Shown piece by piece: positions 1 to 64,000 of a stretch of DNA of 64,000 bases (the first letter of the stretch is position 1; each line of letters starts with the position of its first letter). The notes below the pieces were generated by a model, which ran no database searches, had not been told where the DNA came from, and was given only the letters and a program-made list of their open reading frames with translations. The position numbers and the translations under genes are program-made. The stretch covers positions 1-64,000 of the forward strand of contig SVFH01000004.1 in assembly GCA_015056945.1 (NCBI GenBank). The letters run 5' to 3'. The DNA is from Lachnospiraceae bacterium (GTDB taxonomy: Bacteria > Bacillota > Clostridia > Lachnospirales > Lachnospiraceae).

Positions 1-118
1 CTCTTTAGAGCCAGCCTGTGACCGCAGTGCGGAAGGCGAACTTTTCGGAGCCTCTTTAGAGGCAAGCTGGGAACAGCGGCTTATAGCCGCAGAGCAAACC
101 ACCAGCTAAGCTGGTGGT
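1..118. repeat. Hairpin-rich intergenic segment at left edge
   Basis: Three fold-back motifs lie close together. The palindrome CTCTTTAGAG (1-10) recurs as CCTCTTTAGAGG (51-62). A 6-bp stem GCGGCT/AGCCGC sits at 76-90. A strong hairpin at 98-118 has arms ACCACCAG and CTGGTGGT around a 5-nt loop. No run of T follows, so this is not an ordinary terminator. Foldbacks of this kind occur at the ends of IS200/IS605 elements and in intergenic repeat families, but no transposase is in view, so the origin is open. Confidence 0.4.
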
Positions 119-141
119 GCTGATTGCGCTAATTTATGTTA

Positions 142-150
142 TGCTATAAA
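142..150 (+). promoter_or_regulatory. Extended -10 promoter for the GNAT-domain gene
   Basis: TGCTATAAA (TGn plus TATAAA) lies 25 bases before the start codon at 175. There is no good -35; TTGCGC at 124 would leave a short 15-nt spacer. Extended -10 promoters recur in this window. Confidence 0.4.
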
Positions 151-174
151 GAGATTTTTGGTGGAGGTTAGAAT

Positions 175-1215
175 ATGGTTTTGTATCACATAACGTATGA
201 TTTAGGACAGGATGAAGAACATATATTTGTTCCTAGAATTCCGGAGGAAAAGATAGAGCAAGATGAGGATATAACCATACCGAGAATTTGTTTTGCGGAC
301 ACAATAGAGAATTGTATTCGAGCGGTAAATGGATACCCTAGAGATGAAGCTAATTATATACGGGTTTATGAATTAGAAGTGGATCCAAATGACAACGATT
401 TGATGTCATGGGAAGAACTATATATGAACGGATATGTCAATGATGTAGAGTTAACGCATGAATTTTGGTATTTAAAGCCCGTTAAAATGAAAAGTCGTGT
501 ATATAAAATAACTAGTTTTGATGTTCGAGAGTTCATTGTAGTGGCACAGGAGCTTAAGACCAAAATAGTTTCTGCAATAATTGATGATTTTGATGTGAAG
601 AAGGATGTTTTTGGAGAAATGTCTGCCTCGTATATTTTAAATGATTGGATAAAGGACATAGGAAGGGATGCTAAGAATATAGTATTGAAAAGTCTACAAT
701 ATGAGGAAGAATATGTGGAGGAAGGAGATCCAGAGTTGCATTATCAAATCTTTGGAGAATATCCTAAAGTAAAAAAACGAAAGGTGAATGAGTACTATAA
801 TGTACATATGGTAACGGATTTAGAAGTTGTCGAAGTGAAACAAGATCGTGAGTTTATTATAGATAAGTGCCAATATTATGAAATGTTAGATTATGTTCGT
901 AAAAACCAATTTGAATTGTGTTGGGACATACTAGACCCTAATTATGTCTGGAATAATGCTGCGTATTTATATAAAGTCAAGAACCTTACTGGAAAATTAA
1001 TTGCACTATTGTACTGTAGCGAACATAATGGGCGATATATGATAGCTAAATATGAAGTGTTATCTCAATATCGAAATAAGGGATATGGAGGAAAGATAAT
1101 AGAGGATTTTTTTGAACAAGAGAAAATTGAAAAGAATCGAGTGGACCTAATTCCCGAATCAGAGGATGCGGCAAGATTTTGGCGTGCACATGGAATAGAT
1201 TGCTCTGTGTGTTGA
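175..1215 (+). CDS. GNAT acetyltransferase-domain protein with uncharacterised N-terminal domain
   Basis: This 346-residue cytoplasmic protein has two parts. Residues 1 to about 200 match no family I can name; they open with LYHIT and contain FVPRIPE and IPRICFADT. Residues about 245-340 look like a GNAT N-acyltransferase: a beta-strand pair around KLIALLYCS, then motif A with RNKGYGG, the acetyl-CoA pyrophosphate-binding Q/RxxGxG/A loop, and a final FWRAHG typical of the GNAT C-terminus. The acceptor is unknown. The start is supported by GGAGG ten bases upstream. It stands alone between two structured non-coding elements, which suggests a variable locus. A toxin, immunity or modification role is possible but not shown. 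The GNAT call is fairly safe and the rest is open. Confidence 0.7.
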   Translation: MVLYHITYDLGQDEEHIFVPRIPEEKIEQDEDITIPRICFADTIENCIRAVNGYPRDEANYIRVYELEVDPNDNDLMSWEELYMNGYVNDVELTHEFWYLKPVKMKSRVYKITSFDVREFIVVAQELKTKIVSAIIDDFDVKKDVFGEMSASYILNDWIKDIGRDAKNIVLKSLQYEEEYVEEGDPELHYQIFGEYPKVKKRKVNEYYNVHMVTDLEVVEVKQDREFIIDKCQYYEMLDYVRKNQFELCWDILDPNYVWNNAAYLYKVKNLTGKLIALLYCSEHNGRYMIAKYEVLSQYRNKGYGGKIIEDFFEQEKIEKNRVDLIPESEDAARFWRAHGIDCSVC

Positions 1216-1232
1216 TATGAAAGTAGCGCTTT

Positions 1233-1374
1233 GTTATGTTGACAGTAGGGGCATCTATGCTATACTGCTTGGTAACAAGGCACAGAATTAATGGAATGGA
1301 TAGAGTGGACTAATGCTTGGTGTAATGCCTTGGAAGCATAGATGCGGGTACATACTGCCAACATGATGAAAATA
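1233..1374. repeat. ~140-bp imperfect inverted-repeat element (MITE-like or structured RNA)
   Basis: The ends form a long interrupted stem. ATGTTGACAGTA near 1236-1247 pairs, with one mismatch, with TACTGCCAACAT near 1355-1366. GCATCTATGC (1251-1260) pairs perfectly with GCATAGATGC (1336-1345). The interior holds two TGCTTGG copies with complementary AAGGCA/TGCCTT segments. The left arm also contains TTGACA (1239), a 16-nt spacer and TATACT (1261), a promoter-like pair pointing right. No reading frame of note is present. It could be a non-autonomous mobile element or a small structured RNA gene. Confidence 0.45.
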
Positions 1375-1421
1375 GGAGTTTGTATGTAGCGAGATTTGTA
1401 TATGAAGGAGAAAGGATAAAA

Positions 1422-1430
1422 TGATATAAT
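1422..1430 (+). promoter_or_regulatory. Extended -10 promoter for the DisA_N-like gene
   Basis: TGATATAAT lies 47 bases before the start codon at 1478, with no clear -35 hexamer. It fits the extended -10 type seen elsewhere in the window. Confidence 0.45.
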
Positions 1431-1477
1431 ATTCATGTGGATAAAAACAATATCAAATTTTACTTATGGAGGAGAAT

Positions 1478-2932
1478 ATGGTAGAGGAGATTTTGGACCC
1501 ATTGGACGTAGAAACAGGTGTTTTTGTTAAGGATAATAAGGAACAGATAGAGCATTTAGCTGGAATAGCTAACCAGATTAGGGATGAATTTGCTAAGATT
1601 TCAAAACATAAATTGTTGGGGCAGAGTATACAGGAAATATTGGAAGTAGAATTGTATATTCTTGATAATACGGAAAAACCGAAATATAAATTATATGTCT
1701 ATGGAGACGCAAGAAATGAAGTGGAAAAAATATGTAGAGAAGTTATAGATGTTTTTATTGAGGAACGGCATTATGCTTTTCATAATTTTCATGACCAATT
1801 GGACTGGCAGTTTTCGCATGTTATTGGAGATGGATTGAATGAATCAATGGTAGATTGCGAGTTTTGGTGTTCTATAGCAGATAGAAGTATGTCCTTTCTA
1901 GGAAATCCCGCATACTTGTTTTACGTTATCAAATTTGATAAGCATAGGTTGAGTACAGATATTACTTTCGACGAGAAGCGCCATCCATTATTAGATGAGT
2001 TGAGAATAGAATGGGAACGAGAATTTGGCAAGTTTTTTAATATGCATAAAAAGATCAATTATAATGAACTTTTCAGAAGAGCATCCGCACGTGACCATTT
2101 TTTGTATTTTTATCAAGATGATTTCAATGCATTATCTGCAATGAAATACGAGAATGAAATTAACAGAGGAAGTATTATTTCGATAAGAATGTATAGGGAT
2201 GATATATTTGAAGAAGTCTCAAAAAACTATGATGTTTCGTTAAGATTAGCTAATGAGATTAAGGTTGCGCCAGAAAATTATAAGAAGATTAGAAAATTAT
2301 TGGAAATGACACAAGATGGATTGTCCCTACTAATGAACGACCAAGGTGAAGTTTTTGCTATCGGAAAAATGAGGAAAGAGTATGATTGCGAGTTTTATAA
2401 GGTTTGTTTCACAAATTTTTTGGAATGGAAGTTTTATAAGAACGAAGAAGAGTATTTGCGTTTTAATAATATGTTGCCATCATTTCCTGAACGGGGAACC
2501 GGGATACAGAAAAAGGATATAGAATTATTGATGAAAACTTTTGGAAAACGTAGGCTTAATAAGTTAAAAATGATAATAGAATGTGCAACAAAGCAGAAGC
2601 ATGGGACAATGGTGGTGTTTACAGAGGATGCTAATGAAGAGGTTGAAAGATTAGAAGCGTCAGCATTGCCGATTATTCCAACAAAACTATTAAGTAAACA
2701 GATTGAAGCAGTAACGAGTATTGATGGGGCACTTATTTGTGATGAAGAAGGAGTGTGTCATGCCATTGGAACAATTCTAGATGGTAGGGCATCTAATTCA
2801 GCAGATTCATCGCGAGGTGCAAGATATAATTCAGCAATTCGTTATAGGGATATGCGAAAAAAAGATAAAAAAAAGACATTCATTGTAATTGTTTCCGAAG
2901 ATGGGTACATAGATTGTATCTCAACTTGTTAA
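1478..2932 (+). CDS. Protein with C-terminal DisA_N/diadenylate-cyclase-like domain
   Basis: This 484-residue soluble protein ends in what looks like the DisA_N (DAC) fold. Around residues 374-484 come a strand with GTMVVFTED, then SIDGALI (the DGA motif, about 416-418), then SRGARYNSA (about 445-453) where diadenylate cyclases have GxRHRAA, then IVIVSEDGYI. Active enzymes use DGA and RHR to join two ATP into c-di-AMP. Here RHR is RYN, so it may be a nucleotide sensor or a divergent enzyme. Residues 1-370 are of no family I recognise. GGAGGA at 1468-1473 sets the start at 1478; an ATG at 1466 overlaps that site and is less likely. The neighbouring GNAT gene and hairpin element suggest an accessory locus. 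Confidence 0.65.
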   Translation: MVEEILDPLDVETGVFVKDNKEQIEHLAGIANQIRDEFAKISKHKLLGQSIQEILEVELYILDNTEKPKYKLYVYGDARNEVEKICREVIDVFIEERHYAFHNFHDQLDWQFSHVIGDGLNESMVDCEFWCSIADRSMSFLGNPAYLFYVIKFDKHRLSTDITFDEKRHPLLDELRIEWEREFGKFFNMHKKINYNELFRRASARDHFLYFYQDDFNALSAMKYENEINRGSIISIRMYRDDIFEEVSKNYDVSLRLANEIKVAPENYKKIRKLLEMTQDGLSLLMNDQGEVFAIGKMRKEYDCEFYKVCFTNFLEWKFYKNEEEYLRFNNMLPSFPERGTGIQKKDIELLMKTFGKRRLNKLKMIIECATKQKHGTMVVFTEDANEEVERLEASALPIIPTKLLSKQIEAVTSIDGALICDEEGVCHAIGTILDGRASNSADSSRGARYNSAIRYRDMRKKDKKKTFIVIVSEDGYIDCISTC

Positions 2933-2941
2933 GTATATTGT

Positions 2942-2983
2942 AGGCTATTGGCGAGAGTAGAAACATTTTCTTGCCAATAGTCT
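2942..2983. other. Hairpin after the DisA_N-like gene
   Basis: AGGCTATTGGC and GCCAATAGTCT pair with one mismatch around a 20-nt loop, 10 bases after the stop codon. The right side is A-rich rather than T-rich, so intrinsic termination on the plus strand is doubtful. It may be an mRNA 3' end stabiliser. Confidence 0.4.
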
Positions 2984-2999
2984 GAAGAAAAATATTCTA

Positions 3000-3027
3000 T
3001 TGCACAACTGTCTGCATGTGATAAAAT
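3000..3027 (+). promoter_or_regulatory. Candidate promoter for the 1484-residue surface protein
   Basis: TTGCAC, a 16-nt spacer and TAAAAT, about 70 bases before the start codon at 3097. The match is moderate. Confidence 0.35.
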
Positions 3028-3096
3028 ATATGTAATATTGAGAAATTTAGTGAATACTGGATTTTTCTCAAATTATTTCAGTGTAAAGGAGAAAAA

Positions 3097-6000
3097 ATGA
3101 AAACAAAGAAGACATTAACACGTATTTTTTCTTTTCTGCTTGTGATAATGATGTTGTTTTCTACGATAGAAATGACATCATTTATTTCATTTGCAGAAGA
3201 AGGAGAAGAGGTTGTTTCAGAGGAAAACTTAACTGAAACAAGCGAAGAAAGTTCAGAGAAATTGTCTGAAGAAGTGAGTGAGGAAACTTCTGCGGACACA
3301 ACGGAAGAAGTGAGCGAAGAAGCTTCGGAGGAAATGACCGAGGAAGCGGGGAAAGAAGCTTCGGAGGATGTGTCTGAAGACACAAGTGAAGATGTTTCGG
3401 AAGAAATATCTAAAGATGTAGAAGAGGATTTTTCAGAGGTAAATCCCCAGGAAGCAGAGGAGGAAGAAGAGGAGTATGGCTTTTGTGAGGAAGGAACGCT
3501 TTATCTTTTTTCATCGGATGCAAACGGTATCCCTATTGCAGATTATATCGGACAAGCAATTACATATTGGCAGGAAAAAGGATGTGTAATTGATTTGATT
3601 GCAATAGATATTCCGAAAACGGATGGTAAGGCGATTATCAGCAAAGATATTTTTAATGTTGTATATAATACTTCCGATAACATTGCAAATTTGCGATTAA
3701 GATTAGATTTTGTGGCAGAAGATGAGCTGAGCTGGTATTCCTGGTATTTTACTAATTTGCAGGAAGAGCAGAGTGATTTTGATGCAACATTACTTATTGA
3801 AGAATCAGGGAGAAAGGGATTGCTTAAGGTAACGTTACCGGATACCGGTAAGTTAACATCTAAAATTGATTGTATTTTATTTGAGGCGCATAGTGATTCT
3901 CCTTATTTTAGTGTTGTAAAAGAGGGATTAAGTATTATACCTGAAGATTATTCGATGTTTCCGAAGGAACTGGTTATGCTTGATGCCGATTTACAAAGAA
4001 TAAATTGTAAATCCTATGTGAGCTTTACGTGTGACGAGCCTTTTGTTAATATTACGTTCTATTATGAGGATGATGATAACGGCAAGACAGAGAATTTTAA
4101 TGAAGTTTATTATACAAGGGCGATAGACAAAGGAGTTGTATATAACGATACACCGATTGAATTGAAGTATTCGGAGGAGGGTGTTTCGAATGTTACCTTC
4201 TATACTGTTGATTCAAAGGCTGAAATTAAGAATGGATTTCTTTATTTTACGTCAGATTCATATCAGGGAGAGATTTGCGTCTTATGCACTTATGCGGATG
4301 CAGCGGGTAAGGAATGTGCTGAATTATGGTGTTATAATGTTGTGAATGGTCTTGAGGGCATACATTTCGATGGAACTGAAAAGGTGCATGAATGGGATGG
4401 AAATTCATCTGTACAAGGCATTTTAGAGTGGGAAACTGTTCCGTTTGAACAGAAAGAAATCATTGGAGAAGATGGTTTCACATGGGAAATTGAGAATGTA
4501 ACCGGAACTCCGATTGAACTTGTTCTTCAGCCTGCAAAAGATGAGTATTCGGATGCATATTATGACGGAACGTATAACGTAATAGGCTATGGTGAAGCCA
4601 AAGTTAAGGTTTCTTGCAACGGAACGGGAGCGGTTTGTACAATCAAAGTGTTAGAAACGATTAAAGTACCTCAGATTGATACGGTGTATGCTGTATCAGG
4701 TGTAGATACAACCTTGGCAGATTTGGACCTTAATACGTTATTCCCTTGCAAAGAAGATGATGACAAAGGTGTTTTTGTCTGGGAAGATGCTCAGCTTAAA
4801 TTAGATGCAACGAGTCGAAAACCGGTTTATTATAATGCTTTTTATCAGGTAGAGGGAAGAGAAAAACAAGCGGTTCGCATTCCGGTTGTTATGACAGAGA
4901 TTAAGAACCTTGAGATTTCCATGATAGAGACTGTGGGTGATGATTATCAGATAACGTCTATTCCGGCAGATTTAAAGAAGGGCGAACAAATCAGCATGGG
5001 TCTGTCAGTTCAGGCTAATCCGGCAGAGGGTGCGGATGTAATTGCAAGTTATATTCAGCAGAAGAAATTAAGTTTAGAATGGACGGATAAAGAATCCAAG
5101 AATATGATTGATGCGAAAACACCTGTGTACTTACCGAGAAGTTATACTGCTGAAACTAAGGGTAAGAAAATTTTCAAGGCATCTGTGGTTAACGCAGAAA
5201 CTAAAAAGACAATTAAGACAGCACAGGCGACATTGCAGGTCTATGAGAAAGAACAGTTTGATTTTGAAAGTGTTGATATAAAGGATCAGATTGATCCTGA
5301 CAATGAGATGAAAGGTAAAGTGCTTATTCATCTTACAGAGGAGAATTACCAAAACGCAGGAAAGAAATTGACGGTTAAGAGTCTTGATACATCTGTTATG
5401 CAACCGGGTAAAATGATTGTATCTGCTCCTGATGAAAATGCCGGGATAACAATTGAGATTCCTTATACGTTTAAAAAGTTTGGTAAAACGCATTTGTCTG
5501 TTACGGCAGGCGATGCGCGAAAGACAAGTAAGACTTTTGAATTGGAGAGAATTGAATATAAGCCGGCTCTCTTGACTGCAGAGGCAGTGATTGACAAGGC
5601 GATAATGCCGCCGTACGGTGCAGCAACCTTGAGGTATTTTTATCCTGAAGGTGTAGAAAGAAATGGTAACATTACGCTTAAAGGTAAAAATGCAGATAAA
5701 TTTGTGATTGATTTGGACAATAATATCCGCATAAATGAAACTGTCGGTTGTGCGAACGGAACATATACGGTTGTATTACAGCTTCCCTATACGTATAACG
5801 GCAACGCATATACGGTGGACAGAACATTAAAGGTTAAGGTGACACATACAAAGAACCAGATCAAAGTCGTACAGGTTCCGGTAATAAATGAATTCTGCCG
5901 TTACGAAGAAGGAGATATATTAGCTTCTTTAAATATTTCGGCTTTAAAGGGGAATGTTATCAGTGCAACACTTGTTAATAATAACTTGCCGTATACCTTG

Positions 6001-7551
6001 GAACCTAATATGGAAACCGGTAATTTTGATCTTGTGGTGAAACCCGGTGAAAGTATTGATAAATTAACCGCAGCGCAGAAAAAAATCGATATTTTTGTTA
6101 AATACTATAATATCGGAACAAATATAGTATTTTACGGTGAGACAGTAAAGTTTACGTTAAAAAGTAAAAAGATTAAGCCGAAAATCTTTACGGATTCGAA
6201 AGAAATCTTATTGAACCCGGAAATTTATAACAATGAAGGATATTGTTATTTCGGTGCATGGGATGGTATGGGTTCTTTATCGCTACCTGATGCTTTGTAT
6301 ATTGTTGATCCCGTAAGCAAGAAAGAAATAAAAATCAATCAGAAAGGTTATGAAGAGAGGTATACTTCCGACGATATTTATCAGATAGGCAAAAATATGT
6401 ATTATGTCGTATGTGATGAATGGGATGTTTATGTTGGTCTTGTTGATCCCAATCAGGCAGTGAATGCCAAAGATACAATAACCTTTAAAATCAGAATGCC
6501 TCATTGGAAAGAAGCTATTACATCAAAGAAGACGATTAAAGTTCAGAAGAAAGCCTTAAATTATGAAATAATTGATAAAACATTAACGCTGAATATGAAT
6601 AAGGAACTGTATCAGTCTGTTTCTGCTGAAACATATTTTGGATACAAAGTTACAGGGAAAATGTTCAGCAGATGTTTCGAATCTTGTATCGTCAAGCCGG
6701 CAGATTCCAAAGCAAAAAAGGCGTTAGAGAATAATCTTATCATTGAAACGAAGTATTCTTCCAATATTTCTGCACGCATTAAAGATTTGGGAAATGTGAA
6801 AGACGGAACTGCGTTAAAGAAAGGAACATATAAATTTAATTTATTTATTACTGTAGAAGGGAAAGAAAAAAAATATCCGCTTAATATTAAAGTGTTTGAT
6901 ATGGCTCCCTCAAAAGTTATCACATATGATAGGTTTGGCACCATCGATTTATTAGATCGTGAGAATTCTTATATTCAGTTGAATCCTTCTATTAATTGGG
7001 ACAATTATGCTTATGGTGAAATACTGGATATAAAGCTTACAGGACCGGATGCCCATATGTTTGATGGTGTATATGAGGATTACCGTTTTAGAATATATGC
7101 TAAGCAAGAGTATGATTATTCTACGGCAAAGACATATCAGGTCTACCCTGTTGTAAAATGGAGAACTTTTGATCCTGACGGTGCAATAGAAATCAAAGGT
7201 TCTTTGCAGAAAATTAAGGTAACGCAATCGAAGGTTACTTATAAGGCAGTGACTGATGGTGCAATTCTTTACGGGAACAGAGTAATTGATATTGGATTTA
7301 CCAGCAATAATTCCAAAACCGGTGAGATGGTGGAGATTGAACAGATAGAACTTCTTAATTATACGGACGATTTGTCTGTGGAATATTACCCGGGCGGAAC
7401 ATTTGTAACCTTGAAGTTAAAAGATGGCCAACCTTCACAGATTAAAAAATCCAGTGGAACATATACGTTAAAGTTTGCTGTAACCCCGAAAGGTGCGGCA
7501 GTAAATAGCAAACCCACAATTGTTACTTGTAAAGTCAAAATTGTAAAATAA
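3097..7551 (+). CDS. Very large secreted surface protein with acidic Ser/Glu linker and Ig-like repeats
   Basis: This 1484-residue protein has a Sec signal peptide (MKTKK, a hydrophobic core to about residue 30, cleavage near SFAEE). Residues about 34-126 are an almost pure Ser/Glu/Thr/Asp linker built on variations of SEEVSEE. The remaining ~1350 residues are beta-rich and Lys/Thr/Val-rich, with recurring patterns such as a gap-filled G-TYKFNLFITVEGKEKKYPL, typical of bacterial Ig-like or cadherin-like modules. I see no LPxTG motif, SLH domain or transmembrane anchor, and the chain ends in KVKIVK. It probably acts outside the cell as an adhesin or scaffold, but no enzymatic or binding residue can be named. 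AAAGGAG sits just before the ATG. It is a single-gene unit closed by a strong terminator. Confidence 0.75.
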   Translation: MKTKKTLTRIFSFLLVIMMLFSTIEMTSFISFAEEGEEVVSEENLTETSEESSEKLSEEVSEETSADTTEEVSEEASEEMTEEAGKEASEDVSEDTSEDVSEEISKDVEEDFSEVNPQEAEEEEEEYGFCEEGTLYLFSSDANGIPIADYIGQAITYWQEKGCVIDLIAIDIPKTDGKAIISKDIFNVVYNTSDNIANLRLRLDFVAEDELSWYSWYFTNLQEEQSDFDATLLIEESGRKGLLKVTLPDTGKLTSKIDCILFEAHSDSPYFSVVKEGLSIIPEDYSMFPKELVMLDADLQRINCKSYVSFTCDEPFVNITFYYEDDDNGKTENFNEVYYTRAIDKGVVYNDTPIELKYSEEGVSNVTFYTVDSKAEIKNGFLYFTSDSYQGEICVLCTYADAAGKECAELWCYNVVNGLEGIHFDGTEKVHEWDGNSSVQGILEWETVPFEQKEIIGEDGFTWEIENVTGTPIELVLQPAKDEYSDAYYDGTYNVIGYGEAKVKVSCNGTGAVCTIKVLETIKVPQIDTVYAVSGVDTTLADLDLNTLFPCKEDDDKGVFVWEDAQLKLDATSRKPVYYNAFYQVEGREKQAVRIPVVMTEIKNLEISMIETVGDDYQITSIPADLKKGEQISMGLSVQANPAEGADVIASYIQQKKLSLEWTDKESKNMIDAKTPVYLPRSYTAETKGKKIFKASVVNAETKKTIKTAQATLQVYEKEQFDFESVDIKDQIDPDNEMKGKVLIHLTEENYQNAGKKLTVKSLDTSVMQPGKMIVSAPDENAGITIEIPYTFKKFGKTHLSVTAGDARKTSKTFELERIEYKPALLTAEAVIDKAIMPPYGAATLRYFYPEGVERNGNITLKGKNADKFVIDLDNNIRINETVGCANGTYTVVLQLPYTYNGNAYTVDRTLKVKVTHTKNQIKVVQVPVINEFCRYEEGDILASLNISALKGNVISATLVNNNLPYTLEPNMETGNFDLVVKPGESIDKLTAAQKKIDIFVKYYNIGTNIVFYGETVKFTLKSKKIKPKIFTDSKEILLNPEIYNNEGYCYFGAWDGMGSLSLPDALYIVDPVSKKEIKINQKGYEERYTSDDIYQIGKNMYYVVCDEWDVYVGLVDPNQAVNAKDTITFKIRMPHWKEAITSKKTIKVQKKALNYEIIDKTLTLNMNKELYQSVSAETYFGYKVTGKMFSRCFESCIVKPADSKAKKALENNLIIETKYSSNISARIKDLGNVKDGTALKKGTYKFNLFITVEGKEKKYPLNIKVFDMAPSKVITYDRFGTIDLLDRENSYIQLNPSINWDNYAYGEILDIKLTGPDAHMFDGVYEDYRFRIYAKQEYDYSTAKTYQVYPVVKWRTFDPDGAIEIKGSLQKIKVTQSKVTYKAVTDGAILYGNRVIDIGFTSNNSKTGEMVEIEQIELLNYTDDLSVEYYPGGTFVTLKLKDGQPSQIKKSSGTYTLKFAVTPKGAAVNSKPTIVTCKVKIVK

Positions 7552-7552
7552 A

Positions 7553-7595
7553 AAAATTGCTCTCTCTGTTTTTATTGGCAGAGAGAGCAATTTTT
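7553..7595. terminator. Intrinsic terminator after the surface protein
   Basis: A 16-bp perfect stem (AAAATTGCTCTCTCTG and its complement) with a 10-nt loop, ending in a T run, starts immediately after the stop codon at 7551. Confidence 0.9.
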
Positions 7596-7603
7596 CTTTA
7601 GCG

Positions 7604-7620
7604 CATAGGAAATTCCTATG
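7604..7620. repeat. Short palindrome shared with 53557-53581
   Basis: CATAGGAAATTCCTATG folds into a tight hairpin and is followed by an A-rich run. The core CATAGGA-n3-TCCTATG recurs at 53561-53577, also followed by an A run, so it may be a dispersed intergenic repeat. The rest of the 7621-7809 gap shows nothing I can name. Confidence 0.45.
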
Positions 7621-7809
7621 AACTAAAAAACACTTCGTGGAGATGTGTAGCTGCGGCAGGGAATATTTTAGAGAGTGAAAATAAATGATAGAAAATGCAA
7701 CATAAGAGTGTCTAATTTGCGGAATCTGTAATTGCGGAAGTTATGGGGGCCGTGAGAGAATTAAAGAGCTTAATGAAATTACTTTTGAAAGAAGAAAGAG
7801 GAGAAGGAA

Positions 7810-8163
7810 ATGAGATTTATTTTATGTGCTTTTATTTTCAACAGTTATGGTGAAGAGTGGTGGAAAGCCCTGATTCCGTTTCGTTCGGAATATACACTGG
7901 CAACCGTTGCGTGTAATCCGTTATATTTCTGGATTTATTTGGCATGTTCTGTCGTGGGTATGATTCTTTTGATGATGGAAATGTTTCCTTTGGCGCTGCT
8001 TGCATTGGCTGCAAGTCTGATAGTTTATTCTATTATTCTGTTTGCAGTTTTTGTTTCGACAGATGAGATGGGAGCTAAAATTCCGGCAATGATTATTTTC
8101 GTTACAGATGTATTGCTTCCTATTTTAAGTTTTGGGGCATTTTTTATGAAAATATTACTATAA
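7810..8163 (+). CDS. Small integral membrane protein, DUF5684-like
   Basis: This 117-residue protein has three or four hydrophobic segments (about 1-12, 36-58, 60-78 and 90-115) and the motif GEEWWKALIPF near its start. That resembles small Firmicute membrane proteins of the DUF5684 kind (W-KALIPFYN). No catalytic residues are visible. GAGGAGAAGG precedes the ATG. It lies between a terminator and the exonuclease gene, on the same strand. The family link is from memory of the motif and is moderate. Confidence 0.55.
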   Translation: MRFILCAFIFNSYGEEWWKALIPFRSEYTLATVACNPLYFWIYLACSVVGMILLMMEMFPLALLALAASLIVYSIILFAVFVSTDEMGAKIPAMIIFVTDVLLPILSFGAFFMKILL

Positions 8164-8236
8164 TGCACATGACTTCTGCATGAATATATGATAATCTGTT
8201 TATGCATGAAAAAGGAAATTCCAGTGGAGAATTGCG

Positions 8237-8920
8237 ATGGCATTATCAAATCAACCGGGCAAAAAATTAAATATACATGTGAGCGATTATTGTGTTTTTG
8301 ACTTGGAAACCACAGGAGTATCTTCGCGAAGTGATGCAGTGATTGAAATTTCAGCTGTTAAGGTTTTGGGAGGCTTGGTTGTTGATGAATTTACCATGCT
8401 TGTGAATCCGAAACGCCCGATTCCTTTTTATGCAAGCCGGGTGAATGGCATTACTGATGATATGGTGGCGAATGCGCCGACGTTTGATATTGCGCTTGGG
8501 GCTTTTCTCGATTTCGTGGGGGATTCGGTTTTTGTTGGACATAACATCCATAACTTCGACATGAAATTTCTGTACAGGGATGCGAAGCTCTATTGGGGAA
8601 AGACGATTTCGAATGATTACATAGATACGCTACCGATGGCAAAGGCATATCTGCCGCAGCTGGAGCATCACAAATTGACAGACCTTGCCGGGTACTACGG
8701 CATCAGTTCGTACGGTGCGCACAGAGCATTAAACGACTGCCGTATGAATCAGCAGATATATGAGTTCCTTGGCGAGGAAAAGTCAAATGTCGCACAGGTG
8801 GCAAAGGATGGTTCGCTGTGTCCGTATTGCGGGAAACTTTTGCAAAAAAGAAACGGACGTTATGGAGAGTTCATGGGGTGCATGGGCTATCCGGTTTGTA
8901 GGTATACAAGGAATGTGTAG
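8237..8920 (+). CDS. DEDDh 3'-5' exonuclease with C-terminal zinc ribbon
   Basis: This 227-residue protein begins with an exonuclease domain of the DnaQ/PolC-epsilon type. Exo I is VFDLETTG (about 20-27), Exo II is [12 protein letters not shown] (about 101-112), and Exo III is GAHRALNDC (about 155-163), with the His and Asp of the DEDDh subclass. It should remove nucleotides from a DNA or RNA 3' end using two metal ions. The last ~35 residues (CPYCGKLL...[10 protein letters not shown]) form a four-Cys zinc ribbon like those at topoisomerase I C-termini, which probably adds nucleic-acid binding. The polymerase part of PolC is absent. The gene ends in two consecutive terminators. The substrate and process (repair, RNA trimming) are not shown. 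Confidence 0.85.
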
Positions 8921-8925
8921 AGGTG

Positions 8926-8953
8926 ACAGGTCACAGAAAGTGGTCTGTTTTTT
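8926..8953 (+). terminator. Intrinsic terminator after the exonuclease gene
   Basis: A 9-bp stem, including G-U pairs, with an AGAAA loop and a run of Ts starts 5 bases after the stop codon. Confidence 0.75.
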
Positions 8954-8978
8954 GGGACATATTGTGTGCGAGAATTGG

Positions 8979-9030
8979 ATATCCTCTTGGATTGATGTTA
9001 AAATAATCATTCATCCAAGAGGATATTTTT
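8979..9030 (+). terminator. Second, stronger terminator-like hairpin
   Basis: A perfect 14-bp stem (ATATCCTCTTGGAT and its complement), a 20-nt loop and a T run. The remainder up to 9159 carries the promoter of the next gene. Confidence 0.75.
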
Positions 9031-9041
9031 AGCTCTTTTGT

Positions 9042-9070
9042 TAGACAATAAGGTGTGGCGCGAGTATAAT
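9042..9070 (+). promoter_or_regulatory. Promoter for the asparaginase/dynamin cassette
   Basis: TAGACA, a 17-nt spacer and a perfect TATAAT end 89 bases before the start codon at 9160. No terminator separates the following three genes, so it may drive all of them. Confidence 0.6.
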
Positions 9071-9159
9071 TGATTTGTGAATGTTTTGAGAACCGAAGCG
9101 CAAGAAGATTATATTAATTGAGGGAAAGCATAAATATGTTAGTTTGAGGAGACCAAAAT

Positions 9160-10269
9160 ATGACAAATATATTATTAATACTTGTGGGTGGAACAATTTG
9201 TACTGCACTGAATGAAGAAGGCAATTTGTCTGTTAGTGAAGAAGCCGGAATTTTGCTTAAGGATAATTATTTGAAGTCTGATTCGCCATTTGCCGAATCA
9301 GTAAATATTGATACAACAGAAAATTTGTATGTTTTGAGCGAAAATATGACGGTGAATAAGTGGAACGAAATGATTAAGACGTACAGAAAATATGTGACCC
9401 GCAAAGAGTATGATGGCGTTATTTTGGCTCATGGAACAGATACTTTGGCTTATTCGGCGGCGCTTTTTTCCATGCTGCTAAGCAGTGTCAAAATTCCGGT
9501 GTTTTTTGTTTCTGCCAATGAGAATTTGAAGTCGGCAAGAACGAACGGCAATGTGAATTTCAGATGTGCAGTAGAGTGTATTTGTCGAAAGATTGCTCCC
9601 AATGTCTATGTTCCGTATAAGAATTTATCAGATGGAAGAATGTATCTTCATCTTGCATCGAGGCTTGAGCAATGTAAGAATTATTCAGAGGATTTTCATA
9701 GTACAGGTGAATTTGATATCACTGATATGACGGAAGACAACTATCGGGAGTATTTTCTCCAATTAGAAAAAATGTATCCCCGGGATAAAAGAAAAGAAGT
9801 TGTTGACATATCAGGAACATGGCGGTTAAAAGATTGTGTATTGTTTATGACTCCGTATGTGGGTTTGAATTATTCTGCATATAAGTATAATTCGTTTGCA
9901 GCAGTACTTCACGGCTCATTTCATTCGGGTACGGCTTGTGCGCAAAAAGGGGAAAGAACAGGTAAATATGATAAATTTTCGATACTGTATATGTTAGATA
10001 AATGCTTCCGTTCCAAAAAGAAAATTGATGTCTATTTTTCTCCGGCAGAATTAAAGAATGGTACATATGAAACAGTTTCAATTATCGGAAATCATGTTGT
10101 AAATGGTAAAAGAATTAATTTTCTTAACGGATATACGTATGAAATGGCATATGCGAAACTTGTCATTGCCTATTCTCTGTTTGAGAAAGAGGAAGACAGA
10201 CTTAATTTCATATATGATGAGATTAATTTTGAATTGGTAAATGATGAAAGACACATTTATTTACGGTAG
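9160..10269 (+). CDS. Asparaginase-family protein
   Basis: This 369-residue protein carries both asparaginase signatures: GGTI at 10-13 (first catalytic Thr) and AHGTDT at 90-95 (second catalytic Thr and Asp). It has no signal peptide, so it is cytoplasmic like type I enzymes, and its length is near theirs. The central region (SANENLKSARTNG, then YVPYKNLSDGRMYLHLASR) departs from typical AnsA, and the C-terminal half is hard to align by eye. It may hydrolyse asparagine or act on another amide. It lies 43 bases before the TerB-dynamin gene on the same strand without a terminator, so it may belong to the same unit rather than to amino-acid catabolism. The fold is fairly sure and the substrate is not. 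Confidence 0.7.
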   Translation: MTNILLILVGGTICTALNEEGNLSVSEEAGILLKDNYLKSDSPFAESVNIDTTENLYVLSENMTVNKWNEMIKTYRKYVTRKEYDGVILAHGTDTLAYSAALFSMLLSSVKIPVFFVSANENLKSARTNGNVNFRCAVECICRKIAPNVYVPYKNLSDGRMYLHLASRLEQCKNYSEDFHSTGEFDITDMTEDNYREYFLQLEKMYPRDKRKEVVDISGTWRLKDCVLFMTPYVGLNYSAYKYNSFAAVLHGSFHSGTACAQKGERTGKYDKFSILYMLDKCFRSKKKIDVYFSPAELKNGTYETVSIIGNHVVNGKRINFLNGYTYEMAYAKLVIAYSLFEKEEDRLNFIYDEINFELVNDERHIYLR

Positions 10270-10312
10270 GTCAAAAAAATGAATTTGATTTTTTAACACA
10301 GGGGGAATTGTT

Positions 10313-12724
10313 ATGGCGAAAACATCACACGGGTTTTCATATGAATACACGCCGGAAGCACTTTATTTCGCAACATATATGTCTGTTTCGGACAGACGTT
10401 TGTTTTACACTGAATGGAAGCGCCTAAGCGGGATTATTGATGCGGAGAATTACGGCGAAGAGGTACGGCAGAAGGTAATTGCTGTCATCCGGGATATGGA
10501 TGATAAAATTGATTTCGATGAGCTTGTAAGTGACATTTCCGGCAAGACGGTGAAAGAGAAAGAAACTGCCATTTGCCTTGCCTTCGAGATTGCTTTTTCG
10601 GATGGCTCGCTGGATGATGAGGAAGTTGTAATATTCGAACAGGCAGCCCTTAAATGGGACATAAAGAAAGCGCGTTTGGAAGAGATTAAGAAGTATGCGG
10701 CAGAAAGTACGGAAGCACTTTTGCAGAATGCGGACAACTCCTGTTTTGCCAATGAAATTTTTGAGCAGGAGAAGTACAAAGAAGTTTGCGGAAAAATGGA
10801 GGCGGTTGCCAAGGCAGATATTGATTATTCCATGGCGGTGGTTAACAATGCCGTGAAGCAGCTGAAAACATATCCTGCAGTAATTAAAAGGCAGGTGGAC
10901 AATGCGACTAAGGCCACGCTGGCAGTGCAGGACAGTGACCAGAAGAAAGATATGCAAAGCTTTCTTTCACAGTTGATGACAACGGTTTCGCAGGTGATTG
11001 ATGAAGCCGATGACAGTCTGCTTGGCTTGCAAAAAAAGCAAAAAGATATTTCGGGTCATTATACGGTATCTTTTATGGGCAGGACGAAAGCCGGAAAGAG
11101 TACGATTCACTCGATTCTTTTAGGAGAGATAAATAGTGATTTCATCGGCAAAGGAATGGAGCGCACGACCAGATTCAACTATATTTATGATTACAACGGA
11201 ATCCGCATAATCGATACTCCGGGAATCGGTGCTCCGAACGGACAGACGGATACTGAAATTGCCAAAGAAGTGGCGGACGAAAGCGATCTGATTTGTTACG
11301 TGGTAACGAGCGACAGTATTCAGGAAACGGAGTTTGCGTTCCTCGAGCATCTGAAGGAAAAGAACAAACCCGTCATCATTCTTCTGAATAAAAAAGAAAA
11401 TTTCGCCCGTAGTACAAAGACGAAGGAGAAGTTTCTTGAGGATCCGCTTCACTGGTACAATAAGGACGGCGAAGATGCAATACAGGGACATATTGACCGT
11501 ATTACGGAATATGTGCAAAAGAAGTTCAACTATCACAACTACACCATTATTCCGGTCCAGCTTCTTGCCGGTAAAATGGCGTGTCTGGAAGAGGACGCGG
11601 AGCTGAAAGAGAAGCTGATGCGCGGTTCGAGAATTAATGTGTTCATTGATGCTCTTTTTAGCATGATTTGCGAATATGGCATGATTCAAAAATCACAGAC
11701 AATCTATAATTCTTCGCTTTATTATCTGGGTAAAAACGCTGATACATTCCGCGAACAGACTGACTCTTTGAAAGAAGTTAAAAGAGAGTTCTCAAAGCAC
11801 GGTAACAGATGTGCAATTCAGATTGAGCAGCTTACCAAGAGAACCAGAAATCGGATTATTGCTACTGTGAATGTACAGATTGATTCTTTCTTAGCCAACG
11901 ATGTCAGAGAATTTGCGTATGAAAATTTTGACTTGAAGAAAGAGGATGCAGAGAAGGAATGGAAGAAGTTCCTTGTAGAAAAGAATATAGAGAAACAGAT
12001 TCAAAGCGGTTACGAAACAGTCTGGCAGAAATACATAGAAAGTGTTGAAGAAATCGTGAAGGAAGAGGAAGAGAACATGGAATTCAGCGTTGAGTTCGGC
12101 TCTCTTTCCGAAGTTGATCTGGGAAAGGTGTTCAATAAAAAATCAGCCTTAGAAGCGACAGGAAAAGTCATTGGCCTTGTAGGCAGTCTGCTCGCTTTTA
12201 CCAATCCTTTTATCGGTGGAGTGATTGTGGCTGTTTCGGTTATGATGAGCCTTGCAGGCGGTCGCAAAAAGCCCGAGGAGAGAATCAAAGCCACCCAAGA
12301 GAAGCTGTATGCCTCTTTAAGAAGCAGTATGAATATCATACGTGAGAGTATCCTGAAAGATGTATTGAAACAGTATGATTCTGTTACGGCAGAGATTAAT
12401 AAAAATGTAAAGAACAGTTTTGAAGTGATTGACAAATCAATGGGAAAAATCGAAGAGAACATTCTGCTTTTACAAAAAGAACAGCAGGCGCATATTGAAC
12501 AGTTAAATCGTTTGTATGCTGCCCGGATTGCGAACTGTATTACCGATTCTGCATTGTATGATTTAGCAGATGCGAAATCTTTGGAAAGTCTGGTTGTTGA
12601 CCGTGAATACGGCAAGCAAATCACCATGACGGATGATAAGCTGTATATTTCGGAACGCCCGAAAGATATTGCTAAAGTAAGCGGAATCCTGCAGGAAACA
12701 ATCGTAATCAAGGGAGGGGAATGA
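10313..12724 (+). CDS. Dynamin-like GTPase with TerB-like N-terminus
   Basis: This is an 803-residue large GTPase. Residues about 80-130 (AFSDGSLDDEEVVIFEQAALKW broken as AFSDGSL and DDEEV) resemble TerB-type helical domains. The G domain follows: G1 GRTKAGKST at 256-264, a Thr-rich G2 near 285, G3 DTPG at 301-304, and G4 NKKE at 359-362. After a long helical stalk comes a hydrophobic pair at about 615-650, a likely membrane paddle, then more coiled helix to the end. Bacterial dynamin-like proteins bind GTP and remodel or fuse membranes. GGGGGA precedes the ATG. The second GTPase gene begins one base after the stop codon, so the two are translated together and may form a hetero-oligomer. Confidence 0.85.
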   Translation: MAKTSHGFSYEYTPEALYFATYMSVSDRRLFYTEWKRLSGIIDAENYGEEVRQKVIAVIRDMDDKIDFDELVSDISGKTVKEKETAICLAFEIAFSDGSLDDEEVVIFEQAALKWDIKKARLEEIKKYAAESTEALLQNADNSCFANEIFEQEKYKEVCGKMEAVAKADIDYSMAVVNNAVKQLKTYPAVIKRQVDNATKATLAVQDSDQKKDMQSFLSQLMTTVSQVIDEADDSLLGLQKKQKDISGHYTVSFMGRTKAGKSTIHSILLGEINSDFIGKGMERTTRFNYIYDYNGIRIIDTPGIGAPNGQTDTEIAKEVADESDLICYVVTSDSIQETEFAFLEHLKEKNKPVIILLNKKENFARSTKTKEKFLEDPLHWYNKDGEDAIQGHIDRITEYVQKKFNYHNYTIIPVQLLAGKMACLEEDAELKEKLMRGSRINVFIDALFSMICEYGMIQKSQTIYNSSLYYLGKNADTFREQTDSLKEVKREFSKHGNRCAIQIEQLTKRTRNRIIATVNVQIDSFLANDVREFAYENFDLKKEDAEKEWKKFLVEKNIEKQIQSGYETVWQKYIESVEEIVKEEEENMEFSVEFGSLSEVDLGKVFNKKSALEATGKVIGLVGSLLAFTNPFIGGVIVAVSVMMSLAGGRKKPEERIKATQEKLYASLRSSMNIIRESILKDVLKQYDSVTAEINKNVKNSFEVIDKSMGKIEENILLLQKEQQAHIEQLNRLYAARIANCITDSALYDLADAKSLESLVVDREYGKQITMTDDKLYISERPKDIAKVSGILQETIVIKGGE

Positions 12725-12725
12725 A

Positions 12726-14402
12726 ATGGATACAGAGTTATTATTTCAAGTGATGTCAGAGAAAGAACTTGATATCGAAAAAAGAGTACTTGCTCTGATT
12801 GAAAATATAGATGAGGATTTATATGCAGATGTTACTGCCAGACTTACGGAAATAGATGCGGAAAGTAAGTTGAAAATTGCTTTTGTAGGGCAGCACAATG
12901 CCGGTAAGTCCACAATTGTTTCTGCGCTGACCAATGATGCGAGCATTAAGATCAGTTCCAATGTAGAGACAGATACAACAACTGCATACAGATGGGGAGA
13001 TGTATATTTATACGATACGCCGGGTCTTCGTGCCGGAGTGAAGGCTGAGCATGACGCTTCCGCACTCGAGGCAATCAAAGAGGCCGATTTGCTGGTCTTT
13101 TGTATAACGTCTTCGTTATTTGATGATGTGGCAATTAAAGATTTCGTAAATCTTGCATATGACAGAAATTATAAGTGCAAAATGATTCTCGTTATAAATA
13201 AAATGTCTCAGGAAGACAGTGATTTTGAGGAACTTGTGACGAATTATGCGAGAACACTTGCGGAAACATTAGCAGAGTGTGGCGGGAACCTGGAAGATTT
13301 TCCTGTGGTATATATCGATGCGAAGGATTATAAGGACGGCGTTTCGGATGAGGATGAAGAGTTGATTGCATTCAGTCATTTTGCATCTTTTACGCAGCTT
13401 TTGAATGCACAGATTTCCGATAAAGGACTCGTCGCCAAAGTGCTTACCAAATGCAGCGTTTTGCTGGATGCAGTAACAACGTTGGTGTCATCCACGGGAA
13501 CAGAAGCGGACAAAAATATGGGAACGCTTTTGAACCAGTTAAAGAGAAAAGTACGCAAGCAAAAGCAGGAAATGCGTAGCGAACTTGCAACCAAAAAGAT
13601 TAATTTGAGAACTGAGATTGTGAATATCGGTGATGAGATTACATCCAAAATCGGAATCGAGGAAATCAAAGATGCGGACTATGAGGCAGTCGAAGCTGAA
13701 ATCGAGAAGATTCTGAATCAAACGGTTGGTGAAATCGAGGAAATGCTTGAGGAAGCCAATAAAATCATGATTGAAGAAATGGGAGATGTGCTTACTGCAG
13801 ATATCGGTTCGTACGTATATAAAGAAGTGAGCGGCGGCAAATACAGCGCCAAGAGCAAGATATCGGTCAATTACTCCAATTTGCTGAAACGTGTCAGTGA
13901 TGCGGCACGAAAGATTGGCATCGAAGATGAACAAATGAAGCAGATGACTCTTGAAGCGCAGAAGGAAGAAGAGGCAGCCAACAACAAATTGACAAATTTG
14001 GTGATTAACGTAAGCCGTTTCTTCGGCAAAGGTTATATGCCGTTTAAAATTCTGAAAATCACCAGTAAAATCGGAGCACTTGCCAAACTTCTCGGCCCGA
14101 TTGTTTCCGTAATTGAGCTTGCCGCAGATATTGTTGATCTGGTTCAGGTTGAGAAACGCAAAGCAGATATCAAGAAGTCTAAAAAGATTTCCTGTAATGC
14201 GTTCTCTGCAATTGCATCAGATATTATCAATGAGATTGAGAAGCAGTATGATTTGATGGAGAAGGAAACCTTCGATGCAATTTTAGCAGATATAGATAAA
14301 ATGCAGGATGACCTCGTGGATGAGGCTGAAACGAATTCCGCATGCGTGGGAGAACTGAAGCAGATTAGCAATGAACTCAGAAGTTTGATGAATGCGATGT
14401 AG
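12726..14402 (+). CDS. Dynamin-like GTPase, partner of the preceding gene
   Basis: This 558-residue GTPase has G1 GQHNAGKST at 55-63, a Thr-rich G2 (ETDTTT, 81-86), G3 DTPG at 97-100, and G4 NKMS at 158-161. A long helical region follows (about 270-420), then a hydrophobic stretch near 455-480 (ALAKLLGPIVSVIELAADIV), and a final coiled region. It is shorter than its neighbour and lacks the TerB-like part. Pairs of unequal dynamin-like genes side by side are common in bacteria, with one partner often recruiting the other to membranes. The start overlaps the stop region of the upstream gene within GGAGGGGAATGAA. LeoA-like membrane-vesicle functions or phage defence are possible roles, neither shown here. 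Confidence 0.85.
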   Translation: MDTELLFQVMSEKELDIEKRVLALIENIDEDLYADVTARLTEIDAESKLKIAFVGQHNAGKSTIVSALTNDASIKISSNVETDTTTAYRWGDVYLYDTPGLRAGVKAEHDASALEAIKEADLLVFCITSSLFDDVAIKDFVNLAYDRNYKCKMILVINKMSQEDSDFEELVTNYARTLAETLAECGGNLEDFPVVYIDAKDYKDGVSDEDEELIAFSHFASFTQLLNAQISDKGLVAKVLTKCSVLLDAVTTLVSSTGTEADKNMGTLLNQLKRKVRKQKQEMRSELATKKINLRTEIVNIGDEITSKIGIEEIKDADYEAVEAEIEKILNQTVGEIEEMLEEANKIMIEEMGDVLTADIGSYVYKEVSGGKYSAKSKISVNYSNLLKRVSDAARKIGIEDEQMKQMTLEAQKEEEAANNKLTNLVINVSRFFGKGYMPFKILKITSKIGALAKLLGPIVSVIELAADIVDLVQVEKRKADIKKSKKISCNAFSAIASDIINEIEKQYDLMEKETFDAILADIDKMQDDLVDEAETNSACVGELKQISNELRSLMNAM

Positions 14403-14453
14403 TAAGTATTTCTAGGGAGGGGACTTTTTTGCACAGTGACAGTTATTTATACG

Positions 14454-14535
14454 TGCGATTTGGCTTTGAGCAAATCGCAACAAGATTTAGGAATATATCA
14501 GAGACAGAGAAGATGCGATACGCGGCTTCTCTGTC
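14454..14535. other. Two hairpins downstream of the dynamin pair
   Basis: A 9-bp stem (TGCGATTTG/CAAATCGCA, 14454-14479) and a 10-bp stem (GACAGAGAAG/CTTCTCTGTC, 14503-14535) sit in tandem. Neither has a T tail. They may end or protect the upstream mRNA. Confidence 0.4.
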
Positions 14536-14557
14536 GAACATATAATGAGTCAACACA

Positions 14558-14579
14558 AAAATGAAACTAAATTCATTTT
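14558..14579. promoter_or_regulatory. Operator 1 for the TetR regulator
   Basis: AAAATGAA-n6-TTCATTTT lies just upstream of the -35 hexamer. It is the core of a longer perfect inverted repeat that extends outward on both sides to about 14549-14588. The same box recurs at 14618. Confidence 0.75.
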
Positions 14580-14583
14580 TGTG

Positions 14584-14612
14584 TTGACTTTTCTTTTTTC
14601 TCGTGCTAAGAT
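14584..14612 (+). promoter_or_regulatory. Promoter of the tetR-hydrolase operon
   Basis: TTGACT, a 17-nt spacer and TAAGAT, placed exactly between the two operator copies, so bound repressor would block it from both sides. Confidence 0.7.
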
Positions 14613-14617
14613 TGATA

Positions 14618-14639
14618 AAAATGAAACAACATTCATTTT
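14618..14639. promoter_or_regulatory. Operator 2 for the TetR regulator
   Basis: The second AAAATGAA-n6-TTCATTTT box starts 5 bases after the -10 hexamer and so covers the expected transcription start. It differs from operator 1 only in the spacer (ACAACA here, ACTAAA there). Confidence 0.75.
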
Positions 14640-14670
14640 AAAACCAAATCAAAAAGAAAGGACTTTTCGT

Positions 14671-15348
14671 ATGCCGAAAGTAACACAGGAATACATAGAG
14701 AATAAAAAGAGAATGATTGTTGAGGCGACATACGAACTTTGTCGTGAAAAGACGGTGAGTACCGTCACGATGCAGGATATTATTAACCGCACAGGTCTTA
14801 GTCAGGGAGGGATTTACCGCTTTTATAAGGATATTGATGAGATTCTCGGAGATATGCTGGCAGATATGCGTAAACGTTATTCCCTGAAGGAAGAGTTGGA
14901 TGAAATCATGAAAGAGGCACAGACACTTCCTACCGGGGAGGTGACGTATCGCATCTGCGAAATGCTTGCGCGCTGGATGAAAGCAGAGCTGATGGGCGTG
15001 CAGAAGATTGACTATGAATTTGCCATCCTTGCAACCAATACACCGCCGCGAGCGGATAAGATTCTGGCAAGAGCGGCTTTGGAGGGCGGCGGAAATAAGG
15101 AATATCTTTTCACAAAGATGATGGAGTTCTATCCGGAGCGTATTGCGAAAGAACATCTGCAGGTGAAAGTGAGCGAACGTGAACTGATTGGATTCATTTC
15201 ATCTCTCTATGCCGGCATCCAGAACTGCAGCATCGTGTACCATTGTTACAGCAAAGGCGCGGTTGCACCATTCTATGATATTGATGAACAGTATCACCTG
15301 ATGGCGAAGACAATTAATCTGCTTTTAGGAATTGAGGAGGACAGATAA
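14671..15348 (+). CDS. TetR-family transcriptional regulator
   Basis: This 225-residue protein has the TetR plan: an N-terminal helix-turn-helix at about 30-55 (VTMQDIINRTGLSQGGIYRFY) and a helical ligand-binding domain after it. TetR proteins repress until a small molecule binds. GAAAGGA precedes ATG 14671. The open frame extends upstream through the promoter and operators, but that part cannot be translated from the mapped promoter, so the short form is chosen. Two palindromic boxes flanking the promoter point to autoregulation together with the hydrolase gene, which begins directly after this stop codon. The inducer is probably a hydrophobic compound or the hydrolase substrate, which is inference. 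Confidence 0.88.
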   Translation: MPKVTQEYIENKKRMIVEATYELCREKTVSTVTMQDIINRTGLSQGGIYRFYKDIDEILGDMLADMRKRYSLKEELDEIMKEAQTLPTGEVTYRICEMLARWMKAELMGVQKIDYEFAILATNTPPRADKILARAALEGGGNKEYLFTKMMEFYPERIAKEHLQVKVSERELIGFISSLYAGIQNCSIVYHCYSKGAVAPFYDIDEQYHLMAKTINLLLGIEEDR

Positions 15349-16401
15349 ATGGAAGTGAAATTACCGGAATACATTACTGGCGAATATGCTGTGGGAACAG
15401 AGACTTTTACAATTTATGATGAGGAACGAGAAGAGGTGTTAGGACCGGCAACAGGTCCTCGTAAAATTTCCGTGCGCATGTACTATCCCGTGCAAAAGGA
15501 TGCAACCGCAGGATTTCCCCGCGCCGAAATGCTGAGTGCCGTGAAGCGAAGAGCACTTGAAAAAGCATATTTTATGAAAATGCCGGAGGATGCGGATTAC
15601 ACCGCCGAATACTACGCGAATGCGCCGCATGTTCCCGGGGCAAAGTTTCCGTTGATTCTTTTTAGCCACGGTTATCAGTCTTACCGGGAGGGAAACACGT
15701 ATCTTTGCTGCGACCTTGCTTCGCACGGATTTATTGTAGCCTCTATCGGTCATGCCTATGAGGCCGTTGCGAATGAGTACGATGACGGAACGGTTGATTA
15801 TTATGATAAAAAAATCAACAAAAAGATGTATAAGTGTATGCCAAAGGCAATATTTTGGTGCCTGAAACTTCAGAAGGTAAAAGGAACACCGGAAGAAATG
15901 TACGAGAAGTTCAATGCGTTTCAGAAAGATCAGGCAGGTTTCATGTTGGGGCGTCTTGAAGTCTGGGCACAGGACAGTATGCGCGTGGTGCGTGAATTGA
16001 AAGAACGCTATACACAGTGGATTGATTTTTCCAAAGGTATCGGCGCAACAGGACATTCCATGGGCGGCGCAACCGCATATTATTTATGTCAGCACGAGCC
16101 TGAAATCAGTTGCGGCGTTAACATTGACGGCGGTGTATTCGGCAATTATGAAGGGATGACAATGACGAAACCGTTCCTGCAAATCAGTTGTGAAGCGAAT
16201 GTATCGGTCGGAACTCGTGTACTTCTTGATACACAGGCACCGGCACGTATGGAAGTGTTTGAAGATATGAAACACATTGGATTTTCAGATGCGAAGTATA
16301 TGAATCCGGGGCGTTCAAACTTTGGAAAAATGGATTGTGCTGTGATGCACAAACGGCTCGTTGCGTGTCATCTTGAAGTGTTTGATAAATTTTTGAAATA
16401 A
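15349..16401 (+). CDS. Alpha/beta hydrolase, platelet-activating-factor acetylhydrolase-like
   Basis: This 350-residue hydrolase has an oxyanion region FSHGYQSYR (about 105-113), a nucleophile elbow GHSMGG with Ser at about 237, and a following NIDGG. The layout, with an early Ser-His-Gly motif, a long lid insertion (about 150-215) and the late elbow, fits PAF acetylhydrolase/lipase-like carboxylesterases. No signal peptide is present, so it is cytoplasmic. It begins at the base after the tetR stop codon, with GGAGGA inside the tetR end as ribosome site, so the two are translationally coupled and share TetR control. It probably hydrolyses an ester that induces, or is related to the inducer of, the repressor. 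Confidence 0.75.
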   Translation: MEVKLPEYITGEYAVGTETFTIYDEEREEVLGPATGPRKISVRMYYPVQKDATAGFPRAEMLSAVKRRALEKAYFMKMPEDADYTAEYYANAPHVPGAKFPLILFSHGYQSYREGNTYLCCDLASHGFIVASIGHAYEAVANEYDDGTVDYYDKKINKKMYKCMPKAIFWCLKLQKVKGTPEEMYEKFNAFQKDQAGFMLGRLEVWAQDSMRVVRELKERYTQWIDFSKGIGATGHSMGGATAYYLCQHEPEISCGVNIDGGVFGNYEGMTMTKPFLQISCEANVSVGTRVLLDTQAPARMEVFEDMKHIGFSDAKYMNPGRSNFGKMDCAVMHKRLVACHLEVFDKFLK

Positions 16402-16405
16402 AGGG

Positions 16406-16434
16406 TTGACATATTATCAAAAAGATAGTAATAT
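16406..16434 (+). promoter_or_regulatory. Consensus-like promoter for the acidic lipoprotein gene
   Basis: A perfect TTGACA, a 17-nt spacer and TAATAT, about 120 bases before the start codon at 16556. It leaves a leader of about 115 nt with no recognised structure. Confidence 0.75.
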
Positions 16435-16555
16435 TGCGTTGAGATAAAAGAATCGACAAAGTATTTTCTATTATTTTTAAATTAGTAGTAGAGAAATTTG
16501 AAAGCATCTGTTATAATAAGTCGATTTGAGAAAAGACGTAATGGAGGATTTAGAA

Positions 16556-17284
16556 ATGAAAAAATTGAAAGTATTAGCATTGGTGTTGTGTGTCACCGTC
16601 ATGTCAACCGGACTTTCAGGATGCGGCATTTTATTGAATACATTGCTTAATTATGCCGAGAAGCAGGAAGCCGCAGAGGCAGAAAAAGAAGAGTATGATG
16701 AAAACTATGATTACGATTATGATTATGATACGGATTATTCAGATTCATACTCCGATGATGATATGGATGCAGCAGGTTATGATGAGGACTATGGCGATGA
16801 GGACTATGGCGACGAAGATTACGGATATGATGAGGATGCTGTAGTAGGAGATATGATGACGGTTGGTTCTGATGCAGTCGGATATATTGATTTACCTACG
16901 AACTATTTCCCTTGGACAGAAGCCGATCCCGGGATGCCGGAGGGAGCTGTTCAGTATTGTGACGGAACACCCTATAATATTGTCACCATGGTATATTATG
17001 ATATGCCCGGAATGAAAGCGTATGATTTTGCGCAGGCGATGGGAGCTCAGTTTGAGTCTGATACTGCAATTGCAGAAGATTCCCTTGAGATGGCAACTGT
17101 TAGTTTAGGCGGTGTGGAAGCATACCAGATTTACGGATATTATCCGGCAGATGATCAGTGGCTCGTAATCTGGATGTTTGACAGCCCGTATGATGATTAC
17201 ATTCATTATGTATCAGCAGAATTTTTAAGTGATAATATGGATTTATTCAGCATGGTTGAAAATTCCTATCGTTTTGCCGAATAA
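16556..17284 (+). CDS. Lipoprotein with Asp/Tyr-rich linker
   Basis: This 242-residue lipoprotein has a type II signal peptide ending in lipobox LSGC (Cys at 23). Residues about 35-95 are extremely rich in Asp, Glu, Tyr and Gly, with repeated DYD and EDYGD units. A globular domain of about 140 residues follows (IDLPTNYFPW to the end) that I cannot assign. It should sit on the outer face of the membrane. The acidic, Tyr-rich stretch could bind calcium or keep the domain clear of the wall. ATG 16556 is chosen because GGAGG lies 8 bases upstream and the lipobox is then at the usual place; an upstream ATG at 16541 overlaps that site. A strong promoter and a terminator make it a single-gene unit. 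Confidence 0.75.
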   Translation: MKKLKVLALVLCVTVMSTGLSGCGILLNTLLNYAEKQEAAEAEKEEYDENYDYDYDYDTDYSDSYSDDDMDAAGYDEDYGDEDYGDEDYGYDEDAVVGDMMTVGSDAVGYIDLPTNYFPWTEADPGMPEGAVQYCDGTPYNIVTMVYYDMPGMKAYDFAQAMGAQFESDTAIAEDSLEMATVSLGGVEAYQIYGYYPADDQWLVIWMFDSPYDDYIHYVSAEFLSDNMDLFSMVENSYRFAE

Positions 17285-17294
17285 TTGTTTGATG

Positions 17295-17323
17295 CGGTCT
17301 CTCTTTTAGAGAGGCCGTTTTTT
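17295..17323 (+). terminator. Intrinsic terminator after the acidic lipoprotein
   Basis: A 9-bp stem CGGTCTCTC/GAGAGGCCG with one G-U pair, a short loop and six Ts, 10 bases after the stop codon. Confidence 0.8.
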
Positions 17324-17345
17324 GCTGGTACATTCTATTATAATC

Positions 17346-17354
17346 TGCTATAAT
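17346..17354 (+). promoter_or_regulatory. Extended -10 promoter for the CE1-type esterase
   Basis: TGCTATAAT lies 42 bases before the start codon at 17397. A second TATAAT overlaps it upstream at 17339. No clear -35 is present. Confidence 0.55.
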
Positions 17355-17396
17355 AATTGCAAATGTATCGGAAGGTTACAAAGGAGGAAAAAGAGG

Positions 17397-18218
17397 ATGA
17401 AAGAGTTCAAGATTACTGAGTTCTGTCCGGAACATATTTATGAAGCCAAAGAGGGTGTAGCATATGGTACGGTAGAAGTGAGAACGTATTTTTCCACTAC
17501 CGTCAATATGGAAAGAAAGGTAAGTGTCTTATTGCCGGCAGGATATGATAAGAATGTGAAGTATCCCGTACTCTATTTACAGCATGGAATTTTTGGGGAT
17601 GAAAGTACATTACTGTATCATGAAAATGTAAACATGATTGAATTGATTGGTAACATGATGGCAGAAGGACTTATGAAAGAAGCGGTTGTTGTGTTCCCGA
17701 GTATGTATGTGACTTCGGATCCGGAAATGAAACCGGCATTTCATGCAGACGCGGTAGAACCGTATGATAATTTTATCTTTGATTTGACGGCAGATTTGAT
17801 GCCCTTTATCCGTGAGAATTATTCCGTATATGATGACAGAATGCATCAGGCTATCGGCGGATTCTCTTTGGGAGGAAGACAAACTCTGTATGTAGGATTG
17901 ATGAGACCGGATTTGTTTGCCTATGTGGGCGCAGTTGCACCGGCTCCCGGTATCGTTCCTGCCAAAGACTGGGCGATGGAACATCCGGGACAGATGAAAC
18001 CTGAAGAAGTAACCTTTTCAGGCAAGGAATATAAGCCGGAAGTGCTCTTGGTCTGCTGCGGAACAAAGGATGGTTCTGTGGGCAAATTCCCTGAAGAATA
18101 CCATAATCTTTTTGACCAAAACGGTGTCGAGCACAGATGGTATGAGATTACGGATGCGGAGCATAATTATGTTGCAATCCGCAGCTTCTTATATAATTAT
18201 TTGCAAGTGATTTTTTAA
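17397..18218 (+). CDS. CE1-type esterase (feruloyl/acetyl-xylan esterase-like)
   Basis: This 273-residue esterase-D family enzyme has YLQHGIFGDES (oxyanion loop, about 60-70), the nucleophile elbow GGFSLGG with Ser at about 157, and a C-terminal DAEHNY giving the catalytic His. CE1 relatives remove feruloyl or acetyl groups from xylan fragments. There is no signal peptide, so it would act on imported oligosaccharides or another cytoplasmic ester. AAGGAGG precedes ATG 17397. The gene overlaps by 4 bases, tail to tail, the LacI-LytTR regulator on the other strand, so the two transcripts collide. GH10 and GH9 genes in the same window support a role in plant-fibre use. The exact ester is not known. 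Confidence 0.75.
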   Translation: MKEFKITEFCPEHIYEAKEGVAYGTVEVRTYFSTTVNMERKVSVLLPAGYDKNVKYPVLYLQHGIFGDESTLLYHENVNMIELIGNMMAEGLMKEAVVVFPSMYVTSDPEMKPAFHADAVEPYDNFIFDLTADLMPFIRENYSVYDDRMHQAIGGFSLGGRQTLYVGLMRPDLFAYVGAVAPAPGIVPAKDWAMEHPGQMKPEEVTFSGKEYKPEVLLVCCGTKDGSVGKFPEEYHNLFDQNGVEHRWYEITDAEHNYVAIRSFLYNYLQVIF

Positions 18219-19918
18219 AGTATTTTAACCCTGTTACGAAATTCATTTGCATGCATTCTTGAAACCCGCACGGTTGTTTTACCGGGGAAGGTGGCAATGA
18301 GTGTTCTGTCGGCATCCGGTGTGATGCTGGTTACTTTGGAAATATTTACAAGTGCGGATTTGGAAACACGGTAAAAGTCTTTTCCGGAGAAAAGTGTTTC
18401 TAACTCAGAAAGAGTTTTTCTTGTTTCGAAACGTCCGCTTTTCATAACAGCCATGGTTTTACGTCCTTCAGACTCGAAGTAATAGATGTTGTCTAAAGGT
18501 ACTTTAATCAGGCTGTTTTCTTTTTTGATAAAAATAGTATCCTGTGTTCCCTGTGCAGGAGAAGATATACCGGGCGTATCTTCCGGCAGAACCTGTTCTG
18601 CGGAGCAGGGACGATATTTGAGCAGATAGATGGACAAGGCAATGCGGGAGATGTATTGTTTCAAAATGTTATCATAGACCTCCGGTGTATCATACCCTAC
18701 AACCACATGGCCGATGAAACAGTTGTTGAAGGTCATCGGCAATACATGCAGATTGTGCGGATGCTGCTTAGGAAGATTTGCCGGATACAAATCCTTACTT
18801 TCAAACAGGATGGGCAAGTCGCTCCAGGCATTGTCTGTCATGTAGATACAGCGGGAAGTCGTTTCGGATTCCGCAATGTTAACCGAAAGGAAATTGGCTG
18901 CCTTAATCAGGTAGGTTGAGTGATAAATAATGGGATGGAGTTCTTTGTAGTCCGTGCAGGAATACAATTTCTCCTCCAGTTCACTGTTACGATAATAAAT
19001 TTTGGTCATACGTTTTTTCTCATCCTGCTCAAGCTGCCAACGGACCGCGGAAGAGAGACATTCACCGCAACCGCAGCTTAAACCGGTTATTATGGTACTC
19101 TTTGGCAACAGGACAGGAAGCTCCTGTGTGCCGGTAATCATTGAATGGAGTCTGGACATGGCTTTCCTGCCACAATGTTCTGCATTGCTTGGATATGTAG
19201 TGATGGATAAAATGTTGTTGCGGGAATCTGAGCGTGCACCAAGTCCGGTAACGATAATGTCATCGGGAACACGGATTCCGTAACCAAACAGTGCTTTGAT
19301 GAAAAAGAATGCAACCGTATCATCCTGACACACTACGGCATCCGGTTTCTCCACCATATTGTAGGCGATGTCCTTGGCAAGTGCTTCGCCGCACTCACGC
19401 CAATAACCGCCGTAAAGTAAATTATCATTTGTGTAAGGGATTCCGTGTTCTTCCAGTGATTGGATGAAACCGATATCATTTTTCAGAACCTGATTCGGTT
19501 CGCCGCCGAGAAAGTAAAGCGTCTGGCAACCATGTTTTTCAATCAGATGATCGGTAAGCATCTTTGTACCTACGGTGTTATCAGGAAGAAAGTTCTCCGG
19601 ATAAACCTGGGATTCGCCGATTACAACCACGGGGGCGGTGCAGTTTTTCTGCAGCATGGTTTCTACCATGTTACCCAATGATTTATGGGCAGAAAAGGAG
19701 TTTTCAAAAAAGATGACACCGTCATACTTACTGAAATCAATCAGCTGATAGATTTCTTCTTCTTTCTTTGTGTGGAGATTATCCAGCAAAGGCAGGGAAA
19801 AAGTAACGGACTGATATCCCAATTTGTCGGCCTGCTTCTCCACACCGACGATGTAGTTGTCACGGTAATCTTCCGTCATATCTAACATAATAATACAGAT
19901 TTGGCTATTTGCTTTCAT
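18215..19918 (-). CDS. LacI-type sensor fused to LytTR DNA-binding domain
   Basis: This 567-residue regulator has an unusual layout. Residues 1 to about 285 resemble the periplasmic-binding-protein-like sensor of LacI/GalR repressors (DGVIFFENS, DNTVGTKMLTDHLIEKHG, GLGARSDS, then LSITTYPS) but lack the N-terminal LacI helix-turn-helix. Residues about 300-440 form a middle region of uncertain, perhaps GAF-like, fold. Residues about 462-567 are a LytTR domain (NIYYFESEGRKT, FYRVSKSALVNIS, TVRVSRMHANEFR), which binds DNA through beta strands. So a sugar-type sensor seems to control a LytTR output within one cytoplasmic protein. CGGAGT lies before the start. Targets may include the convergent esterase gene; that is inference. 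Confidence 0.8.
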   Translation of the reverse strand: MKANSQICIIMLDMTEDYRDNYIVGVEKQADKLGYQSVTFSLPLLDNLHTKKEEEIYQLIDFSKYDGVIFFENSFSAHKSLGNMVETMLQKNCTAPVVVIGESQVYPENFLPDNTVGTKMLTDHLIEKHGCQTLYFLGGEPNQVLKNDIGFIQSLEEHGIPYTNDNLLYGGYWRECGEALAKDIAYNMVEKPDAVVCQDDTVAFFFIKALFGYGIRVPDDIIVTGLGARSDSRNNILSITTYPSNAEHCGRKAMSRLHSMITGTQELPVLLPKSTIITGLSCGCGECLSSAVRWQLEQDEKKRMTKIYYRNSELEEKLYSCTDYKELHPIIYHSTYLIKAANFLSVNIAESETTSRCIYMTDNAWSDLPILFESKDLYPANLPKQHPHNLHVLPMTFNNCFIGHVVVGYDTPEVYDNILKQYISRIALSIYLLKYRPCSAEQVLPEDTPGISSPAQGTQDTIFIKKENSLIKVPLDNIYYFESEGRKTMAVMKSGRFETRKTLSELETLFSGKDFYRVSKSALVNISKVTSITPDADRTLIATFPGKTTVRVSRMHANEFRNRVKIL

Positions 19919-19945
19919 ATGTTTTACTCCGTTTCAAATGGAATC

Positions 19946-19966
19946 CTTCTATTTCCTTTATAGAAG
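19946..19966. promoter_or_regulatory. Palindrome over the -10 of the LacI-LytTR gene
   Basis: CTTCTAT-n7-ATAGAAG overlaps the -10 region of the minus-strand promoter, where an operator would be expected. Autoregulation is a guess from position only. Confidence 0.35.
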
Positions 19967-19985
19967 ATTTGAAGAGCGATGTCAA
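19957..19985 (-). promoter_or_regulatory. Promoter of the LacI-LytTR gene
   Basis: On the minus strand: a perfect TTGACA, a 17-nt spacer and TATAAA, about 40 bases upstream of the start codon at 19918. Confidence 0.75.
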
Positions 19986-20052
19986 CTGATTTTTGATTGA
20001 ATGACCTGTATAAAGTGCAAAAATATGCGTGCGAAATGCCAAGAGGAGAAAA

Positions 20053-20196
20053 ATGGAAAGTGATACAGCAAAAAAGACGTTTTATGTATCTAAAACAACC
20101 TCTTGCGCAAACGCGGCAGCATCTTGTTTCATAGTACTTGTAGAGTTCCTTTTTTTGCTTTATATTGTAAAAGAATTTTACGTCTTTACTTTTTGA
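20053..20196 (+). CDS. Possible 47-residue single-pass membrane peptide
   Basis: A short frame starting MESDTAKKTFYVSK has a strong ribosome site (GAGGAG, 4 bases before the ATG). It encodes a polar N-terminus of about 24 residues and then one hydrophobic segment (about 25-39, FIVLVEFLFLLYIV) with a short polar tail. The size, the hydrophobic segment and the ribosome site are what one expects of a real small membrane protein, but there is no homologue I can name. It fills an otherwise empty 350-bp gap between the divergent regulator promoter and the phosphoesterase gene, and a hairpin begins at its stop codon. It could be a chance frame. Confidence 0.4.
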   Translation: MESDTAKKTFYVSKTTSCANAAASCFIVLVEFLFLLYIVKEFYVFTF

Positions 20197-20235
20197 TTCC
20201 GTAAGTTGTTTTATTCCCCTTCAACTTGCGGAATC
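20195..20235 (+). terminator. Hairpin/terminator-like structure between the small frame and the phosphoesterase gene
   Basis: GATTCCGTAAGTTG and CAACTTGCGGAATC pair with one mismatch around a 13-nt loop, followed by GCTTTT. It may end transcription of the small frame or act in the leader of the next gene, 31 bases before its start codon. Confidence 0.5.
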
Positions 20236-20265
20236 GCTTTTCCGAAAAAACGGGAGGAAAATAAA

Positions 20266-23200
20266 ATGAAAATTAAGAATCAGATTAAAATTGGATTTTT
20301 GGCGATTTTAGTCGTGTTTTTGTCAGTCTACATGCCGGGATATGTAAAAGGAGATGAACAACCCGAACATGTAGATTCTTTTATTGTATTGGCAGATTTA
20401 CATACGGACAAAAACACGTCATTTGATGAAAATTCGGACGCACATCAGCTGAAAGTTTTAAAAGGTGCACTGCGCGCGGCCGAGCAGGGAAGCGGCCATG
20501 TGCTCAGTAATGTTATCAGTGCAGGTGATGCATTCACTGTTTGTTACGATCAGAATGATCAGCCGCATCTTGATAAGCATATAGGAAGTACCGTTGCTGT
20601 TACTGAGGCAATCCAAAGCGCTTTTGTGAATGAAGAAAATAAGGATGTACCGGTGAAATATGTGTGGTCCGATCATGACCGTTATGCCGATATCTTTTAT
20701 GAGGTAACGGATTGGAATACGCTTGCCGGAGAGCCGATAGAAGAAACGAAGAAGAGTCAGTTTATCTACGGAGCAGGTGAAGATGGTACTTACGGTACGG
20801 CGGATGATGAGAATTACTATGTGTATTCATTAAGCATGGCAGACATGGCAAATCCTGATAACGATGACCGTTATTCCAGCGGTTTTCATGATCAGGCAAC
20901 CCGTGAATTTGCCATGGATGAGTTTGTGAGAATCGCTAATACACTTGATAATTCCAAACCGCTTTTTATTGCGTCTCACCAGCCTCTGTTTGCAAAGCGC
21001 GGCGACAATGATTATGCGCTTGCATGGTATGAGTGTATTTCCGCAGTGGCAGAACATAGGGATGTTGCGTTCTTTTTTGGACACAATCATAAATATGATA
21101 CCGACGTTAATCTGGATACAAACGGAGAATTGTTGCCGAATCCGTATTTCTACCCTTACGGAAGCGAAGTGAAAATTGCGTACATGGGCACGGAGAACGA
21201 TAAGGAAAAAGGCGAGTACAGAACGATTAACTTCACGCATTTTTGTGCGGGTTATTTGGCACCGACAAATGATTCGGATAATGACGGCTGTTACACAAGA
21301 AGAGGTACGCTTGTCGGAGTTGATCTCTTTGAAGACAGAATCGGCTATACAACTTATGATCAGTACGGTGTATATACAGGAAAGGCCGCTGTGGATACTT
21401 ATGAAATGCGTCGTAATACCGTTTATGGCAAAACCGATTATATAAGAGGCGAAGAACTTGACCTTACTGTGGTTTATCAGGGTGTGGATATTTCAGATAA
21501 AGTGGAAATTTCCGGATATAATCCGGATGCACCGGGCGCACAGACGGTAACGATTACATACGGAGATTATTTTAAAGCATATTTCGATGTAACGGTTGGT
21601 GATAATACTTATTATAATGCAGAGTATGATGTAACTGTTGTTGCAGATGATTTGATGACACAGGATATGAGTGTATCCATGCTTGGAATCAACAGATATC
21701 ATATGCATGTATTCTATCGTGTATTCCATAAAATGGTTTATACGACAGGATATCAGATTACAAAGGCTGACGGCAGCAGGAACGGCAATTACAAGGTTAC
21801 TTTGCCGATACATGATTTGCATAATCCTATTGTGTATCGTTTGTCAGCAGATGCAACGGATACATATTTGATGGATACTAAGGTAGAGGGCGATTATATT
21901 ACCTTTGAAACGGATGAACTCGGCGTATTTATGCTTGGCGACAATCCGATTTCGGAACCGTATGAAAAAAATTGTGTCGTACAGCAAACCAAAACTGTTT
22001 ATGTACCAGCAAAGGAAATTAGGGAAAACGGTAACTATATTTTGGTTGGAGAAATAGGACACGGCGGAGAACGTGTTGCTTACGCCAATAATGCCGGCGC
22101 AGAAGGTGCACTTTCGATTTCGATTGTTCCTTCCCGAATTGAAGCTGTGGACGGCATGGTATATGACAGCTATATTGAAACTGATGATCAAAGTATCATC
22201 TGGACGGCAAAGAAAGCAGAATCGGGACATTCGTTACACAATGACGGTTACAGCATAAGCTATACGGATGATAATACCCTGACAGCAGGTGCTGCAACAG
22301 CGGATCTTACTTATGATAATGTGTCAAACAGAATAAAAAATGTAAGCGGAGATGAGAAGTATTTGTACTACTCCGTTCACGAAGACCAGATGTGGAACTG
22401 GCATGCTGACTATATCAGCGAGAGTCAAAGCTCCAGAAACATGTGGCTCTATGAAGCGGTTGAAGTACCCTGTGACGAGACAAAAGAATATAGTGTATAT
22501 ACACCGAATAATGAGGTGGAAATGTCATACATGCGCCAGCAGAAACGTTCCTTAGAGTACGATTTAATGCTTGGTGATGAAATTGTGGATGCCTCTGTGC
22601 TTGGCGGAACATGGAAATTCAGCTGTCCGTCAGATTCCATCGTTGACAGTATTTCCGAAGACGGTATTGTAACATTTAATGCCGTGAATAAAGAGGCTTA
22701 TGTGAAAATGGAATATGTTTGGGGAGAGCAGAACGAGTACAGTGTATACCGCTATGTGAAATTGGTTCCTCATCGCGCATTGAATTATCATGCGCACAAT
22801 TATGTATATGAAGTTGTGCAGCCGACAGAAGATACAGACGGATATCGAGGTTACAGATGTTTGAACTGTTATGACTACTCTCTGATAGAAAGACTGGATT
22901 CTGCAGCATCCGAAGAAACACAGGATGGTGGTATTACTGAGGGACAAAGTGTTTCCGTAGAGAATCTTTTATTCCCGGCAGCAGGTGAAACACTTGGAGC
23001 TGTACCCAATAAACCAAATACATTAACGTATGACGGCAATTATTTTGTCAAAGAGTTAAAGTGGGAGCGTTTTGACGGAGAAGAATGGAAAACGATTCAT
23101 GAAGCGATTGTACCTTCTGAGGAAAAGGCTTGTCGTGTGGCAATGACTCTTTTGGCAGATGAAGGATATACTTTTGATCCGGCATTGGCAGAAGGCAATG

Positions 23201-24510
23201 TGATTTTAAATGGCGAAAAGGCGGTCGATGTTTCGGTTGGAAATAAAGGAAAAGAAGTTTCGTTTACCTATATTTTCGGGGGAAATGGGGTAGAAGAATT
23301 GCCGGAGGAGGCAACGGAACAACCGTCGGAAGAAGTGTCGGAAGATGCTTCCGAACAGGAACCGGAAAAAGAGCCTGCGCCGGAAGCACCTGCTCCGGAA
23401 ATGCCTGCGGAACCGGTATCATTAAAGAAGGCTGTTATTAAATTCACGCAGAAGTCTTATCAGTATAATAAGAGAGACGGTTATGTGACACTGAACTTTG
23501 GCGGAGAAACACCGGATGCGATTGTGACGCTTAAAGTTGGCAAGGAAACGAAGACTCTTGTGGAAGGTGTTGATTTCCGCGCAGTGTATAAGAACAACGA
23601 CCGCGTCGGTAAAGCAACTTTGACAATTGAAGGAATCGGCAATTACAAAGGAAGTGCTAAGAAAACCTTTAAGATTACACCAATCCCTCTGACGGAGGAC
23701 ATGTTATACAAGAGAATCGGTGATGTTGTGTATTCCAAGGCAGGTGCAACAGTAGAAGATAAGCTTATGATGTACTGCAAGGGAAGAGTGATGATGTACG
23801 GGAAGGATTTCACGCTTAAATACAGCGGAAATAAGGATTTGGGTAAGGCAAAGGTAACTATTATCGGTAAAGGTAATTTTACCGGCAAAATCCAAACTGA
23901 ATTTAACATTATCCCGCAGGATATTTCCAACACTTCCGTTACGGTGAAACCGATTGCATACAAAGCCAAAGAAGGCTATAAGTATAAATTTAGTGTAACG
24001 GTAAAAGACGGTAAGAAGAAATTAACAAAGAATAAGGATTATGAAGTAATTACGACTGAGATTACCAAGGAGAATCTGGATGCATGGTATGCGGGAACCG
24101 GAAAGGCTCCGACTATTACAATCCGTGCGAAAGAGAAATCCTGTTACGTATATGAAAAAAATGTTCCGGTAAGTGTTTACCGTTATAAACTTAGTACAAA
24201 GAATACGATTCTTGTAATGAAGGACATCGAAATCGGCAGCAATACATATTCTTTCAAACAGGATGTTTATTACAGTGATGATGCCAAAGTTATTAAGGCA
24301 TTAAAGAAGGAAAAGAATGCGGATGCGTTAAATAAACTGATTGAGGAAAAACTTGCAAGTAATGAATTGCGTCTGCTTGAAGAAAATTCGGATTATGAAC
24401 TTGACGGTCTCATGAGTAGCACATCAAAGAAATCAACGTTGACGCTGAAAGTGAAAGGTATATGGAAATATGCCGGTGGTATAACTAACAAATATACAAT
24501 TATTAAATAA
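20266..24510 (+). CDS. Large secreted metallophosphoesterase with C-terminal repeat modules
   Basis: This 1414-residue exported protein has a signal peptide (MKIKNQIKIG, core to about 24, cut near VKGDE). A calcineurin-like phosphoesterase domain follows (about 36-370) with the metal ligands ADLH (43-46), AGDAF, SDHDR, ASHQP and GHNHKYD in order. Middle modules are Ig-like. A Pro/Glu/Ser linker (about 1020-1070) leads to at least two related ~75-residue repeats of the form GVDFRAVYKNN / GKATLTIEGIGNYKG and GKDFTLKYSGN / GKAKVTIIGKGNFTG, seen in many clostridial surface proteins. It probably cleaves phosphoesters outside the cell, for instance to scavenge phosphate or nucleotides. GGGAGG precedes ATG 20266; the longer upstream frame runs through a hairpin and is not used. 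Confidence 0.82.
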   Translation: MKIKNQIKIGFLAILVVFLSVYMPGYVKGDEQPEHVDSFIVLADLHTDKNTSFDENSDAHQLKVLKGALRAAEQGSGHVLSNVISAGDAFTVCYDQNDQPHLDKHIGSTVAVTEAIQSAFVNEENKDVPVKYVWSDHDRYADIFYEVTDWNTLAGEPIEETKKSQFIYGAGEDGTYGTADDENYYVYSLSMADMANPDNDDRYSSGFHDQATREFAMDEFVRIANTLDNSKPLFIASHQPLFAKRGDNDYALAWYECISAVAEHRDVAFFFGHNHKYDTDVNLDTNGELLPNPYFYPYGSEVKIAYMGTENDKEKGEYRTINFTHFCAGYLAPTNDSDNDGCYTRRGTLVGVDLFEDRIGYTTYDQYGVYTGKAAVDTYEMRRNTVYGKTDYIRGEELDLTVVYQGVDISDKVEISGYNPDAPGAQTVTITYGDYFKAYFDVTVGDNTYYNAEYDVTVVADDLMTQDMSVSMLGINRYHMHVFYRVFHKMVYTTGYQITKADGSRNGNYKVTLPIHDLHNPIVYRLSADATDTYLMDTKVEGDYITFETDELGVFMLGDNPISEPYEKNCVVQQTKTVYVPAKEIRENGNYILVGEIGHGGERVAYANNAGAEGALSISIVPSRIEAVDGMVYDSYIETDDQSIIWTAKKAESGHSLHNDGYSISYTDDNTLTAGAATADLTYDNVSNRIKNVSGDEKYLYYSVHEDQMWNWHADYISESQSSRNMWLYEAVEVPCDETKEYSVYTPNNEVEMSYMRQQKRSLEYDLMLGDEIVDASVLGGTWKFSCPSDSIVDSISEDGIVTFNAVNKEAYVKMEYVWGEQNEYSVYRYVKLVPHRALNYHAHNYVYEVVQPTEDTDGYRGYRCLNCYDYSLIERLDSAASEETQDGGITEGQSVSVENLLFPAAGETLGAVPNKPNTLTYDGNYFVKELKWERFDGEEWKTIHEAIVPSEEKACRVAMTLLADEGYTFDPALAEGNVILNGEKAVDVSVGNKGKEVSFTYIFGGNGVEELPEEATEQPSEEVSEDASEQEPEKEPAPEAPAPEMPAEPVSLKKAVIKFTQKSYQYNKRDGYVTLNFGGETPDAIVTLKVGKETKTLVEGVDFRAVYKNNDRVGKATLTIEGIGNYKGSAKKTFKITPIPLTEDMLYKRIGDVVYSKAGATVEDKLMMYCKGRVMMYGKDFTLKYSGNKDLGKAKVTIIGKGNFTGKIQTEFNIIPQDISNTSVTVKPIAYKAKEGYKYKFSVTVKDGKKKLTKNKDYEVITTEITKENLDAWYAGTGKAPTITIRAKEKSCYVYEKNVPVSVYRYKLSTKNTILVMKDIEIGSNTYSFKQDVYYSDDAKVIKALKKEKNADALNKLIEEKLASNELRLLEENSDYELDGLMSSTSKKSTLTLKVKGIWKYAGGITNKYTIIK

Positions 24511-24587
24511 AAGACTTACATACCATATGCATGTAAAGATATGTCGGTTTTGGCAGGAGGGTGCAGGAAAAAGGAAGAAAAATCATA

Positions 24588-24616
24588 TTGCTTTTATCAA
24601 TTGCCACAGATATAAT
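24588..24616 (+). promoter_or_regulatory. Promoter for the lipoprotein at 24658
   Basis: TTGCTT, a 17-nt spacer and a perfect TATAAT, 42 bases before the start codon. Confidence 0.6.
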
Positions 24617-24657
24617 ACGAATAGCAGTAAAAACTTTTTAGAATGAGGAGAGAAAAA

Positions 24658-25302
24658 ATGAAAAAATTGTTAGCATTAGGTTTGATTACTGTTATGACTA
24701 CTGTTTGCGTGGCATGCGGAAAGACAACTTCCGATCAGGGCAGCGAAGCTCCCGGTCAGGAGACAGAAGTAAGTGATGTTGCTTCAGAGGATACAGAAGC
24801 AGTTGCGATTACGGATGCAAATGAAATTCTTACAAAGGCATGGACAGAGTACAACGCAACGGTGTCCGAAGATTTGAAGTTCCCTGTTGGCGGCGGAAAC
24901 GTTGAGAATATGGTAATGGATGCTCCGGGCAAATTTGATGTGACAGTGGAAGCTGCACAGGATACTTTGACTGCATCTTATTGTGCAACACCTGATTTTG
25001 TCGCAAAGACAGATGATGTTGCAACAATGATGAATATGATGATGGCGAATAATTTTACTGCAGCAGCATATCATATTACCGATGCGGCAAATGTTGATGC
25101 CGCTATTGCGGAGTTGAAAGATGCAACACTGAATAACCAGTGGATGTGCGGTATGCCCGAAACTTTTATCGTGGTTAAGGTTGGCGATTCCTATCTTGTT
25201 TCCGTATTCGGAAACGGTCAGGTTGTCGATGCATTCAAAAATGCATTAACCACAGTTTACGGAGAGGGTGCTGTAGTAAGCGTTGAAGAATCTCTTATGT
25301 AA
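24658..25302 (+). CDS. Lipoprotein of unknown function
   Basis: This 214-residue lipoprotein has a short type II signal peptide with lipobox CVAC (Cys at 20). An acidic Ser/Glu/Thr linker runs to about residue 50. The compact domain after it contains ANEILTKAWTEY, a Met-rich stretch MMNMMMANN and a final strand SYLVSVFGNGQVV. The domain recalls DUF4358-like lipoproteins of Clostridia, but I am not sure. No catalytic residues stand out. GAGGAG precedes ATG 24658; a start at 24643 would put the ribosome site inside the gene. It has its own promoter and terminator. Confidence 0.7.
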   Translation: MKKLLALGLITVMTTVCVACGKTTSDQGSEAPGQETEVSDVASEDTEAVAITDANEILTKAWTEYNATVSEDLKFPVGGGNVENMVMDAPGKFDVTVEAAQDTLTASYCATPDFVAKTDDVATMMNMMMANNFTAAAYHITDAANVDAAIAELKDATLNNQWMCGMPETFIVVKVGDSYLVSVFGNGQVVDAFKNALTTVYGEGAVVSVEESLM

Positions 25303-25310
25303 AAAAAAGC

Positions 25311-25348
25311 AACGGGAGAGGGGCAATTTGTCCAACTCCCGTTTTTTT
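25311..25348 (+). terminator. Intrinsic terminator after the lipoprotein
   Basis: An 8-bp stem AACGGGAG/CTCCCGTT with a run of seven Ts, directly after the stop codon. Confidence 0.8.
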
Positions 25349-25393
25349 CTGATTTAGTGCTTGTAAGATTTTGGATGAAAGGAATCGTGGAAA

Positions 25394-26794
25394 ATGCTAT
25401 TTTCGAGTATCCCTTTTTTATACTATTTTTTGCCGGTGTTTTTGCTTCTTTATTACATCGTGCCGAAGAAAATTAAGAATCCTGTTTTATTGCTTGCAAG
25501 TCTCGTCTTCTATGGCTGGGGAGAACCATCGTTTGTGTTCTTGATGGTGTTGTCCATTTTGTCGGGTTATCTGTTCGGATTGGGGATTGAGAAGTTCCGT
25601 GGTAAAAAGGGATCAAAGGTATGCATGATATTAGCTTTAGTTGTGAGCTTCGGACTTCTTGCATATTTTAAGTATGCTAATTTTTTTATTTCGAACTTCA
25701 GTATAGCGACGGGAATTGCCGTACCGCTTCTTAAAGTAGTACTGCCGATTGGAATCAGCTTCTATACGTTTCAGATGGTAAGCTATATTCTGGATGTTTA
25801 TTGGGACAAGGTTCCTGCGCAGAAAAATTTCATTACGCTTGCGACGTATATTGTGATGTTCCCGCAGCTGATTGCAGGGCCGATTGTACGTTATACGGAT
25901 GTGGAAGCGCAGTTAAAAGAGCGTAGCATTACATTTGATAAAATTGCATACGGCATCAGACGTTTTGCCTTAGGTATGGGCAAAAAGATTCTGATTGCAA
26001 ATGTTCTGGGTGAGTTTGCGGCAGCGTTTCATGCAACGGATGAAAAGTCTGTGCTCTTTTACTGGGGATATGCGATTGCGGTTTCACTCCAGATTTATTT
26101 TGATTTTTCCGGCTATTCGGATATGGCAATCGGTCTTGGAAGCATGTTAGGGTTTACGTTTGTGGAAAACTTTAATTATCCGTATATTTCGGCCAGCGCA
26201 ACTGAATTCTGGCGCAGATGGCATATGTCGCTGGGATCATGGTTCCGTGACTATGTGTATATTCCGCTTGGCGGAAGCCGCTGCTCAAAGGTGCGCCATT
26301 ATTTTAATATCTTTGTTGTCTGGATGTTTACCGGATTCTGGCATGGCGCTGAGTGGACGTTTATCGTCTGGGGGTTGTATTTCGGAATCCTTTTGGTACT
26401 TGAAAAGACATTTTTGCTGAAATGGTTTGAGAAATATAAAATAATCGGACACGTGTACCTTTTATTCTTTGTCATCATAAGTTTCGTGATTTTTGATGCG
26501 AACGGACTTGGTGCGGCAGGTACACATCTTGCTTCCATGTTTGGTTTTGGCGGGATTCCGTTAAGTACGGGCGTGACCTTATATTATTTAAAGAGTTATC
26601 TTGTGATGTTCCTTATTGCAATTATCGGTGCAACACCGCTTCCGAAACTGTTGGTGGAAAAAGCAATGGCAAAGCCGGCCTTTTCCAAGGCGATACAGAT
26701 TGCTGCTCCTGTTATCATGGTGCTTCTTATACTTGTATCAACCGCGTATCTGGTAGATGGATCGTTTAATCCGTTCCTCTATTTCAGATTTTAG
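25394..26794 (+). CDS. MBOAT O-acyltransferase (AlgI/DltB-like)
   Basis: This 466-residue polytopic membrane protein opens with MLFSSIPFLYYFLPVFLLLYY (given in two parts as MLFSSIPFLY and YFLPVF), as in AlgI-type acyltransferases. It carries FWRRWHMSLGSWFRDY and YIPLGGS near 275-295, then the catalytic-His motif FWHGAEW near 315. It should move acyl, usually acetyl, groups across the membrane onto an extracellular polysaccharide. The next gene, an AlgX/AlgJ-like protein 15 bases downstream, is the usual partner that attaches the acetyl group to the glycan. No glycan synthase is in this short cluster, so the substrate may be made elsewhere, for example by the 34.7-42.5 kb operon or the capsule locus. 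Confidence 0.88.
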   Translation: MLFSSIPFLYYFLPVFLLLYYIVPKKIKNPVLLLASLVFYGWGEPSFVFLMVLSILSGYLFGLGIEKFRGKKGSKVCMILALVVSFGLLAYFKYANFFISNFSIATGIAVPLLKVVLPIGISFYTFQMVSYILDVYWDKVPAQKNFITLATYIVMFPQLIAGPIVRYTDVEAQLKERSITFDKIAYGIRRFALGMGKKILIANVLGEFAAAFHATDEKSVLFYWGYAIAVSLQIYFDFSGYSDMAIGLGSMLGFTFVENFNYPYISASATEFWRRWHMSLGSWFRDYVYIPLGGSRCSKVRHYFNIFVVWMFTGFWHGAEWTFIVWGLYFGILLVLEKTFLLKWFEKYKIIGHVYLLFFVIISFVIFDANGLGAAGTHLASMFGFGGIPLSTGVTLYYLKSYLVMFLIAIIGATPLPKLLVEKAMAKPAFSKAIQIAAPVIMVLLILVSTAYLVDGSFNPFLYFRF

Positions 26795-26809
26795 GAAGGG
26801 GGGCAGATT

Positions 26810-27907
26810 ATGGAAGCAAAAATCAATAAAATATCAGTTTGTATGATTGCTGTTCTTTTTGCCGTATTCACAATCTGGGTATGGGTGAAGCCGGATACGG
26901 AGTTCTCAAGTACGGAAAGGCGTACTTTGAAAAAGTTCCCGGAATGCAGTATCGCATCCATAGCGGACGGCAAATTCATGGAGCAGTTTGAAGCGTATAC
27001 CACAGACCAGTTTCCGTTCCGAGATGCGTTCAGAAGCCTGAAAGCGGCAATGCATTTTTATCTGTTTGGGCAGTCTGATAACAATGATGTGTACGTCATA
27101 GACGGACATATCGGTAAAATAGATTATCCGTATTCCGAAAAGGCGGTAAAAGCATCTGCGAAGAAATTCAATTCCATTTATGAGAAATATATTTCAGGAA
27201 CGGATGCGTCGGTATATTATGCTATCGTACCTGACAAGCATTACTTCCTTGGAGAGAAGAACGGGTATCCCGCATATGATTACAAGGAGATGTATGAAAC
27301 ATTGGCAACGGAGTTGTCCGATATGGAGTATATCGAAATTGCGGACATGCTTTCCGTGGAGGATTATTACAGGACGGATACGCATTGGAAGCAGGAGAGT
27401 ATTACCGATGTGGCAAAGAGACTGGCAGAGAGCATGGGCGTAACGTTGCAGGAAGAGTATACGGAAGTGACGCATGATGGCCCCTTTTACGGGGTATATT
27501 ACGGGCAGCTCGGTCTTCCCGTGGAACCGGATACAATTACGTATCTTGTAAATCCGATGTTTGAAGACTGCGTGGTTACCAATCATGAAACAGGTAAAAC
27601 GATGTCTGTGTATGACCTGGCCAAAGCAGAAGGGCGCGATCCGTATGAACTGTTTTTATCCGGTTCGATTTCGGCGATTACGATTGAGAATCCGAATGCG
27701 ACGACGGATAAGGAGCTTGTAATGTTCCGCGATTCATTCGGCAGCAGTCTGGCTCCGCTTCTGGTTGAAGCGTATGCCAAAATTACGATTCTGGACGCGC
27801 GTTATATGAATGAAATAATGATTGGTAAGTTTGTGACGTTTGAGAACCAGGATGTACTTTTTATTCACAGTACGGGTGTACTGAATAATGAAACGGCTTT
27901 TCAATAA
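26810..27907 (+). CDS. AlgX/AlgJ-like polysaccharide O-acetylation protein (DHHW type)
   Basis: This 365-residue protein has one N-terminal membrane anchor (about 8-26) and an extracellular SGNH-hydrolase-like domain. The motif YYRTDTHWK near 190 carries the Asp-x-His pair of the DHHW/AlgX family, and FRDSFGSS near 310 supplies the catalytic Ser. Members take acetyl groups delivered by an MBOAT protein and transfer them to polysaccharide. GGAAGGGGGG precedes the ATG. It sits between the MBOAT gene and a GH9 cellulase gene with gaps of 15 and 34 bases, so all three are probably cotranscribed. Both the Asp-His and Ser motifs are intact, unlike the related protein at 38507. Confidence 0.8.
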   Translation: MEAKINKISVCMIAVLFAVFTIWVWVKPDTEFSSTERRTLKKFPECSIASIADGKFMEQFEAYTTDQFPFRDAFRSLKAAMHFYLFGQSDNNDVYVIDGHIGKIDYPYSEKAVKASAKKFNSIYEKYISGTDASVYYAIVPDKHYFLGEKNGYPAYDYKEMYETLATELSDMEYIEIADMLSVEDYYRTDTHWKQESITDVAKRLAESMGVTLQEEYTEVTHDGPFYGVYYGQLGLPVEPDTITYLVNPMFEDCVVTNHETGKTMSVYDLAKAEGRDPYELFLSGSISAITIENPNATTDKELVMFRDSFGSSLAPLLVEAYAKITILDARYMNEIMIGKFVTFENQDVLFIHSTGVLNNETAFQ

Positions 27908-27941
27908 AAGAGAAAAGATAAAAAACGAAAGAGGTGTAAAA

Positions 27942-30167
27942 ATGAAAAAAAGAGTATTGGCACTGGGGTTATGTGTCGTGCTTGTTCTTTCACTTGCGGC
28001 CTGCAGTAAGAAAGAAGAAGTTGTGACAGCTCCCACGGAAACACAGGAAGAAGAAAACAGTTCTTCCGAGGAAGTAACGGAAGAAGTAAGCGAAGAACCG
28101 GTTGATGAGAACATGATTAAAAATGCTGACTTTGCTGAAGGGGTAGGTACCTGGATGACTTACTTAAACGGAGGCGAAGGAGCTCTTAGCGTTAACGCGG
28201 ACGGACAGCTTGTGATTGATATTACCAAGGTCGGAAACCTGGATTATAGTGTGCAGGCATATTATGACGGCATTGTTCTGGATCAGGGCGTTGTCTACAA
28301 ATTTGCATTTGATATGGCTACAAGCGTTCCCAGAACCGTGGTATGGCGTATCCAGTTAAACGGCGGTGATTACAGCGCATATTTTACGGAGGAAATTTCT
28401 TCTACGACAGAGATGCAGCATTACGAATACGAGATTAAAATGGAACAGCCGTCTGATCCGGCGCCGCGTCTTTGCTTTAATGTCGGAACATATGAACCGG
28501 ACGGAGAATTGGGGGCACATCAGATTATGTTGGACAATTTTGAATATAAAGTACTTGATGCTTCAGGAAAGGTTGCGGTAGATGAGAACGCAGGCCTTCC
28601 CATGATTAATGTGAACCAGGTTGGATACCTTCCCGATATGGAGAAGAAAGCCACCTTCCGCGGCGATACCATCGGTACTGCTTTTACGGTTGTGAATGCA
28701 GAAAGCGGAGAAGTTGCGTATGAAGGAACCATTACGGGAGAAGGTGATAATGCTTCCTCAGGAGAGAAATGTGCAGTGGGTGATTTCACCGAACTTACAA
28801 CACCGGGCACATATAAAATAGTAAATGATGCATGCGGAGAATCTTTTACTTTCCAAATTGGTGATGATGTATATAAGAGTCTTCTTGATGATACACTTCG
28901 CATGATGTATATGCAAAGATGCGGTTGTGAACTTCCGGCTGATTTGGCAGGCGATTTCGCACATCCTGTTTGTCATGCGACAGACGCGGTTGTGTACGGA
29001 ACAAGTACAAAGAAAGATGTTTCCGGCGGATGGCATGATGCCGGCGACTATGGCCGTTACGTTGTTTCCGGTGCGAAAACAGTTGCGGACCTTTTACTGG
29101 CGTATGAAGCATATCCGTCTGTGTTTGGGGATGACTTGAATATTCCCGAGAGCGGAAACGGTGTTCCCGATGTGCTGGATGAAGTGCGCTTCGAACTTGA
29201 GTGGATGCTTAAAATGCAGGAAACAAACGGCGGCGTATATCACAAAGTAACCTGCAGAAATTTCCCCGGAACGGTAATGCCGCAGGATGAAACAGAGGAA
29301 CTTGTGATTTCTCCGATTTCCAATACTGCAACTGCTGATTTTGCGGCAGTTATGGCAATGGCGGGAAGATTTTATGAGAAATATGATGCAGATTTTGCAA
29401 AGAAATGTCTTGCGGCAGCAGAAAGTGCACTTGCATATTATGAAGCAAATAAGTCAGCACCGGGCTTTAAGAATCCTTCCGATGTGGTAACGGGTGAATA
29501 TCCGGATGATGATGCGACAGACGAATATGTTTGGGCACTTGCGGAACTTTATAAAACAACCGGTGATAAGAAGTATGAAGATACTTTGAAAGGTATTAAC
29601 ACAGATTCCCTCTCCATGGCATTAGGCTGGCAGGGCGTTGGTGTCTATGGTGCATATACATATTGTTCCATCCCGGGAGCGGATGCTTCCTTAAAGGGTA
29701 AGATGCAGGCAAAGATTGATTTTGAAGCACAGAAAATGGAAGAAAACAGAAAAGCGGATGCATATGAATCCACTATGGGCAATGAATACCCTTGGGGCTC
29801 TAATATGACCATCGCAAACAACGGTATGATTTATTTAATGACAGGAAACAAGGCGGGGGCAGAGAGCCAGCTTTCCTACCTTCTTGGAAACAATACCAAC
29901 AGCTATTGTTTCGTAACCGGCTACGGCACACTTTCACCGACAGGAACCCACCACAGACCTTCCCAGTCATTGAAAAAGACAATGCAGGGTATGCTTGTCG
30001 GCGGACCGAACAGTAACTTGGAAGACCCGTACGCACAGCAGACTTTGAAGGATAAAGCACCTGCTAAATGTTACGTGGACAACGAGCAGAGTTACTCCTG
30101 TAACGAAATAACCGTTTACTGGAATTCACCGTTTGTATATTTGCTTGCAGGAATTTGCGCGAAGTAA
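27942..30167 (+). CDS. Lipoprotein GH9 endoglucanase with CBM4/9-like module
   Basis: This 741-residue lipoprotein (lipobox LAAC, Cys at 22) is a membrane-tethered cellulase. After an acidic Glu/Ser/Thr linker come a carbohydrate-binding module of the CBM4/9 kind (about 50-195, MIKNADFAEGVGTW to LDNFEYKVL), an Ig-like CelD_N domain (about 205-290, INVNQVGYLP) and a GH9 (alpha/alpha)6 domain. The catalytic base Asp lies in GGWHDAGDYGRY (Asp 366/369). The His signature is GTHHRPSQS, and the acid Glu is Glu 722 in CNEITVYWNSP. It should cut beta-1,4-glucan by inversion at the cell surface. GAGGTG precedes ATG 27942; an earlier in-frame ATG at 27888 lies within the upstream gene and is rejected because the lipobox would be misplaced. 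Confidence 0.9.
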   Translation: MKKRVLALGLCVVLVLSLAACSKKEEVVTAPTETQEEENSSSEEVTEEVSEEPVDENMIKNADFAEGVGTWMTYLNGGEGALSVNADGQLVIDITKVGNLDYSVQAYYDGIVLDQGVVYKFAFDMATSVPRTVVWRIQLNGGDYSAYFTEEISSTTEMQHYEYEIKMEQPSDPAPRLCFNVGTYEPDGELGAHQIMLDNFEYKVLDASGKVAVDENAGLPMINVNQVGYLPDMEKKATFRGDTIGTAFTVVNAESGEVAYEGTITGEGDNASSGEKCAVGDFTELTTPGTYKIVNDACGESFTFQIGDDVYKSLLDDTLRMMYMQRCGCELPADLAGDFAHPVCHATDAVVYGTSTKKDVSGGWHDAGDYGRYVVSGAKTVADLLLAYEAYPSVFGDDLNIPESGNGVPDVLDEVRFELEWMLKMQETNGGVYHKVTCRNFPGTVMPQDETEELVISPISNTATADFAAVMAMAGRFYEKYDADFAKKCLAAAESALAYYEANKSAPGFKNPSDVVTGEYPDDDATDEYVWALAELYKTTGDKKYEDTLKGINTDSLSMALGWQGVGVYGAYTYCSIPGADASLKGKMQAKIDFEAQKMEENRKADAYESTMGNEYPWGSNMTIANNGMIYLMTGNKAGAESQLSYLLGNNTNSYCFVTGYGTLSPTGTHHRPSQSLKKTMQGMLVGGPNSNLEDPYAQQTLKDKAPAKCYVDNEQSYSCNEITVYWNSPFVYLLAGICAK

Positions 30168-30210
30168 GCATGTTTATTGAAAGAATTTCGAAGAAAATAA
30201 TATGAGATGA

Positions 30211-30269
30211 AAAGGTTGATTGTTTTGCCAAGGGAAGCACCTTATGGTAAAATAAATCAACCTTTTTTG
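30211..30269 (+). terminator. Intrinsic terminator after the GH9 gene
   Basis: The outer stem AAAAGGTTGATT/AATCAACCTTTT, with a further inner pairing TTTTGCCA/TGGTAAAA, ends in a T run. Confidence 0.8.
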
Positions 30270-30340
30270 AAATTTTTTTATTTTTTTTTGTAGTTTTTCC
30301 AAAATAATCCTTAGTACATATATGAGAGGTGGTGATACAG

Positions 30341-30898
30341 GTGTCAGATGAAGAAATCATTGAGTTGTTGTTTGAGCGTTCCGAGAAGGCAATCAGCGCA
30401 TTGGAAACGAAATACAACAAAATCTGTATGCAGACTTCATATAACATCCTTGGAAACCATTCCGATGCAGAAGAATGTGTCAATGATGCATACCTTGGTG
30501 TTTGGAATGCAATCCCACCGGAAAGACCGAATCCGTTGTTGACTTATGTGCTGCGTATTGTGAGAAATATTTCTCTTACGCTTTATCATAAGAATCATGC
30601 GCAGAAACGTAACAGTACATACGATCTTGCAGTCGATGAACTGGCGGAATTTATCGCAGCGCCGGATACCGTAGAAAGTACGCTGGAATTAAATGAGCTC
30701 ACGGCAGAACTGGAACGGTTTCTGGATAAGTTGGATAAATTGAACCGGGTTGTTTTTATCAGAAGATACTGGTTCTTTGATTCCTACGAACAGATTGCTG
30801 AACAGACCGGTCTTTCGGTAAAAAATGTTTCGGTCAGATTGACCAGAGTGAGAAAAATGTTAAAGGATTATTTACAAGAAAGGGGAATCTACCTATGA
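30341..30898 (+). CDS. Sigma-70-family (ECF-like) RNA polymerase sigma factor
   Basis: This 185-residue sigma factor has region 2 (about 12-80: KYNKICMQTSYNILGNHSDAEECVNDAYLGVW, given in part as NHSDAEECVNDAY) and region 4 (about 125-180: RVVFIRRYWFFDSYEQIA, then GLSVKNVSVRLTRVR) as a helix-turn-helix for the -35. It has no sigma3 region, as in ECF types. GTG 30341 is preferred because GAGGTGGTGAT lies just upstream; another GTG at 30329 would bury that site. The downstream gene overlaps by 4 bases (ATGA) and encodes its likely anti-sigma factor. The pair resembles the clostridial SigI/RsgI arrangement in outline, where an outside domain senses polysaccharide, but the sigma itself looks ECF-like. 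The regulon is unknown. Confidence 0.85.
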   Translation: MSDEEIIELLFERSEKAISALETKYNKICMQTSYNILGNHSDAEECVNDAYLGVWNAIPPERPNPLLTYVLRIVRNISLTLYHKNHAQKRNSTYDLAVDELAEFIAAPDTVESTLELNELTAELERFLDKLDKLNRVVFIRRYWFFDSYEQIAEQTGLSVKNVSVRLTRVRKMLKDYLQERGIYL

Positions 30899-32613
30899 GC
30901 GAAAAGAAACTGGTGGAAGCCATTGGCAATGTAGATGATAAGTATATTAGCGAAGCCATGAATGTAAGAGTCAGAAGAAAAAATGTTTTCGGACGTGTTT
31001 CAGCTTTCGCAGCAACAGCTGCCGCAGCATGTTTCGTTATGATTTTTGGTATATCCGCATTGGTGGGTGCGAACAAAGCAGATTCTGTTGTTGCAATTGA
31101 TGTCAATCCCAGTATTGAACTTACCGTAAGCAAGAACGATAAGGTTTTGGAAGCGAAGGCACTGAATGCAGATGCTGAAGTGGTACTTGCAGATTTATCT
31201 TTGGAAAAGGTGGAACTGGATACTGCATTGAATGCAATTGTTGGTTCACTTTTACAGAACGGATATCTTGATGAAGTTTCCAATGCAGTAAATGTATGCG
31301 TTGCAAACGATGATGAAAAAAGAGCTGATGAACTCGGACAGAAAGTAAGCGGCGAATTGAACAGTATTTTTGTTGCAAAAGATTTAATCGGACAGGTAAG
31401 TACACAGTCTGTCGGAAACGATGCAGTTGCTAATTACCAGGGTAAAAGCTTCGGTAAGGCTACACTTGCAGAGGAAGTGGCACAGAACATGGGTATTACC
31501 GTGGATGAAGCGTTAGAGCTTTCCGTATCTGAGCTTTGGGCACTTTCTGATACTTCAGGACAGGAATTTATTACGAAACAGGAAGCATTGGAAATCGTTA
31601 TCAAAGATGCGGAAATTAAAGAAGACGAAATCACCGAAATGAAGATTAAGATTGAACATGCAGGTGGCGTTTTCAAATATGACATTAAGATTAAAGTCGG
31701 CGAGCGTAAAGAATATAAGTACAAACTTGATGCAGTAACAGGCGATATTTTAGAATATGAATTTAAGCTTCATCCGGAGAAGCCTGAACCTGCTGACCCG
31801 GTTGATCAGATTACAAAGAATGAAGCACTTGCCATCGCTTATGCAGATGCAGGCGTTGAATCAACAAAGGTTGTTCTTACAGAGTTAAAACACAGACCGG
31901 CAGAGAAGGAATACCATATTTCTTTCTATGATGCAAAATATGATTATTTCTACGTGATCGATGCAGTAGAAGGTAAGGTAGTGACCAAGGATGTGATTGA
32001 GCGTCCGACAGCAGACGAAGAAGTTCCTGTAGCTAAGGTTACTTTTGAACAGGCCTTGAAACTTGCGCTGGATATGGCCGGTGTGAAGTTTGAAGATTTG
32101 ACCATGTGTGATGTGAAGTATCATGTGCATAAACATGGAGAAGTTCATTACAGAATTCATTTCCATGTAGATAAAATGCACTACGAATATGTTGTTGACG
32201 CTTTGACAGGCGAATGTACAGAAAAGAAACGTCATGAGCATCCGACTCCTCCTCATGAGAAGGAAGAGCCTAAGAAACCTGAGGCACCGAAGAAACCGGA
32301 ACCGAAGCCCGAGCCCGAGAAACCCGCTAAGCCGGAACCGAAGCCCGAGCCCGAGAAACCCGCTAAGCCGGAACCGAAGCCCGAACCTGAGAAACCTGCT
32401 AAGCCGGAACCGAAACCGGAACCCTCAGAAGAACCTTCAGAAGAATCTACAGAGGCACCTTCAGAAGAGTCAACAGAAACTCCTTCTGAAGAACCGTCAG
32501 AAGCACCTTCTGAAACACCCGAACCGTCAGAAGAACCTTCTGAAGAATCTGCACCTGCCAAAGAACCTGCAAAGGGACCGGCTGCGCCCGGACCTAAGAA
32601 AGGTGCAAAATAA
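30895..32613 (+). CDS. RsgI-like transmembrane anti-sigma factor with PepSY domains and Pro-rich tail
   Basis: This 572-residue protein has a short cytoplasmic N-terminus (1-33, likely the sigma-binding part) and one membrane segment (about 36-58). A domain with AIDVNPSIELTVSKN (about 67-81) follows, the mark of the RsgI middle domain. Then come three PepSY-type repeats (about 224-290, 302-370 and 380-450; each ITKQEAL/ITKNEAL/VTFEQAL at its start and DAVTG/DAVEG/DALTG near its end). The tail (about 455-565) is low-complexity: KPEPKPEPEKPA repeats, then PSEEPSEES repeats. It is probably an outside sensor that frees the sigma factor on a signal. No carbohydrate-binding module is present, unlike cellulosome RsgI proteins. 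It overlaps the sigma gene by 4 bases. Confidence 0.8.
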   Translation: MSEKKLVEAIGNVDDKYISEAMNVRVRRKNVFGRVSAFAATAAAACFVMIFGISALVGANKADSVVAIDVNPSIELTVSKNDKVLEAKALNADAEVVLADLSLEKVELDTALNAIVGSLLQNGYLDEVSNAVNVCVANDDEKRADELGQKVSGELNSIFVAKDLIGQVSTQSVGNDAVANYQGKSFGKATLAEEVAQNMGITVDEALELSVSELWALSDTSGQEFITKQEALEIVIKDAEIKEDEITEMKIKIEHAGGVFKYDIKIKVGERKEYKYKLDAVTGDILEYEFKLHPEKPEPADPVDQITKNEALAIAYADAGVESTKVVLTELKHRPAEKEYHISFYDAKYDYFYVIDAVEGKVVTKDVIERPTADEEVPVAKVTFEQALKLALDMAGVKFEDLTMCDVKYHVHKHGEVHYRIHFHVDKMHYEYVVDALTGECTEKKRHEHPTPPHEKEEPKKPEAPKKPEPKPEPEKPAKPEPKPEPEKPAKPEPKPEPEKPAKPEPKPEPSEEPSEESTEAPSEESTETPSEEPSEAPSETPEPSEEPSEESAPAKEPAKGPAAPGPKKGAK

Positions 32614-32622
32614 CTATCGCTA

Positions 32623-32646
32623 AAAACGGTTCTCCCTAACCGTTTT
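32623..32646 (+). terminator. Terminator of the sigma/anti-sigma operon
   Basis: A 9-bp perfect stem AAAACGGTT/AACCGTTTT with a 6-nt loop, 9 bases after the stop codon, ending in four Ts. Confidence 0.7.
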
Positions 32647-32684
32647 AAACAAAAAACCTCAAAAAGCAGTGAACAAAGTATGCT

Positions 32685-32723
32685 GAAACCAGCCCTGCCG
32701 ACTCCCTCGGTAGGGCTGGTTTC
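32685..32723. other. Long GC-rich hairpin
   Basis: A 17-bp stem with one mismatch (arms GAAACCAGCCCTGCCGA and its partner) and a CTCCC loop. Only a weak T tract follows, so it could be a backup terminator or part of the structured element just downstream. Confidence 0.55.
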
Positions 32724-32731
32724 GTTTGCGC

Positions 32732-32974
32732 ATCACAGCGGGGTAAGCAGAGGTTACGTCCGGCAGACCGGCTTGAAATATAAGAGCCTCTAACTGTTTC
32801 GCGGATATTTAGAGAGAACGGACGCAAACGCTCCAAACGGGACATCCGTGTCCCGTTGGACCTTCCGCCAACATCGTGTTGTCGGCTTGCTGTCTATGAA
32901 GCGAAACATCAAGAGCCTCTAATATTCCTACACAAAGGTCTGCCGGACGTAACCTCTGCTTACCCCGCTGTGAT
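32732..32974. repeat. 243-bp element bounded by a perfect 38-bp inverted repeat
   Basis: Bases 32732-32769 and 32937-32974 are exact reverse complements (ATCACAGCGGGGTAAG... on the left). The 167-bp interior has a 9-bp hairpin with a TCCG loop (AACGGGACA/TGTCCCGTT, near 32836-32858) and two copies of AAGAGCCTCTAA. There is no frame worth calling. Perfect long arms suggest a recently moved non-autonomous element (MITE) or a strongly folding RNA. With its flanking hairpins it explains most of the 530-bp gap before the galactokinase gene. Confidence 0.7.
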
Positions 32975-33000
32975 ACAGCACCGTGACCGTAGAGTCAGGT

Positions 33001-33030
33001 CCTAAATTTCCCTAAAATAGGAAATTTGGG
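33001..33030. promoter_or_regulatory. Palindrome upstream of galK, possible operator
   Basis: CCTAAATTTCC-n8-GGAAATTTGGG, with one G-U mismatch, ends 10 bases before the extended -10 and so covers the -35 region. A regulator binding here would block the promoter. Confidence 0.45.
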
Positions 33031-33039
33031 AATATTTTG

Positions 33040-33048
33040 TGGTATAAT
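33040..33048 (+). promoter_or_regulatory. Extended -10 promoter for galactokinase
   Basis: TGGTATAAT, about 93 bases before the start codon at 33141, with no clear -35. The resulting leader is about 85 nt. Confidence 0.55.
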
Positions 33049-33140
33049 GAGAAATAAAAGGAATAAACAAGAAAAATATATAACAGAAAGGAAACGCGGA
33101 TCCGTCCGTTACGGTACATACAGGATTTGCAGGCTCACAT

Positions 33141-34562
33141 ATGGATACAATTATATTTAAAGAACAAATCAAAGCAGGTGCATACGACCGGAAATTTCTG
33201 GCTTTGTATCCCGGAGAAATGCTTGAGGAACAGCATGCACGTTACGTGGCGGCAATTGAAGCGTTTGAGGAACATTTTGGTCCCGGTGAAATCTTTCTTT
33301 GCAGTGCGCCGGGAAGAACAGAAATCAGCGGAAATCATACAGATCATCAACACGGAGAAGTGTTGGCGGCAGCTATCCATTTGGATGCGCTTGCAGTAGT
33401 GCGAAAGACTGAGTGTGAAAGAATCAGGATTATTTCTGAAGGCTATCCGCAGATTGAAATTGCAATACAGAATTTGAAAAAAGGTATAGGTGTGAAAGAA
33501 GTATCAAGTGAGGATGAGTTTGTGGTTGTAACACCGGACCCTGCGCAGTTTGGCACAACAAAGGCTCTGGTACAAGGCATTATTGCAGGATTTGAGAAAC
33601 GCGGACTTGCGGTGACGGGGTTTGATGCGTATATTACCGGTGATGTTCCGGTCGGTTCCGGATTGTCTTCTTCTGCATCTCTTGAAATTCTGCTTGGCGG
33701 GATTTTAAACAGCGGACGGGAAGAGAAAGAATTAACACCGGTTGAACTGGCTCAAATCGGACAGTACGCGGAGAATGTTTATTTCGGTAAGCCCTGCGGT
33801 CTGATGGATCAGATGGCATGCGCCGTGGGAAATGCCGTGCATATTGATTTTGGAAATCCGGAGAATCCGATTGTGGAGCAGGTGGAGCTTCCGCTTGCGA
33901 AGGAAGGGTACTGTCTTTGCATTACCGATACGAAGGGCTCACATGCAGACCTGACATCGGAATATGCTGCAATTGTACAGGAGATGAAGGCGGTTGCTGC
34001 ATACTTTGGCAAAGAATTTTTGGGAGAAGTGCAAGAGAAAGATGTGATGAACAACCTTTCTGCATTAAGGGAACAGTGCGGTGACAGAAGTGTGCTTCGC
34101 GCATTGCATTTCTATCGGGAGAATGCGCGCGTGCGGGAAGAGAGTGACGCATTAAAGAAGGGCGACTTGTTACACTTCCTTACTCTTGTGCAGGAGAGCG
34201 GAGATTCTTCTTACAAATACTTACAGAATATCTATGCTCCGGCAAATCCGCAGGAGCAGAATCTTGCACTCGCACTCCAAATCAGTGAGATATGCTTAAA
34301 GAAGCTTGGCAGAGCTGAAGGAAAAGCTACACAGGAGGGTTCTTTATGCACACCCGAAACCGGCAGAGGAGAAACCGGAACAGGGGCGGAATTCGCAGTC
34401 CGGGTACATGGCGGCGGCTTCGCCGGCACGATTCAGGCATTTGTGAAGCAGGCGCAGTGTGAGGCTTATCGGAAACAGATGAATACTGTTTTTGGAGAGA
34501 ATTCCTGTAAAATATTACGTGTTCGCCCTTGTGGCTTTGATATTTTAGACAATTTAACTTAA
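33141..34562 (+). CDS. galK: Galactokinase (GHMP family)
   Basis: This 473-residue GHMP sugar kinase has CSAPGRTEISGNHTDH (about 55-70, the galactokinase signature, with GNHTDH in place of the common GEHTDY). Motif 2 is VPVGSGLSSSAS (about 170-181), with CGLMDQMACAVG after it, and motif 3 is VRVHGGGFAGTIQAF near 420. It should phosphorylate galactose to galactose-1-phosphate with ATP. It is longer than usual (about 390-430) because of an insertion near 385-410 rich in Gly, Glu and Thr. No galT or galE lies beside it. The ribosome site is weak; AGGATTTGCAGG is the nearest purine-rich sequence, so the exact start is less certain. Confidence 0.85.
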   Translation: MDTIIFKEQIKAGAYDRKFLALYPGEMLEEQHARYVAAIEAFEEHFGPGEIFLCSAPGRTEISGNHTDHQHGEVLAAAIHLDALAVVRKTECERIRIISEGYPQIEIAIQNLKKGIGVKEVSSEDEFVVVTPDPAQFGTTKALVQGIIAGFEKRGLAVTGFDAYITGDVPVGSGLSSSASLEILLGGILNSGREEKELTPVELAQIGQYAENVYFGKPCGLMDQMACAVGNAVHIDFGNPENPIVEQVELPLAKEGYCLCITDTKGSHADLTSEYAAIVQEMKAVAAYFGKEFLGEVQEKDVMNNLSALREQCGDRSVLRALHFYRENARVREESDALKKGDLLHFLTLVQESGDSSYKYLQNIYAPANPQEQNLALALQISEICLKKLGRAEGKATQEGSLCTPETGRGETGTGAEFAVRVHGGGFAGTIQAFVKQAQCEAYRKQMNTVFGENSCKILRVRPCGFDILDNLT

Positions 34563-34753
34563 ATTAGTTAACTATATTTTCACAACCTGACAAAAGGAAA
34601 ACATACAGAATAACTAAAAATAGACATGGAAAAATCGACAGATTTCACATAAAAACGACAAAATAGTAAAAAAAGGTGGAAAATATCGTATTCGTGTAGT
34701 TTAATGAAAAGGATATTGTTTCGATATATACTATATAGATGGAGTTAATATGC

Positions 34754-35539
34754 ATGGGTAAAAAGAAACAGATTTATTATGCAAGAACATACAGAAGAAT
34801 TGAACTCGACGCTAAGGCATGCATTATTTTTGCATGCCTTTTAGTGCTACCTGTCATTTTGCTTTTGTTATTCTTTATGGATGAATTGACAGCACTGATT
34901 ACGGACTTTGGAGTAATGGTCTTATCATCGGTTATTCCGCGTGAAGATATTGTGGTGAAGGTGACGGACTATGCGTTTTTACATGAGATGCACTATATTG
35001 ATTTGCCGATGCATAATCCCGGAATGTGGATGATTGTCGGAAACCTGATTGTGTGTCTCCTGACCTTGATTCTGCTTCGCGTTTTTAAAAGGACGGGACG
35101 TCCGCTGGCGATTTATGCAACCTTTGCAATTATGATTCACATTGTCAGCTGTGCTTTTTTTGCATTTGCGGCGAAATATTTTCCGTATACGATGGCTGAT
35201 TATTCCGAGTTGTATATGAAGCAGCAAATTGGTATTTGGATTACGTTTGCTCTTTTGGCAGGTTTGGTAGTCAGCTTTATGGGAGCAAAACATTACGGAC
35301 TGAAAGCATTCACTTTTTATTTCATTATGCTGTATGCATTGGTGTTTGGCACAATCCGGTATGTGTTATTCCTATATCTTTTGCATCAGTTTTCGGCATT
35401 GTACATGGCTCTTTTGTTTTTTGTTGTCGGGCCGACGTTTGATTTTTCTTATTTTGTTATTATTTATGCGTTTTTTGTAAATAAAACCATTCGCAATTCT
35501 GAGTCGGGAGAAAGTAAAGAAATATGGAAATGGTCTTAG
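34754..35539 (+). CDS. Polytopic membrane protein, first gene of the envelope-polymer operon
   Basis: This 261-residue protein has about seven hydrophobic segments and a basic N-terminus (MGKKKQIYYARTYRR). The second hydrophobic block follows a long outside loop with Asp, His and Glu. I cannot assign a family. The downstream GT2 gene begins inside its last 16 bases, so the two proteins are probably made together and may form one membrane complex. GGAG at 34741 fits ATG 34754; an upstream in-frame ATG at 34739 overlaps that site. The 190 bases before it are AT-rich and show no promoter I trust. Confidence 0.65.
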   Translation: MGKKKQIYYARTYRRIELDAKACIIFACLLVLPVILLLLFFMDELTALITDFGVMVLSSVIPREDIVVKVTDYAFLHEMHYIDLPMHNPGMWMIVGNLIVCLLTLILLRVFKRTGRPLAIYATFAIMIHIVSCAFFAFAAKYFPYTMADYSELYMKQQIGIWITFALLAGLVVSFMGAKHYGLKAFTFYFIMLYALVFGTIRYVLFLYLLHQFSALYMALLFFVVGPTFDFSYFVIIYAFFVNKTIRNSESGESKEIWKWS

Positions 35540-36798
35540 ATATCATTATTTTAGTGATAAAATTATATATGATTGCGCTGGTTCTTCTGGTGTTTATGTA
35601 TGTCATCAGACATTTTTTGTTTGCGATGAACCGTATGGCAGGGCGTCAGAGATTGTATTATAACGATATATGCACCAGTAATTTGAAGAAGATATCCGTT
35701 CTGATTCCGATGCATAATGAGGAACAGGTTCTTTCCTTTGTTTTGGATTCACTGCTGGAATGTGATTATGACAGAGATAAAATGGAAATCATTCCGATTA
35801 ATGATAATTCTACGGACCGCACGAAGGAACTTTTAGACGAGTATCACAGGAAGTATGAATTTATCCGTCCGCTTCACAGAGATTGCGAAAATCGCGGTAA
35901 GCCGGCGGGACTGAATGATGCCATGGAGCTTGCAACGGGTGATATTATTATTGTGTTTGATGCGGATTATCGTCCGGCTAAAGATATGTTAAAGCAGCTT
36001 GCAAGTGCTTTTGAAAATCCGGAAGTCGGTGCAGTTATGGGACGTGTAATTCCTTATAATGCCAATGCAAATATTTTGACAAGATTGATTAATTTAGAGC
36101 GTTCGGGCGGTTACCAGGTTGATCAGCAGGCGCGTTATAATTTGCGACTGATTCCGCAGTACGGAGGGACCGTGGGTGGTTTTCGCAAAGAAATCCTGCG
36201 TAGTACGGGAGGATTTAATCCGCTTGTACTTGCGGAAGATACGGAGCTTACATACCGTTTGTATACAAGCGGCTGGAAGGTGGTTTATGCCAATTCCGCA
36301 GAGTGTTATGAAGAGTCGCCGGAAACATGGGCGGTGCGTGCGAAACAGATTCGAAGATGGGCGCGCGGTCACAATCAGGTTTTGTTCCGCTATTTGTTTA
36401 AAACTATTTTTAACAAACATATGAATTTGCGTGAAAAAGTTGACGGACTCATGCTTTTATTTGTATATGCGGTTCCGTTTTTCCTTTTACTTGGGCAGCT
36501 TGGTTCGCTGGTTCTGTTTTTTACGGGAGAGATGAATCTTCTGTCCGGCTGGTGGGTACTTTTATCCGTGGCAATTTATTGCTCCTTCGGAAATTTTGCC
36601 CCGTTTTTTGAAATCGGTACGGCGCTATTTATGGATGGAATTAAGGGAGAGGCTCTTTTGTTGCCGCTTCTGTTATTTAATTTCTATTTCTATATGTGGA
36701 ATATCAGTCTTGGCTTTATAGATGCTGTTATTGACATTCTGACGGGACGTCAGGCGAAGTGGGCGAAGACTGCACGTTTCACGAAGAAGAAGTCCTAG
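35524..36798 (+). CDS. Membrane GT2 processive glycosyltransferase
   Basis: This 424-residue enzyme has an N-terminal membrane helix (about 3-27) and a GT2 domain with SVLIPMHNEE (about 58), an NDNSTD nucleotide-binding Asp, VFDADYRP (DxD-type), LAEDTEL (catalytic Asp) and QIRRW (the QxxRW acceptor-site motif). Three or four membrane helices follow at about 300-410. D, DxD, ED and QxxRW together mark processive synthases such as cellulose, hyaluronan or poly-GlcNAc synthases, which extend a chain and pass it through the membrane. The sugar cannot be told from sequence. It overlaps the upstream membrane gene by 16 bases and leads a chain of closely spaced genes. Confidence 0.88.
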   Translation: MEMVLDIIILVIKLYMIALVLLVFMYVIRHFLFAMNRMAGRQRLYYNDICTSNLKKISVLIPMHNEEQVLSFVLDSLLECDYDRDKMEIIPINDNSTDRTKELLDEYHRKYEFIRPLHRDCENRGKPAGLNDAMELATGDIIIVFDADYRPAKDMLKQLASAFENPEVGAVMGRVIPYNANANILTRLINLERSGGYQVDQQARYNLRLIPQYGGTVGGFRKEILRSTGGFNPLVLAEDTELTYRLYTSGWKVVYANSAECYEESPETWAVRAKQIRRWARGHNQVLFRYLFKTIFNKHMNLREKVDGLMLLFVYAVPFFLLLGQLGSLVLFFTGEMNLLSGWWVLLSVAIYCSFGNFAPFFEIGTALFMDGIKGEALLLPLLLFNFYFYMWNISLGFIDAVIDILTGRQAKWAKTARFTKKKS

Positions 36799-36815
36799 AG
36801 AAGGAGGGCCAGACT

Positions 36816-38495
36816 GTGATTGTGATTATTATTCTTGCGATTGTTTTTCTTCTGATGTTAACGGCTCCCTTCTTCATTGCATATATCTATGTTACAAAGA
36901 AGGATACAACGCCCTTGAATATTCGTCAGGGGAAGGTGAAGGATCCGCGTTATTTCGGCAAGTCCTTTGCAGCCAAAGTGGAAGAAAATCTGGAAAAAAG
37001 TGAAAAAGAAACCATTCATCTTTCCAAGAATGAATATTTCGTGGATGGAGATAAAAGAATTATCGAGGCAGAGGAAGTGAATCGTATTATCATCTGCCGT
37101 CATGAAGATTTCATCGCACAAGAGGAAGTGAAAACATTTAATAAGGAAATATACGGCGCTTGTAATGTTGCATTCCTGAATAAGGATGTATCTGTGCGTG
37201 CGGCTTATGCGAAGAAGATGATGGTACTTGGTGCAGGCGTGCTTGTGGAACGCTGGGTAGATGCGGAAGAGACACTTGCAATTTATGATAATTGCGTGCT
37301 CGGAATGAGTGCATCCGCAGGACGGCGAATGAGTCTTGGCAAAGGATGTTCTTTCAGACGTTTGTATGCTCCTGAAATCCTTGCCGGAAGATATCCGGGA
37401 ACAGGAGAGGAGGAAGTGAAACGCAGTGTGCCTCCGATTTCCAAAGATGATACACCGCCTGAGATTGTAAGGAATATCAAGGTCATTGATAAAGAGTATA
37501 CCAATGATAAAAATGAAGCGAACATTACATTGTTTGCAGTCGATGATGTGACTGTGCTTGAAAACATTATTGTCAAAGGAGATATCACAACAGAGCAGAG
37601 CGTGCGTATTTGCGATAATGCTGTTGTGTGCGGAAATATATTTGCAGAGCATGACATCAGAATCGGAACCGGCGCTATTGTACTTGGAAACATTTTCACC
37701 CAGGGGAATGTCTATATTGAAAGCGGTGCGATGATTGGGCGTCCGGGCAGTATCGTTTCTGTTATTGCGAGAGAAGAAATCACAATTGAGAAGGATGTTA
37801 TCCTCCATGGTTTTGTCAGCTGCGAAAAAATCGGTCGTATCTTGAATTCCACGCAGGTCTGGGATGGTGTACAGTATAGTTATCTCCCGTTGCCACAGGT
37901 GCGTACCAGCCTTGTGCTGGAGGATTGGGAGAGTTATGAAAAGCTGGGAGAGCATGGTGTAAGAAACGACGATTTCCTTACCACGGCATCTATTATGTTG
38001 CCGTTAAAAGAGATTTCGGACAGTACCTTTTACGGGTGCAAAGCGCTTGCGACTGTGACGTTACCTCCGGAGATTGAAAAAATCGGAAACTATGCTTTCA
38101 CAGAGTGTGAATCTCTTGCAGCGTTAACCGCGTTATCAGGACTTGCTCTTCGAGAAATCGGAACGTCTGCGTTTGAAAATTGCAGGCTTTTGCCGGAGGT
38201 TTCCTTTCCTGCTTCTTTGGAGCGGCTTGGAAATGCGGCATTTGCAGGTTGTGAAGGATTGAAGAAGGTTACTTTTGCACAGGGATGTGCATTGACAGAA
38301 ATCGGTAATCATTGCTTTAAGGATTGTAAAAATGTGACGGAAATTCTTTTACCGGAAGGCGTTATGCAAATCGGAATGAGTGCTTTCGCCGGATGTGATT
38401 CCCTGCAAAAACTTCGCGTTCCGCGTACATGTGAGACACAACCCGGAATTGCAGAGTTGAAAGATTCCGGAATTGAGATTACGTTTAGTGAATAA
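36816..38495 (+). CDS. Membrane-anchored bactofilin-like protein with BspA-type leucine-rich repeats
   Basis: This 559-residue protein starts with a membrane helix (about 2-22). A central region (about 245-350) has the short beta-helix rhythm of bactofilins/polymer-forming cytoskeletal proteins (VVCGNIFAEHDIRIGTGAIV, then LGNIFTQGNVYIESGAMIG). Five LRR_5 units (about 400-540) follow, each like LREIGTSAFENC or LEKIGNYAFTEC. Bactofilins polymerise and place wall enzymes; BspA repeats bind partners. Joining the two is unusual and suggests a scaffold that positions the synthase. GTG 36816 is chosen for AAGGAGGG seven bases upstream; the open frame extends into the GT2 gene but that part is out of context. 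The gap to the GT2 stop codon is 17 bases. Confidence 0.7.
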   Translation: MIVIIILAIVFLLMLTAPFFIAYIYVTKKDTTPLNIRQGKVKDPRYFGKSFAAKVEENLEKSEKETIHLSKNEYFVDGDKRIIEAEEVNRIIICRHEDFIAQEEVKTFNKEIYGACNVAFLNKDVSVRAAYAKKMMVLGAGVLVERWVDAEETLAIYDNCVLGMSASAGRRMSLGKGCSFRRLYAPEILAGRYPGTGEEEVKRSVPPISKDDTPPEIVRNIKVIDKEYTNDKNEANITLFAVDDVTVLENIIVKGDITTEQSVRICDNAVVCGNIFAEHDIRIGTGAIVLGNIFTQGNVYIESGAMIGRPGSIVSVIAREEITIEKDVILHGFVSCEKIGRILNSTQVWDGVQYSYLPLPQVRTSLVLEDWESYEKLGEHGVRNDDFLTTASIMLPLKEISDSTFYGCKALATVTLPPEIEKIGNYAFTECESLAALTALSGLALREIGTSAFENCRLLPEVSFPASLERLGNAAFAGCEGLKKVTFAQGCALTEIGNHCFKDCKNVTEILLPEGVMQIGMSAFAGCDSLQKLRVPRTCETQPGIAELKDSGIEITFSE

Positions 38496-38506
38496 GGATT
38501 GACACG

Positions 38507-39658
38507 ATGAATAAAAAGAAGATATGGATTCCGGTTGCGGCAGGTGTTCTGTTTCCGATATTTTGTATTGGATTATTTGTTCTTTTACAGGCGGTTTCGT
38601 TGGTGGAAGAACACATAGTCGCAAAGGAAGAAGTTCCCGTGCAGAATTTGGAGGAACCTTTGGGTCAAGAACCTGAATCTGTGCAGCTCTCTGATAAAAA
38701 AATATATGAGTCAGACACTCTGGTTTGTTATGAAGACAGAGGGTTTAAAAAATTTCAGGCAGAGGCTAATCGGGCAGAAAAAGGTGCAGAGATTGCAAAA
38801 GCAGTCAAGGCATTCCTTCCGGAAGATGTCGGGTTTTATGTTATGCCGATACCGAAGAGAATTATGTTTGAAGAGGATTATGCATCGGCGCAGACTGCGT
38901 ATGTGAATTACAGAAATCAATTGCATGCAGCGTTGCAGGGTGTTGCCACATTATCGGATGCTTATCCTTCTCTGTCAGAGAATGGAGGGCAAACGCTGTA
39001 CTTTAGAACAGAAGATTCCTGGAATATGGAGGGGGCTTATTACGGACTTCGGCCGTTCCTCTCACAGGTCGGAATAGAAACGATTGCGTTTGATGAGTAT
39101 GTGAAGAATGAAAATATAAGCCAATTTAAGGGAAACCTTATGTTGGAGCAGATCCCGCCTTATGTGGATTTATTCGCGTGGGAAGATGATGAGCTTGTGT
39201 ATTACGATTTGCCTGCCGGGAAAAACCTTGTAAAAGAAATTTCTTATGAAGGAAACAGACAGGTGATTGTTAAGAAACCATTGCTTACTTTGTCATCAAG
39301 AAATACCTCTTCTGTTATTTCCGGTAACGTAGCACGTGCCATTGTAGAGGGAGATGCGAGAGCAGACAATAAGAAAGAGGAGTATCTTTTATTGATTGGT
39401 GACAGCGATGCAAAGCTACTCATACCTTATTTGAAAAATTATTACAAAGGTGTTTATTTTATAAATATTTCCCGTAAATCAGGTTTGGAGTCGGACCTTC
39501 AGACGCTGATAAGGGAATACAATGTGAAGGATGTATTGCTTGCACAGGATGCGGAAGAATTTGGGAAAGCAGGATATTTTGCAGCAGTTTCTGCTTTGGT
39601 GGATGCAAGACGGATGGAAGAACAGGAGGTAGTGACAGATGGCAACGATATTCCGTAA
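38507..39658 (+). CDS. AlgX-like extracellular protein with altered active-site motif
   Basis: This 383-residue protein has one N-terminal membrane anchor (about 8-30), then an outside domain. The layout matches AlgX/DHHW proteins: a region with YVMPIPKRIMFEEDY, then LYFRTEDSWNMEGAYYG near 165 where the active family has RTDxHW, and late LLIGDSDAKLL where it has DSF. The Asp-x-His pair reads Glu-Asp-Ser and the Ser motif is GDSDA, so one key His is missing. It may be inactive as an acetyltransferase and instead bind polymer, or use a different residue. It follows the bactofilin gene by 11 bases and overlaps the VTC gene by 20. Confidence 0.6.
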   Translation: MNKKKIWIPVAAGVLFPIFCIGLFVLLQAVSLVEEHIVAKEEVPVQNLEEPLGQEPESVQLSDKKIYESDTLVCYEDRGFKKFQAEANRAEKGAEIAKAVKAFLPEDVGFYVMPIPKRIMFEEDYASAQTAYVNYRNQLHAALQGVATLSDAYPSLSENGGQTLYFRTEDSWNMEGAYYGLRPFLSQVGIETIAFDEYVKNENISQFKGNLMLEQIPPYVDLFAWEDDELVYYDLPAGKNLVKEISYEGNRQVIVKKPLLTLSSRNTSSVISGNVARAIVEGDARADNKKEEYLLLIGDSDAKLLIPYLKNYYKGVYFINISRKSGLESDLQTLIREYNVKDVLLAQDAEEFGKAGYFAAVSALVDARRMEEQEVVTDGNDIP

Positions 39659-40322
39659 GGAGTTAAAGTATGTGATTACCTATGAAAATTTCCTGCAGAT
39701 TCAGAGTTTGTTGGAAGCAGTACTTGAACGTGATGAACATTGCAAATCAGCAAGCTACATGGTCCGTTCACAGTATTATGATTCTGTTACAAATGCCGAT
39801 TTACAGGATAATCTGGACGGTGTCTTGCAGAAGCGTAAAATAAGACTCCGTATTTATGATGTAAATGCAAATGAGGGGAAATTGGAATATAAATGCAAAA
39901 ACGGTTCCGATGGGGTGAAGTATTCCTTGAAGGTGAGCAGGGAAGAGGCTCTTTTACTTGAAAATCATCACTATGATTTCCTGTTAAGAAGGCCGGAAGA
40001 GCTTGCTGCGCGACTTTACAACAAGATGACTTCCGAAGTATACATGCCAAAGACCATTGTGGAATATCAGCGTCTGGCATATAGATTTCCTGCCAGTGAT
40101 GTGCGTGTGACTTTTGATACGGATATTCGCGCAAGTATTAATCCGTATGGCATTTTTGAACCGGCGCCTTCGTATGTACCGCTTCTTCATGCGGATAAGG
40201 GAATTCTTGAAATTAAGTATAATGACTTTTTCCCGTCAGCATTGAAACCGCTTCTCGGAAATTTAGACAGTGTGGCAGAGGCTTACAGCAAATATTCAAC
40301 CGCCAGACTGGCATATGTATAG
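39639..40322 (+). CDS. VTC-domain protein (polyphosphate-polymerase-like)
   Basis: This 227-residue soluble protein is a single VTC domain. It shows the basic tunnel motifs in order: RKELKYVI (about 6-13), RSQYYDS, KRKIRLRIYD (about 66-75), KLEYKCKNG (about 80-88), EYQRLAYR (about 142-149), FDTDIRAS and ILEIKY near the end. In yeast Vtc4 this domain makes polyphosphate from ATP inside a triphosphate-tunnel fold. Bacterial relatives often occur with DUF4956 and CotH genes, as here. It could supply polyphosphate or act on a nucleotide used by the neighbouring kinase; its product in bacteria is not settled. AGGAGG lies inside the end of the upstream gene, with which it overlaps by 20 bases. Confidence 0.85.
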   Translation: MATIFRKELKYVITYENFLQIQSLLEAVLERDEHCKSASYMVRSQYYDSVTNADLQDNLDGVLQKRKIRLRIYDVNANEGKLEYKCKNGSDGVKYSLKVSREEALLLENHHYDFLLRRPEELAARLYNKMTSEVYMPKTIVEYQRLAYRFPASDVRVTFDTDIRASINPYGIFEPAPSYVPLLHADKGILEIKYNDFFPSALKPLLGNLDSVAEAYSKYSTARLAYV

Positions 40323-40340
40323 AACAGAAAGGACGTAACA

Positions 40341-41021
40341 ATGAGAGAATTTATTTTAGAGAATCTGATGGACACAACCTCGCTTACATTAGTGAGTGTG
40401 TTACTGAATAATGTTGTTGCAATCGTGGCTGCATTCTTCATCATGTTTGTATATAAGTTTACTTATGCAGGTGTGGCATACAGCCGCAAATTCAATATTA
40501 CATTGGGCGCGGTTACTATTGCGACTACGATGATTATGGGGGTAATCAGTAATAATATTGCATTGTCTCTTGGTATGGTCGGTGCGTTGTCTATCATACG
40601 TTTCAGAACGGCAATTAAAGATGCGAGAGATGCGGCTTTTATTTTCTGGGCAATTGCAGTCGGAATCGGATGCGGTGTGTCACAGTATGTGCTTGTGGGC
40701 GTTGGCAGTCTCTTTTTATTCCTTTTTATGATTCTGACAAAGAAGGGAATCGGTTCCGGGAAACAGCTTCTGATTGTGCAGGCTGAAATTGCTGCACAGA
40801 ATGAGGTGGAGGCGTTGGTAGGACGTCATTTCGAAGGGAAAGCGCACAGAACAATTAAGAATATGTCCGATTATGGTTGTGAGATGGTTTACTGCGTGCC
40901 TGAGGATTTGTTGAATAAGGCAAACAGGAAAAATCAGGTGGATATTACAGAGGCGCTTATCAAAATTGAAGGTGTGACAAGGGTAAATCTTGTAGAGCAG
41001 CAGGATGATATATCCAGATAA
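40341..41021 (+). CDS. DUF4956 membrane protein
   Basis: This 226-residue protein has four membrane segments in residues about 15-130 and a soluble C-terminal domain (about 140-226). The strongly conserved stretch between helices, GMVGALSIIRFRTAIKD (about 78-94), is the mark of DUF4956. The C-terminus resembles a small ferredoxin-like fold. No activity has been shown for the family to my knowledge; its constant company with VTC and CotH genes suggests a channel or partner for the VTC product. It follows the VTC gene by 18 bases with AGAAAGGA before the ATG. Confidence 0.85.
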   Translation: MREFILENLMDTTSLTLVSVLLNNVVAIVAAFFIMFVYKFTYAGVAYSRKFNITLGAVTIATTMIMGVISNNIALSLGMVGALSIIRFRTAIKDARDAAFIFWAIAVGIGCGVSQYVLVGVGSLFLFLFMILTKKGIGSGKQLLIVQAEIAAQNEVEALVGRHFEGKAHRTIKNMSDYGCEMVYCVPEDLLNKANRKNQVDITEALIKIEGVTRVNLVEQQDDISR

Positions 41022-41038
41022 AAAACGGAGTCTTTTTT

Positions 41039-42463
41039 ATGAAAAAAGTATTTGCATGTGCGGGTATGTTTGTGCTTTTACTGGCGATAACTCTGGCGGC
41101 ACAGTTTTATCTGGATTCGTTGCCGGAAGAAAAGAAGGTTAAGAAAGAGGAAAAAGGAACGGTTTCAAATTATATTGTACCGGATGCTGATTATCTTTCT
41201 TTTTATGAATTGGAGACCTTTGAAACGCATCTGCCGGTTGTGCATATCAATACGGATGGCGCACAGATTATGAAAGAAAATAAAGTGTGGGCAAGTCTTG
41301 CGGTGGCAGAAGCACCTTTGGACGGAAGTATGCGAAGCATTACGGAGGAGCCTGACTATGAGGAAGCAGTACAGATAAATTATCGAGGTGCTTCTTCATT
41401 TTCACAGTTTGACAAAAAACAGTATCGTGTGAAGTTTTTCAAAAAAGAAGGCGGAACGAAGGATAAGGAAGTCTCGTTTCTTGGGATGGGAAAACATTCT
41501 GAGTGGGTTTTGAACGGGCCTTTTTTGGATAAAACACTGATGCGAAACAGACTGGTGTATGAAATCGGGCGTGAAATCAATGAATGGGCGCCGGACAGCC
41601 GTTATGTGGAATTGTTTGTGAATGGTGAATATCAGGGTGTATATCTGGCGATAGAGCCTGTGACGAACGGAGAGGCGAGACTTCGTTTGTGTGAGTTTGG
41701 TTTGGCAAGCGGAGAGTGTGCGTATATTGTGAAACGCGACCGTGTGGAAACGGAGGAATCACCGCTTGATGTATATGGCCACTATGCAGGAAAAACATTC
41801 AATGATTTGTTCATTGATTATCCGTCCAAATCAAATTTGACGGAGCCGCAGAAAGCATGGATTACAAAAGATATTGATGATTTTGAACGCGTGCTATATG
41901 GGGAGTATTTCGATGATCCGCAACAGGGTTATGCGAAGTATATTGACGTGGATGCTTTCGTGGATTATGTAGTACTCAATGAATTTGTGCTGAATCATGA
42001 TGCCGGTAATTTATCCACGTATGTTTATAAGGAATTGGGCGGTAAACTAAAACCGGTTATTTGGGACTACAACAATGCTTTTGATAATTACCAGTGGTTT
42101 GCCATGGACTATAAGCAATTTTACCTGACACGGAATTCCTGGTTTGACAGATTGTTACAGGACCGTGCTTTTGTGGACAAGGTGGTTAAACGTTATCGGG
42201 AATTAAGAGAGAATACTCTTTCAGAAGAGAAAATATTTGCTGACATTGATGCTTACAAAGAGGAACTTGGAGATGCAACAGAACGGAACTTCAAGATTTG
42301 GGGATATACCTTTCATGAGGATTTGATGTCAGGGGATAATACGTTGCATTATGATGCGGAAAGCTATGAAGAGGCGATTGTGCAGTTAAAGGGCGCAATA
42401 CACGCAAGGGGAACCTTCATGGATGAGCACATTGAAGATTTGTATGCAAATTGTGTGAATTAA
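41039..42463 (+). CDS. CotH-family protein kinase, exported or membrane-anchored
   Basis: This 474-residue protein has an N-terminal hydrophobic anchor (about 5-21) and a CotH domain with QINYRGASSFSQFDKKQYRV split as INYRGASS (ATP-loop region) and KQYRVKF (the ATP-binding Lys region). LNGPFLDKTLMRNRL, ELFVNGEYQGVYLAIE and IWDYNNAFDN (metal-binding Asp, about 340) follow. CotH is an atypical kinase that phosphorylates spore-coat CotB in Bacillus. Homologues outside spore formers, fused or linked to surface genes, probably phosphorylate exported proteins or glycans. It is the last gene of the operon, 17 bases after DUF4956. Its target may be the operon's own polymer or scaffold, which is inference. 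Confidence 0.85.
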   Translation: MKKVFACAGMFVLLLAITLAAQFYLDSLPEEKKVKKEEKGTVSNYIVPDADYLSFYELETFETHLPVVHINTDGAQIMKENKVWASLAVAEAPLDGSMRSITEEPDYEEAVQINYRGASSFSQFDKKQYRVKFFKKEGGTKDKEVSFLGMGKHSEWVLNGPFLDKTLMRNRLVYEIGREINEWAPDSRYVELFVNGEYQGVYLAIEPVTNGEARLRLCEFGLASGECAYIVKRDRVETEESPLDVYGHYAGKTFNDLFIDYPSKSNLTEPQKAWITKDIDDFERVLYGEYFDDPQQGYAKYIDVDAFVDYVVLNEFVLNHDAGNLSTYVYKELGGKLKPVIWDYNNAFDNYQWFAMDYKQFYLTRNSWFDRLLQDRAFVDKVVKRYRELRENTLSEEKIFADIDAYKEELGDATERNFKIWGYTFHEDLMSGDNTLHYDAESYEEAIVQLKGAIHARGTFMDEHIEDLYANCVN

Positions 42464-42534
42464 ATATAATTTGTGAAAATGGGTAATTTCGGGGCAACTT
42501 AAGTGGTTTAGTATTTACGAAAGTAGGGACGTTT

Positions 42535-43644
42535 ATGAAGGTAATGAGTGTATTTGGAACAAGACCGGAGGCAATTAAGATGTGTCCGCTTGTGAAGGAA
42601 CTGGAAAAAAATTCCGAAATTGAGAGTATTGTCTGTCTGACAGGACAACATAAGGAAATGCTTTATCAGGTAATAGACATCTTTGGAACAAAGGTTGACT
42701 ATGATTTGGAAATTATGCGTCCGAAGCAGACTTTGACAACAATTACGACATCTGTTTTGGAACGCATGGAAGAAGTCCTTCAGAAGGAGAAGCCGGACAT
42801 TGTTCTGGTGCATGGAGATACTTCAACTTCTTTTGTTGCGGCGCTGGCATGTTTCTATCAGCAGATTCCTGTCGGACATGTTGAGGCGGGCTTAAGAACG
42901 TTTGATAAGTGGTCACCGTTCCCGGAAGAAATGAACAGAAGTCTTACTTGCCGCATTGCTGATTTACACTTCGCACCGACAGAGAATAATAGAAATAATC
43001 TCTATAACGAGAATGTTAAGGATGGCGTTTATGTGACCGGTAATACGGTAATTGATGCCTTCCGGACAACGGTAAAAGAAGGTTATGTATATAAAGACAG
43101 TGATTTGGCTGCGATAGACTTCAACGGCAAAAGGTGTGTGCTTATGACAGCGCATCGTCGTGAAAATTTGGGAGAGCCGCTTGAAAATATTTGTCGTAGC
43201 GTGAAACGTCTTGCGGAAGAATATCCTGATTTGGAAGTGGTTTATCCGGTACATATGAATCCGCTTGTACGTGAGACTGCAGAAAAGATTCTTGGAAATC
43301 AGGCTAATGTGCATCTGATTCAGCCACTTGATGTGGAGGATATGCACAATCTCATGGCACGCAGTTTCCTTGTAATGACCGACTCCGGAGGCTTACAGGA
43401 AGAAGCGCCCGCATGCGGTGTTCCTGTACTTGTACTTCGTACAGAAACAGAGCGTCCTGAGGCAGTAGAAGCCGGAACCGTGAAAGTAGTCGGTGTTGAT
43501 GAAGAAGTGATTTACAGGAACGCGGTAGAATTGCTGGAGAATAAGGATGCTTATGAGAAGATGGCAAAAGCCGTGAATCCCTACGGCGACGGACATGCCA
43601 GTGAGCGAATTGCTCAAATTCTTCTTGACTGGGCCAAAGCCTAA
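42535..43644 (+). CDS. wecB: UDP-N-acetylglucosamine 2-epimerase (non-hydrolysing)
   Basis: This 369-residue cytoplasmic enzyme has FGTRPEAIKMCPLV at its start, CLTGQHKEML, VHGDTSTSF, GHVEAGLRT, TAHRRENLG and MTDSGGLQEEAP, which define the WecB/MnaA family. It interconverts UDP-GlcNAc and UDP-ManNAc for wall or capsule polymers. A second, clearly homologous copy begins at 63154 in the capsule locus. This copy lies 71 bases after the CotH gene and may belong to that operon or be separate. Its stop codon is followed almost at once by the first 92-bp repeat array. Confidence 0.92.
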   Translation: MKVMSVFGTRPEAIKMCPLVKELEKNSEIESIVCLTGQHKEMLYQVIDIFGTKVDYDLEIMRPKQTLTTITTSVLERMEEVLQKEKPDIVLVHGDTSTSFVAALACFYQQIPVGHVEAGLRTFDKWSPFPEEMNRSLTCRIADLHFAPTENNRNNLYNENVKDGVYVTGNTVIDAFRTTVKEGYVYKDSDLAAIDFNGKRCVLMTAHRRENLGEPLENICRSVKRLAEEYPDLEVVYPVHMNPLVRETAEKILGNQANVHLIQPLDVEDMHNLMARSFLVMTDSGGLQEEAPACGVPVLVLRTETERPEAVEAGTVKVVGVDEEVIYRNAVELLENKDAYEKMAKAVNPYGDGHASERIAQILLDWAKA

Positions 43645-43649
43645 GTTTA

Positions 43650-44440
43650 AGGGCGCCGGGAGGTGCCGGGGGATTCTTTGAAATGAGGGGAGCCGCCGGG
43701 GGGTTCTTTGAAATGAGGGGAGTTGCCGGGGGATTCTTTGAAATTAGGGGAGTTGCCGGGGGAATTCTTTGAAATTAGGGGGATACGCCGGGGAAATGGG
43801 CTCTAAATAGAAGAAATTTCTGTATAGATACGGCTGAGCTGAGGAAATCTTGGAAATTAATTGAAATTCAAGGAAGTCGCCGGGGGAATGGGCTCTAAAT
43901 AGAAGAAATTCTTATATAGATACGCCTGGCAAGAGGAAATCTTGGAAATTAATTGAAATTCAAGGGAGCCGCCGGGGAAATGGGCTCTAAATTGAAGAAA
44001 TTTCTGTATAGATACGGCTGAGCTGAGGAAATCTTGGAAATTAGAGGAAAATGCCTGGGGATTCTTTGAAATGAGGGGGAAGTCGCCGGGGGAATGGGCT
44101 CTGAAATTAGGTAAATGGGCTCTAAATGAAGAAAATTTTTGTATAGATACGGCTGGGCTGGAGAAACTCCGGAAATTAATTGAAATTCAAGGAAGTCGCC
44201 GGGGAAATGGGCTCTAAATAGAAGAAATTTCTGTATAGATACGGCTGAGCTGGAGAAACTCCGGAAATTAATTGAAATTCAAGGAAGTCGCCGGGGGAAT
44301 GGGCTCTAAATTGAAGAAATTCTTATATAGATACGCCTGGCAAGAGGAAATCTTGGAAATTAGAGGAAAATGCCTGGAAATTCTTTGAAATGAAAGGAAA
44401 TTAATTGAAACGTGAGGCCTTCGGAAATTAACTGAAATGA
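43650..44440 (+). repeat. Tandem repeat array 1 (92-bp unit, ~7 copies, plus 31-bp sub-units)
   Basis: A non-coding tandem array fills the gap after wecB. The anchor AATGGGCTCT occurs at 43795, 43887, 43979, 44093, 44114 (partial copy), 44206 and 44298; where regular, the spacing is exactly 92. Each unit reads roughly: GGAAATTAATTGAAATTC, AAGGAAGTCGCCGGGG, AAATGGGCTCTAAATAGAAG, AAATTTCTGTATAGATACG, then CTGAGCTGAGGAAATCTT. The first 150 bases are instead shorter ~31-bp units (TTCTTTGAAATGAGGGG plus AGTTGCCGGGG). 92 is not a multiple of 3, so it is not a coding repeat. A second array with the same unit and orientation is at 50188-51260. Confidence 0.9.
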
Positions 44441-44483
44441 ACAGAGAAAGGAGAATATCCGCTTTGTTGAAAGTCGGATACAA

Positions 44484-45464
44484 GTGAATGATATGGGCAT
44501 TAAATGGGGTGTATTGGGTACTGCAAATGTTGCTGACTGGGGTGTGATTCCGGGAATGTTGCAGGCAAAGGAATGTGAATTGTATGCAATTGCAGGAAGA
44601 TATGAGGAAAAGGTTAACGCTTATAAGGAAAAGTTCGGATTCAAGAAAGGGTATGTCGGATATGACAAACTTCTTGCGGATTCTGATGTGCAGGCAGTGT
44701 ATATTCCGCTGCCGAACAACTTGCATAAAGAGTGGGTTGTCAAAGCTTTAAAGGCCGGAAAACATGTTCTTTGTGAGAAACCGTTAGCCTTGAATGCTGC
44801 GGAGGCTGAAGAAATGTATCAGGTTGCGAAAGAGAATCAAGTGATTCTTGCTGAAGCGTATGCATACCTTCACAGTCCGTATATTAAAGCGCTCCGCAAG
44901 GAAATCCAAGAAGGCGTAATCGGAGATGTCATTTATCTTGAAACTGCTTTTATCACACAAGGTTATGAAGAGGATATCAGACTTTACAAAGAGCTTGGCG
45001 GCGGTGCAATGTATGACCTTGGTTGTTATTGCACAACCATGATCGGGACACTTGTGGATGGGGATACAGAATATGTCAAAGCTACAATGGAAGCAAATGA
45101 GCATGGCGTAGATTTGTTTACTGCAGGCCTGATTAAATTCAAGAATGGCGCACGAGCATCTTTTAATGTCGGTATGATGCTGGGCACAGATACCAACGCG
45201 CGTTTTGACCGCTTGTATGTACACGGAACGAAAGGAATTATCCGTTCAGATGTTGAATATAATCAGGCAGGAGATTTGTCCTATACCATAACCGTGAACG
45301 GCGAAACAATCACCAAAACGCAACAGGCGAGAAATAACTACGCACTTGAAATTGAGCAAATGAATCGTGCAATTATCGGCGAAGAGGAAATTTACATTAC
45401 ACCGGAATTCTCGATTAGAAATGCTAAAATGATTGATGCGGCACTCGCATCCATGGGATATTAA
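44484..45464 (+). CDS. Gfo/Idh/MocA-family NAD(P)-dependent oxidoreductase
   Basis: This 326-residue dehydrogenase has an N-terminal Rossmann fold (IKWGVLGTANVAD, about 5-17, where GxGxxG is changed to GTANVA), VYIPLPNNLHKEW, the cofactor/catalytic motif EKPLAL (about 98-103), and GGGAMYDLGCY near 173-183 with the downstream Tyr/Cys region. Such enzymes oxidise or reduce sugars and inositols. The substrate is not clear. The start may be GTG 44484 (CGGA 6 bases upstream) or ATG 44493; a good GGAG at 44449 is too far from both. It is enclosed between repeat array 1 and a bidirectional terminator. Confidence 0.8.
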   Translation: MNDMGIKWGVLGTANVADWGVIPGMLQAKECELYAIAGRYEEKVNAYKEKFGFKKGYVGYDKLLADSDVQAVYIPLPNNLHKEWVVKALKAGKHVLCEKPLALNAAEAEEMYQVAKENQVILAEAYAYLHSPYIKALRKEIQEGVIGDVIYLETAFITQGYEEDIRLYKELGGGAMYDLGCYCTTMIGTLVDGDTEYVKATMEANEHGVDLFTAGLIKFKNGARASFNVGMMLGTDTNARFDRLYVHGTKGIIRSDVEYNQAGDLSYTITVNGETITKTQQARNNYALEIEQMNRAIIGEEEIYITPEFSIRNAKMIDAALASMGY

Positions 45465-45474
45465 TTGAAAAATC

Positions 45475-45522
45475 AGGGTGTCAAAATACAGTACCGAAAT
45501 GTGTTTTGACCACCCTTTTTTT
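45475..45522. terminator. Bidirectional terminator between convergent genes
   Basis: AGGGTG-TCAAAA pairs with TTTTGA-CCACCCT with a one-base bulge, followed by seven Ts. It begins 10 bases after one stop codon and reaches the stop codon of the convergent gene at 45521. Confidence 0.8.
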
Positions 45523-46297
45523 AGGTAAAAAAATGTTTGATATACATTTCTACGGTTTCCGGGTTGAGAGGTTCTTTTTGCGTTTCAAAGGTGGTGATAA
45601 GCCTGATTCCGGGCGTGATGCCGTTGCTGGCATAGAGATTGATTTTGGAAGAAGTTTTGTTAATGTAAGACTGAACATCCATCAGACCAAAGTGTTCCCA
45701 GTAAAAGTATTCGCCGGTTTTAGGATGACGGATTGTGAAATCGGGATAGATTATGATGTTATCCAATGTTAACTCGCATTCGTAGCGAAAGGGGATTTGA
45801 TAATGGCAAAGCATCATGTCAATCAGTACTTCGGATTTGGAGCGTAGAAGGTGGTTCGAAACCCCTTTGTGGATTAAATTTTCAGGGTACAAGGGGCATT
45901 TGTTGTATGGTTGTGTCATCCATTCAATTAATTCTTTGTCGGTTGGTTTGAGGTATGGGGCAAGAAGTTTGCGGTACCCGTCTGAATCATCAAGAAGTGT
46001 ATTTGCTTTGTCAAGCAGGGAATGGTGTTGCAGATAAAGAGCAAGATCGTGTTTTTCCTTTTTCAGGCCGCCCAGTAAAAGTAAAATATATTTTTTACGA
46101 GCCAGTTGTTCTGCAAGTGTTTGATTGGTTTTTGGAATGTAAAATTTTTGATGGTCAATGCTGTTATACCATTTGACATGATGCTGCTGATGTGAGCAAA
46201 TTAATTTGCCGGGCGGAAGATTGCGTAGTTCCTCTTCCAGGGAAGAAATGCGGTTAGATATGTTTTCGTAGTCCCGCCTTATTCGTTCATAATTCAT
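45521..46297 (-). CDS. PD-(D/E)xK-like nuclease-fold protein
   Basis: This 258-residue soluble protein has a coiled-coil-like N-terminus (about 1-30 and 60-115) and a C-terminal part that resembles a restriction-endonuclease fold. RSKSEVLIDMML (about 151-162, candidate first Glu) is followed by a strand with YPDFTI (about 184-189, the Asp), and YFYWEHFGLMD (about 198-208, Glu-x-Phe in place of Glu-x-Lys). That order (E, PDF, ExF/K) matches PD-(D/E)xK proteins, though the last Lys is lost. It could be a nuclease or a dead relative. The gene is alone on its strand, preceded by three 23-bp direct repeats at 46361-46429 and an AAAGGAG site. The family call rests on motif reading only. Confidence 0.5.
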   Translation of the reverse strand: MNYERIRRDYENISNRISSLEEELRNLPPGKLICSHQQHHVKWYNSIDHQKFYIPKTNQTLAEQLARKKYILLLLGGLKKEKHDLALYLQHHSLLDKANTLLDDSDGYRKLLAPYLKPTDKELIEWMTQPYNKCPLYPENLIHKGVSNHLLRSKSEVLIDMMLCHYQIPFRYECELTLDNIIIYPDFTIRHPKTGEYFYWEHFGLMDVQSYINKTSSKINLYASNGITPGIRLITTFETQKEPLNPETVEMYIKHFFT

Positions 46298-46360
46298 GTA
46301 AGTCTCCTTTCGATAAAGTGATATTATTAAAACATATCATTCCTATAAAATCAAGTAAAA

Positions 46361-46429
46361 GAATAAAATACGGATAAATAAAAGTATAAAATACGGATAA
46401 ATAAAAGCATAAAATACAGACGAATAAAA
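46361..46429. repeat. Three 23-bp direct repeats upstream of the nuclease-like gene
   Basis: Three head-to-tail copies start at 46361, 46384 and 46407; the core is ATAAAATACGGATAAATAAA, with the third copy changed at three positions. A partial fourth copy may precede them. They lie 64-132 bases upstream of the minus-strand start codon at 46297, where they could act as iteron-like regulator sites. Confidence 0.75.
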
Positions 46430-46450
46430 GAATAGCAAAGCAGAAACTAA

Positions 46451-46478
46451 AAAAGCGCAACCGAAGTTGCGCTTTTTT
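46451..46478. terminator. Terminator of the DUF3048 gene
   Basis: A perfect 11-bp stem AAAAGCGCAAC/GTTGCGCTTTT with a CGAA tetraloop, T-rich on both strands. It lies just beyond the minus-strand stop codon at 46492. Confidence 0.85.
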
Positions 46479-46491
46479 GTGAGAAAATCTT

Positions 46492-47616
46492 TTATTTCAA
46501 TACCAGTTCGCTCCATCTCTTGGTAGAAACAAAGCCGATATAAGTTTTACCGGTGTTGAGTTCGATTTCGTTGCCGTCCGCGTCGTAGTAGCGAGTCGGG
46601 TCAGTGTCCATGCCTTTTTTCCATGTGATGGGGATGGCATGTCCGCCGGTGATGTAGTAGCCTTTGCCGCTCTGGTTAAGGATGTTGAACATCATGTAAC
46701 CATTCTCGTCAAACTGTTCGCATTTCGCGGACTGGAGGATGACATTGGTGAAAGCAAGCTGCTTGTTGTCATTCTCGGGGTCAACGTGTGCCTTGCCGTA
46801 TTCGTAGTAAAGATACTTGCCGCTTTCCTTGTCGTATTCAAGTTCGGAACCATTGTGCGGAAACGGAAGGTCTACGAGGGAGCAGGCCTGTGCGTCAGAT
46901 TTGGCTTGCAAATTGGTAGGCGCGCTGTCGTCTGCAAATTTGAAATGCTCACCCTTGTAGTAAGAGTTATATTCTTTGTCAATGTTTGCGGCTTTGATTC
47001 TTTTCTCAATTTCGCCTGTGGTTACATATTCGGTAAACTCACGGGATTTGCCGTTGTCAATACGGGCGAAACCGCCGCTTAAGTTGTCCACCCAGGGGTT
47101 TCCGAGATAATCATTGATGTAAAAAGGACCGCCGTCGTGAATCAGGATTGCGTTGTATTCCGGTGCGAGCATGAAGTTCGTCGGACGTGTACTTCTGATG
47201 CTGCCGAAACGTGTGATTTTTTCCCAATCTTTTACAACTGCCATGAAACGTGTGATTTCACCGTTTGCGGTACTGTTCATGACTTCATAAACAATATCGG
47301 CCTGTGTAAGTCCGTAGTGATCAAGTGCTGTTTTTTCGTTGTCTACCATGATGGCAACCGGACGCTGGTCCTGGATGGATTTGTCAATCCATTCATTTGT
47401 GAGCTCGCTACGATACATATTTTCCGGATCAATGACAACTTCTTCAGAAGTATCAACAGCAGCTGTTTCGGAATCGTCCTGCGTGAGCTCGTCCCAGGAA
47501 TAAGAGGTTTCCTCTGAGGTAGCAGGAGAACTTGTTTCTTCTGCGCCGCCGCAACCTGCCATTGCCGTGCAAAGCATGAGCGAAGACAGAAGAACTGCAA
47601 ACAATTTTTTCTTCAT
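46492..47616 (-). CDS. DUF3048 (YerB-like) lipoprotein
   Basis: This 374-residue lipoprotein has lipobox MAGC (Cys at 22) and an acidic Ser/Thr/Glu linker to about residue 65. The DUF3048 domain follows, with RPVAIMVDNEKTALDHYGL, ADIVYEVMNSTANGEITR, SIRSTRPTNFML and ILIHDGGP in the first half, and a beta-rich second half with a GKTYIGFVS end. B. subtilis YerB belongs to this family; its function is not established to my knowledge. It should sit on the outer membrane face. The gene has its own terminator, and AAAGGAAT lies before the start. Confidence 0.88.
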   Translation of the reverse strand: MKKKLFAVLLSSLMLCTAMAGCGGAEETSSPATSEETSYSWDELTQDDSETAAVDTSEEVVIDPENMYRSELTNEWIDKSIQDQRPVAIMVDNEKTALDHYGLTQADIVYEVMNSTANGEITRFMAVVKDWEKITRFGSIRSTRPTNFMLAPEYNAILIHDGGPFYINDYLGNPWVDNLSGGFARIDNGKSREFTEYVTTGEIEKRIKAANIDKEYNSYYKGEHFKFADDSAPTNLQAKSDAQACSLVDLPFPHNGSELEYDKESGKYLYYEYGKAHVDPENDNKQLAFTNVILQSAKCEQFDENGYMMFNILNQSGKGYYITGGHAIPITWKKGMDTDPTRYYDADGNEIELNTGKTYIGFVSTKRWSELVLK

Positions 47617-47807
47617 GTAAAGAATTCCTTTCTTTGATAAAATTCGATACTAGTTTACTACAACTCAGGTGTGATATGCAAGACGGAAAATTTGGTATTT
47701 GTAAAAATAGCTCAATGTGATGCGATATTTGATTATATAAAAGGTTAATAATCCAATGCGAATTTCATAAAAATCTTTGTCGTAGTGCGACGCAAGAAGT
47801 TTTTGGG

Positions 47808-48560
47808 CTAGGAAATGCGGTCCGGTTTCTTGCGGTAGGTGCCCGGCGAAAAGCCTGCGTTGGCGCGAAACTGCCGACAGAAATGCTCTGTGTTGCGATA
47901 GCCGCAAAGCTCTGCGATTTCCGAAATGCTCAATGTGGTGTAGGTCAGGTAGTCCTTGGCCTTCTGAATCCGGAACGCAATCACGTCCTCCATGCAGGAA
48001 ATGTCGAACTGTTGCTTGTAAAGGGACTGCAGATAGCCGCTGCTCATATGAAGTTCTTCGGCCATGCGTGCCACGTTCCAGTCGTCGCCCGGGTTCGTGG
48101 AAATCTGTCTGCGCAGGGCGAGCAGCTCGTGGTCGTGCGCGGAAACCTGACCGGTAGAAAGCTCGTCGTGAAGTTTATTGAATAAAACTCGTATAAGCTG
48201 TGCAATCAAATCCGGCGACTGTTCCCATGTTAAAAGCTGAAAAAGTCTTCTGATATACTCGGGGTCAGAGATGGTAAAAGGAATGCCCTGCAGCGGGAAG
48301 TGCGTCACGAAGGACTCCTCGCATGAAAACTGCATCCAATGATTACCGTAGGTTTCTTCCGACGCGCCGTACCAGATTTTACGTCCCGGCGGATAAAGGA
48401 TTGCGCTGTACGCCGGATATTCCGCTACTTCACCATCGATATAAAAAAGAGCCGGCGTGGTCGTCACAACAATAATATAGTTGTGAAAACCTTCCGGAAT
48501 ATCGTATCGGAAGTTGCTTTGGTGTACGGCGTCATAGCCGATGGAGTCGATTTGATTCAT
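47808..48560 (-). CDS. AraC-family transcriptional regulator
   Basis: This 250-residue regulator has an N-terminal cupin-like sensing domain (about 15-105, with YIIVVTTTPALFYIDG and ILYPPGRKIWYG) and a C-terminal pair of helix-turn-helix motifs (about 150-250: WNVARMAEELHMSSGYLQSLYK, given in part as ARMAEELHMS, then ISEIAELCGYRNTEHFCRQF and GFSPGTYRK). AraC proteins of this form usually sense sugars. It is divergent from the MATE gene; the 268-bp gap holds GTGCCAAA at 48598 and its complement TTTGGCAC at 48696, which could be half-sites. ATG 48560 is preferred over an upstream GTG because AGGTG fits it better. Confidence 0.85.
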   Translation of the reverse strand: MNQIDSIGYDAVHQSNFRYDIPEGFHNYIIVVTTTPALFYIDGEVAEYPAYSAILYPPGRKIWYGASEETYGNHWMQFSCEESFVTHFPLQGIPFTISDPEYIRRLFQLLTWEQSPDLIAQLIRVLFNKLHDELSTGQVSAHDHELLALRRQISTNPGDDWNVARMAEELHMSSGYLQSLYKQQFDISCMEDVIAFRIQKAKDYLTYTTLSISEIAELCGYRNTEHFCRQFRANAGFSPGTYRKKPDRIS

Positions 48561-48828
48561 TGTTAACACCTGCCTTGTTTACTGAATATGAATTAGGGTG
48601 CCAAAACATTTCTTTTGTTCAAGCGAATTCCCGATAAAAGAAAAGACACTCCGCGAGAGAACACTTTGTTCTTGGATTTGACGGATTGTTGTGTGTTTGG
48701 CACTTTCACAATATGAGAATAAATCAATTTTATATTAGTATTGTTCATTGAAAAGGAATTGTCAATAGAGTATGCTTGCGGTACGGTACTGAAAACAAAA
48801 TATTATAATTTATCAAAGGGTGAGAACG

Positions 48829-50187
48829 ATGGAGTCTAAAATGATGAATATGACAACGGGAAGTCCCGTTCGCCTTTTATTAGTATTTTCCATACCGATG
48901 TTAATCGGAAATGTATTTCAGCAGTTATATAATCTGGTCGATTCCATGATTGTCGGGCAATTTGTGGGGGAGGATGCGTTGGCGGCAATCGGTGCGACGA
49001 ATTCCGTGGGCTTTCTGTTTTTTGCAATGTGTAACGGCCTTGGAAGCGGCGGCGGTATTCTGACGGCGAAAGAATTTGGCGCCGGGAATGAAGAAAATGT
49101 GAAAAAAACAATTGTGAATTCAGGATATATTTTACTGTTTGGCTCTGTGATTATGGGCGTGTTGGCAGCACTTGTTTCCGAGCCGGTGCTTTCCTTTATG
49201 AATACGCCGGAGCATATTATGCACGACGCGCTGATTTATATGTACATGCAGTGTATCGGGCTGCCGCTGGTGGCGATTTATAATCATTCGTCATCTATGC
49301 TGCGTGCGTTGGGAGATTCGAGAACGCCGTTGTATTTCCTGATTTTTGCAGCACTTCTGAATGTCGGGTTGGATCTTTGGTTTGTATGCGGATTTGAATG
49401 GGGCGTTTTTGGTGCGGCTCTGGCAACAGGTATTGCCCAGGTGATCGCCGGAATCGGTTGTCTTCTCTATGCAATTAAGTTTAATCCGTATTTTAAAATG
49501 AGTCGCAGACATTTCAGACTTGAGGGCGGCATTCTTTGGGAGTGTGTGCGTCTTGGTGTGCCGCTTTCGGTGCAGTTTTCCATGATTGCGGTTTCGTGTA
49601 TGGCTTTGCAACGCGTGGTAAACGGTTACGGTTCTGCCGTAATGGCTGCGTTTACGGCAACGAGCAGGGTTGAGCAGCTTCTGCATCAGCCGTATCAGAC
49701 CTTGAGTGCGGCGCTTTCAACTTATTCAGGTCAGAATCTCGGCGCCAAGGAGCATGAGCGTATCCGCCTTGGCTTCCGCAAAAGTATGCTTATGATGGGA
49801 ATTTTCTCACTTGTGATGTTGCCGGTAATGCAGTTTGGCGGCGCGGCAATTATCAAGATGTTTGTAGATGACGCGGTTGTTATTGATTACGGCGCTAAAG
49901 CTATGCAGATTACAAGCTGGTTCTACATAACGCTTGGCACTATCTATATGACAAGAGGTGTCTTAAACGGAATCGGCGATGCGGCTTTTGCATTAATTAA
50001 CGGTATTGTGGAAGTTGTCGGCCGCATCGTTGTGCCGGTTGCGCTTACCATGATTCCCTTCATCGGTGTCTGGGGCATCTGGTGGTCGACAGGAATTGTG
50101 TGGCTTATCAGTGCTCTGTTCTGTTACTTGCGCTATGTATCCTGGGGAAAGAAGCTGAAGGAAAACATGGATGCCGTGGAAGTGTGA
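48829..50187 (+). CDS. MATE-family efflux transporter
   Basis: This 452-residue protein has the twelve-helix MATE layout. It begins MMNMTTGSPVRLLLVFSIP and IGNVFQQLYNLVDSMIVGQFVG (written here in pieces under the limit: GNVFQQLYNLVDSMIVGQ), with AIGATNS in helix 2 and RALGDSRTPLY in the loop after helix 4. The second half repeats the pattern (ALQRVVNGYGSAVMAAF, GQNLGAKEHERIRLG, RGVLNGIGDAAF). MATE proteins export cations or drugs using Na+ or H+. AAAGGGTG precedes ATG 48829. The divergent AraC gene is a candidate regulator. The stop codon is directly followed by repeat array 2. Confidence 0.9.
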   Translation: MESKMMNMTTGSPVRLLLVFSIPMLIGNVFQQLYNLVDSMIVGQFVGEDALAAIGATNSVGFLFFAMCNGLGSGGGILTAKEFGAGNEENVKKTIVNSGYILLFGSVIMGVLAALVSEPVLSFMNTPEHIMHDALIYMYMQCIGLPLVAIYNHSSSMLRALGDSRTPLYFLIFAALLNVGLDLWFVCGFEWGVFGAALATGIAQVIAGIGCLLYAIKFNPYFKMSRRHFRLEGGILWECVRLGVPLSVQFSMIAVSCMALQRVVNGYGSAVMAAFTATSRVEQLLHQPYQTLSAALSTYSGQNLGAKEHERIRLGFRKSMLMMGIFSLVMLPVMQFGGAAIIKMFVDDAVVIDYGAKAMQITSWFYITLGTIYMTRGVLNGIGDAAFALINGIVEVVGRIVVPVALTMIPFIGVWGIWWSTGIVWLISALFCYLRYVSWGKKLKENMDAVEV

Positions 50188-51260
50188 AATGAGTGGATTT
50201 GCGGGGGGAATTAATTGAAATGAGTGGATTTGCCGGGGGGATTAATTGAAATTCAAGGAAGTCGCCGGGGAAATGGGCTCTAAATAGAGAAAATTCTTGT
50301 ATAGATACGCCTGGGCTGAGGAAATCTTGGAAATTAATTGAAATGAGGGGATTTGCGGGGGAAATTCTTTGAAATTCAAGGAAGTCGCGGGGGGGAATGG
50401 GCTCTAAATTGAGAAAATTCTTGTATAGATACGCCTGGGCAGGAGAAACTCCGGAAATTAATTGAAATTCAAGGAAGTCGCTTGGGAAATGGGCTCTAAA
50501 TAGAAGAAATTTCTTGTATAGATACGCCTGGGCTGAGGAAATCCCGGAAATTAATTGAAATTCAGGGAAGTCGCCGGGGAAATGGGCTCTAAATTGAGAA
50601 AATTCTTGTATAGATACGCCTGGGCTGAGGAAATCTTGGAAATTAATTGAAATTCAGGGAAGTCGCCGGGGGAATGGGCTCTAAATAGAAGAAATTTCTG
50701 TATAGATACGCCTGGGCCGAGAAAATCTTGGAAATTAATTGAAATTCAAGGAAGTTGCCGGGGAAATGGGCTCTAAATAGAGAAAATTCTTGTATAGATA
50801 CGCCTGGGCTGGAGAAATCCCGGAAATTAATTGAAATTCAAGGGAGTCGCGGGGGAAATGGGCTCTAAATAGAAGAAATTTCTGTATAGATACGCCTGGG
50901 CTGAGGAAATCCCGGAAATTAATTGAAATGAGGGGATTTGCTGGGGAAATTCTTTGGAATTCAAGGAAGTCGCCGGGGAAATGGGCTCTAAATAGAGAAA
51001 ATTCTTGTATAGATACGCCTGGGCCGGAGAAACTCCGGAAATTAATTGAAATTCAAGGAAGTCGCCGGGGGAATGGGCTCTAAATAGAAGAAATTTCTGT
51101 ATAGATACGCCTGGACTGAGGCCCCCCCGGAAATTAATTGAAAAGCAGGAGAAAACCCCGGAAATTAATTGAAATGAGTGGATTTGCCAGAGCTCCCCGG
51201 CAATTAATCGAAATGAGTGGATTTGCCGGAGAAACTCCCGGAAATTAATTGAAACACGGG
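50188..51260 (+). repeat. Tandem repeat array 2 (92/93-bp unit, 9 copies, plus 31-bp sub-units)
   Basis: This is the same non-coding repeat as at 43650-44440, in the same orientation. The anchor AATGGGCTCT occurs at 50272, 50396, 50488, 50581, 50673, 50765, 50857, 50980 and 51072. Spacings are 92 or 93, except two of 123-124 where one extra ~31-bp sub-unit (TTGAAATGAGTGGATTTGC type) is inserted. Most units here read GATACGCCTGGGCTGAGG where array 1 has mainly GATACGGCTGAGCTGAGG. Each unit holds a small palindrome around AGAAATTTCT or its variants. Shorter degenerate units trail off at 51130-51260. It ends about 80 bases before the GH10 gene. Confidence 0.92.
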
Positions 51261-51340
51261 AGAACATCGGGAAAAGTATAGTCAAATACAAGGTGAAATA
51301 GTATTATTTAAATATACATAAAAGAGAGAGAGGTATTGGC

Positions 51341-52570
51341 ATGGGTAAATTTGAGAAACTTGCTCATCGTAGAGCAGGAAGAGTAATCAAGGTGGTGGAT
51401 GCTGCGGGAAATCCGGTGGCAGGCAAGAAGCTTCGTTTGCGTCAGACAAATCATGCATTTCTGTTTGGATGCGGTGCGTTTGATATCAATGCGTATTACG
51501 AGTTTGACAAACCTGAGATTAAAAAAATGGCAGGCGAAAGAATGGCTTTGTGGACGGATGTATTCAACTACGGAACACTTCCCTTCTATTGGGGTACGTA
51601 TGAGCCGGAAGAGGGCAATCCGAAGTGGGAGAGCCGCATGAAGGCAGCAGAGTACATGAAGGAGAGAAATATTCAGGTCAAGGGTCATCCGCTTTGCTGG
51701 CATACCGTATGTGCGGACTGGCTTATGAAGTATGATAACGAAACAATTCTTAAGAAGCAGCTTGAAAGAATTGACCGTGATGTAACACAGTTCAAGGGTA
51801 AAATTGATATGTGGGATGTAATCAATGAAGTTGTTATCATGCCTGATTTCGATAAGTATGACAATGCGATTACAAGGATTTGTAAGGAACATGGTCGTGT
51901 GAATCTGATTAAAATGGTTTTTGAGGAAGCGAAAAAGATGAATCCGGATTCCACACTTTTGTTGAATGATTTCAATACTTCCGTGGCGTATGATATTTTA
52001 TTGGAAAGCGCGTTGGCGGCAGGTGCGCCGATTGATGTTATTGGTATCCAGTCCCATCAGCATCAGGGATACTGGGGCGCTGAGAAATTGCATGCAGTGT
52101 TGGATCGTTATTCGCATTTCAAGATGCCGATTCATTTTACTGAGAATACGCTTGTGTCGGGTGAGCTGATTCCGCCTCATATTGTGGATTTGAATGACCA
52201 TCAGGTAGATGTTTGGCCGTCTACACCGGAATTCGAAGAGCGTCAGATGAATGAGTGGGAAGAGATGTATCGCATCCTCTTTGAACATCCGCTTGTGGAA
52301 GCTGTTACCGGATGGGATTTCGCTGACGGAATGTGGTTAAAAGCACCGAGTGGATTCATCCATGAGGATAACACCGTGAAACCTGTTTACAACCGCCTGA
52401 AAGAAATGATTAAGGGCGAGTGGTGGACAGATGAAGAGGTCTGCACTGATGCAAACGGAATCGTGCGTGTCGAAGGTTTCAAGGGTGATTATGTCCTTGC
52501 AGACGGTGATGCCGAGGCGGCTTTCGAGATGAAGGCTGATTCGGATGAAGTACTTCTGCTTACAATATAA
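51341..52570 (+). CDS. Cytoplasmic GH10 endo-beta-1,4-xylanase
   Basis: This 409-residue enzyme has a short beta-rich N-terminus (about 1-40, VIKVVDAAGNPVAGKKLRLR in pieces) and a GH10 barrel: GHPLCWH near 115-121, the acid/base Glu 163 in WDVINEV, LNDFN near 208, GIQSHQH near 235, and the nucleophile Glu 269 in HFTENT. It ends with a short beta-domain (ICTDANGIVRVEGFKGDY in part). There is no signal peptide, so it should act on xylo-oligosaccharides already inside the cell, as in Butyrivibrio and other xylan users. GAGAGAGAGG precedes ATG 51341. Together with the CE1 esterase it fits intracellular xylan breakdown. Confidence 0.88.
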   Translation: MGKFEKLAHRRAGRVIKVVDAAGNPVAGKKLRLRQTNHAFLFGCGAFDINAYYEFDKPEIKKMAGERMALWTDVFNYGTLPFYWGTYEPEEGNPKWESRMKAAEYMKERNIQVKGHPLCWHTVCADWLMKYDNETILKKQLERIDRDVTQFKGKIDMWDVINEVVIMPDFDKYDNAITRICKEHGRVNLIKMVFEEAKKMNPDSTLLLNDFNTSVAYDILLESALAAGAPIDVIGIQSHQHQGYWGAEKLHAVLDRYSHFKMPIHFTENTLVSGELIPPHIVDLNDHQVDVWPSTPEFEERQMNEWEEMYRILFEHPLVEAVTGWDFADGMWLKAPSGFIHEDNTVKPVYNRLKEMIKGEWWTDEEVCTDANGIVRVEGFKGDYVLADGDAEAAFEMKADSDEVLLLTI

Positions 52571-52666
52571 TTTCGCACTTCTTGGCGCCGGCGGAAGCAT
52601 TTTCCACCATGGAACCGTAATCCGACACAGTATTTTCATGTCATTATTTACAGATTTCCGTTCTTG

Positions 52667-52675
52667 TGCTATAAT
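52667..52675 (+). promoter_or_regulatory. Extended -10 promoter for the beta-propeller-like lipoprotein
   Basis: TGCTATAAT, about 98 bases before the start codon at 52774. Downstream, TTTGCC-n6-GGCAAA (52683-52700) forms a small hairpin in the leader. Confidence 0.55.
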
Positions 52676-52773
52676 CACAACGTTTGCCTTTACAGGCAAA
52701 TTAAATGGCATGAGGAGGAAAGTAGTAAGCATATACCTGGTTTGAAAACTCAGGTGCTTATGAAAAAACAGAA

Positions 52774-53463
52774 ATGAAAAAAAGATTGGCAATCATGTTA
52801 CTGGCAATGGCAGTAACCGCAGCAGCAGGCTGTGTGAGCAAACCGGTGGAACAGGACCGGACAGAAGAGATGACTTTGAGTGAGGCAGGCGAAGAGACAA
52901 TGCCTTCCGAAGAGGAATCAGAGGTTGTGTCGGAAGAAGAAAGCAAGTCAGAGATGGCGTCAGAGGTAAACGGTGTTTATCAGGTAAGCTTCGAACACAA
53001 CTATGATGAGAGCGGAGAACATGCGGCAATCATTGTGAATGATGCGGATGGCGAAGTCTGGAGATACGAAACTTCAGTTCCCGAGGTTGCACAGATTGAT
53101 GCTTATGCAATGCTTGGTGAGACTGCAACCAGCGTATATTTCCTTGATAAAGGTGTTGTGAAATCTTTTGATATTACGACCGGTGAGGTGCAGTGGGAAC
53201 TTACAGACTATCCCATGAGTACGGGAGCGAGCCTTGTGGACGAGGACGGCACCTTATATGTGACTGGTTATTTCGGAAGTTTCTACATGGTGGTTTCCCC
53301 TGCGGGCGAAGTGCTTCATCATTGTCCCGAGGCTGCGGAAGAAGATTTGTACTGGCCGTATCAAATGGAATTTGTGGGAGATAAAGTGCGCATCTACTGT
53401 GAGAGCAACGAGGATGCGATTGTGCTGGTGAATAAGGAAGATTACACTTATACGGTGGAATAG
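52774..53463 (+). CDS. Lipoprotein with PQQ/propeller-like repeats
   Basis: This 229-residue lipoprotein has lipobox AAGC (Cys at 20), an acidic Glu/Ser/Met linker to about residue 68, and a beta-rich domain. SVYFLDKGVVKSFDITTGEV with VQWEL (in pieces FDITTGEVQWEL) and TLYVTGYFGSFY recall PQQ-like beta-propeller blades, though the length permits only three or four. No enzyme site is visible. It may bind a ligand at the cell surface. The ATG is preceded by a weak ribosome site (AAAAACAGAA), and a strong terminator follows. Confidence 0.65.
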   Translation: MKKRLAIMLLAMAVTAAAGCVSKPVEQDRTEEMTLSEAGEETMPSEEESEVVSEEESKSEMASEVNGVYQVSFEHNYDESGEHAAIIVNDADGEVWRYETSVPEVAQIDAYAMLGETATSVYFLDKGVVKSFDITTGEVQWELTDYPMSTGASLVDEDGTLYVTGYFGSFYMVVSPAGEVLHHCPEAAEEDLYWPYQMEFVGDKVRIYCESNEDAIVLVNKEDYTYTVE

Positions 53464-53473
53464 GAATTAAATG

Positions 53474-53505
53474 AAAACGTCGTGCGAAAAGCACGACGTT
53501 TTTTT
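53474..53505 (+). terminator. Intrinsic terminator after the lipoprotein
   Basis: A 12-bp perfect stem AAAACGTCGTGC/GCACGACGTTTT with a GAAAA loop and a T run. Confidence 0.88.
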
Positions 53506-53674
53506 GTGTTGCTGTCGCAACCGCGCCAGACGCGAGAGTCCGCAAGAGGACTCTATGTTGCATAGGAATCTCCTATGCAACAAAAAAAGCTCCGCTAAGG
53601 ATGCGCACTCACGTGTAAGGAAGGTGTTGCTGTCGCAACCACGCTCGGCGCGAGAGTCCGCAAGCGGACTCTAT
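53506..53674. repeat. Intergenic repeat pair with hairpins
   Basis: Two 51-bp direct repeats (53506-53556 and 53624-53674) differ at five positions. Each starts GTGTTGCTGTCGCAACC and ends in a hairpin; in the second, AGAGTCCGC/GCGGACTCT is a perfect 9-bp stem. Between them, GTTGCATAGGA/TCCTATGCAAC (53557-53581) forms an 11-bp stem, whose core is shared with 7604-7620. No coding content. It looks like a dispersed intergenic repeat family. Confidence 0.75.
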
Positions 53675-53792
53675 ATACAAAATTCCCAATTATTACAACT
53701 TGTATACTAAAAAACCCTGCGCTAATATCAAGTATATGGTATTTTCAACAATTCTAAGCGCTTTGTTGCCACTATATTTTGCGTTATACACA

Positions 53793-53821
53793 TTGACGTA
53801 AATTGTCAGAAATGCTATTAT
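53793..53821 (+). promoter_or_regulatory. Promoter of the capsule/EPS locus
   Basis: TTGACG, a 17-nt spacer and TATTAT with an upstream TG (TGCTATTAT), about 45 bases before the first capsule gene. No terminator is visible in the following 10 kb, so it may drive the whole cluster. Confidence 0.65.
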
Positions 53822-53866
53822 TTTGTAAGGTATATTTTGATAACATGGAGAAAGTGTGGGGTATGG

Positions 53867-54607
53867 ATGAAACAGAGTAAAAATACCGATATGATAATCG
53901 ATATTCACAGCCATATTTTACCTGGGATTGATGATGGTTCGGCAGACATGGAGGAAACGCTTCAAATGCTTATGACTGCGGAGCAGGAAGGCATTACGCA
54001 TATGATTGCGACGCCGCATTATAAGGAGAATCGTCTGCAGACCAATCCGGAGCAGATTAAGGCGTTGCTTGATAAGGTGAAGAAGGCTTGTGAAGAACAG
54101 GGGATTGCAATCAATCTATATGCAGGAAATGAAGTATATTATTTCAGTGATATAGAAGAGGCCGTGGAAGAGGGCAGGCTGCTTGCGTTGAATGAAGGAA
54201 ACAGGATGCTGGTAGAGTTTAATCCGTATGCGGATTATAAGAGAATCCGAAATGCTGTGGATACGGTCAGAGGACTTGGATTCCATCCCGTGATTGCACA
54301 TGTGGAACGATATGACTGCATGCTGAAGAAACCTGATAATGTTGAAGAACTCTATGACATGGACGCGGAGATTCAGGTGAATGCGGCTTCGATTACCGGC
54401 GAGGCAGGCTTTAAGTCAAAGATGTTTGTGCATAAGCTTCTTAAGAAACATCTGGTTCATTATGTCGGAACAGATGCACATGAATCTAAGAAGCGCGCAC
54501 CGAAGATGAAGAAGTGTGCATCCATCCTTCGTAAAAAATTCGGCGAAGAATATGCAAACGAACTGTTGTATGAGAATGCGTTAACGAATATTATTAACGA
54601 CAATTGA
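53867..54607 (+). CDS. CpsB/YwqE-type PHP tyrosine-protein phosphatase
   Basis: This 246-residue enzyme has the PHP fold: MIIDIHSHILPGIDDG (metal ligands HxH), ATPHYKENR, a strand LYAGNEVYY, VIAHVERY and YVGTDAHES. CpsB proteins dephosphorylate the BY-kinase CpsD and so set polymer length and export. It is the first gene of the locus and is followed by the Wzz and kinase partners. ATG 53867 is chosen with GGGGTA upstream; ATG 53891, right before IIDIHSH, would also fit the family length. A TTG further upstream is not needed. Confidence 0.88.
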   Translation: MKQSKNTDMIIDIHSHILPGIDDGSADMEETLQMLMTAEQEGITHMIATPHYKENRLQTNPEQIKALLDKVKKACEEQGIAINLYAGNEVYYFSDIEEAVEEGRLLALNEGNRMLVEFNPYADYKRIRNAVDTVRGLGFHPVIAHVERYDCMLKKPDNVEELYDMDAEIQVNAASITGEAGFKSKMFVHKLLKKHLVHYVGTDAHESKKRAPKMKKCASILRKKFGEEYANELLYENALTNIINDN

Positions 54608-54676
54608 TTATAATGGGCAAATACATAAGACGTGTAAATTCGAAAGAATCTATCTAAAAGGAAAGTTGAGAAAATC

Positions 54677-55462
54677 ATGAAAAAGCAAAATGATACAGAA
54701 ATAGAAATTGATTTGATGGAACTGGTGGCGGAGTTGTTGCGCCATTGGTGGATTATCCTGATTGCAACGGCAGTGCTTGGGGTGGCAGGATTGTTGTATA
54801 GTACACTGTATCTGACACCGGAGTATGAGTCTACTACGAGCATTTATATCTTAAGCAAACAGAATGAGAATGCGATGACTTATAACGATACACAGCTTGC
54901 GACACAGTTAACCAAGGACTACGAAAAGTTAATTACAGGACGTACCGTGATTGAGAATGTAATCGAGAAATGTGCGGTGGACGAGACTTATAAACAATTA
55001 TGTAATCGTGTAGTGGTTGCCAATGAGGCCAATACACGAATCATTACCATTACCGTAACGGATACTAATCCGGCGAATGCGCAGCTTCTTGCAAACGCAA
55101 TCCGTGAAGAGGCAGCTATTCATATCAAAGAAGTAACCGATGTAGAAGCCGTTAATGTGGCGGATGAGGCGAATCTTCCCGCGGAGCCTTCGGGTCCTTC
55201 CGTTCTTAAGTGGACGGCTGTCGGCTTGGCGGCAGGTTTTGCCTTAAGTGCCGGCTTACTTACTCTCCGATTCATGTTAGATGATACGATTAAGACTTCT
55301 GAAGATGTGGAGAAGTATCTTGAGATTAGTATTCTTGCGCTGATTCCTGATACGCAGGGTTCCGCTAAGAAAAAGAAAAAGAAGAAATCGGCAGCAAAGA
55401 AGGCAACGGCGAAGACGTCCGGTGAACTTGAAGTTGTTGACTTAAACGAAACGAAAGCATAG
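54677..55462 (+). CDS. Wzz/CpsC-type polysaccharide chain-length and kinase-activator protein
   Basis: This 261-residue membrane protein has a cytoplasmic start ending in LMELVAELLRHWW, a first membrane helix (about 25-45), an outside helical domain (about 46-168), and a second helix (about 172-195) after LPAEPSGPS (the Pro-rich Wzz motif). The cytoplasmic tail has a Lys-rich run (about 220-237). It should set chain length and activate the BY-kinase made by the next gene, as CpsC/CapA do. The gap to the kinase gene is 13 bases. The poly-Lys tail is longer than I expect for the family and could contact membrane or the acidic kinase. Confidence 0.88.
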   Translation: MKKQNDTEIEIDLMELVAELLRHWWIILIATAVLGVAGLLYSTLYLTPEYESTTSIYILSKQNENAMTYNDTQLATQLTKDYEKLITGRTVIENVIEKCAVDETYKQLCNRVVVANEANTRIITITVTDTNPANAQLLANAIREEAAIHIKEVTDVEAVNVADEANLPAEPSGPSVLKWTAVGLAAGFALSAGLLTLRFMLDDTIKTSEDVEKYLEISILALIPDTQGSAKKKKKKKSAAKKATAKTSGELEVVDLNETKA

Positions 55463-55475
55463 AGAGGGTAAAAAA

Positions 55476-56183
55476 ATGCAGGAAATCGAATTAAAACAGG
55501 AAACGCAGGATTTTCGTCTGAAGGAAGCCTTCAAGACACTGCGTACGAATATAGACTTCTCGGGAGATGATATTAAGGTTATCTGTGTTACCAGCTGTGT
55601 TCCGGGAGAAGGAAAGAGTACCGTATCCTTTGAACTGGCACGTTCCTTTGCAGTGAAAGGTAAGAGAACGTTATTGATTGATGCGGATTTACGTAAGTCT
55701 GTCATGAAGGCTCGTTACCGTAAGGGACGTGTGCGTTACGGTCTTACCAATTACCTTGCAGGGCGCGTAACCATGGAGGAAGCGCTTTGTGTAACAGATG
55801 TACCTAACTTCTATATGCTCTTTGCGGGTCCGGTACCGCCGAACCCCAGTGAATTACTTGGTAACAGTAAGTTTCAGCGCATGATTAAGGAATCACGTGA
55901 CGTATTCGATGTGATTATTATTGATACTCCGCCTGTGGGTAGTGTGGTTGACTCTACCGTCGTAGCGAAGAACTGCGATGGAGCCGTAATGGTTATATCA
56001 AGTGGTAAAATCAGTTATCGCTTTGCGCGTCGCATGAAAGAGCAGTTAAGTGTGAGTGGTTGTCGCATCCTAGGCTGTGTACTTAATAAAGTCAAGATGA
56101 ACGGCAAGGGATATTACGGCAGCTATTACGGTAAGTACTATGGTAAGTATTACGGTAATTACAGTAACAACAATGAACTCTAA
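55476..56183 (+). CDS. Bacterial tyrosine kinase (CpsD/CapB-type BY-kinase)
   Basis: This 235-residue kinase has Walker A VPGEGKST (about 42-49), Walker A' LLIDADLRKS (about 67-76), and Walker B VIIIDTPP (about 147-154). The C-terminal Tyr cluster (GYYGSYYGKYYGKYYGNY, about 211-229) holds the autophosphorylation sites. It works with the preceding CpsC-type protein, and the CpsB phosphatase two genes upstream reverses it. The Gly-Lys-Tyr-Tyr repeat in the tail gives nine Tyr. The cycle of phosphorylation controls polymer assembly at the membrane. Confidence 0.92.
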   Translation: MQEIELKQETQDFRLKEAFKTLRTNIDFSGDDIKVICVTSCVPGEGKSTVSFELARSFAVKGKRTLLIDADLRKSVMKARYRKGRVRYGLTNYLAGRVTMEEALCVTDVPNFYMLFAGPVPPNPSELLGNSKFQRMIKESRDVFDVIIIDTPPVGSVVDSTVVAKNCDGAVMVISSGKISYRFARRMKEQLSVSGCRILGCVLNKVKMNGKGYYGSYYGKYYGKYYGNYSNNNEL

Positions 56184-56253
56184 TCCGTGCGGGTTAGAGC
56201 ATAATGCTTGAGGGGCATGAAAGTTAAGGGGATAAAAAGTAGGAGGATGCGGT

Positions 56254-57654
56254 ATGCGTCAGTATTCAAGTAGGAGCAAACATATTGATTTCATCATATT
56301 GGATTTGTTTACTGTGGAACTCTCTTTCGTTCTTGCTAATTTGGCGCGATTCGGTATTGGTGCCGCCGTAGATTATCGTATCTTTGCTTCAATGAACCTT
56401 CTTCTGGTTCTGTTGCATCTGGTGATTGTCTTTGCCGCAGAATGTTATTCCGGTATTCTTCGAAGAGGATATTTGAAGGAACTGAAACAAGTGGTCTTTC
56501 ATAATGGGGCAGTATTGGCTTCGGGACTCCTTGTTATCTTCTTTCTGCAGGCGTCTGCCCAGTATTCTCGTCTTGTAATGGTGTATTTCTTCATATTCGA
56601 TGTCATTATTATGTATTTGCTGCGTATAGCGAGAAAGAGATTTCTGCTTCGGGTATCGAAGCGCCACAGGGATGGGCGCAAGATGTTACTGGTTGCATAC
56701 CGGGCGGATGCAGAGGCACTTGTGAAAGAGCTTGCGGAATATAATTACAGTGATTTTAATCTGGAAGGGATCTGTATCTTGGATTCAAACTGTGTCGGAG
56801 AGCGTATTGAAGAGGTAGAGGTTGTAACAACCCGTAAGGAGTTGTTTGAATATGTGAAGGAAAATGTAGTGGATACAGTGTTCCTTAAGTGTCGCGAAGA
56901 TGAAAGAAAGAAGTTAATGGATACACTCTATCATATGGGCGTTATGGTACATATGAGTCTTGATTTCGTGCTTGGAGATTTGCCGCATGCGACGTTACAG
57001 AATATCAACGGTATCTCGGTTATTACGGCAGCGATGCATCAGCCGACGACAAGACAACGCGTTATGAAACGTGCGATGGATATCTGCGGCGGCTTGGTAG
57101 GGTTATGTTGTACGGGACTTATTTGTCTTGTTTTTGGACCGATTATTAAGATTCAGTCTCCGGGACCAATTTTCTTCAAACAACAGCGCGTCGGACAGAA
57201 CGGTAGGAGATTCAATATCTATAAGTTTCGTTCCATGTATCCGGATGCAGAGGCACGTAAGGCAGAGCTTATGAAAGAGAATAAGATGTCGGGACATATG
57301 TTTAAGATGGATAATGACCCCAGAATCATTCCAATCGGGCATTTCATGCGTAAGACATCGTTGGATGAATTCCCGCAGTTCTTTAACGTCCTGATGGGCG
57401 ATATGAGTCTTGTCGGAACAAGACCGCCTACCGTAGATGAATATGAGAAGTATGAGCTTCACCACAGAAGCCGTCTTGCGATTAAACCGGGACTTACAGG
57501 CCTTTGGCAGGTGTCCGGCAGAAGCGATATTACGGACTTTGAAGAAGTGGTGGAATTGGATAAGAAGTATATTAGAGGTTTCTGTATCAGTCAGGATATT
57601 AAGATTATCTTAAAGACGGTTTGGATTGTGCTGGTTGGTAGAGGGGCGAAGTAA
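56254..57654 (+). CDS. Polyprenyl-phosphate sugar-phosphate transferase (WcaJ/CpsE-type)
   Basis: This 466-residue membrane enzyme has four or five N-terminal helices (about 10-130), a central CoA-binding-like domain (about 140-250), a further helix (about 280-305), and the catalytic PGT domain: GPIFFKQQRVGQNGRRF, YKFRSMYPDAE, KTSLDEFPQFFNVL, MSLVGTRPP and LTGLWQVSGRS. It transfers the first sugar-1-phosphate to undecaprenyl phosphate, starting each repeat unit. The sugar (glucose or galactose are usual for this group) is not fixed by sequence. AGGAGGATG lies before the start. Confidence 0.92.
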   Translation: MRQYSSRSKHIDFIILDLFTVELSFVLANLARFGIGAAVDYRIFASMNLLLVLLHLVIVFAAECYSGILRRGYLKELKQVVFHNGAVLASGLLVIFFLQASAQYSRLVMVYFFIFDVIIMYLLRIARKRFLLRVSKRHRDGRKMLLVAYRADAEALVKELAEYNYSDFNLEGICILDSNCVGERIEEVEVVTTRKELFEYVKENVVDTVFLKCREDERKKLMDTLYHMGVMVHMSLDFVLGDLPHATLQNINGISVITAAMHQPTTRQRVMKRAMDICGGLVGLCCTGLICLVFGPIIKIQSPGPIFFKQQRVGQNGRRFNIYKFRSMYPDAEARKAELMKENKMSGHMFKMDNDPRIIPIGHFMRKTSLDEFPQFFNVLMGDMSLVGTRPPTVDEYEKYELHHRSRLAIKPGLTGLWQVSGRSDITDFEEVVELDKKYIRGFCISQDIKIILKTVWIVLVGRGAK

Positions 57655-57736
57655 AGAATGATGAAAATGGGAGGGACACGCTGTGTCCCATGTTTTGTGT
57701 TGTTATAGTACATATGAATTTGATAGGAGAGCCAGT

Positions 57737-58789
57737 GTGAGTACAATTGATTTAGGCGGCAAGACAATATTGATTACCGGTGCTGCAGGTTTCATAGGAG
57801 CAAATTTAGTGAAGTGCGTATTGTCAGAAGAGAAGGATGTTACTGTAATCGGTGTTGACAATATGAATGATTATTATGATGTTCGTTTGAAGGAATTTCG
57901 TCGTGATGAATTCGTGAATGATTCAAGAGTTGTGTTTAAGAAAGGAAGTATTGCAGATAAGAAACTTGTTAATTCAATATTTGAAGAATATAGGCCGGAG
58001 ATTGTGGTGAATCTTGCGGCGCAGGCAGGGGTCAGATATTCAATTACAAATCCGGATGCCTATATAGAGGCAAATATAATTGGGTTTTATAATATTTTGG
58101 AAGCATGCCGGAACCATGAAGTTGAACATTTGGTATATGCAAGTTCATCAAGTGTATATGGTTCTAATGCGAAGATTCCATATAGTACAGATGATAAAGT
58201 TGACAATCCGGTTTCATTATATGCAGCGACAAAAAAAAGCAATGAACTTATGGCTCATGCGTATTCTAAGCTGTATAACATTCCGTCTACGGGACTACGT
58301 TTCTTTACTGTTTACGGCCCGGCCGGTAGACCGGATATGGCATACTTTGGATTTACTAATAAATTAATTAAAGGTGAAAAAATCCAGATATTTAATTATG
58401 GAAAATGCAAGAGGGATTTCACATATGTTGATGATATTGTAGAAGGTATTATCAGAGTTATGCAGAAGGCACCGGATAAAGTAAATGGAGAAGATGGATT
58501 ACCCATTCCGCCCTATGCCGTATACAATATTGGAAATAACCAACCGGAGAATTTGTTGGATTTTGTAGATATTTTGCAGCAGGAATTGGTGCGTGCTGGA
58601 GTTCTTGGTGCTGATTATGATTTTGATGCACATAAAGAATTGGTGCCAATGCAACCAGGGGATGTTCCGATTACATATGCTGATACATCAGCATTGGAAG
58701 AGGATTTTGGGTTCAAACCGAGTACGAGCCTACGAGAAGGACTTCGCAAGTTCGCTGAGTGGTATAAAGAATTTTATGTTAAAGATTGA
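57737..58789 (+). CDS. NAD-dependent sugar epimerase, UDP-glucuronate 4-epimerase-like
   Basis: This 350-residue short-chain dehydrogenase has GAAGFIGANL (Rossmann GxxGxxG, about 13-22) and VDNMNDYYDVRLK (the sugar-nucleotide motif of UDP-glucuronate 4-epimerases). ASSSSVYG and the catalytic YAATKKS (YxxxK) follow, then FTVYGPAGRPDMA and RDFTYVDDIVEG. It should interconvert UDP-glucuronate and UDP-galacturonate, consistent with the UDP-sugar dehydrogenase gene 21 bases downstream. GTG 57737 is chosen with AGGAGA six bases upstream; the open frame begins earlier, at 57683, without a ribosome site. Confidence 0.88.
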   Translation: MSTIDLGGKTILITGAAGFIGANLVKCVLSEEKDVTVIGVDNMNDYYDVRLKEFRRDEFVNDSRVVFKKGSIADKKLVNSIFEEYRPEIVVNLAAQAGVRYSITNPDAYIEANIIGFYNILEACRNHEVEHLVYASSSSVYGSNAKIPYSTDDKVDNPVSLYAATKKSNELMAHAYSKLYNIPSTGLRFFTVYGPAGRPDMAYFGFTNKLIKGEKIQIFNYGKCKRDFTYVDDIVEGIIRVMQKAPDKVNGEDGLPIPPYAVYNIGNNQPENLLDFVDILQQELVRAGVLGADYDFDAHKELVPMQPGDVPITYADTSALEEDFGFKPSTSLREGLRKFAEWYKEFYVKD

Positions 58790-58810
58790 GATAAAGAGGA
58801 TAAGGATATT

Positions 58811-60061
58811 ATGAGCAATTTTGAAGATTTAAAAATCGCAGTTGCGGGAACCGGATATGTAGGATTGTCAATAGCGACTTTGTTATCTCAGAAGCACGAC
58901 GTTGCTGCTGTTGATGTGATTGAAGAGAAAGTTAATAATATCAACAAGAGAATTTCTCCAATTCAGGATGAATATATCGAGAAATACTTCGCTGAGAAAG
59001 AACTTCGTCTTATAGCAACTCTGGATGCTGAAAATGCGTATAAAGATGCGGATTTTGTTGTTATTGCAGCGCCCACAAATTATGATAGTAAGAAAAATTA
59101 TTTTGACACATCAGCTGTAGAACAGGTTATTGATTTGGTTATGGAAGTGAATCCGAATGCAATTATGGTGATTAAGTCTACCATTCCCGTAGGATTTACA
59201 GAGATGATTCGAGAGAAGAAGAAAACAAAAAATATCATTTTTAGCCCGGAATTCTTGAGAGAGTCTAAGGCTCTTTATGATAATCTTTACCCTAGCAGAA
59301 TCATTGTTGGTACAGATGAACAGGATGAGAGCTTGACAGAAGCGGCGAAGTGTTTTGCACGATTGTTGCAAGAAGGCGCTATTAAAGAAGATATCGATAC
59401 GTTGTTCATGGGATTTACTGAAGCTGAGGCTGTTAAATTATTTGCTAATACTTATTTAGCATTACGCGTATCGTATTTCAATGAATTGGATACTTATGCA
59501 GAAATGAAGGGATTAAATACGAGGCAGATTATTGATGGTGTTTGTTTAGACCCTAGAATAGGAACGCACTACAACAATCCCTCTTTTGGATATGGTGGAT
59601 ATTGTTTGCCTAAGGATACAAAACAGTTATTGGCAAATTATGAAGATGTTCCGGAGAATTTGATTGAAGCGATTGTGGAAAGTAATAGGACGCGAAAGGA
59701 TTATATTGCAGAACGAGTTCTGGAACTTGCCGGTGCTTATGAAGTGAATGAAAATTGGAGTCGAGATAAAGAAAAGGAAGTTGTTGTTGGTGTTTATCGA
59801 TTAACAATGAAGAGTAATTCTGATAATTTTCGCCAAAGTAGTATTCAAGGGGTTATGAAGCGTATTAAAGCAAAAGGGGCGAAGATTATTGTTTTCGAAC
59901 CCACGTTGAATAATGAAGATACATTTTTTGGTAGTAGAGTGATTAACGACTTGGACGAATTTAAGAGAGTAAGTGATGCTATTATTGCTAATAGATACGA
60001 TGGTTGTTTGGACGATGTGCGCGATAAAGTATATACAAGAGATCTTTTTCAAAGGGATTAG
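58811..60061 (+). CDS. UDP-sugar 6-dehydrogenase (Ugd-like)
   Basis: This 416-residue dehydrogenase has [11 protein letters not shown] (about 12-22), [41 protein letters not shown] (in pieces) and the catalytic Cys in [11 protein letters not shown] (about 263). It oxidises the C6 hydroxyl of a UDP-sugar twice to the acid; with the adjacent epimerase, UDP-glucuronate is the most likely product. The final part ([18 protein letters not shown]) is the second nucleotide-binding fold. GAGGATAAGGA precedes the ATG. Confidence 0.9.
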
Positions 60062-60094
60062 AGTAAAGAAAAGAATGAGGAGGCTATTTGTATA

Positions 60095-60913
60095 ATGCTA
60101 AATGATATTAAGATAATTGTTGCAACGCACAAAAGAAGTGCAATGCCGAAAGCAGATATATATTTGCCTTTGCATGTAGGTGCAGCCGGAAAGTATAATG
60201 ATGACGGAAGCCCGGTGGATTTTGGATATGCAAGGGATGATAGCGGAGAAAATATATCCGATAAGAATTCAAACTTTGGAACTCAAACGGGATTGTTCTG
60301 GGCATGGAAGAATTTGGATGCAGAATATAAAGGGTTGGTTCATTATAGACGCTATTTTGTAGGACGAAAGAAAAATAAGAACGATATGATTGCATCGGTT
60401 ATTAGCTATGATGAACTAAAACCGATGCTTGAGCGGTATAAAATATTTGTACCTAAAAAAAGAAGATACTATATTGAAACGTTATATTCGCATTATGCAC
60501 ACACGCATGATGGAAAACATTTTGATATTGTTAGAGAAATTATACAGAAAGATTGCCCGGAATATTTGCGTGCATTTGATAAAGTTCTTAGACGCAGATG
60601 GGGTTATATGTTTAATATGATGATTTTGCAAAAAGATTTGATGGATGATTATTGCGAATGGTTATTCAATATATTATTTCAGGCATACGAAAGAATAGAT
60701 AAAACAAATCTTTCTGCATTTGATAGTCGATTTTGTGGGAGAATCAGTGAAATTCTATTTGATGTATGGATTGAAAGAAAATTAGAAGAGGGTACTGTAA
60801 GTAAGGGGCAAATAAAAGAGTTACCATATATGGAAGATGTAAATTGGAAATATAAGATTAAAGTCTTTTTGTCGGCAAAATTTTTGAATAAAAAATATGG
60901 AGCGAGTTCATGA
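60095..60913 (+). CDS. DUF4422 capsular glycosyltransferase-like protein
   Basis: This 272-residue protein is a DUF4422 member: IKIIVATHKRSAMP at the start, YLPLHVGAAG, NFGTQTGLFWAWKN, GLVHYRRYF and IFVPKKRRYY. The family occurs in capsule and LPS loci and is thought to be a glycosyltransferase; no DxD is evident here. It has no membrane segment. The next gene overlaps its stop codon (ATGA), so the two are coupled. From about this point the sequence becomes visibly more AT-rich than the cps regulatory genes. Confidence 0.85.
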   Translation: MLNDIKIIVATHKRSAMPKADIYLPLHVGAAGKYNDDGSPVDFGYARDDSGENISDKNSNFGTQTGLFWAWKNLDAEYKGLVHYRRYFVGRKKNKNDMIASVISYDELKPMLERYKIFVPKKRRYYIETLYSHYAHTHDGKHFDIVREIIQKDCPEYLRAFDKVLRRRWGYMFNMMILQKDLMDDYCEWLFNILFQAYERIDKTNLSAFDSRFCGRISEILFDVWIERKLEEGTVSKGQIKELPYMEDVNWKYKIKVFLSAKFLNKKYGASS

Positions 60914-61998
60914 TGAAGTTTAAGTATGTTGTAGTAGGTGCTGGTTTGGCGGGAATCACTGTTGCTGAGAGAATTGCAACTCAGTTGCATGAAAAAGTAT
61001 TAGTTATTGAAAAAAGAAATCATATAGGTGGAAATGTATATGATGAATATGATGCGGCTGGTATTTTGATTCAAAAATATGGTCCTCATACATTTCATAC
61101 CAATGATAAAGAAATCTTTGATTATATATGCCAGTACACTAAATGGCATGAGTATCAACATAGAGTTTTATCATATGTGAATGGAAATTTTGTGCCAATG
61201 CCAATTTCTTTGGAGACTATTAATCAGCTATATAATTTGAATCTTTCTGAAGATGAAATGGATGATTTTATCGAGAGCAGAAAAGTTCAAATTGATGAGA
61301 TTAAGACAAGTGAGGACGTTGTGCTTAGTCAAGGTGGTAGAGATATTTATGAGAAATTTTTTAAGTATTTTACTATTAAACAGTGGGGAGTTGATCCTTC
61401 GGAATTAGACAAATCTGTGATTGGCAGAATTCCATTCCGCAAAAACAGAGATACAAGATATTTTACGGATCAATATCAGGGCAATCCTCAGGGTGGATTT
61501 GCACAGATGTGTCAAAATATGCTGAATCATTCGGAAATCAAAATAATGCTTAATACGGATTATAAAGAAGTTATTGATGATATAGAATATGAAAAATTGA
61601 TTTATACAGGTCCGATAGATTATTATTTCGATTATGTTTATGGAAAGTTGAAGTGGCGTAGTATTGAGTTTAGATTTGAAACACATGATTGTGAATCTTA
61701 TCAACCAGTAGCAAGTACCCGTTGGCCAATGGATTATGATTACACGAGAATTACAGAGTTTAAAAAATTGACCGGGCAGAAACATGATAAGACAACTATC
61801 TTGAAAGAAGTCCCTTGTGATGGAGAGGAGCCGTTTTATACTTTTCCTACTGCAGAATGGAAGGAGTTGGCACAGAAATATCGCCAATTAGCAGAAAAAG
61901 AGGATAATGTTGTCTTTTTAGGAAGACTAGCTGAGTATAGATATTACGATATGGATGATGTTATACGTAGAGCATTGGACGTGTTTAGTGAGTTATGA
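60910..61998 (+). CDS. glf: UDP-galactopyranose mutase
   Basis: This 362-residue flavoenzyme has an FAD-binding start (YVVVGAGLAGITVAERIA in part as GAGLAG), EKRNHIGGNVYDEY, GPHTFHTND, then KQWGVDP, IPFRKNRDTRYFTD and YTGPIDYYFDY, and it ends near GRLAEYRYYDMDDVI. It converts UDP-galactopyranose to UDP-galactofuranose, so the polymer probably contains galactofuranose. The start ATG 60910 overlaps the upstream stop codon by 4 bases; ATG 60913 is one codon further and equally possible. Confidence 0.93.
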   Translation: MMKFKYVVVGAGLAGITVAERIATQLHEKVLVIEKRNHIGGNVYDEYDAAGILIQKYGPHTFHTNDKEIFDYICQYTKWHEYQHRVLSYVNGNFVPMPISLETINQLYNLNLSEDEMDDFIESRKVQIDEIKTSEDVVLSQGGRDIYEKFFKYFTIKQWGVDPSELDKSVIGRIPFRKNRDTRYFTDQYQGNPQGGFAQMCQNMLNHSEIKIMLNTDYKEVIDDIEYEKLIYTGPIDYYFDYVYGKLKWRSIEFRFETHDCESYQPVASTRWPMDYDYTRITEFKKLTGQKHDKTTILKEVPCDGEEPFYTFPTAEWKELAQKYRQLAEKEDNVVFLGRLAEYRYYDMDDVIRRALDVFSEL

Positions 61999-62024
61999 GT
62001 TAATTTGTGTAGGAGATTGGTTAA

Positions 62025-63137
62025 ATGAGTTTAGCGATAAAAGCGTTAGTGCTTGCAACATTTTATCCCAGTGAAAATGGAAAAGAAGCACATAGATTTG
62101 TTCATGTTAGAAATCTGTATTATCAAGAGCAGGGGATTGATGTTACAGTTCTCTGTTTTGGAACTAAAGAAGATTATGTATATGAGAATATACGTGTTAT
62201 CTCTTTGAAAACGTATAAAAGACAAAAAGAAGAATATGATTTGTTGATTTCACATCAGGCTAATATTAGGAATCATTATTTGTTTTTGAAGAAATATTCT
62301 AAGCGTTTTCCTCACATTGTGTTTTTCTTTCATGGACATGAAGTGTTGCGTTTTAGCAAGACGTATCCTAAGCCATATGATTATGTTACAAATTCAAGCT
62401 TAAAGGTTATGGCGAGAGATGTGTATGATTGTTTTAAACTGTTTATTTGGAAAAAATACATTCCGCGACTTATTGATAAATCCAAACTGGTTTTTGTGAG
62501 CAAATGGATGTTAGAGGAGTTTTTAAAAGCAACTAAACTTCAATTTTCAGATATAGATGGACATTACGAGATTACATATAATGGTGTGGGAAAAGCTTTC
62601 CAAGAGAATGAGTATAATAGTAAAATTGACAAGCAATATGATTTTGTGACAATTCGTAGTAATCTTGATGGTTCAAAATATTGTATAGATGTTGTTAATG
62701 AGTTGGCAAGAAATAATAGCCAATATAAGTTCTTAGTTGTTGGTAAAGGTGAGTTTTTCTCACATAATGTGAAGGCTGATAACATCACGTGGTGTGATAA
62801 GACAATGAATCATGATGAAATAATAAAGACATTGCAAACTGCTCGTTGTGCATTAATGCCTACAAGAACTGATGCGCAAGGTTTGATGATGTGCGAGATG
62901 GCAACTTTTGGAATGCCAGTAATCACATCAGATTTGCCGGTATGTCATGAGGCATTAGATGGATTCGCGAACGTTGCTATGATTAGTAATGAAGTTTTTA
63001 ATTGTGATTTGGGAGAAATTTGTGAGAAACTTGAAAGTGGTATGCCCTATGTGAAAGATGAAAGATATTTTAGTGAGAATACAAGTGCTCATGAAGTATG
63101 TATCTTTAATTCAATTATGAGTGAGAGAAATGATTAA
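62025..63137 (+). CDS. GT4-type glycosyltransferase
   Basis: This 370-residue soluble enzyme has the GT-B layout. The N-terminal half starts LVLATFYPSENGKEAHRFV, with FFFHGHEVLRF in its centre. The C-terminal half has VTIRSNLDGSKYCIDVVNEL, FLVVGKGE and MPTRTDAQGLMMCEMATFG, corresponding to the EX7E donor-binding region of GT4 (here with Asp-Gln-Gly before MMCEMA). It is likely to add one sugar, perhaps galactofuranose, to the lipid-linked repeat unit. It has GTAGGAGA before the ATG and is AT-rich. Confidence 0.85.
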   Translation: MSLAIKALVLATFYPSENGKEAHRFVHVRNLYYQEQGIDVTVLCFGTKEDYVYENIRVISLKTYKRQKEEYDLLISHQANIRNHYLFLKKYSKRFPHIVFFFHGHEVLRFSKTYPKPYDYVTNSSLKVMARDVYDCFKLFIWKKYIPRLIDKSKLVFVSKWMLEEFLKATKLQFSDIDGHYEITYNGVGKAFQENEYNSKIDKQYDFVTIRSNLDGSKYCIDVVNELARNNSQYKFLVVGKGEFFSHNVKADNITWCDKTMNHDEIIKTLQTARCALMPTRTDAQGLMMCEMATFGMPVITSDLPVCHEALDGFANVAMISNEVFNCDLGEICEKLESGMPYVKDERYFSENTSAHEVCIFNSIMSERND

Positions 63138-63153
63138 ACAGAAGGAAGAATAT

Positions 63154-64000
63154 ATGAAAAAAATTATGTTGGTCTTTGGGACACGTCCTGAAGCTATAAA
63201 GATGTGTCCGTTGGTTAATGAGTTAAAAAGCCGAGAGCGATTATCTACTTTGGTTTGTGTGACAGGACAGCATAGGCAAATGCTAGACCAAGTTCTTGAA
63301 ACTTTTAATATTAAACCGGATTATGATTTATCTATTATGAAAGAAAAGCAGACTTTGTTTGACGTGACGACAAATATTCTTGAGCGTATTGCAGAGGTTC
63401 TTAAAGCAGAGAAACCAGATGTAGTATTGGTGCATGGAGATACGTCGACAACATTTGCAACTGCATTGGCGGCATTTTATCTTCAGATTCCGGTTGGACA
63501 TGTTGAAGCTGGATTACGCACATATAATATTTTTTCACCATATCCTGAAGAGTTTAATCGTCAAGCTGTAGGCATTATTAGTCAGTACAATTTTGCCCCT
63601 ACAGTACAGTCTAAACAGAATTTACTTGGTGAAGGAAAGAAAGAAGAGACAATTTTTATTACGGGAAACACTGCAATAGATGCATTACGCACAACGGTAT
63701 GTAAAGAGTATACACATCCAGAGTTGTCTTGGGTTTCAGATAGTCGATTGATATTGATCACCGCCCATAGAAGAGAAAACCTAGGTGAACCTATGCAGAA
63801 CATGTTTCGCGCAATTAAGCGTGTCCTTGATGAAAATTCAGATGTGAAGGCTATATATCCTATTCATATGAATCCAATCGTGAGAAAAACGGCACAAGAA
63901 ATATTGGGTGAAGAAGAAAGAATTCATATAATAGAGCCACTTGATGTGCTTGATTTTCACAATTTTATGAGTCGCAGTTATTTGATACTAACAGATTCCG
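63154..64000 (+). CDS. UDP-N-acetylglucosamine 2-epimerase, second copy (cut by window end)
   Basis: An open frame of at least 282 codons runs off the right edge. It starts MKKIMLVFGTRPEAIKM and carries CVTGQHRQMLDQV, VHGDTSTTF, GHVEAGLRTYN, TAHRRENLGEP and LTDS, all WecB/MnaA signatures. It is homologous along its length to the wecB gene at 42535 but clearly diverged, for example GLRTYNIFSPYPEEFN against GLRTFDKWSPFPEEMN. It should make UDP-ManNAc for this capsule. GAAGGAAG precedes the ATG. Confidence 0.9.
   Translation, partial: MKKIMLVFGTRPEAIKMCPLVNELKSRERLSTLVCVTGQHRQMLDQVLETFNIKPDYDLSIMKEKQTLFDVTTNILERIAEVLKAEKPDVVLVHGDTSTTFATALAAFYLQIPVGHVEAGLRTYNIFSPYPEEFNRQAVGIISQYNFAPTVQSKQNLLGEGKKEETIFITGNTAIDALRTTVCKEYTHPELSWVSDSRLILITAHRRENLGEPMQNMFRAIKRVLDENSDVKAIYPIHMNPIVRKTAQEILGEEERIHIIEPLDVLDFHNFMSRSYLILTDS

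Follow-up and report, generated by a model that had tools for sequence, protein, structure and literature searches.

Intergenic arrays of a two-box module in a Lachnospiraceae genome: probable minisatellites grown from a MITE-like mosaic repeat

Among the described small repeats of bacteria, BrickBuilt, a MITE of Porphyromonas gingivalis, is reported at 19 places in one genome; all of them carry one 23-nt repeat without spacers, and many also have a leader and a tail, according to the available text (PMC4596501). A review of prokaryote MITEs mentions, in the part available, MITEs that resemble terminators (PMC10969869). Here, we describe a repeat of a Lachnospiraceae bacterium that recalls such elements. 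The window analyzed is the whole stretch of 64,000 nucleotides, bases 1-64,000 of a 136,879-bp contig (C15; C-numbers denote contigs of this genome). The source assembly is a draft of 2.70 Mb in 48 contigs, 88% complete, which may limit repeat copy numbers.

Two repeat arrays in the window

Tandem Repeats Finder (TRF) and pattern search recovered, at the same positions, the two same-orientation arrays reported in the initial annotation (Table 1). The TRF bounds are 43658-44393 for array 1 (best score 961) and 50185-51254 for array 2 (best score 886). The segment between them holds the five genes expected, encoding a GFO/IDH/MocA oxidoreductase, a protein without Pfam match, a DUF3048 protein, an AraC-type regulator and a MATE transporter. 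The array unit includes a 33-bp module, in which the box GGCTC is followed by 22 bases and the box AGATAC. With the exact pattern, array 1 has six full modules and array 2 has nine, every one on the + strand, and only module 3 of array 2 departs from the 22-base distance, with 23. The copies lie head to tail with a unit between 10 and 100 bp, as in minisatellites.

The anchor AATGGGCTCT, on which the arrays had been recognized, belongs to a longer conserved stretch, the core. Its supposedly fixed spacing of 92-93 bp holds for 10 of 13 steps and fails for three (135, 124 and 123 bp), which contain extra short sequence. That one unit is common to both arrays was confirmed, the mean linker identity being 0.88 between them and 0.88 and 0.89 within them; judged by these values, arrays 1 and 2 are one population. 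The arrays also start near stop codons and end near the next gene, as had been noticed. By TRF, array 1 starts 13 bp past the epimerase stop codon (43642-43644). Its other end is at AAAGGAG (44447-44453), which resembles a ribosome-binding site. The first repeat of array 2 takes in the TGA at 50185-50187, so that this array starts within the MATE stop codon; it ends about 80 bp ahead of the GH10 gene. The arrays are overlapped by two frames on the minus strand (152 and 154 aa), which are regarded as chance.

Table 1. Features of the window and further array or lone-copy places of the module family.
Feature	Position	Strand	Source
UDP-GlcNAc 2-epimerase gene (PF02350), upstream of array 1	42535..43644	+	ORF list, Pfam
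Array 1: 30-bp short units followed by 92-bp units, one 135 step	43650..44440	+	TRF, pattern
A ~30-bp unit repeated about four times, 5' end of array 1	43658..43781	+	TRF
Array 1 module 1 (GGCTC-N22-AGATAC)	43799..43831	+	pattern search
Array 1 module 2	43891..43923	+	pattern search
Array 1 module 3	43983..44015	+	pattern search
Array 1 truncated seventh copy, AATGGGCTCT start only	44093..44111	+	read from sequence
Array 1 module 4	44118..44150	+	pattern search
Array 1 module 5	44210..44242	+	pattern search
Array 1 module 6	44302..44334	+	pattern search
GFO/IDH/MocA oxidoreductase gene, right behind array 1	44484..45464	+	ORF list, Pfam
258-aa gene without Pfam match	45521..46297	-	ORF list, Pfam
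DUF3048 gene	46492..47616	-	ORF list, Pfam
AraC-type regulator gene	47808..48569	-	ORF list, Pfam
MATE transporter gene, upstream of array 2	48820..50187	+	ORF list, Pfam
Array 2: 92-bp units, interspersed 31-bp subunits	50188..51260	+	TRF, pattern
Array 2 module 1	50276..50308	+	pattern search
Array 2 module 2	50400..50432	+	pattern search
Array 2 module 3 (23 bases between boxes)	50492..50525	+	pattern search
Array 2 module 4	50585..50617	+	pattern search
Array 2 module 5	50677..50709	+	pattern search
Array 2 module 6	50769..50801	+	pattern search
Array 2 module 7	50861..50893	+	pattern search
Array 2 module 8	50984..51016	+	pattern search
Array 2 module 9	51076..51108	+	pattern search
GH10 gene, downstream of array 2	51341..52570	+	ORF list, Pfam
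Array of four copies, period 92	C14
Array of 11 copies, period 82	C13 (29 kb locus)
Two exact copies, third with altered second box	C34
Lone copy	C13:18.4 kb		looser patterns
Lone copy	C26:17.8 kb		looser patterns
Copy	C8:16.3 kb		one mismatch allowed
Tandem array, 71 bp, about ten copies, variant GTATC...AG(A/G)TAC	C4

The module family in this genome and in others

The exact module pattern, GGCTCTA-N13-28-ATAGATA, is present far beyond chance, with 32 matches in the genome versus 0 for its reversed control. These matches fall in five clusters, namely the window arrays (15 matches), C14, C13 and C34. The copies at C13:18.4 kb, C26:17.8 kb and C8:16.3 kb keep 22 bases between GGCTC or GGTTC and AGATAC, with a divergent interior. 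Altogether, the family was found at 13 intergenic places, of which 11 are outside the window and consist of tandem arrays with other periods or linkers, lone copies and five elements of about 160 bp. A short pattern at up to two mismatches gave background in this genome too (458 vs 421).

Spacing was counted with a loose box 1, G[GT][ACT][TC]C, defined after copies were seen, and partly on loci fetched because the sequence model described below had found them. With these settings, 14 of the 35 ATAGATAC outside the main arrays in our fetched sequence of this genome have box 1 exactly 22 bases off, the remaining 34 distances between 10 and 44 total only 8, and three control octamers never have it at 22. 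One of the nine ATAGATAC in the sample of the relative G015 also has box 1 at 22. The spaced site at C34:45.3 kb, one of the 14, may be chance and was not counted as a place. A CGGG-type box precedes 13/15 modules in the window, 7/11 in the 29 kb array of C13, 1/4 in C14, 1/3 at C13:70 kb and 1/2 in C22 (0/1 each in C44, at C26:89 kb and in C4), and may belong to the repeat family.

A tandem repeat survey gave eight non-coding array groups in 464 kb of this genome versus none in 400 kb of G015, a comparison biased by the fact that 15 of the 20 stretches sampled here, as well as the window, come from array-bearing contigs. The open-frame flag of this survey marks as open some arrays (L112, L115 and L128) that look intergenic when read.

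A sequence-only model built from 27 modules adds four loci, C26:89 kb, C22:120 kb, C44:49.5 kb and C13:70 kb, with E values from 3e-6 to 1e-4 for the top match at each. At these four loci and at the end of the C4 array, we read a composite of about 160 bp, a nested inverted repeat with a left part (AAAGTATCTATA...GGTTCCACTT), a central palindrome (AAAAGTATCTG...ATAGATACTTTT) and a right part (AAGTGGACCT...TATAGATACTTT). The inverted ends and the palindrome align across the five copies (C4, C13, C22, C26 and C44). The composites share with MITEs a short non-coding build with terminal inverted repeats (imperfect, about 40 bp) and several dispersed copies, while the window arrays, with one end type only, are at most MITE derivatives. 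Taking box 1 loosely as G[GT]NNC, the boxes are 22 bases apart in 12 of 15 composite modules (21 in one and 23 in two); the left end reads GGAAC in three of the five composites. A BLAST search of the genome with the C22 composite returned C4 (E 4.7e-16), C44 (1.9e-11) and C26 (9.3e-6). The C13:70 kb copy, a model match of 23.6 bits, is absent from these matches, for which five of 24 candidates were scored.

A profile made from the cores of C15, C14 and C13 alone reaches C34 (E 6e-7 and 1e-4) and misses the composites (best 7.9 bits, E 1.6). The link between arrays and composites is drawn from the intermediate copies (C34, C26, C8, C13:18 kb and C4), the fixed spacing and the model that includes them. 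At the left end of the C26 composite, another dispersed repeat stops after the first 83 of its 128 bp (76% identity, E 3.4e-11), and the remainder of it was not found at this copy. Model matches adjoin ordinary genes in the loci read. Reading the flanks of the composite loci by eye revealed no clear target-site duplication. No autonomous element or transposase gene with these ends was found in this 88% complete genome, the sole dedicated screen being for PF01797.

The composites are predicted to fold. Of the two copies folded singly, C22 gave a z score of -6.35 as RNA and -4.48 as DNA, and C44 gave -5.0 as RNA. In the five-copy alignment, 85.4% of cells are paired versus 36-54% with slid partners. 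Six pairs changed on both sides, which is not beyond shuffles (122/500); the covariation score is (5/500), for five related sequences from which the structure itself was derived. The covariation term of RNAalifold is unfavourable (+3.64).

As far as our sequence searches reach, the repeat family was found only in this species among the genomes searched. The exact pattern has one to three scattered matches in 7/60 relatives, and a looser one has 40 matches in 35/244 relatives versus 41 for the reversed control. The sequence model, run on relatives with stricter filters, has at least one match with E up to 1 in 49/60, with a best score of 19.5 bits versus 59.7 in its own genome. BLAST with the composite, with five candidates scored per genome, yields matches of 31-48 bp (E near 7e-4) in 3/144 relatives, which we take as AT-rich chance. 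Nothing above background was thus seen in relatives by pattern, model or BLAST searches. Viral contigs had no match to the module core or the right-end pattern, a plasmid collection none to the composite, and a phage collection none to part of array 2. Four single matches in unrelated organisms, taken as chance, came from a broad scan of genome contigs, a collection which may leave out records very near this genome.

Neighbouring genes, orientation and possible roles

The initial annotation had proposed that recombination between the arrays could delete or duplicate the 44.4-50.2 kb segment. The longest exact match between the two arrays is 60 bp, and they share 81 30-mers. With the direct orientation, such identity would permit recombination, and deletion or duplication of the segment is possible on sequence grounds. 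That part of the proposal stands, but the pair is not special, since the module family also lies at 11 other places, and the evidence does not show an excision device; neither a deleted or duplicated segment nor a joint of a circle was seen in the one genome of the species. Nor does the unit lie between most genes, the case that the annotation had set against its own proposal; 13 places are not most spacers.

Comparison with relatives bears on the same question. GFO orthologues with 58-67% identity occur in 16/30 genus relatives. In one of them, G026, only 8 bp separate the GFO orthologue from that of GH10 (1/11 GFO loci), with neither the four intervening genes nor array 2 present; the other ten GFO loci have no GH10 within about 1.5 kb of flank. 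By this comparison, array 2 sits at a synteny breakpoint, a hint in favour of the proposal. However, recombination from array to array would have removed GFO too, so the G026 arrangement is not the proposed event, and its breakpoints are the GFO stop and the GH10 start, off the arrays. We consider it very unlikely that the direct arrays serve, or once served, to excise or amplify the five genes.

At 13/13 places, the module has the sense of the upstream gene (for composites, the orientation of the majority of their modules), with a chance of about 1 in 8,000 under random orientation. The downstream gene also has the same direction at 12/13 places, C34 being convergent. Strands were taken from ORF lists, except at C13:18.4 kb and C13:70 kb and for the gene downstream of C26:17.8 kb, which were read from the sequence. 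No other observation points as strongly to a role, or to oriented insertion, as this orientation bias, which does not tell the two apart.

The bias is what would be expected if the modules functioned at 3' ends, at the RNA or the DNA level, as terminators, transcript stabilisers or protein-binding platforms, with selection keeping boxes, spacing and orientation. Boxes and spacing are indeed kept while the interior varies, and the composite palindrome, with its A-run and T-run, resembles an intrinsic terminator. However, single array units fold no better than shuffles (6/7 stretches with z from -0.8 to 1.3), no pair shared by 27 modules emerges from RNAalifold, and 130/500 shuffles match the single compensatory change seen in the outer stem of C13. 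The stretch 43500-51500 has terminator-like sites at background level (10 vs 8.1). Moreover, there is little promoter room between array 1 and the GFO gene, and termination there would probably silence the latter. Such a function is doubtful on balance.

On the shuffle folds, the RNAalifold result and the C13 compensatory test, we rejected a structured RNA as the form of the array unit. A good fold (z -3.6) was obtained for the short-unit stretch 43658-43780 alone, and may come from nothing more than direct repeats of such make-up. Given their fixed spacing, the two boxes could also suit a promoter or sigma-factor site, for which a sigma-70 scan of 43500-51500 was at background (14 vs 14.6).

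Growth of the arrays and comparison with known repeats

Four arrays were compared for core and linkers (the two of C15, C14 and C13). Between arrays, the window pair excepted, mean core identity is 0.83-0.86 and linker identity 0.50-0.64, shuffled linkers giving 0.45 with a 95th percentile of 0.53. The C14-C13 linkers (0.50) are no more alike than shuffled ones and the C15-C13 linkers barely so (0.55-0.56), and only the window pair has linkers in common. Since the cores are alike and the linkers different, one core seems to have been amplified with largely different flanking DNA at each place. At C13:70 kb, reading by eye shows a 58-bp tandem unit that contains flank and the beginning of the left end of the element, which looks like the same amplification process at the other end.

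The locus at C13:29 kb allows a filled site to be compared with apparently empty ones in relatives. The GntR and permease genes are neighbours in 6/6 relatives' loci recovered from the GntR end, with a spacer of roughly 220-360 bp versus 1,685 bp here, where it holds a 34-bp array starting in the GntR stop codon, a dispersed repeat and the 82-bp array. In the spacer sequence of three of these six relatives, no array was seen. The locus has no readable target duplication.

In our best explanation, to which we give a probability of about 0.6, the arrays are minisatellites grown from a MITE-like mosaic repeat carried, among the genomes searched, only by this species. The ~160-bp element or its ends would have spread to spacers at gene 3' ends, helped by a putative transposase. 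Slippage or unequal crossing over would then have multiplied one end and the adjacent flanking DNA at several places, and may also keep the copies alike within an array. Because the window arrays share their linkers, they would be one amplification copied 6 kb away, or kept alike by conversion. The arrays may be neutral for the most part, perhaps with a minor role at the 3' ends of transcripts.

The 13/13 orientation bias exceeds what neutral, unoriented insertion predicts, and counts against this explanation.

A bolder proposal would make the two-box, 22-base module a site recognized by some transposase or DNA-binding protein not described so far, its ends priming local tandem amplification of the module together with flanking DNA, with new satellites of different linkers born repeatedly, in the orientation of transcription, behind genes of one species. 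We regard this as unlikely.

Within one genome, a single module thus occurs alone, in composites with inverted repeats and in tandem arrays whose linkers differ. This offers a test bed for how the ends of small mobile elements give rise to bacterial minisatellites, and for the question why elements of this sort settle behind genes in one orientation. It also advises caution, as direct arrays framing genes need not mean an excision device.

Assignment to a known class (REP/BIME, CRISPR or a described RNA family) is extremely improbable. In outline, short clustered intergenic palindromic repeats do resemble BIMEs, but the Y1 (RAYT) transposase domain PF01797 has 0 matches in this 88% complete genome, while it was found in 5/14 controls. 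The spacers of a CRISPR reading would themselves be repeats, since linkers are 0.87-0.92 identical within arrays. A scan with Rfam, which covered the window arrays and the C13 locus, gave no match at gathering score in the window arrays; the sub-threshold matches, seen in array 2 and the C13 locus only, look like chance. The module did not turn up in the open-access literature searched, as judged by titles and the openings of abstracts; such text searches are blind to sequence motifs.

Compared with the systems as their available descriptions present them, the family shares with REP, BIME and REPIN elements the short clustered intergenic palindromic units, and differs in that no Y1 transposase gene was found and the modules point one way within each array (PMC2817692, PMC3116915). 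Like SPRITE of Streptococcus pneumoniae, it is a terminator-like repeat near gene 3' ends, whereas its A-run and T-run occur only in the composite palindrome and the C4 array, not in the window arrays (PMC3049150). With BOX of the same species, compared here by its description, it has in common a modular mosaic and a variable-copy tandem array predicted to fold; unlike BOX, its module has two boxes 22 bases apart and also forms the inverted ends of a composite (PMC3049150). BrickBuilt resembles it as an intergenic minisatellite of variable copy number, with a narrow host range and inverted-repeat ends. Unlike BrickBuilt, the arrays described here have periods of 92, 92, 82 and 71 bp and differing linkers around one module, and no leader or tail was seen in the window arrays (PMC4596501). 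On these features, BrickBuilt and BOX would be the closest known systems.

Dispersed repeat beside three arrays

Three arrays have a dispersed repeat of about 127 bp immediately on their left. This intergenic repeat carries a GCATAGGAAATTCCTATGC palindrome. At least 11 further copies are present in the same genome (80–98% identity), and three relatives (G015, G001, and G004) gave weak matches. At 89 kb of contig C26, only its first 83 bp were found, stopping at a MITE-like composite element.

Coordinates of features in the window and in stretches outside it (L)
Feature	Sequence	Positions	Strand	Score
TwoAYGGAY RNA (Rfam)	window	32769-32934	-	99 bits
AT-rich tandem repeat, 23-bp unit	window	46356-46434
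34-bp tandem array	L010	4061-4393
Short spacer tandem arrays, other units	L099	9790-10021
	L096	8533-8727
	L203	1880-1990
~127-bp dispersed repeat	L009	2537-2810
	L010	3850-3990
	L099	10400-10520
	L201	2057-2136
GFO and GH10 genes, G026	L218	293-2463
GFO to GH10	window	44484-51340

Tandem repeats in other spacers

Like array 2, which starts in the MATE stop codon, the 34-bp array has its start within a stop codon, that of a GntR-type gene. Further short spacer arrays have differing units of 31 bp, 53 bp, and about 30 bp (the last one judged by eye). The AT-rich repeat of the window lies upstream of a 258-aa gene; by eye, a look-alike of the start of this gene was seen after the composite element at 70 kb of contig C13.

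Base composition and gene order

The plus strand is G-rich in both arrays, with a GC skew of 0.42 (43650-44440) and 0.34 (50188-51260) compared to 0.22 for the window, which also holds an RNA predicted by Rfam. In the relative G026, the GFO/IDH/MocA oxidoreductase (GFO) and GH10 genes adjoin directly, whereas four genes and array 2 separate them in the window.
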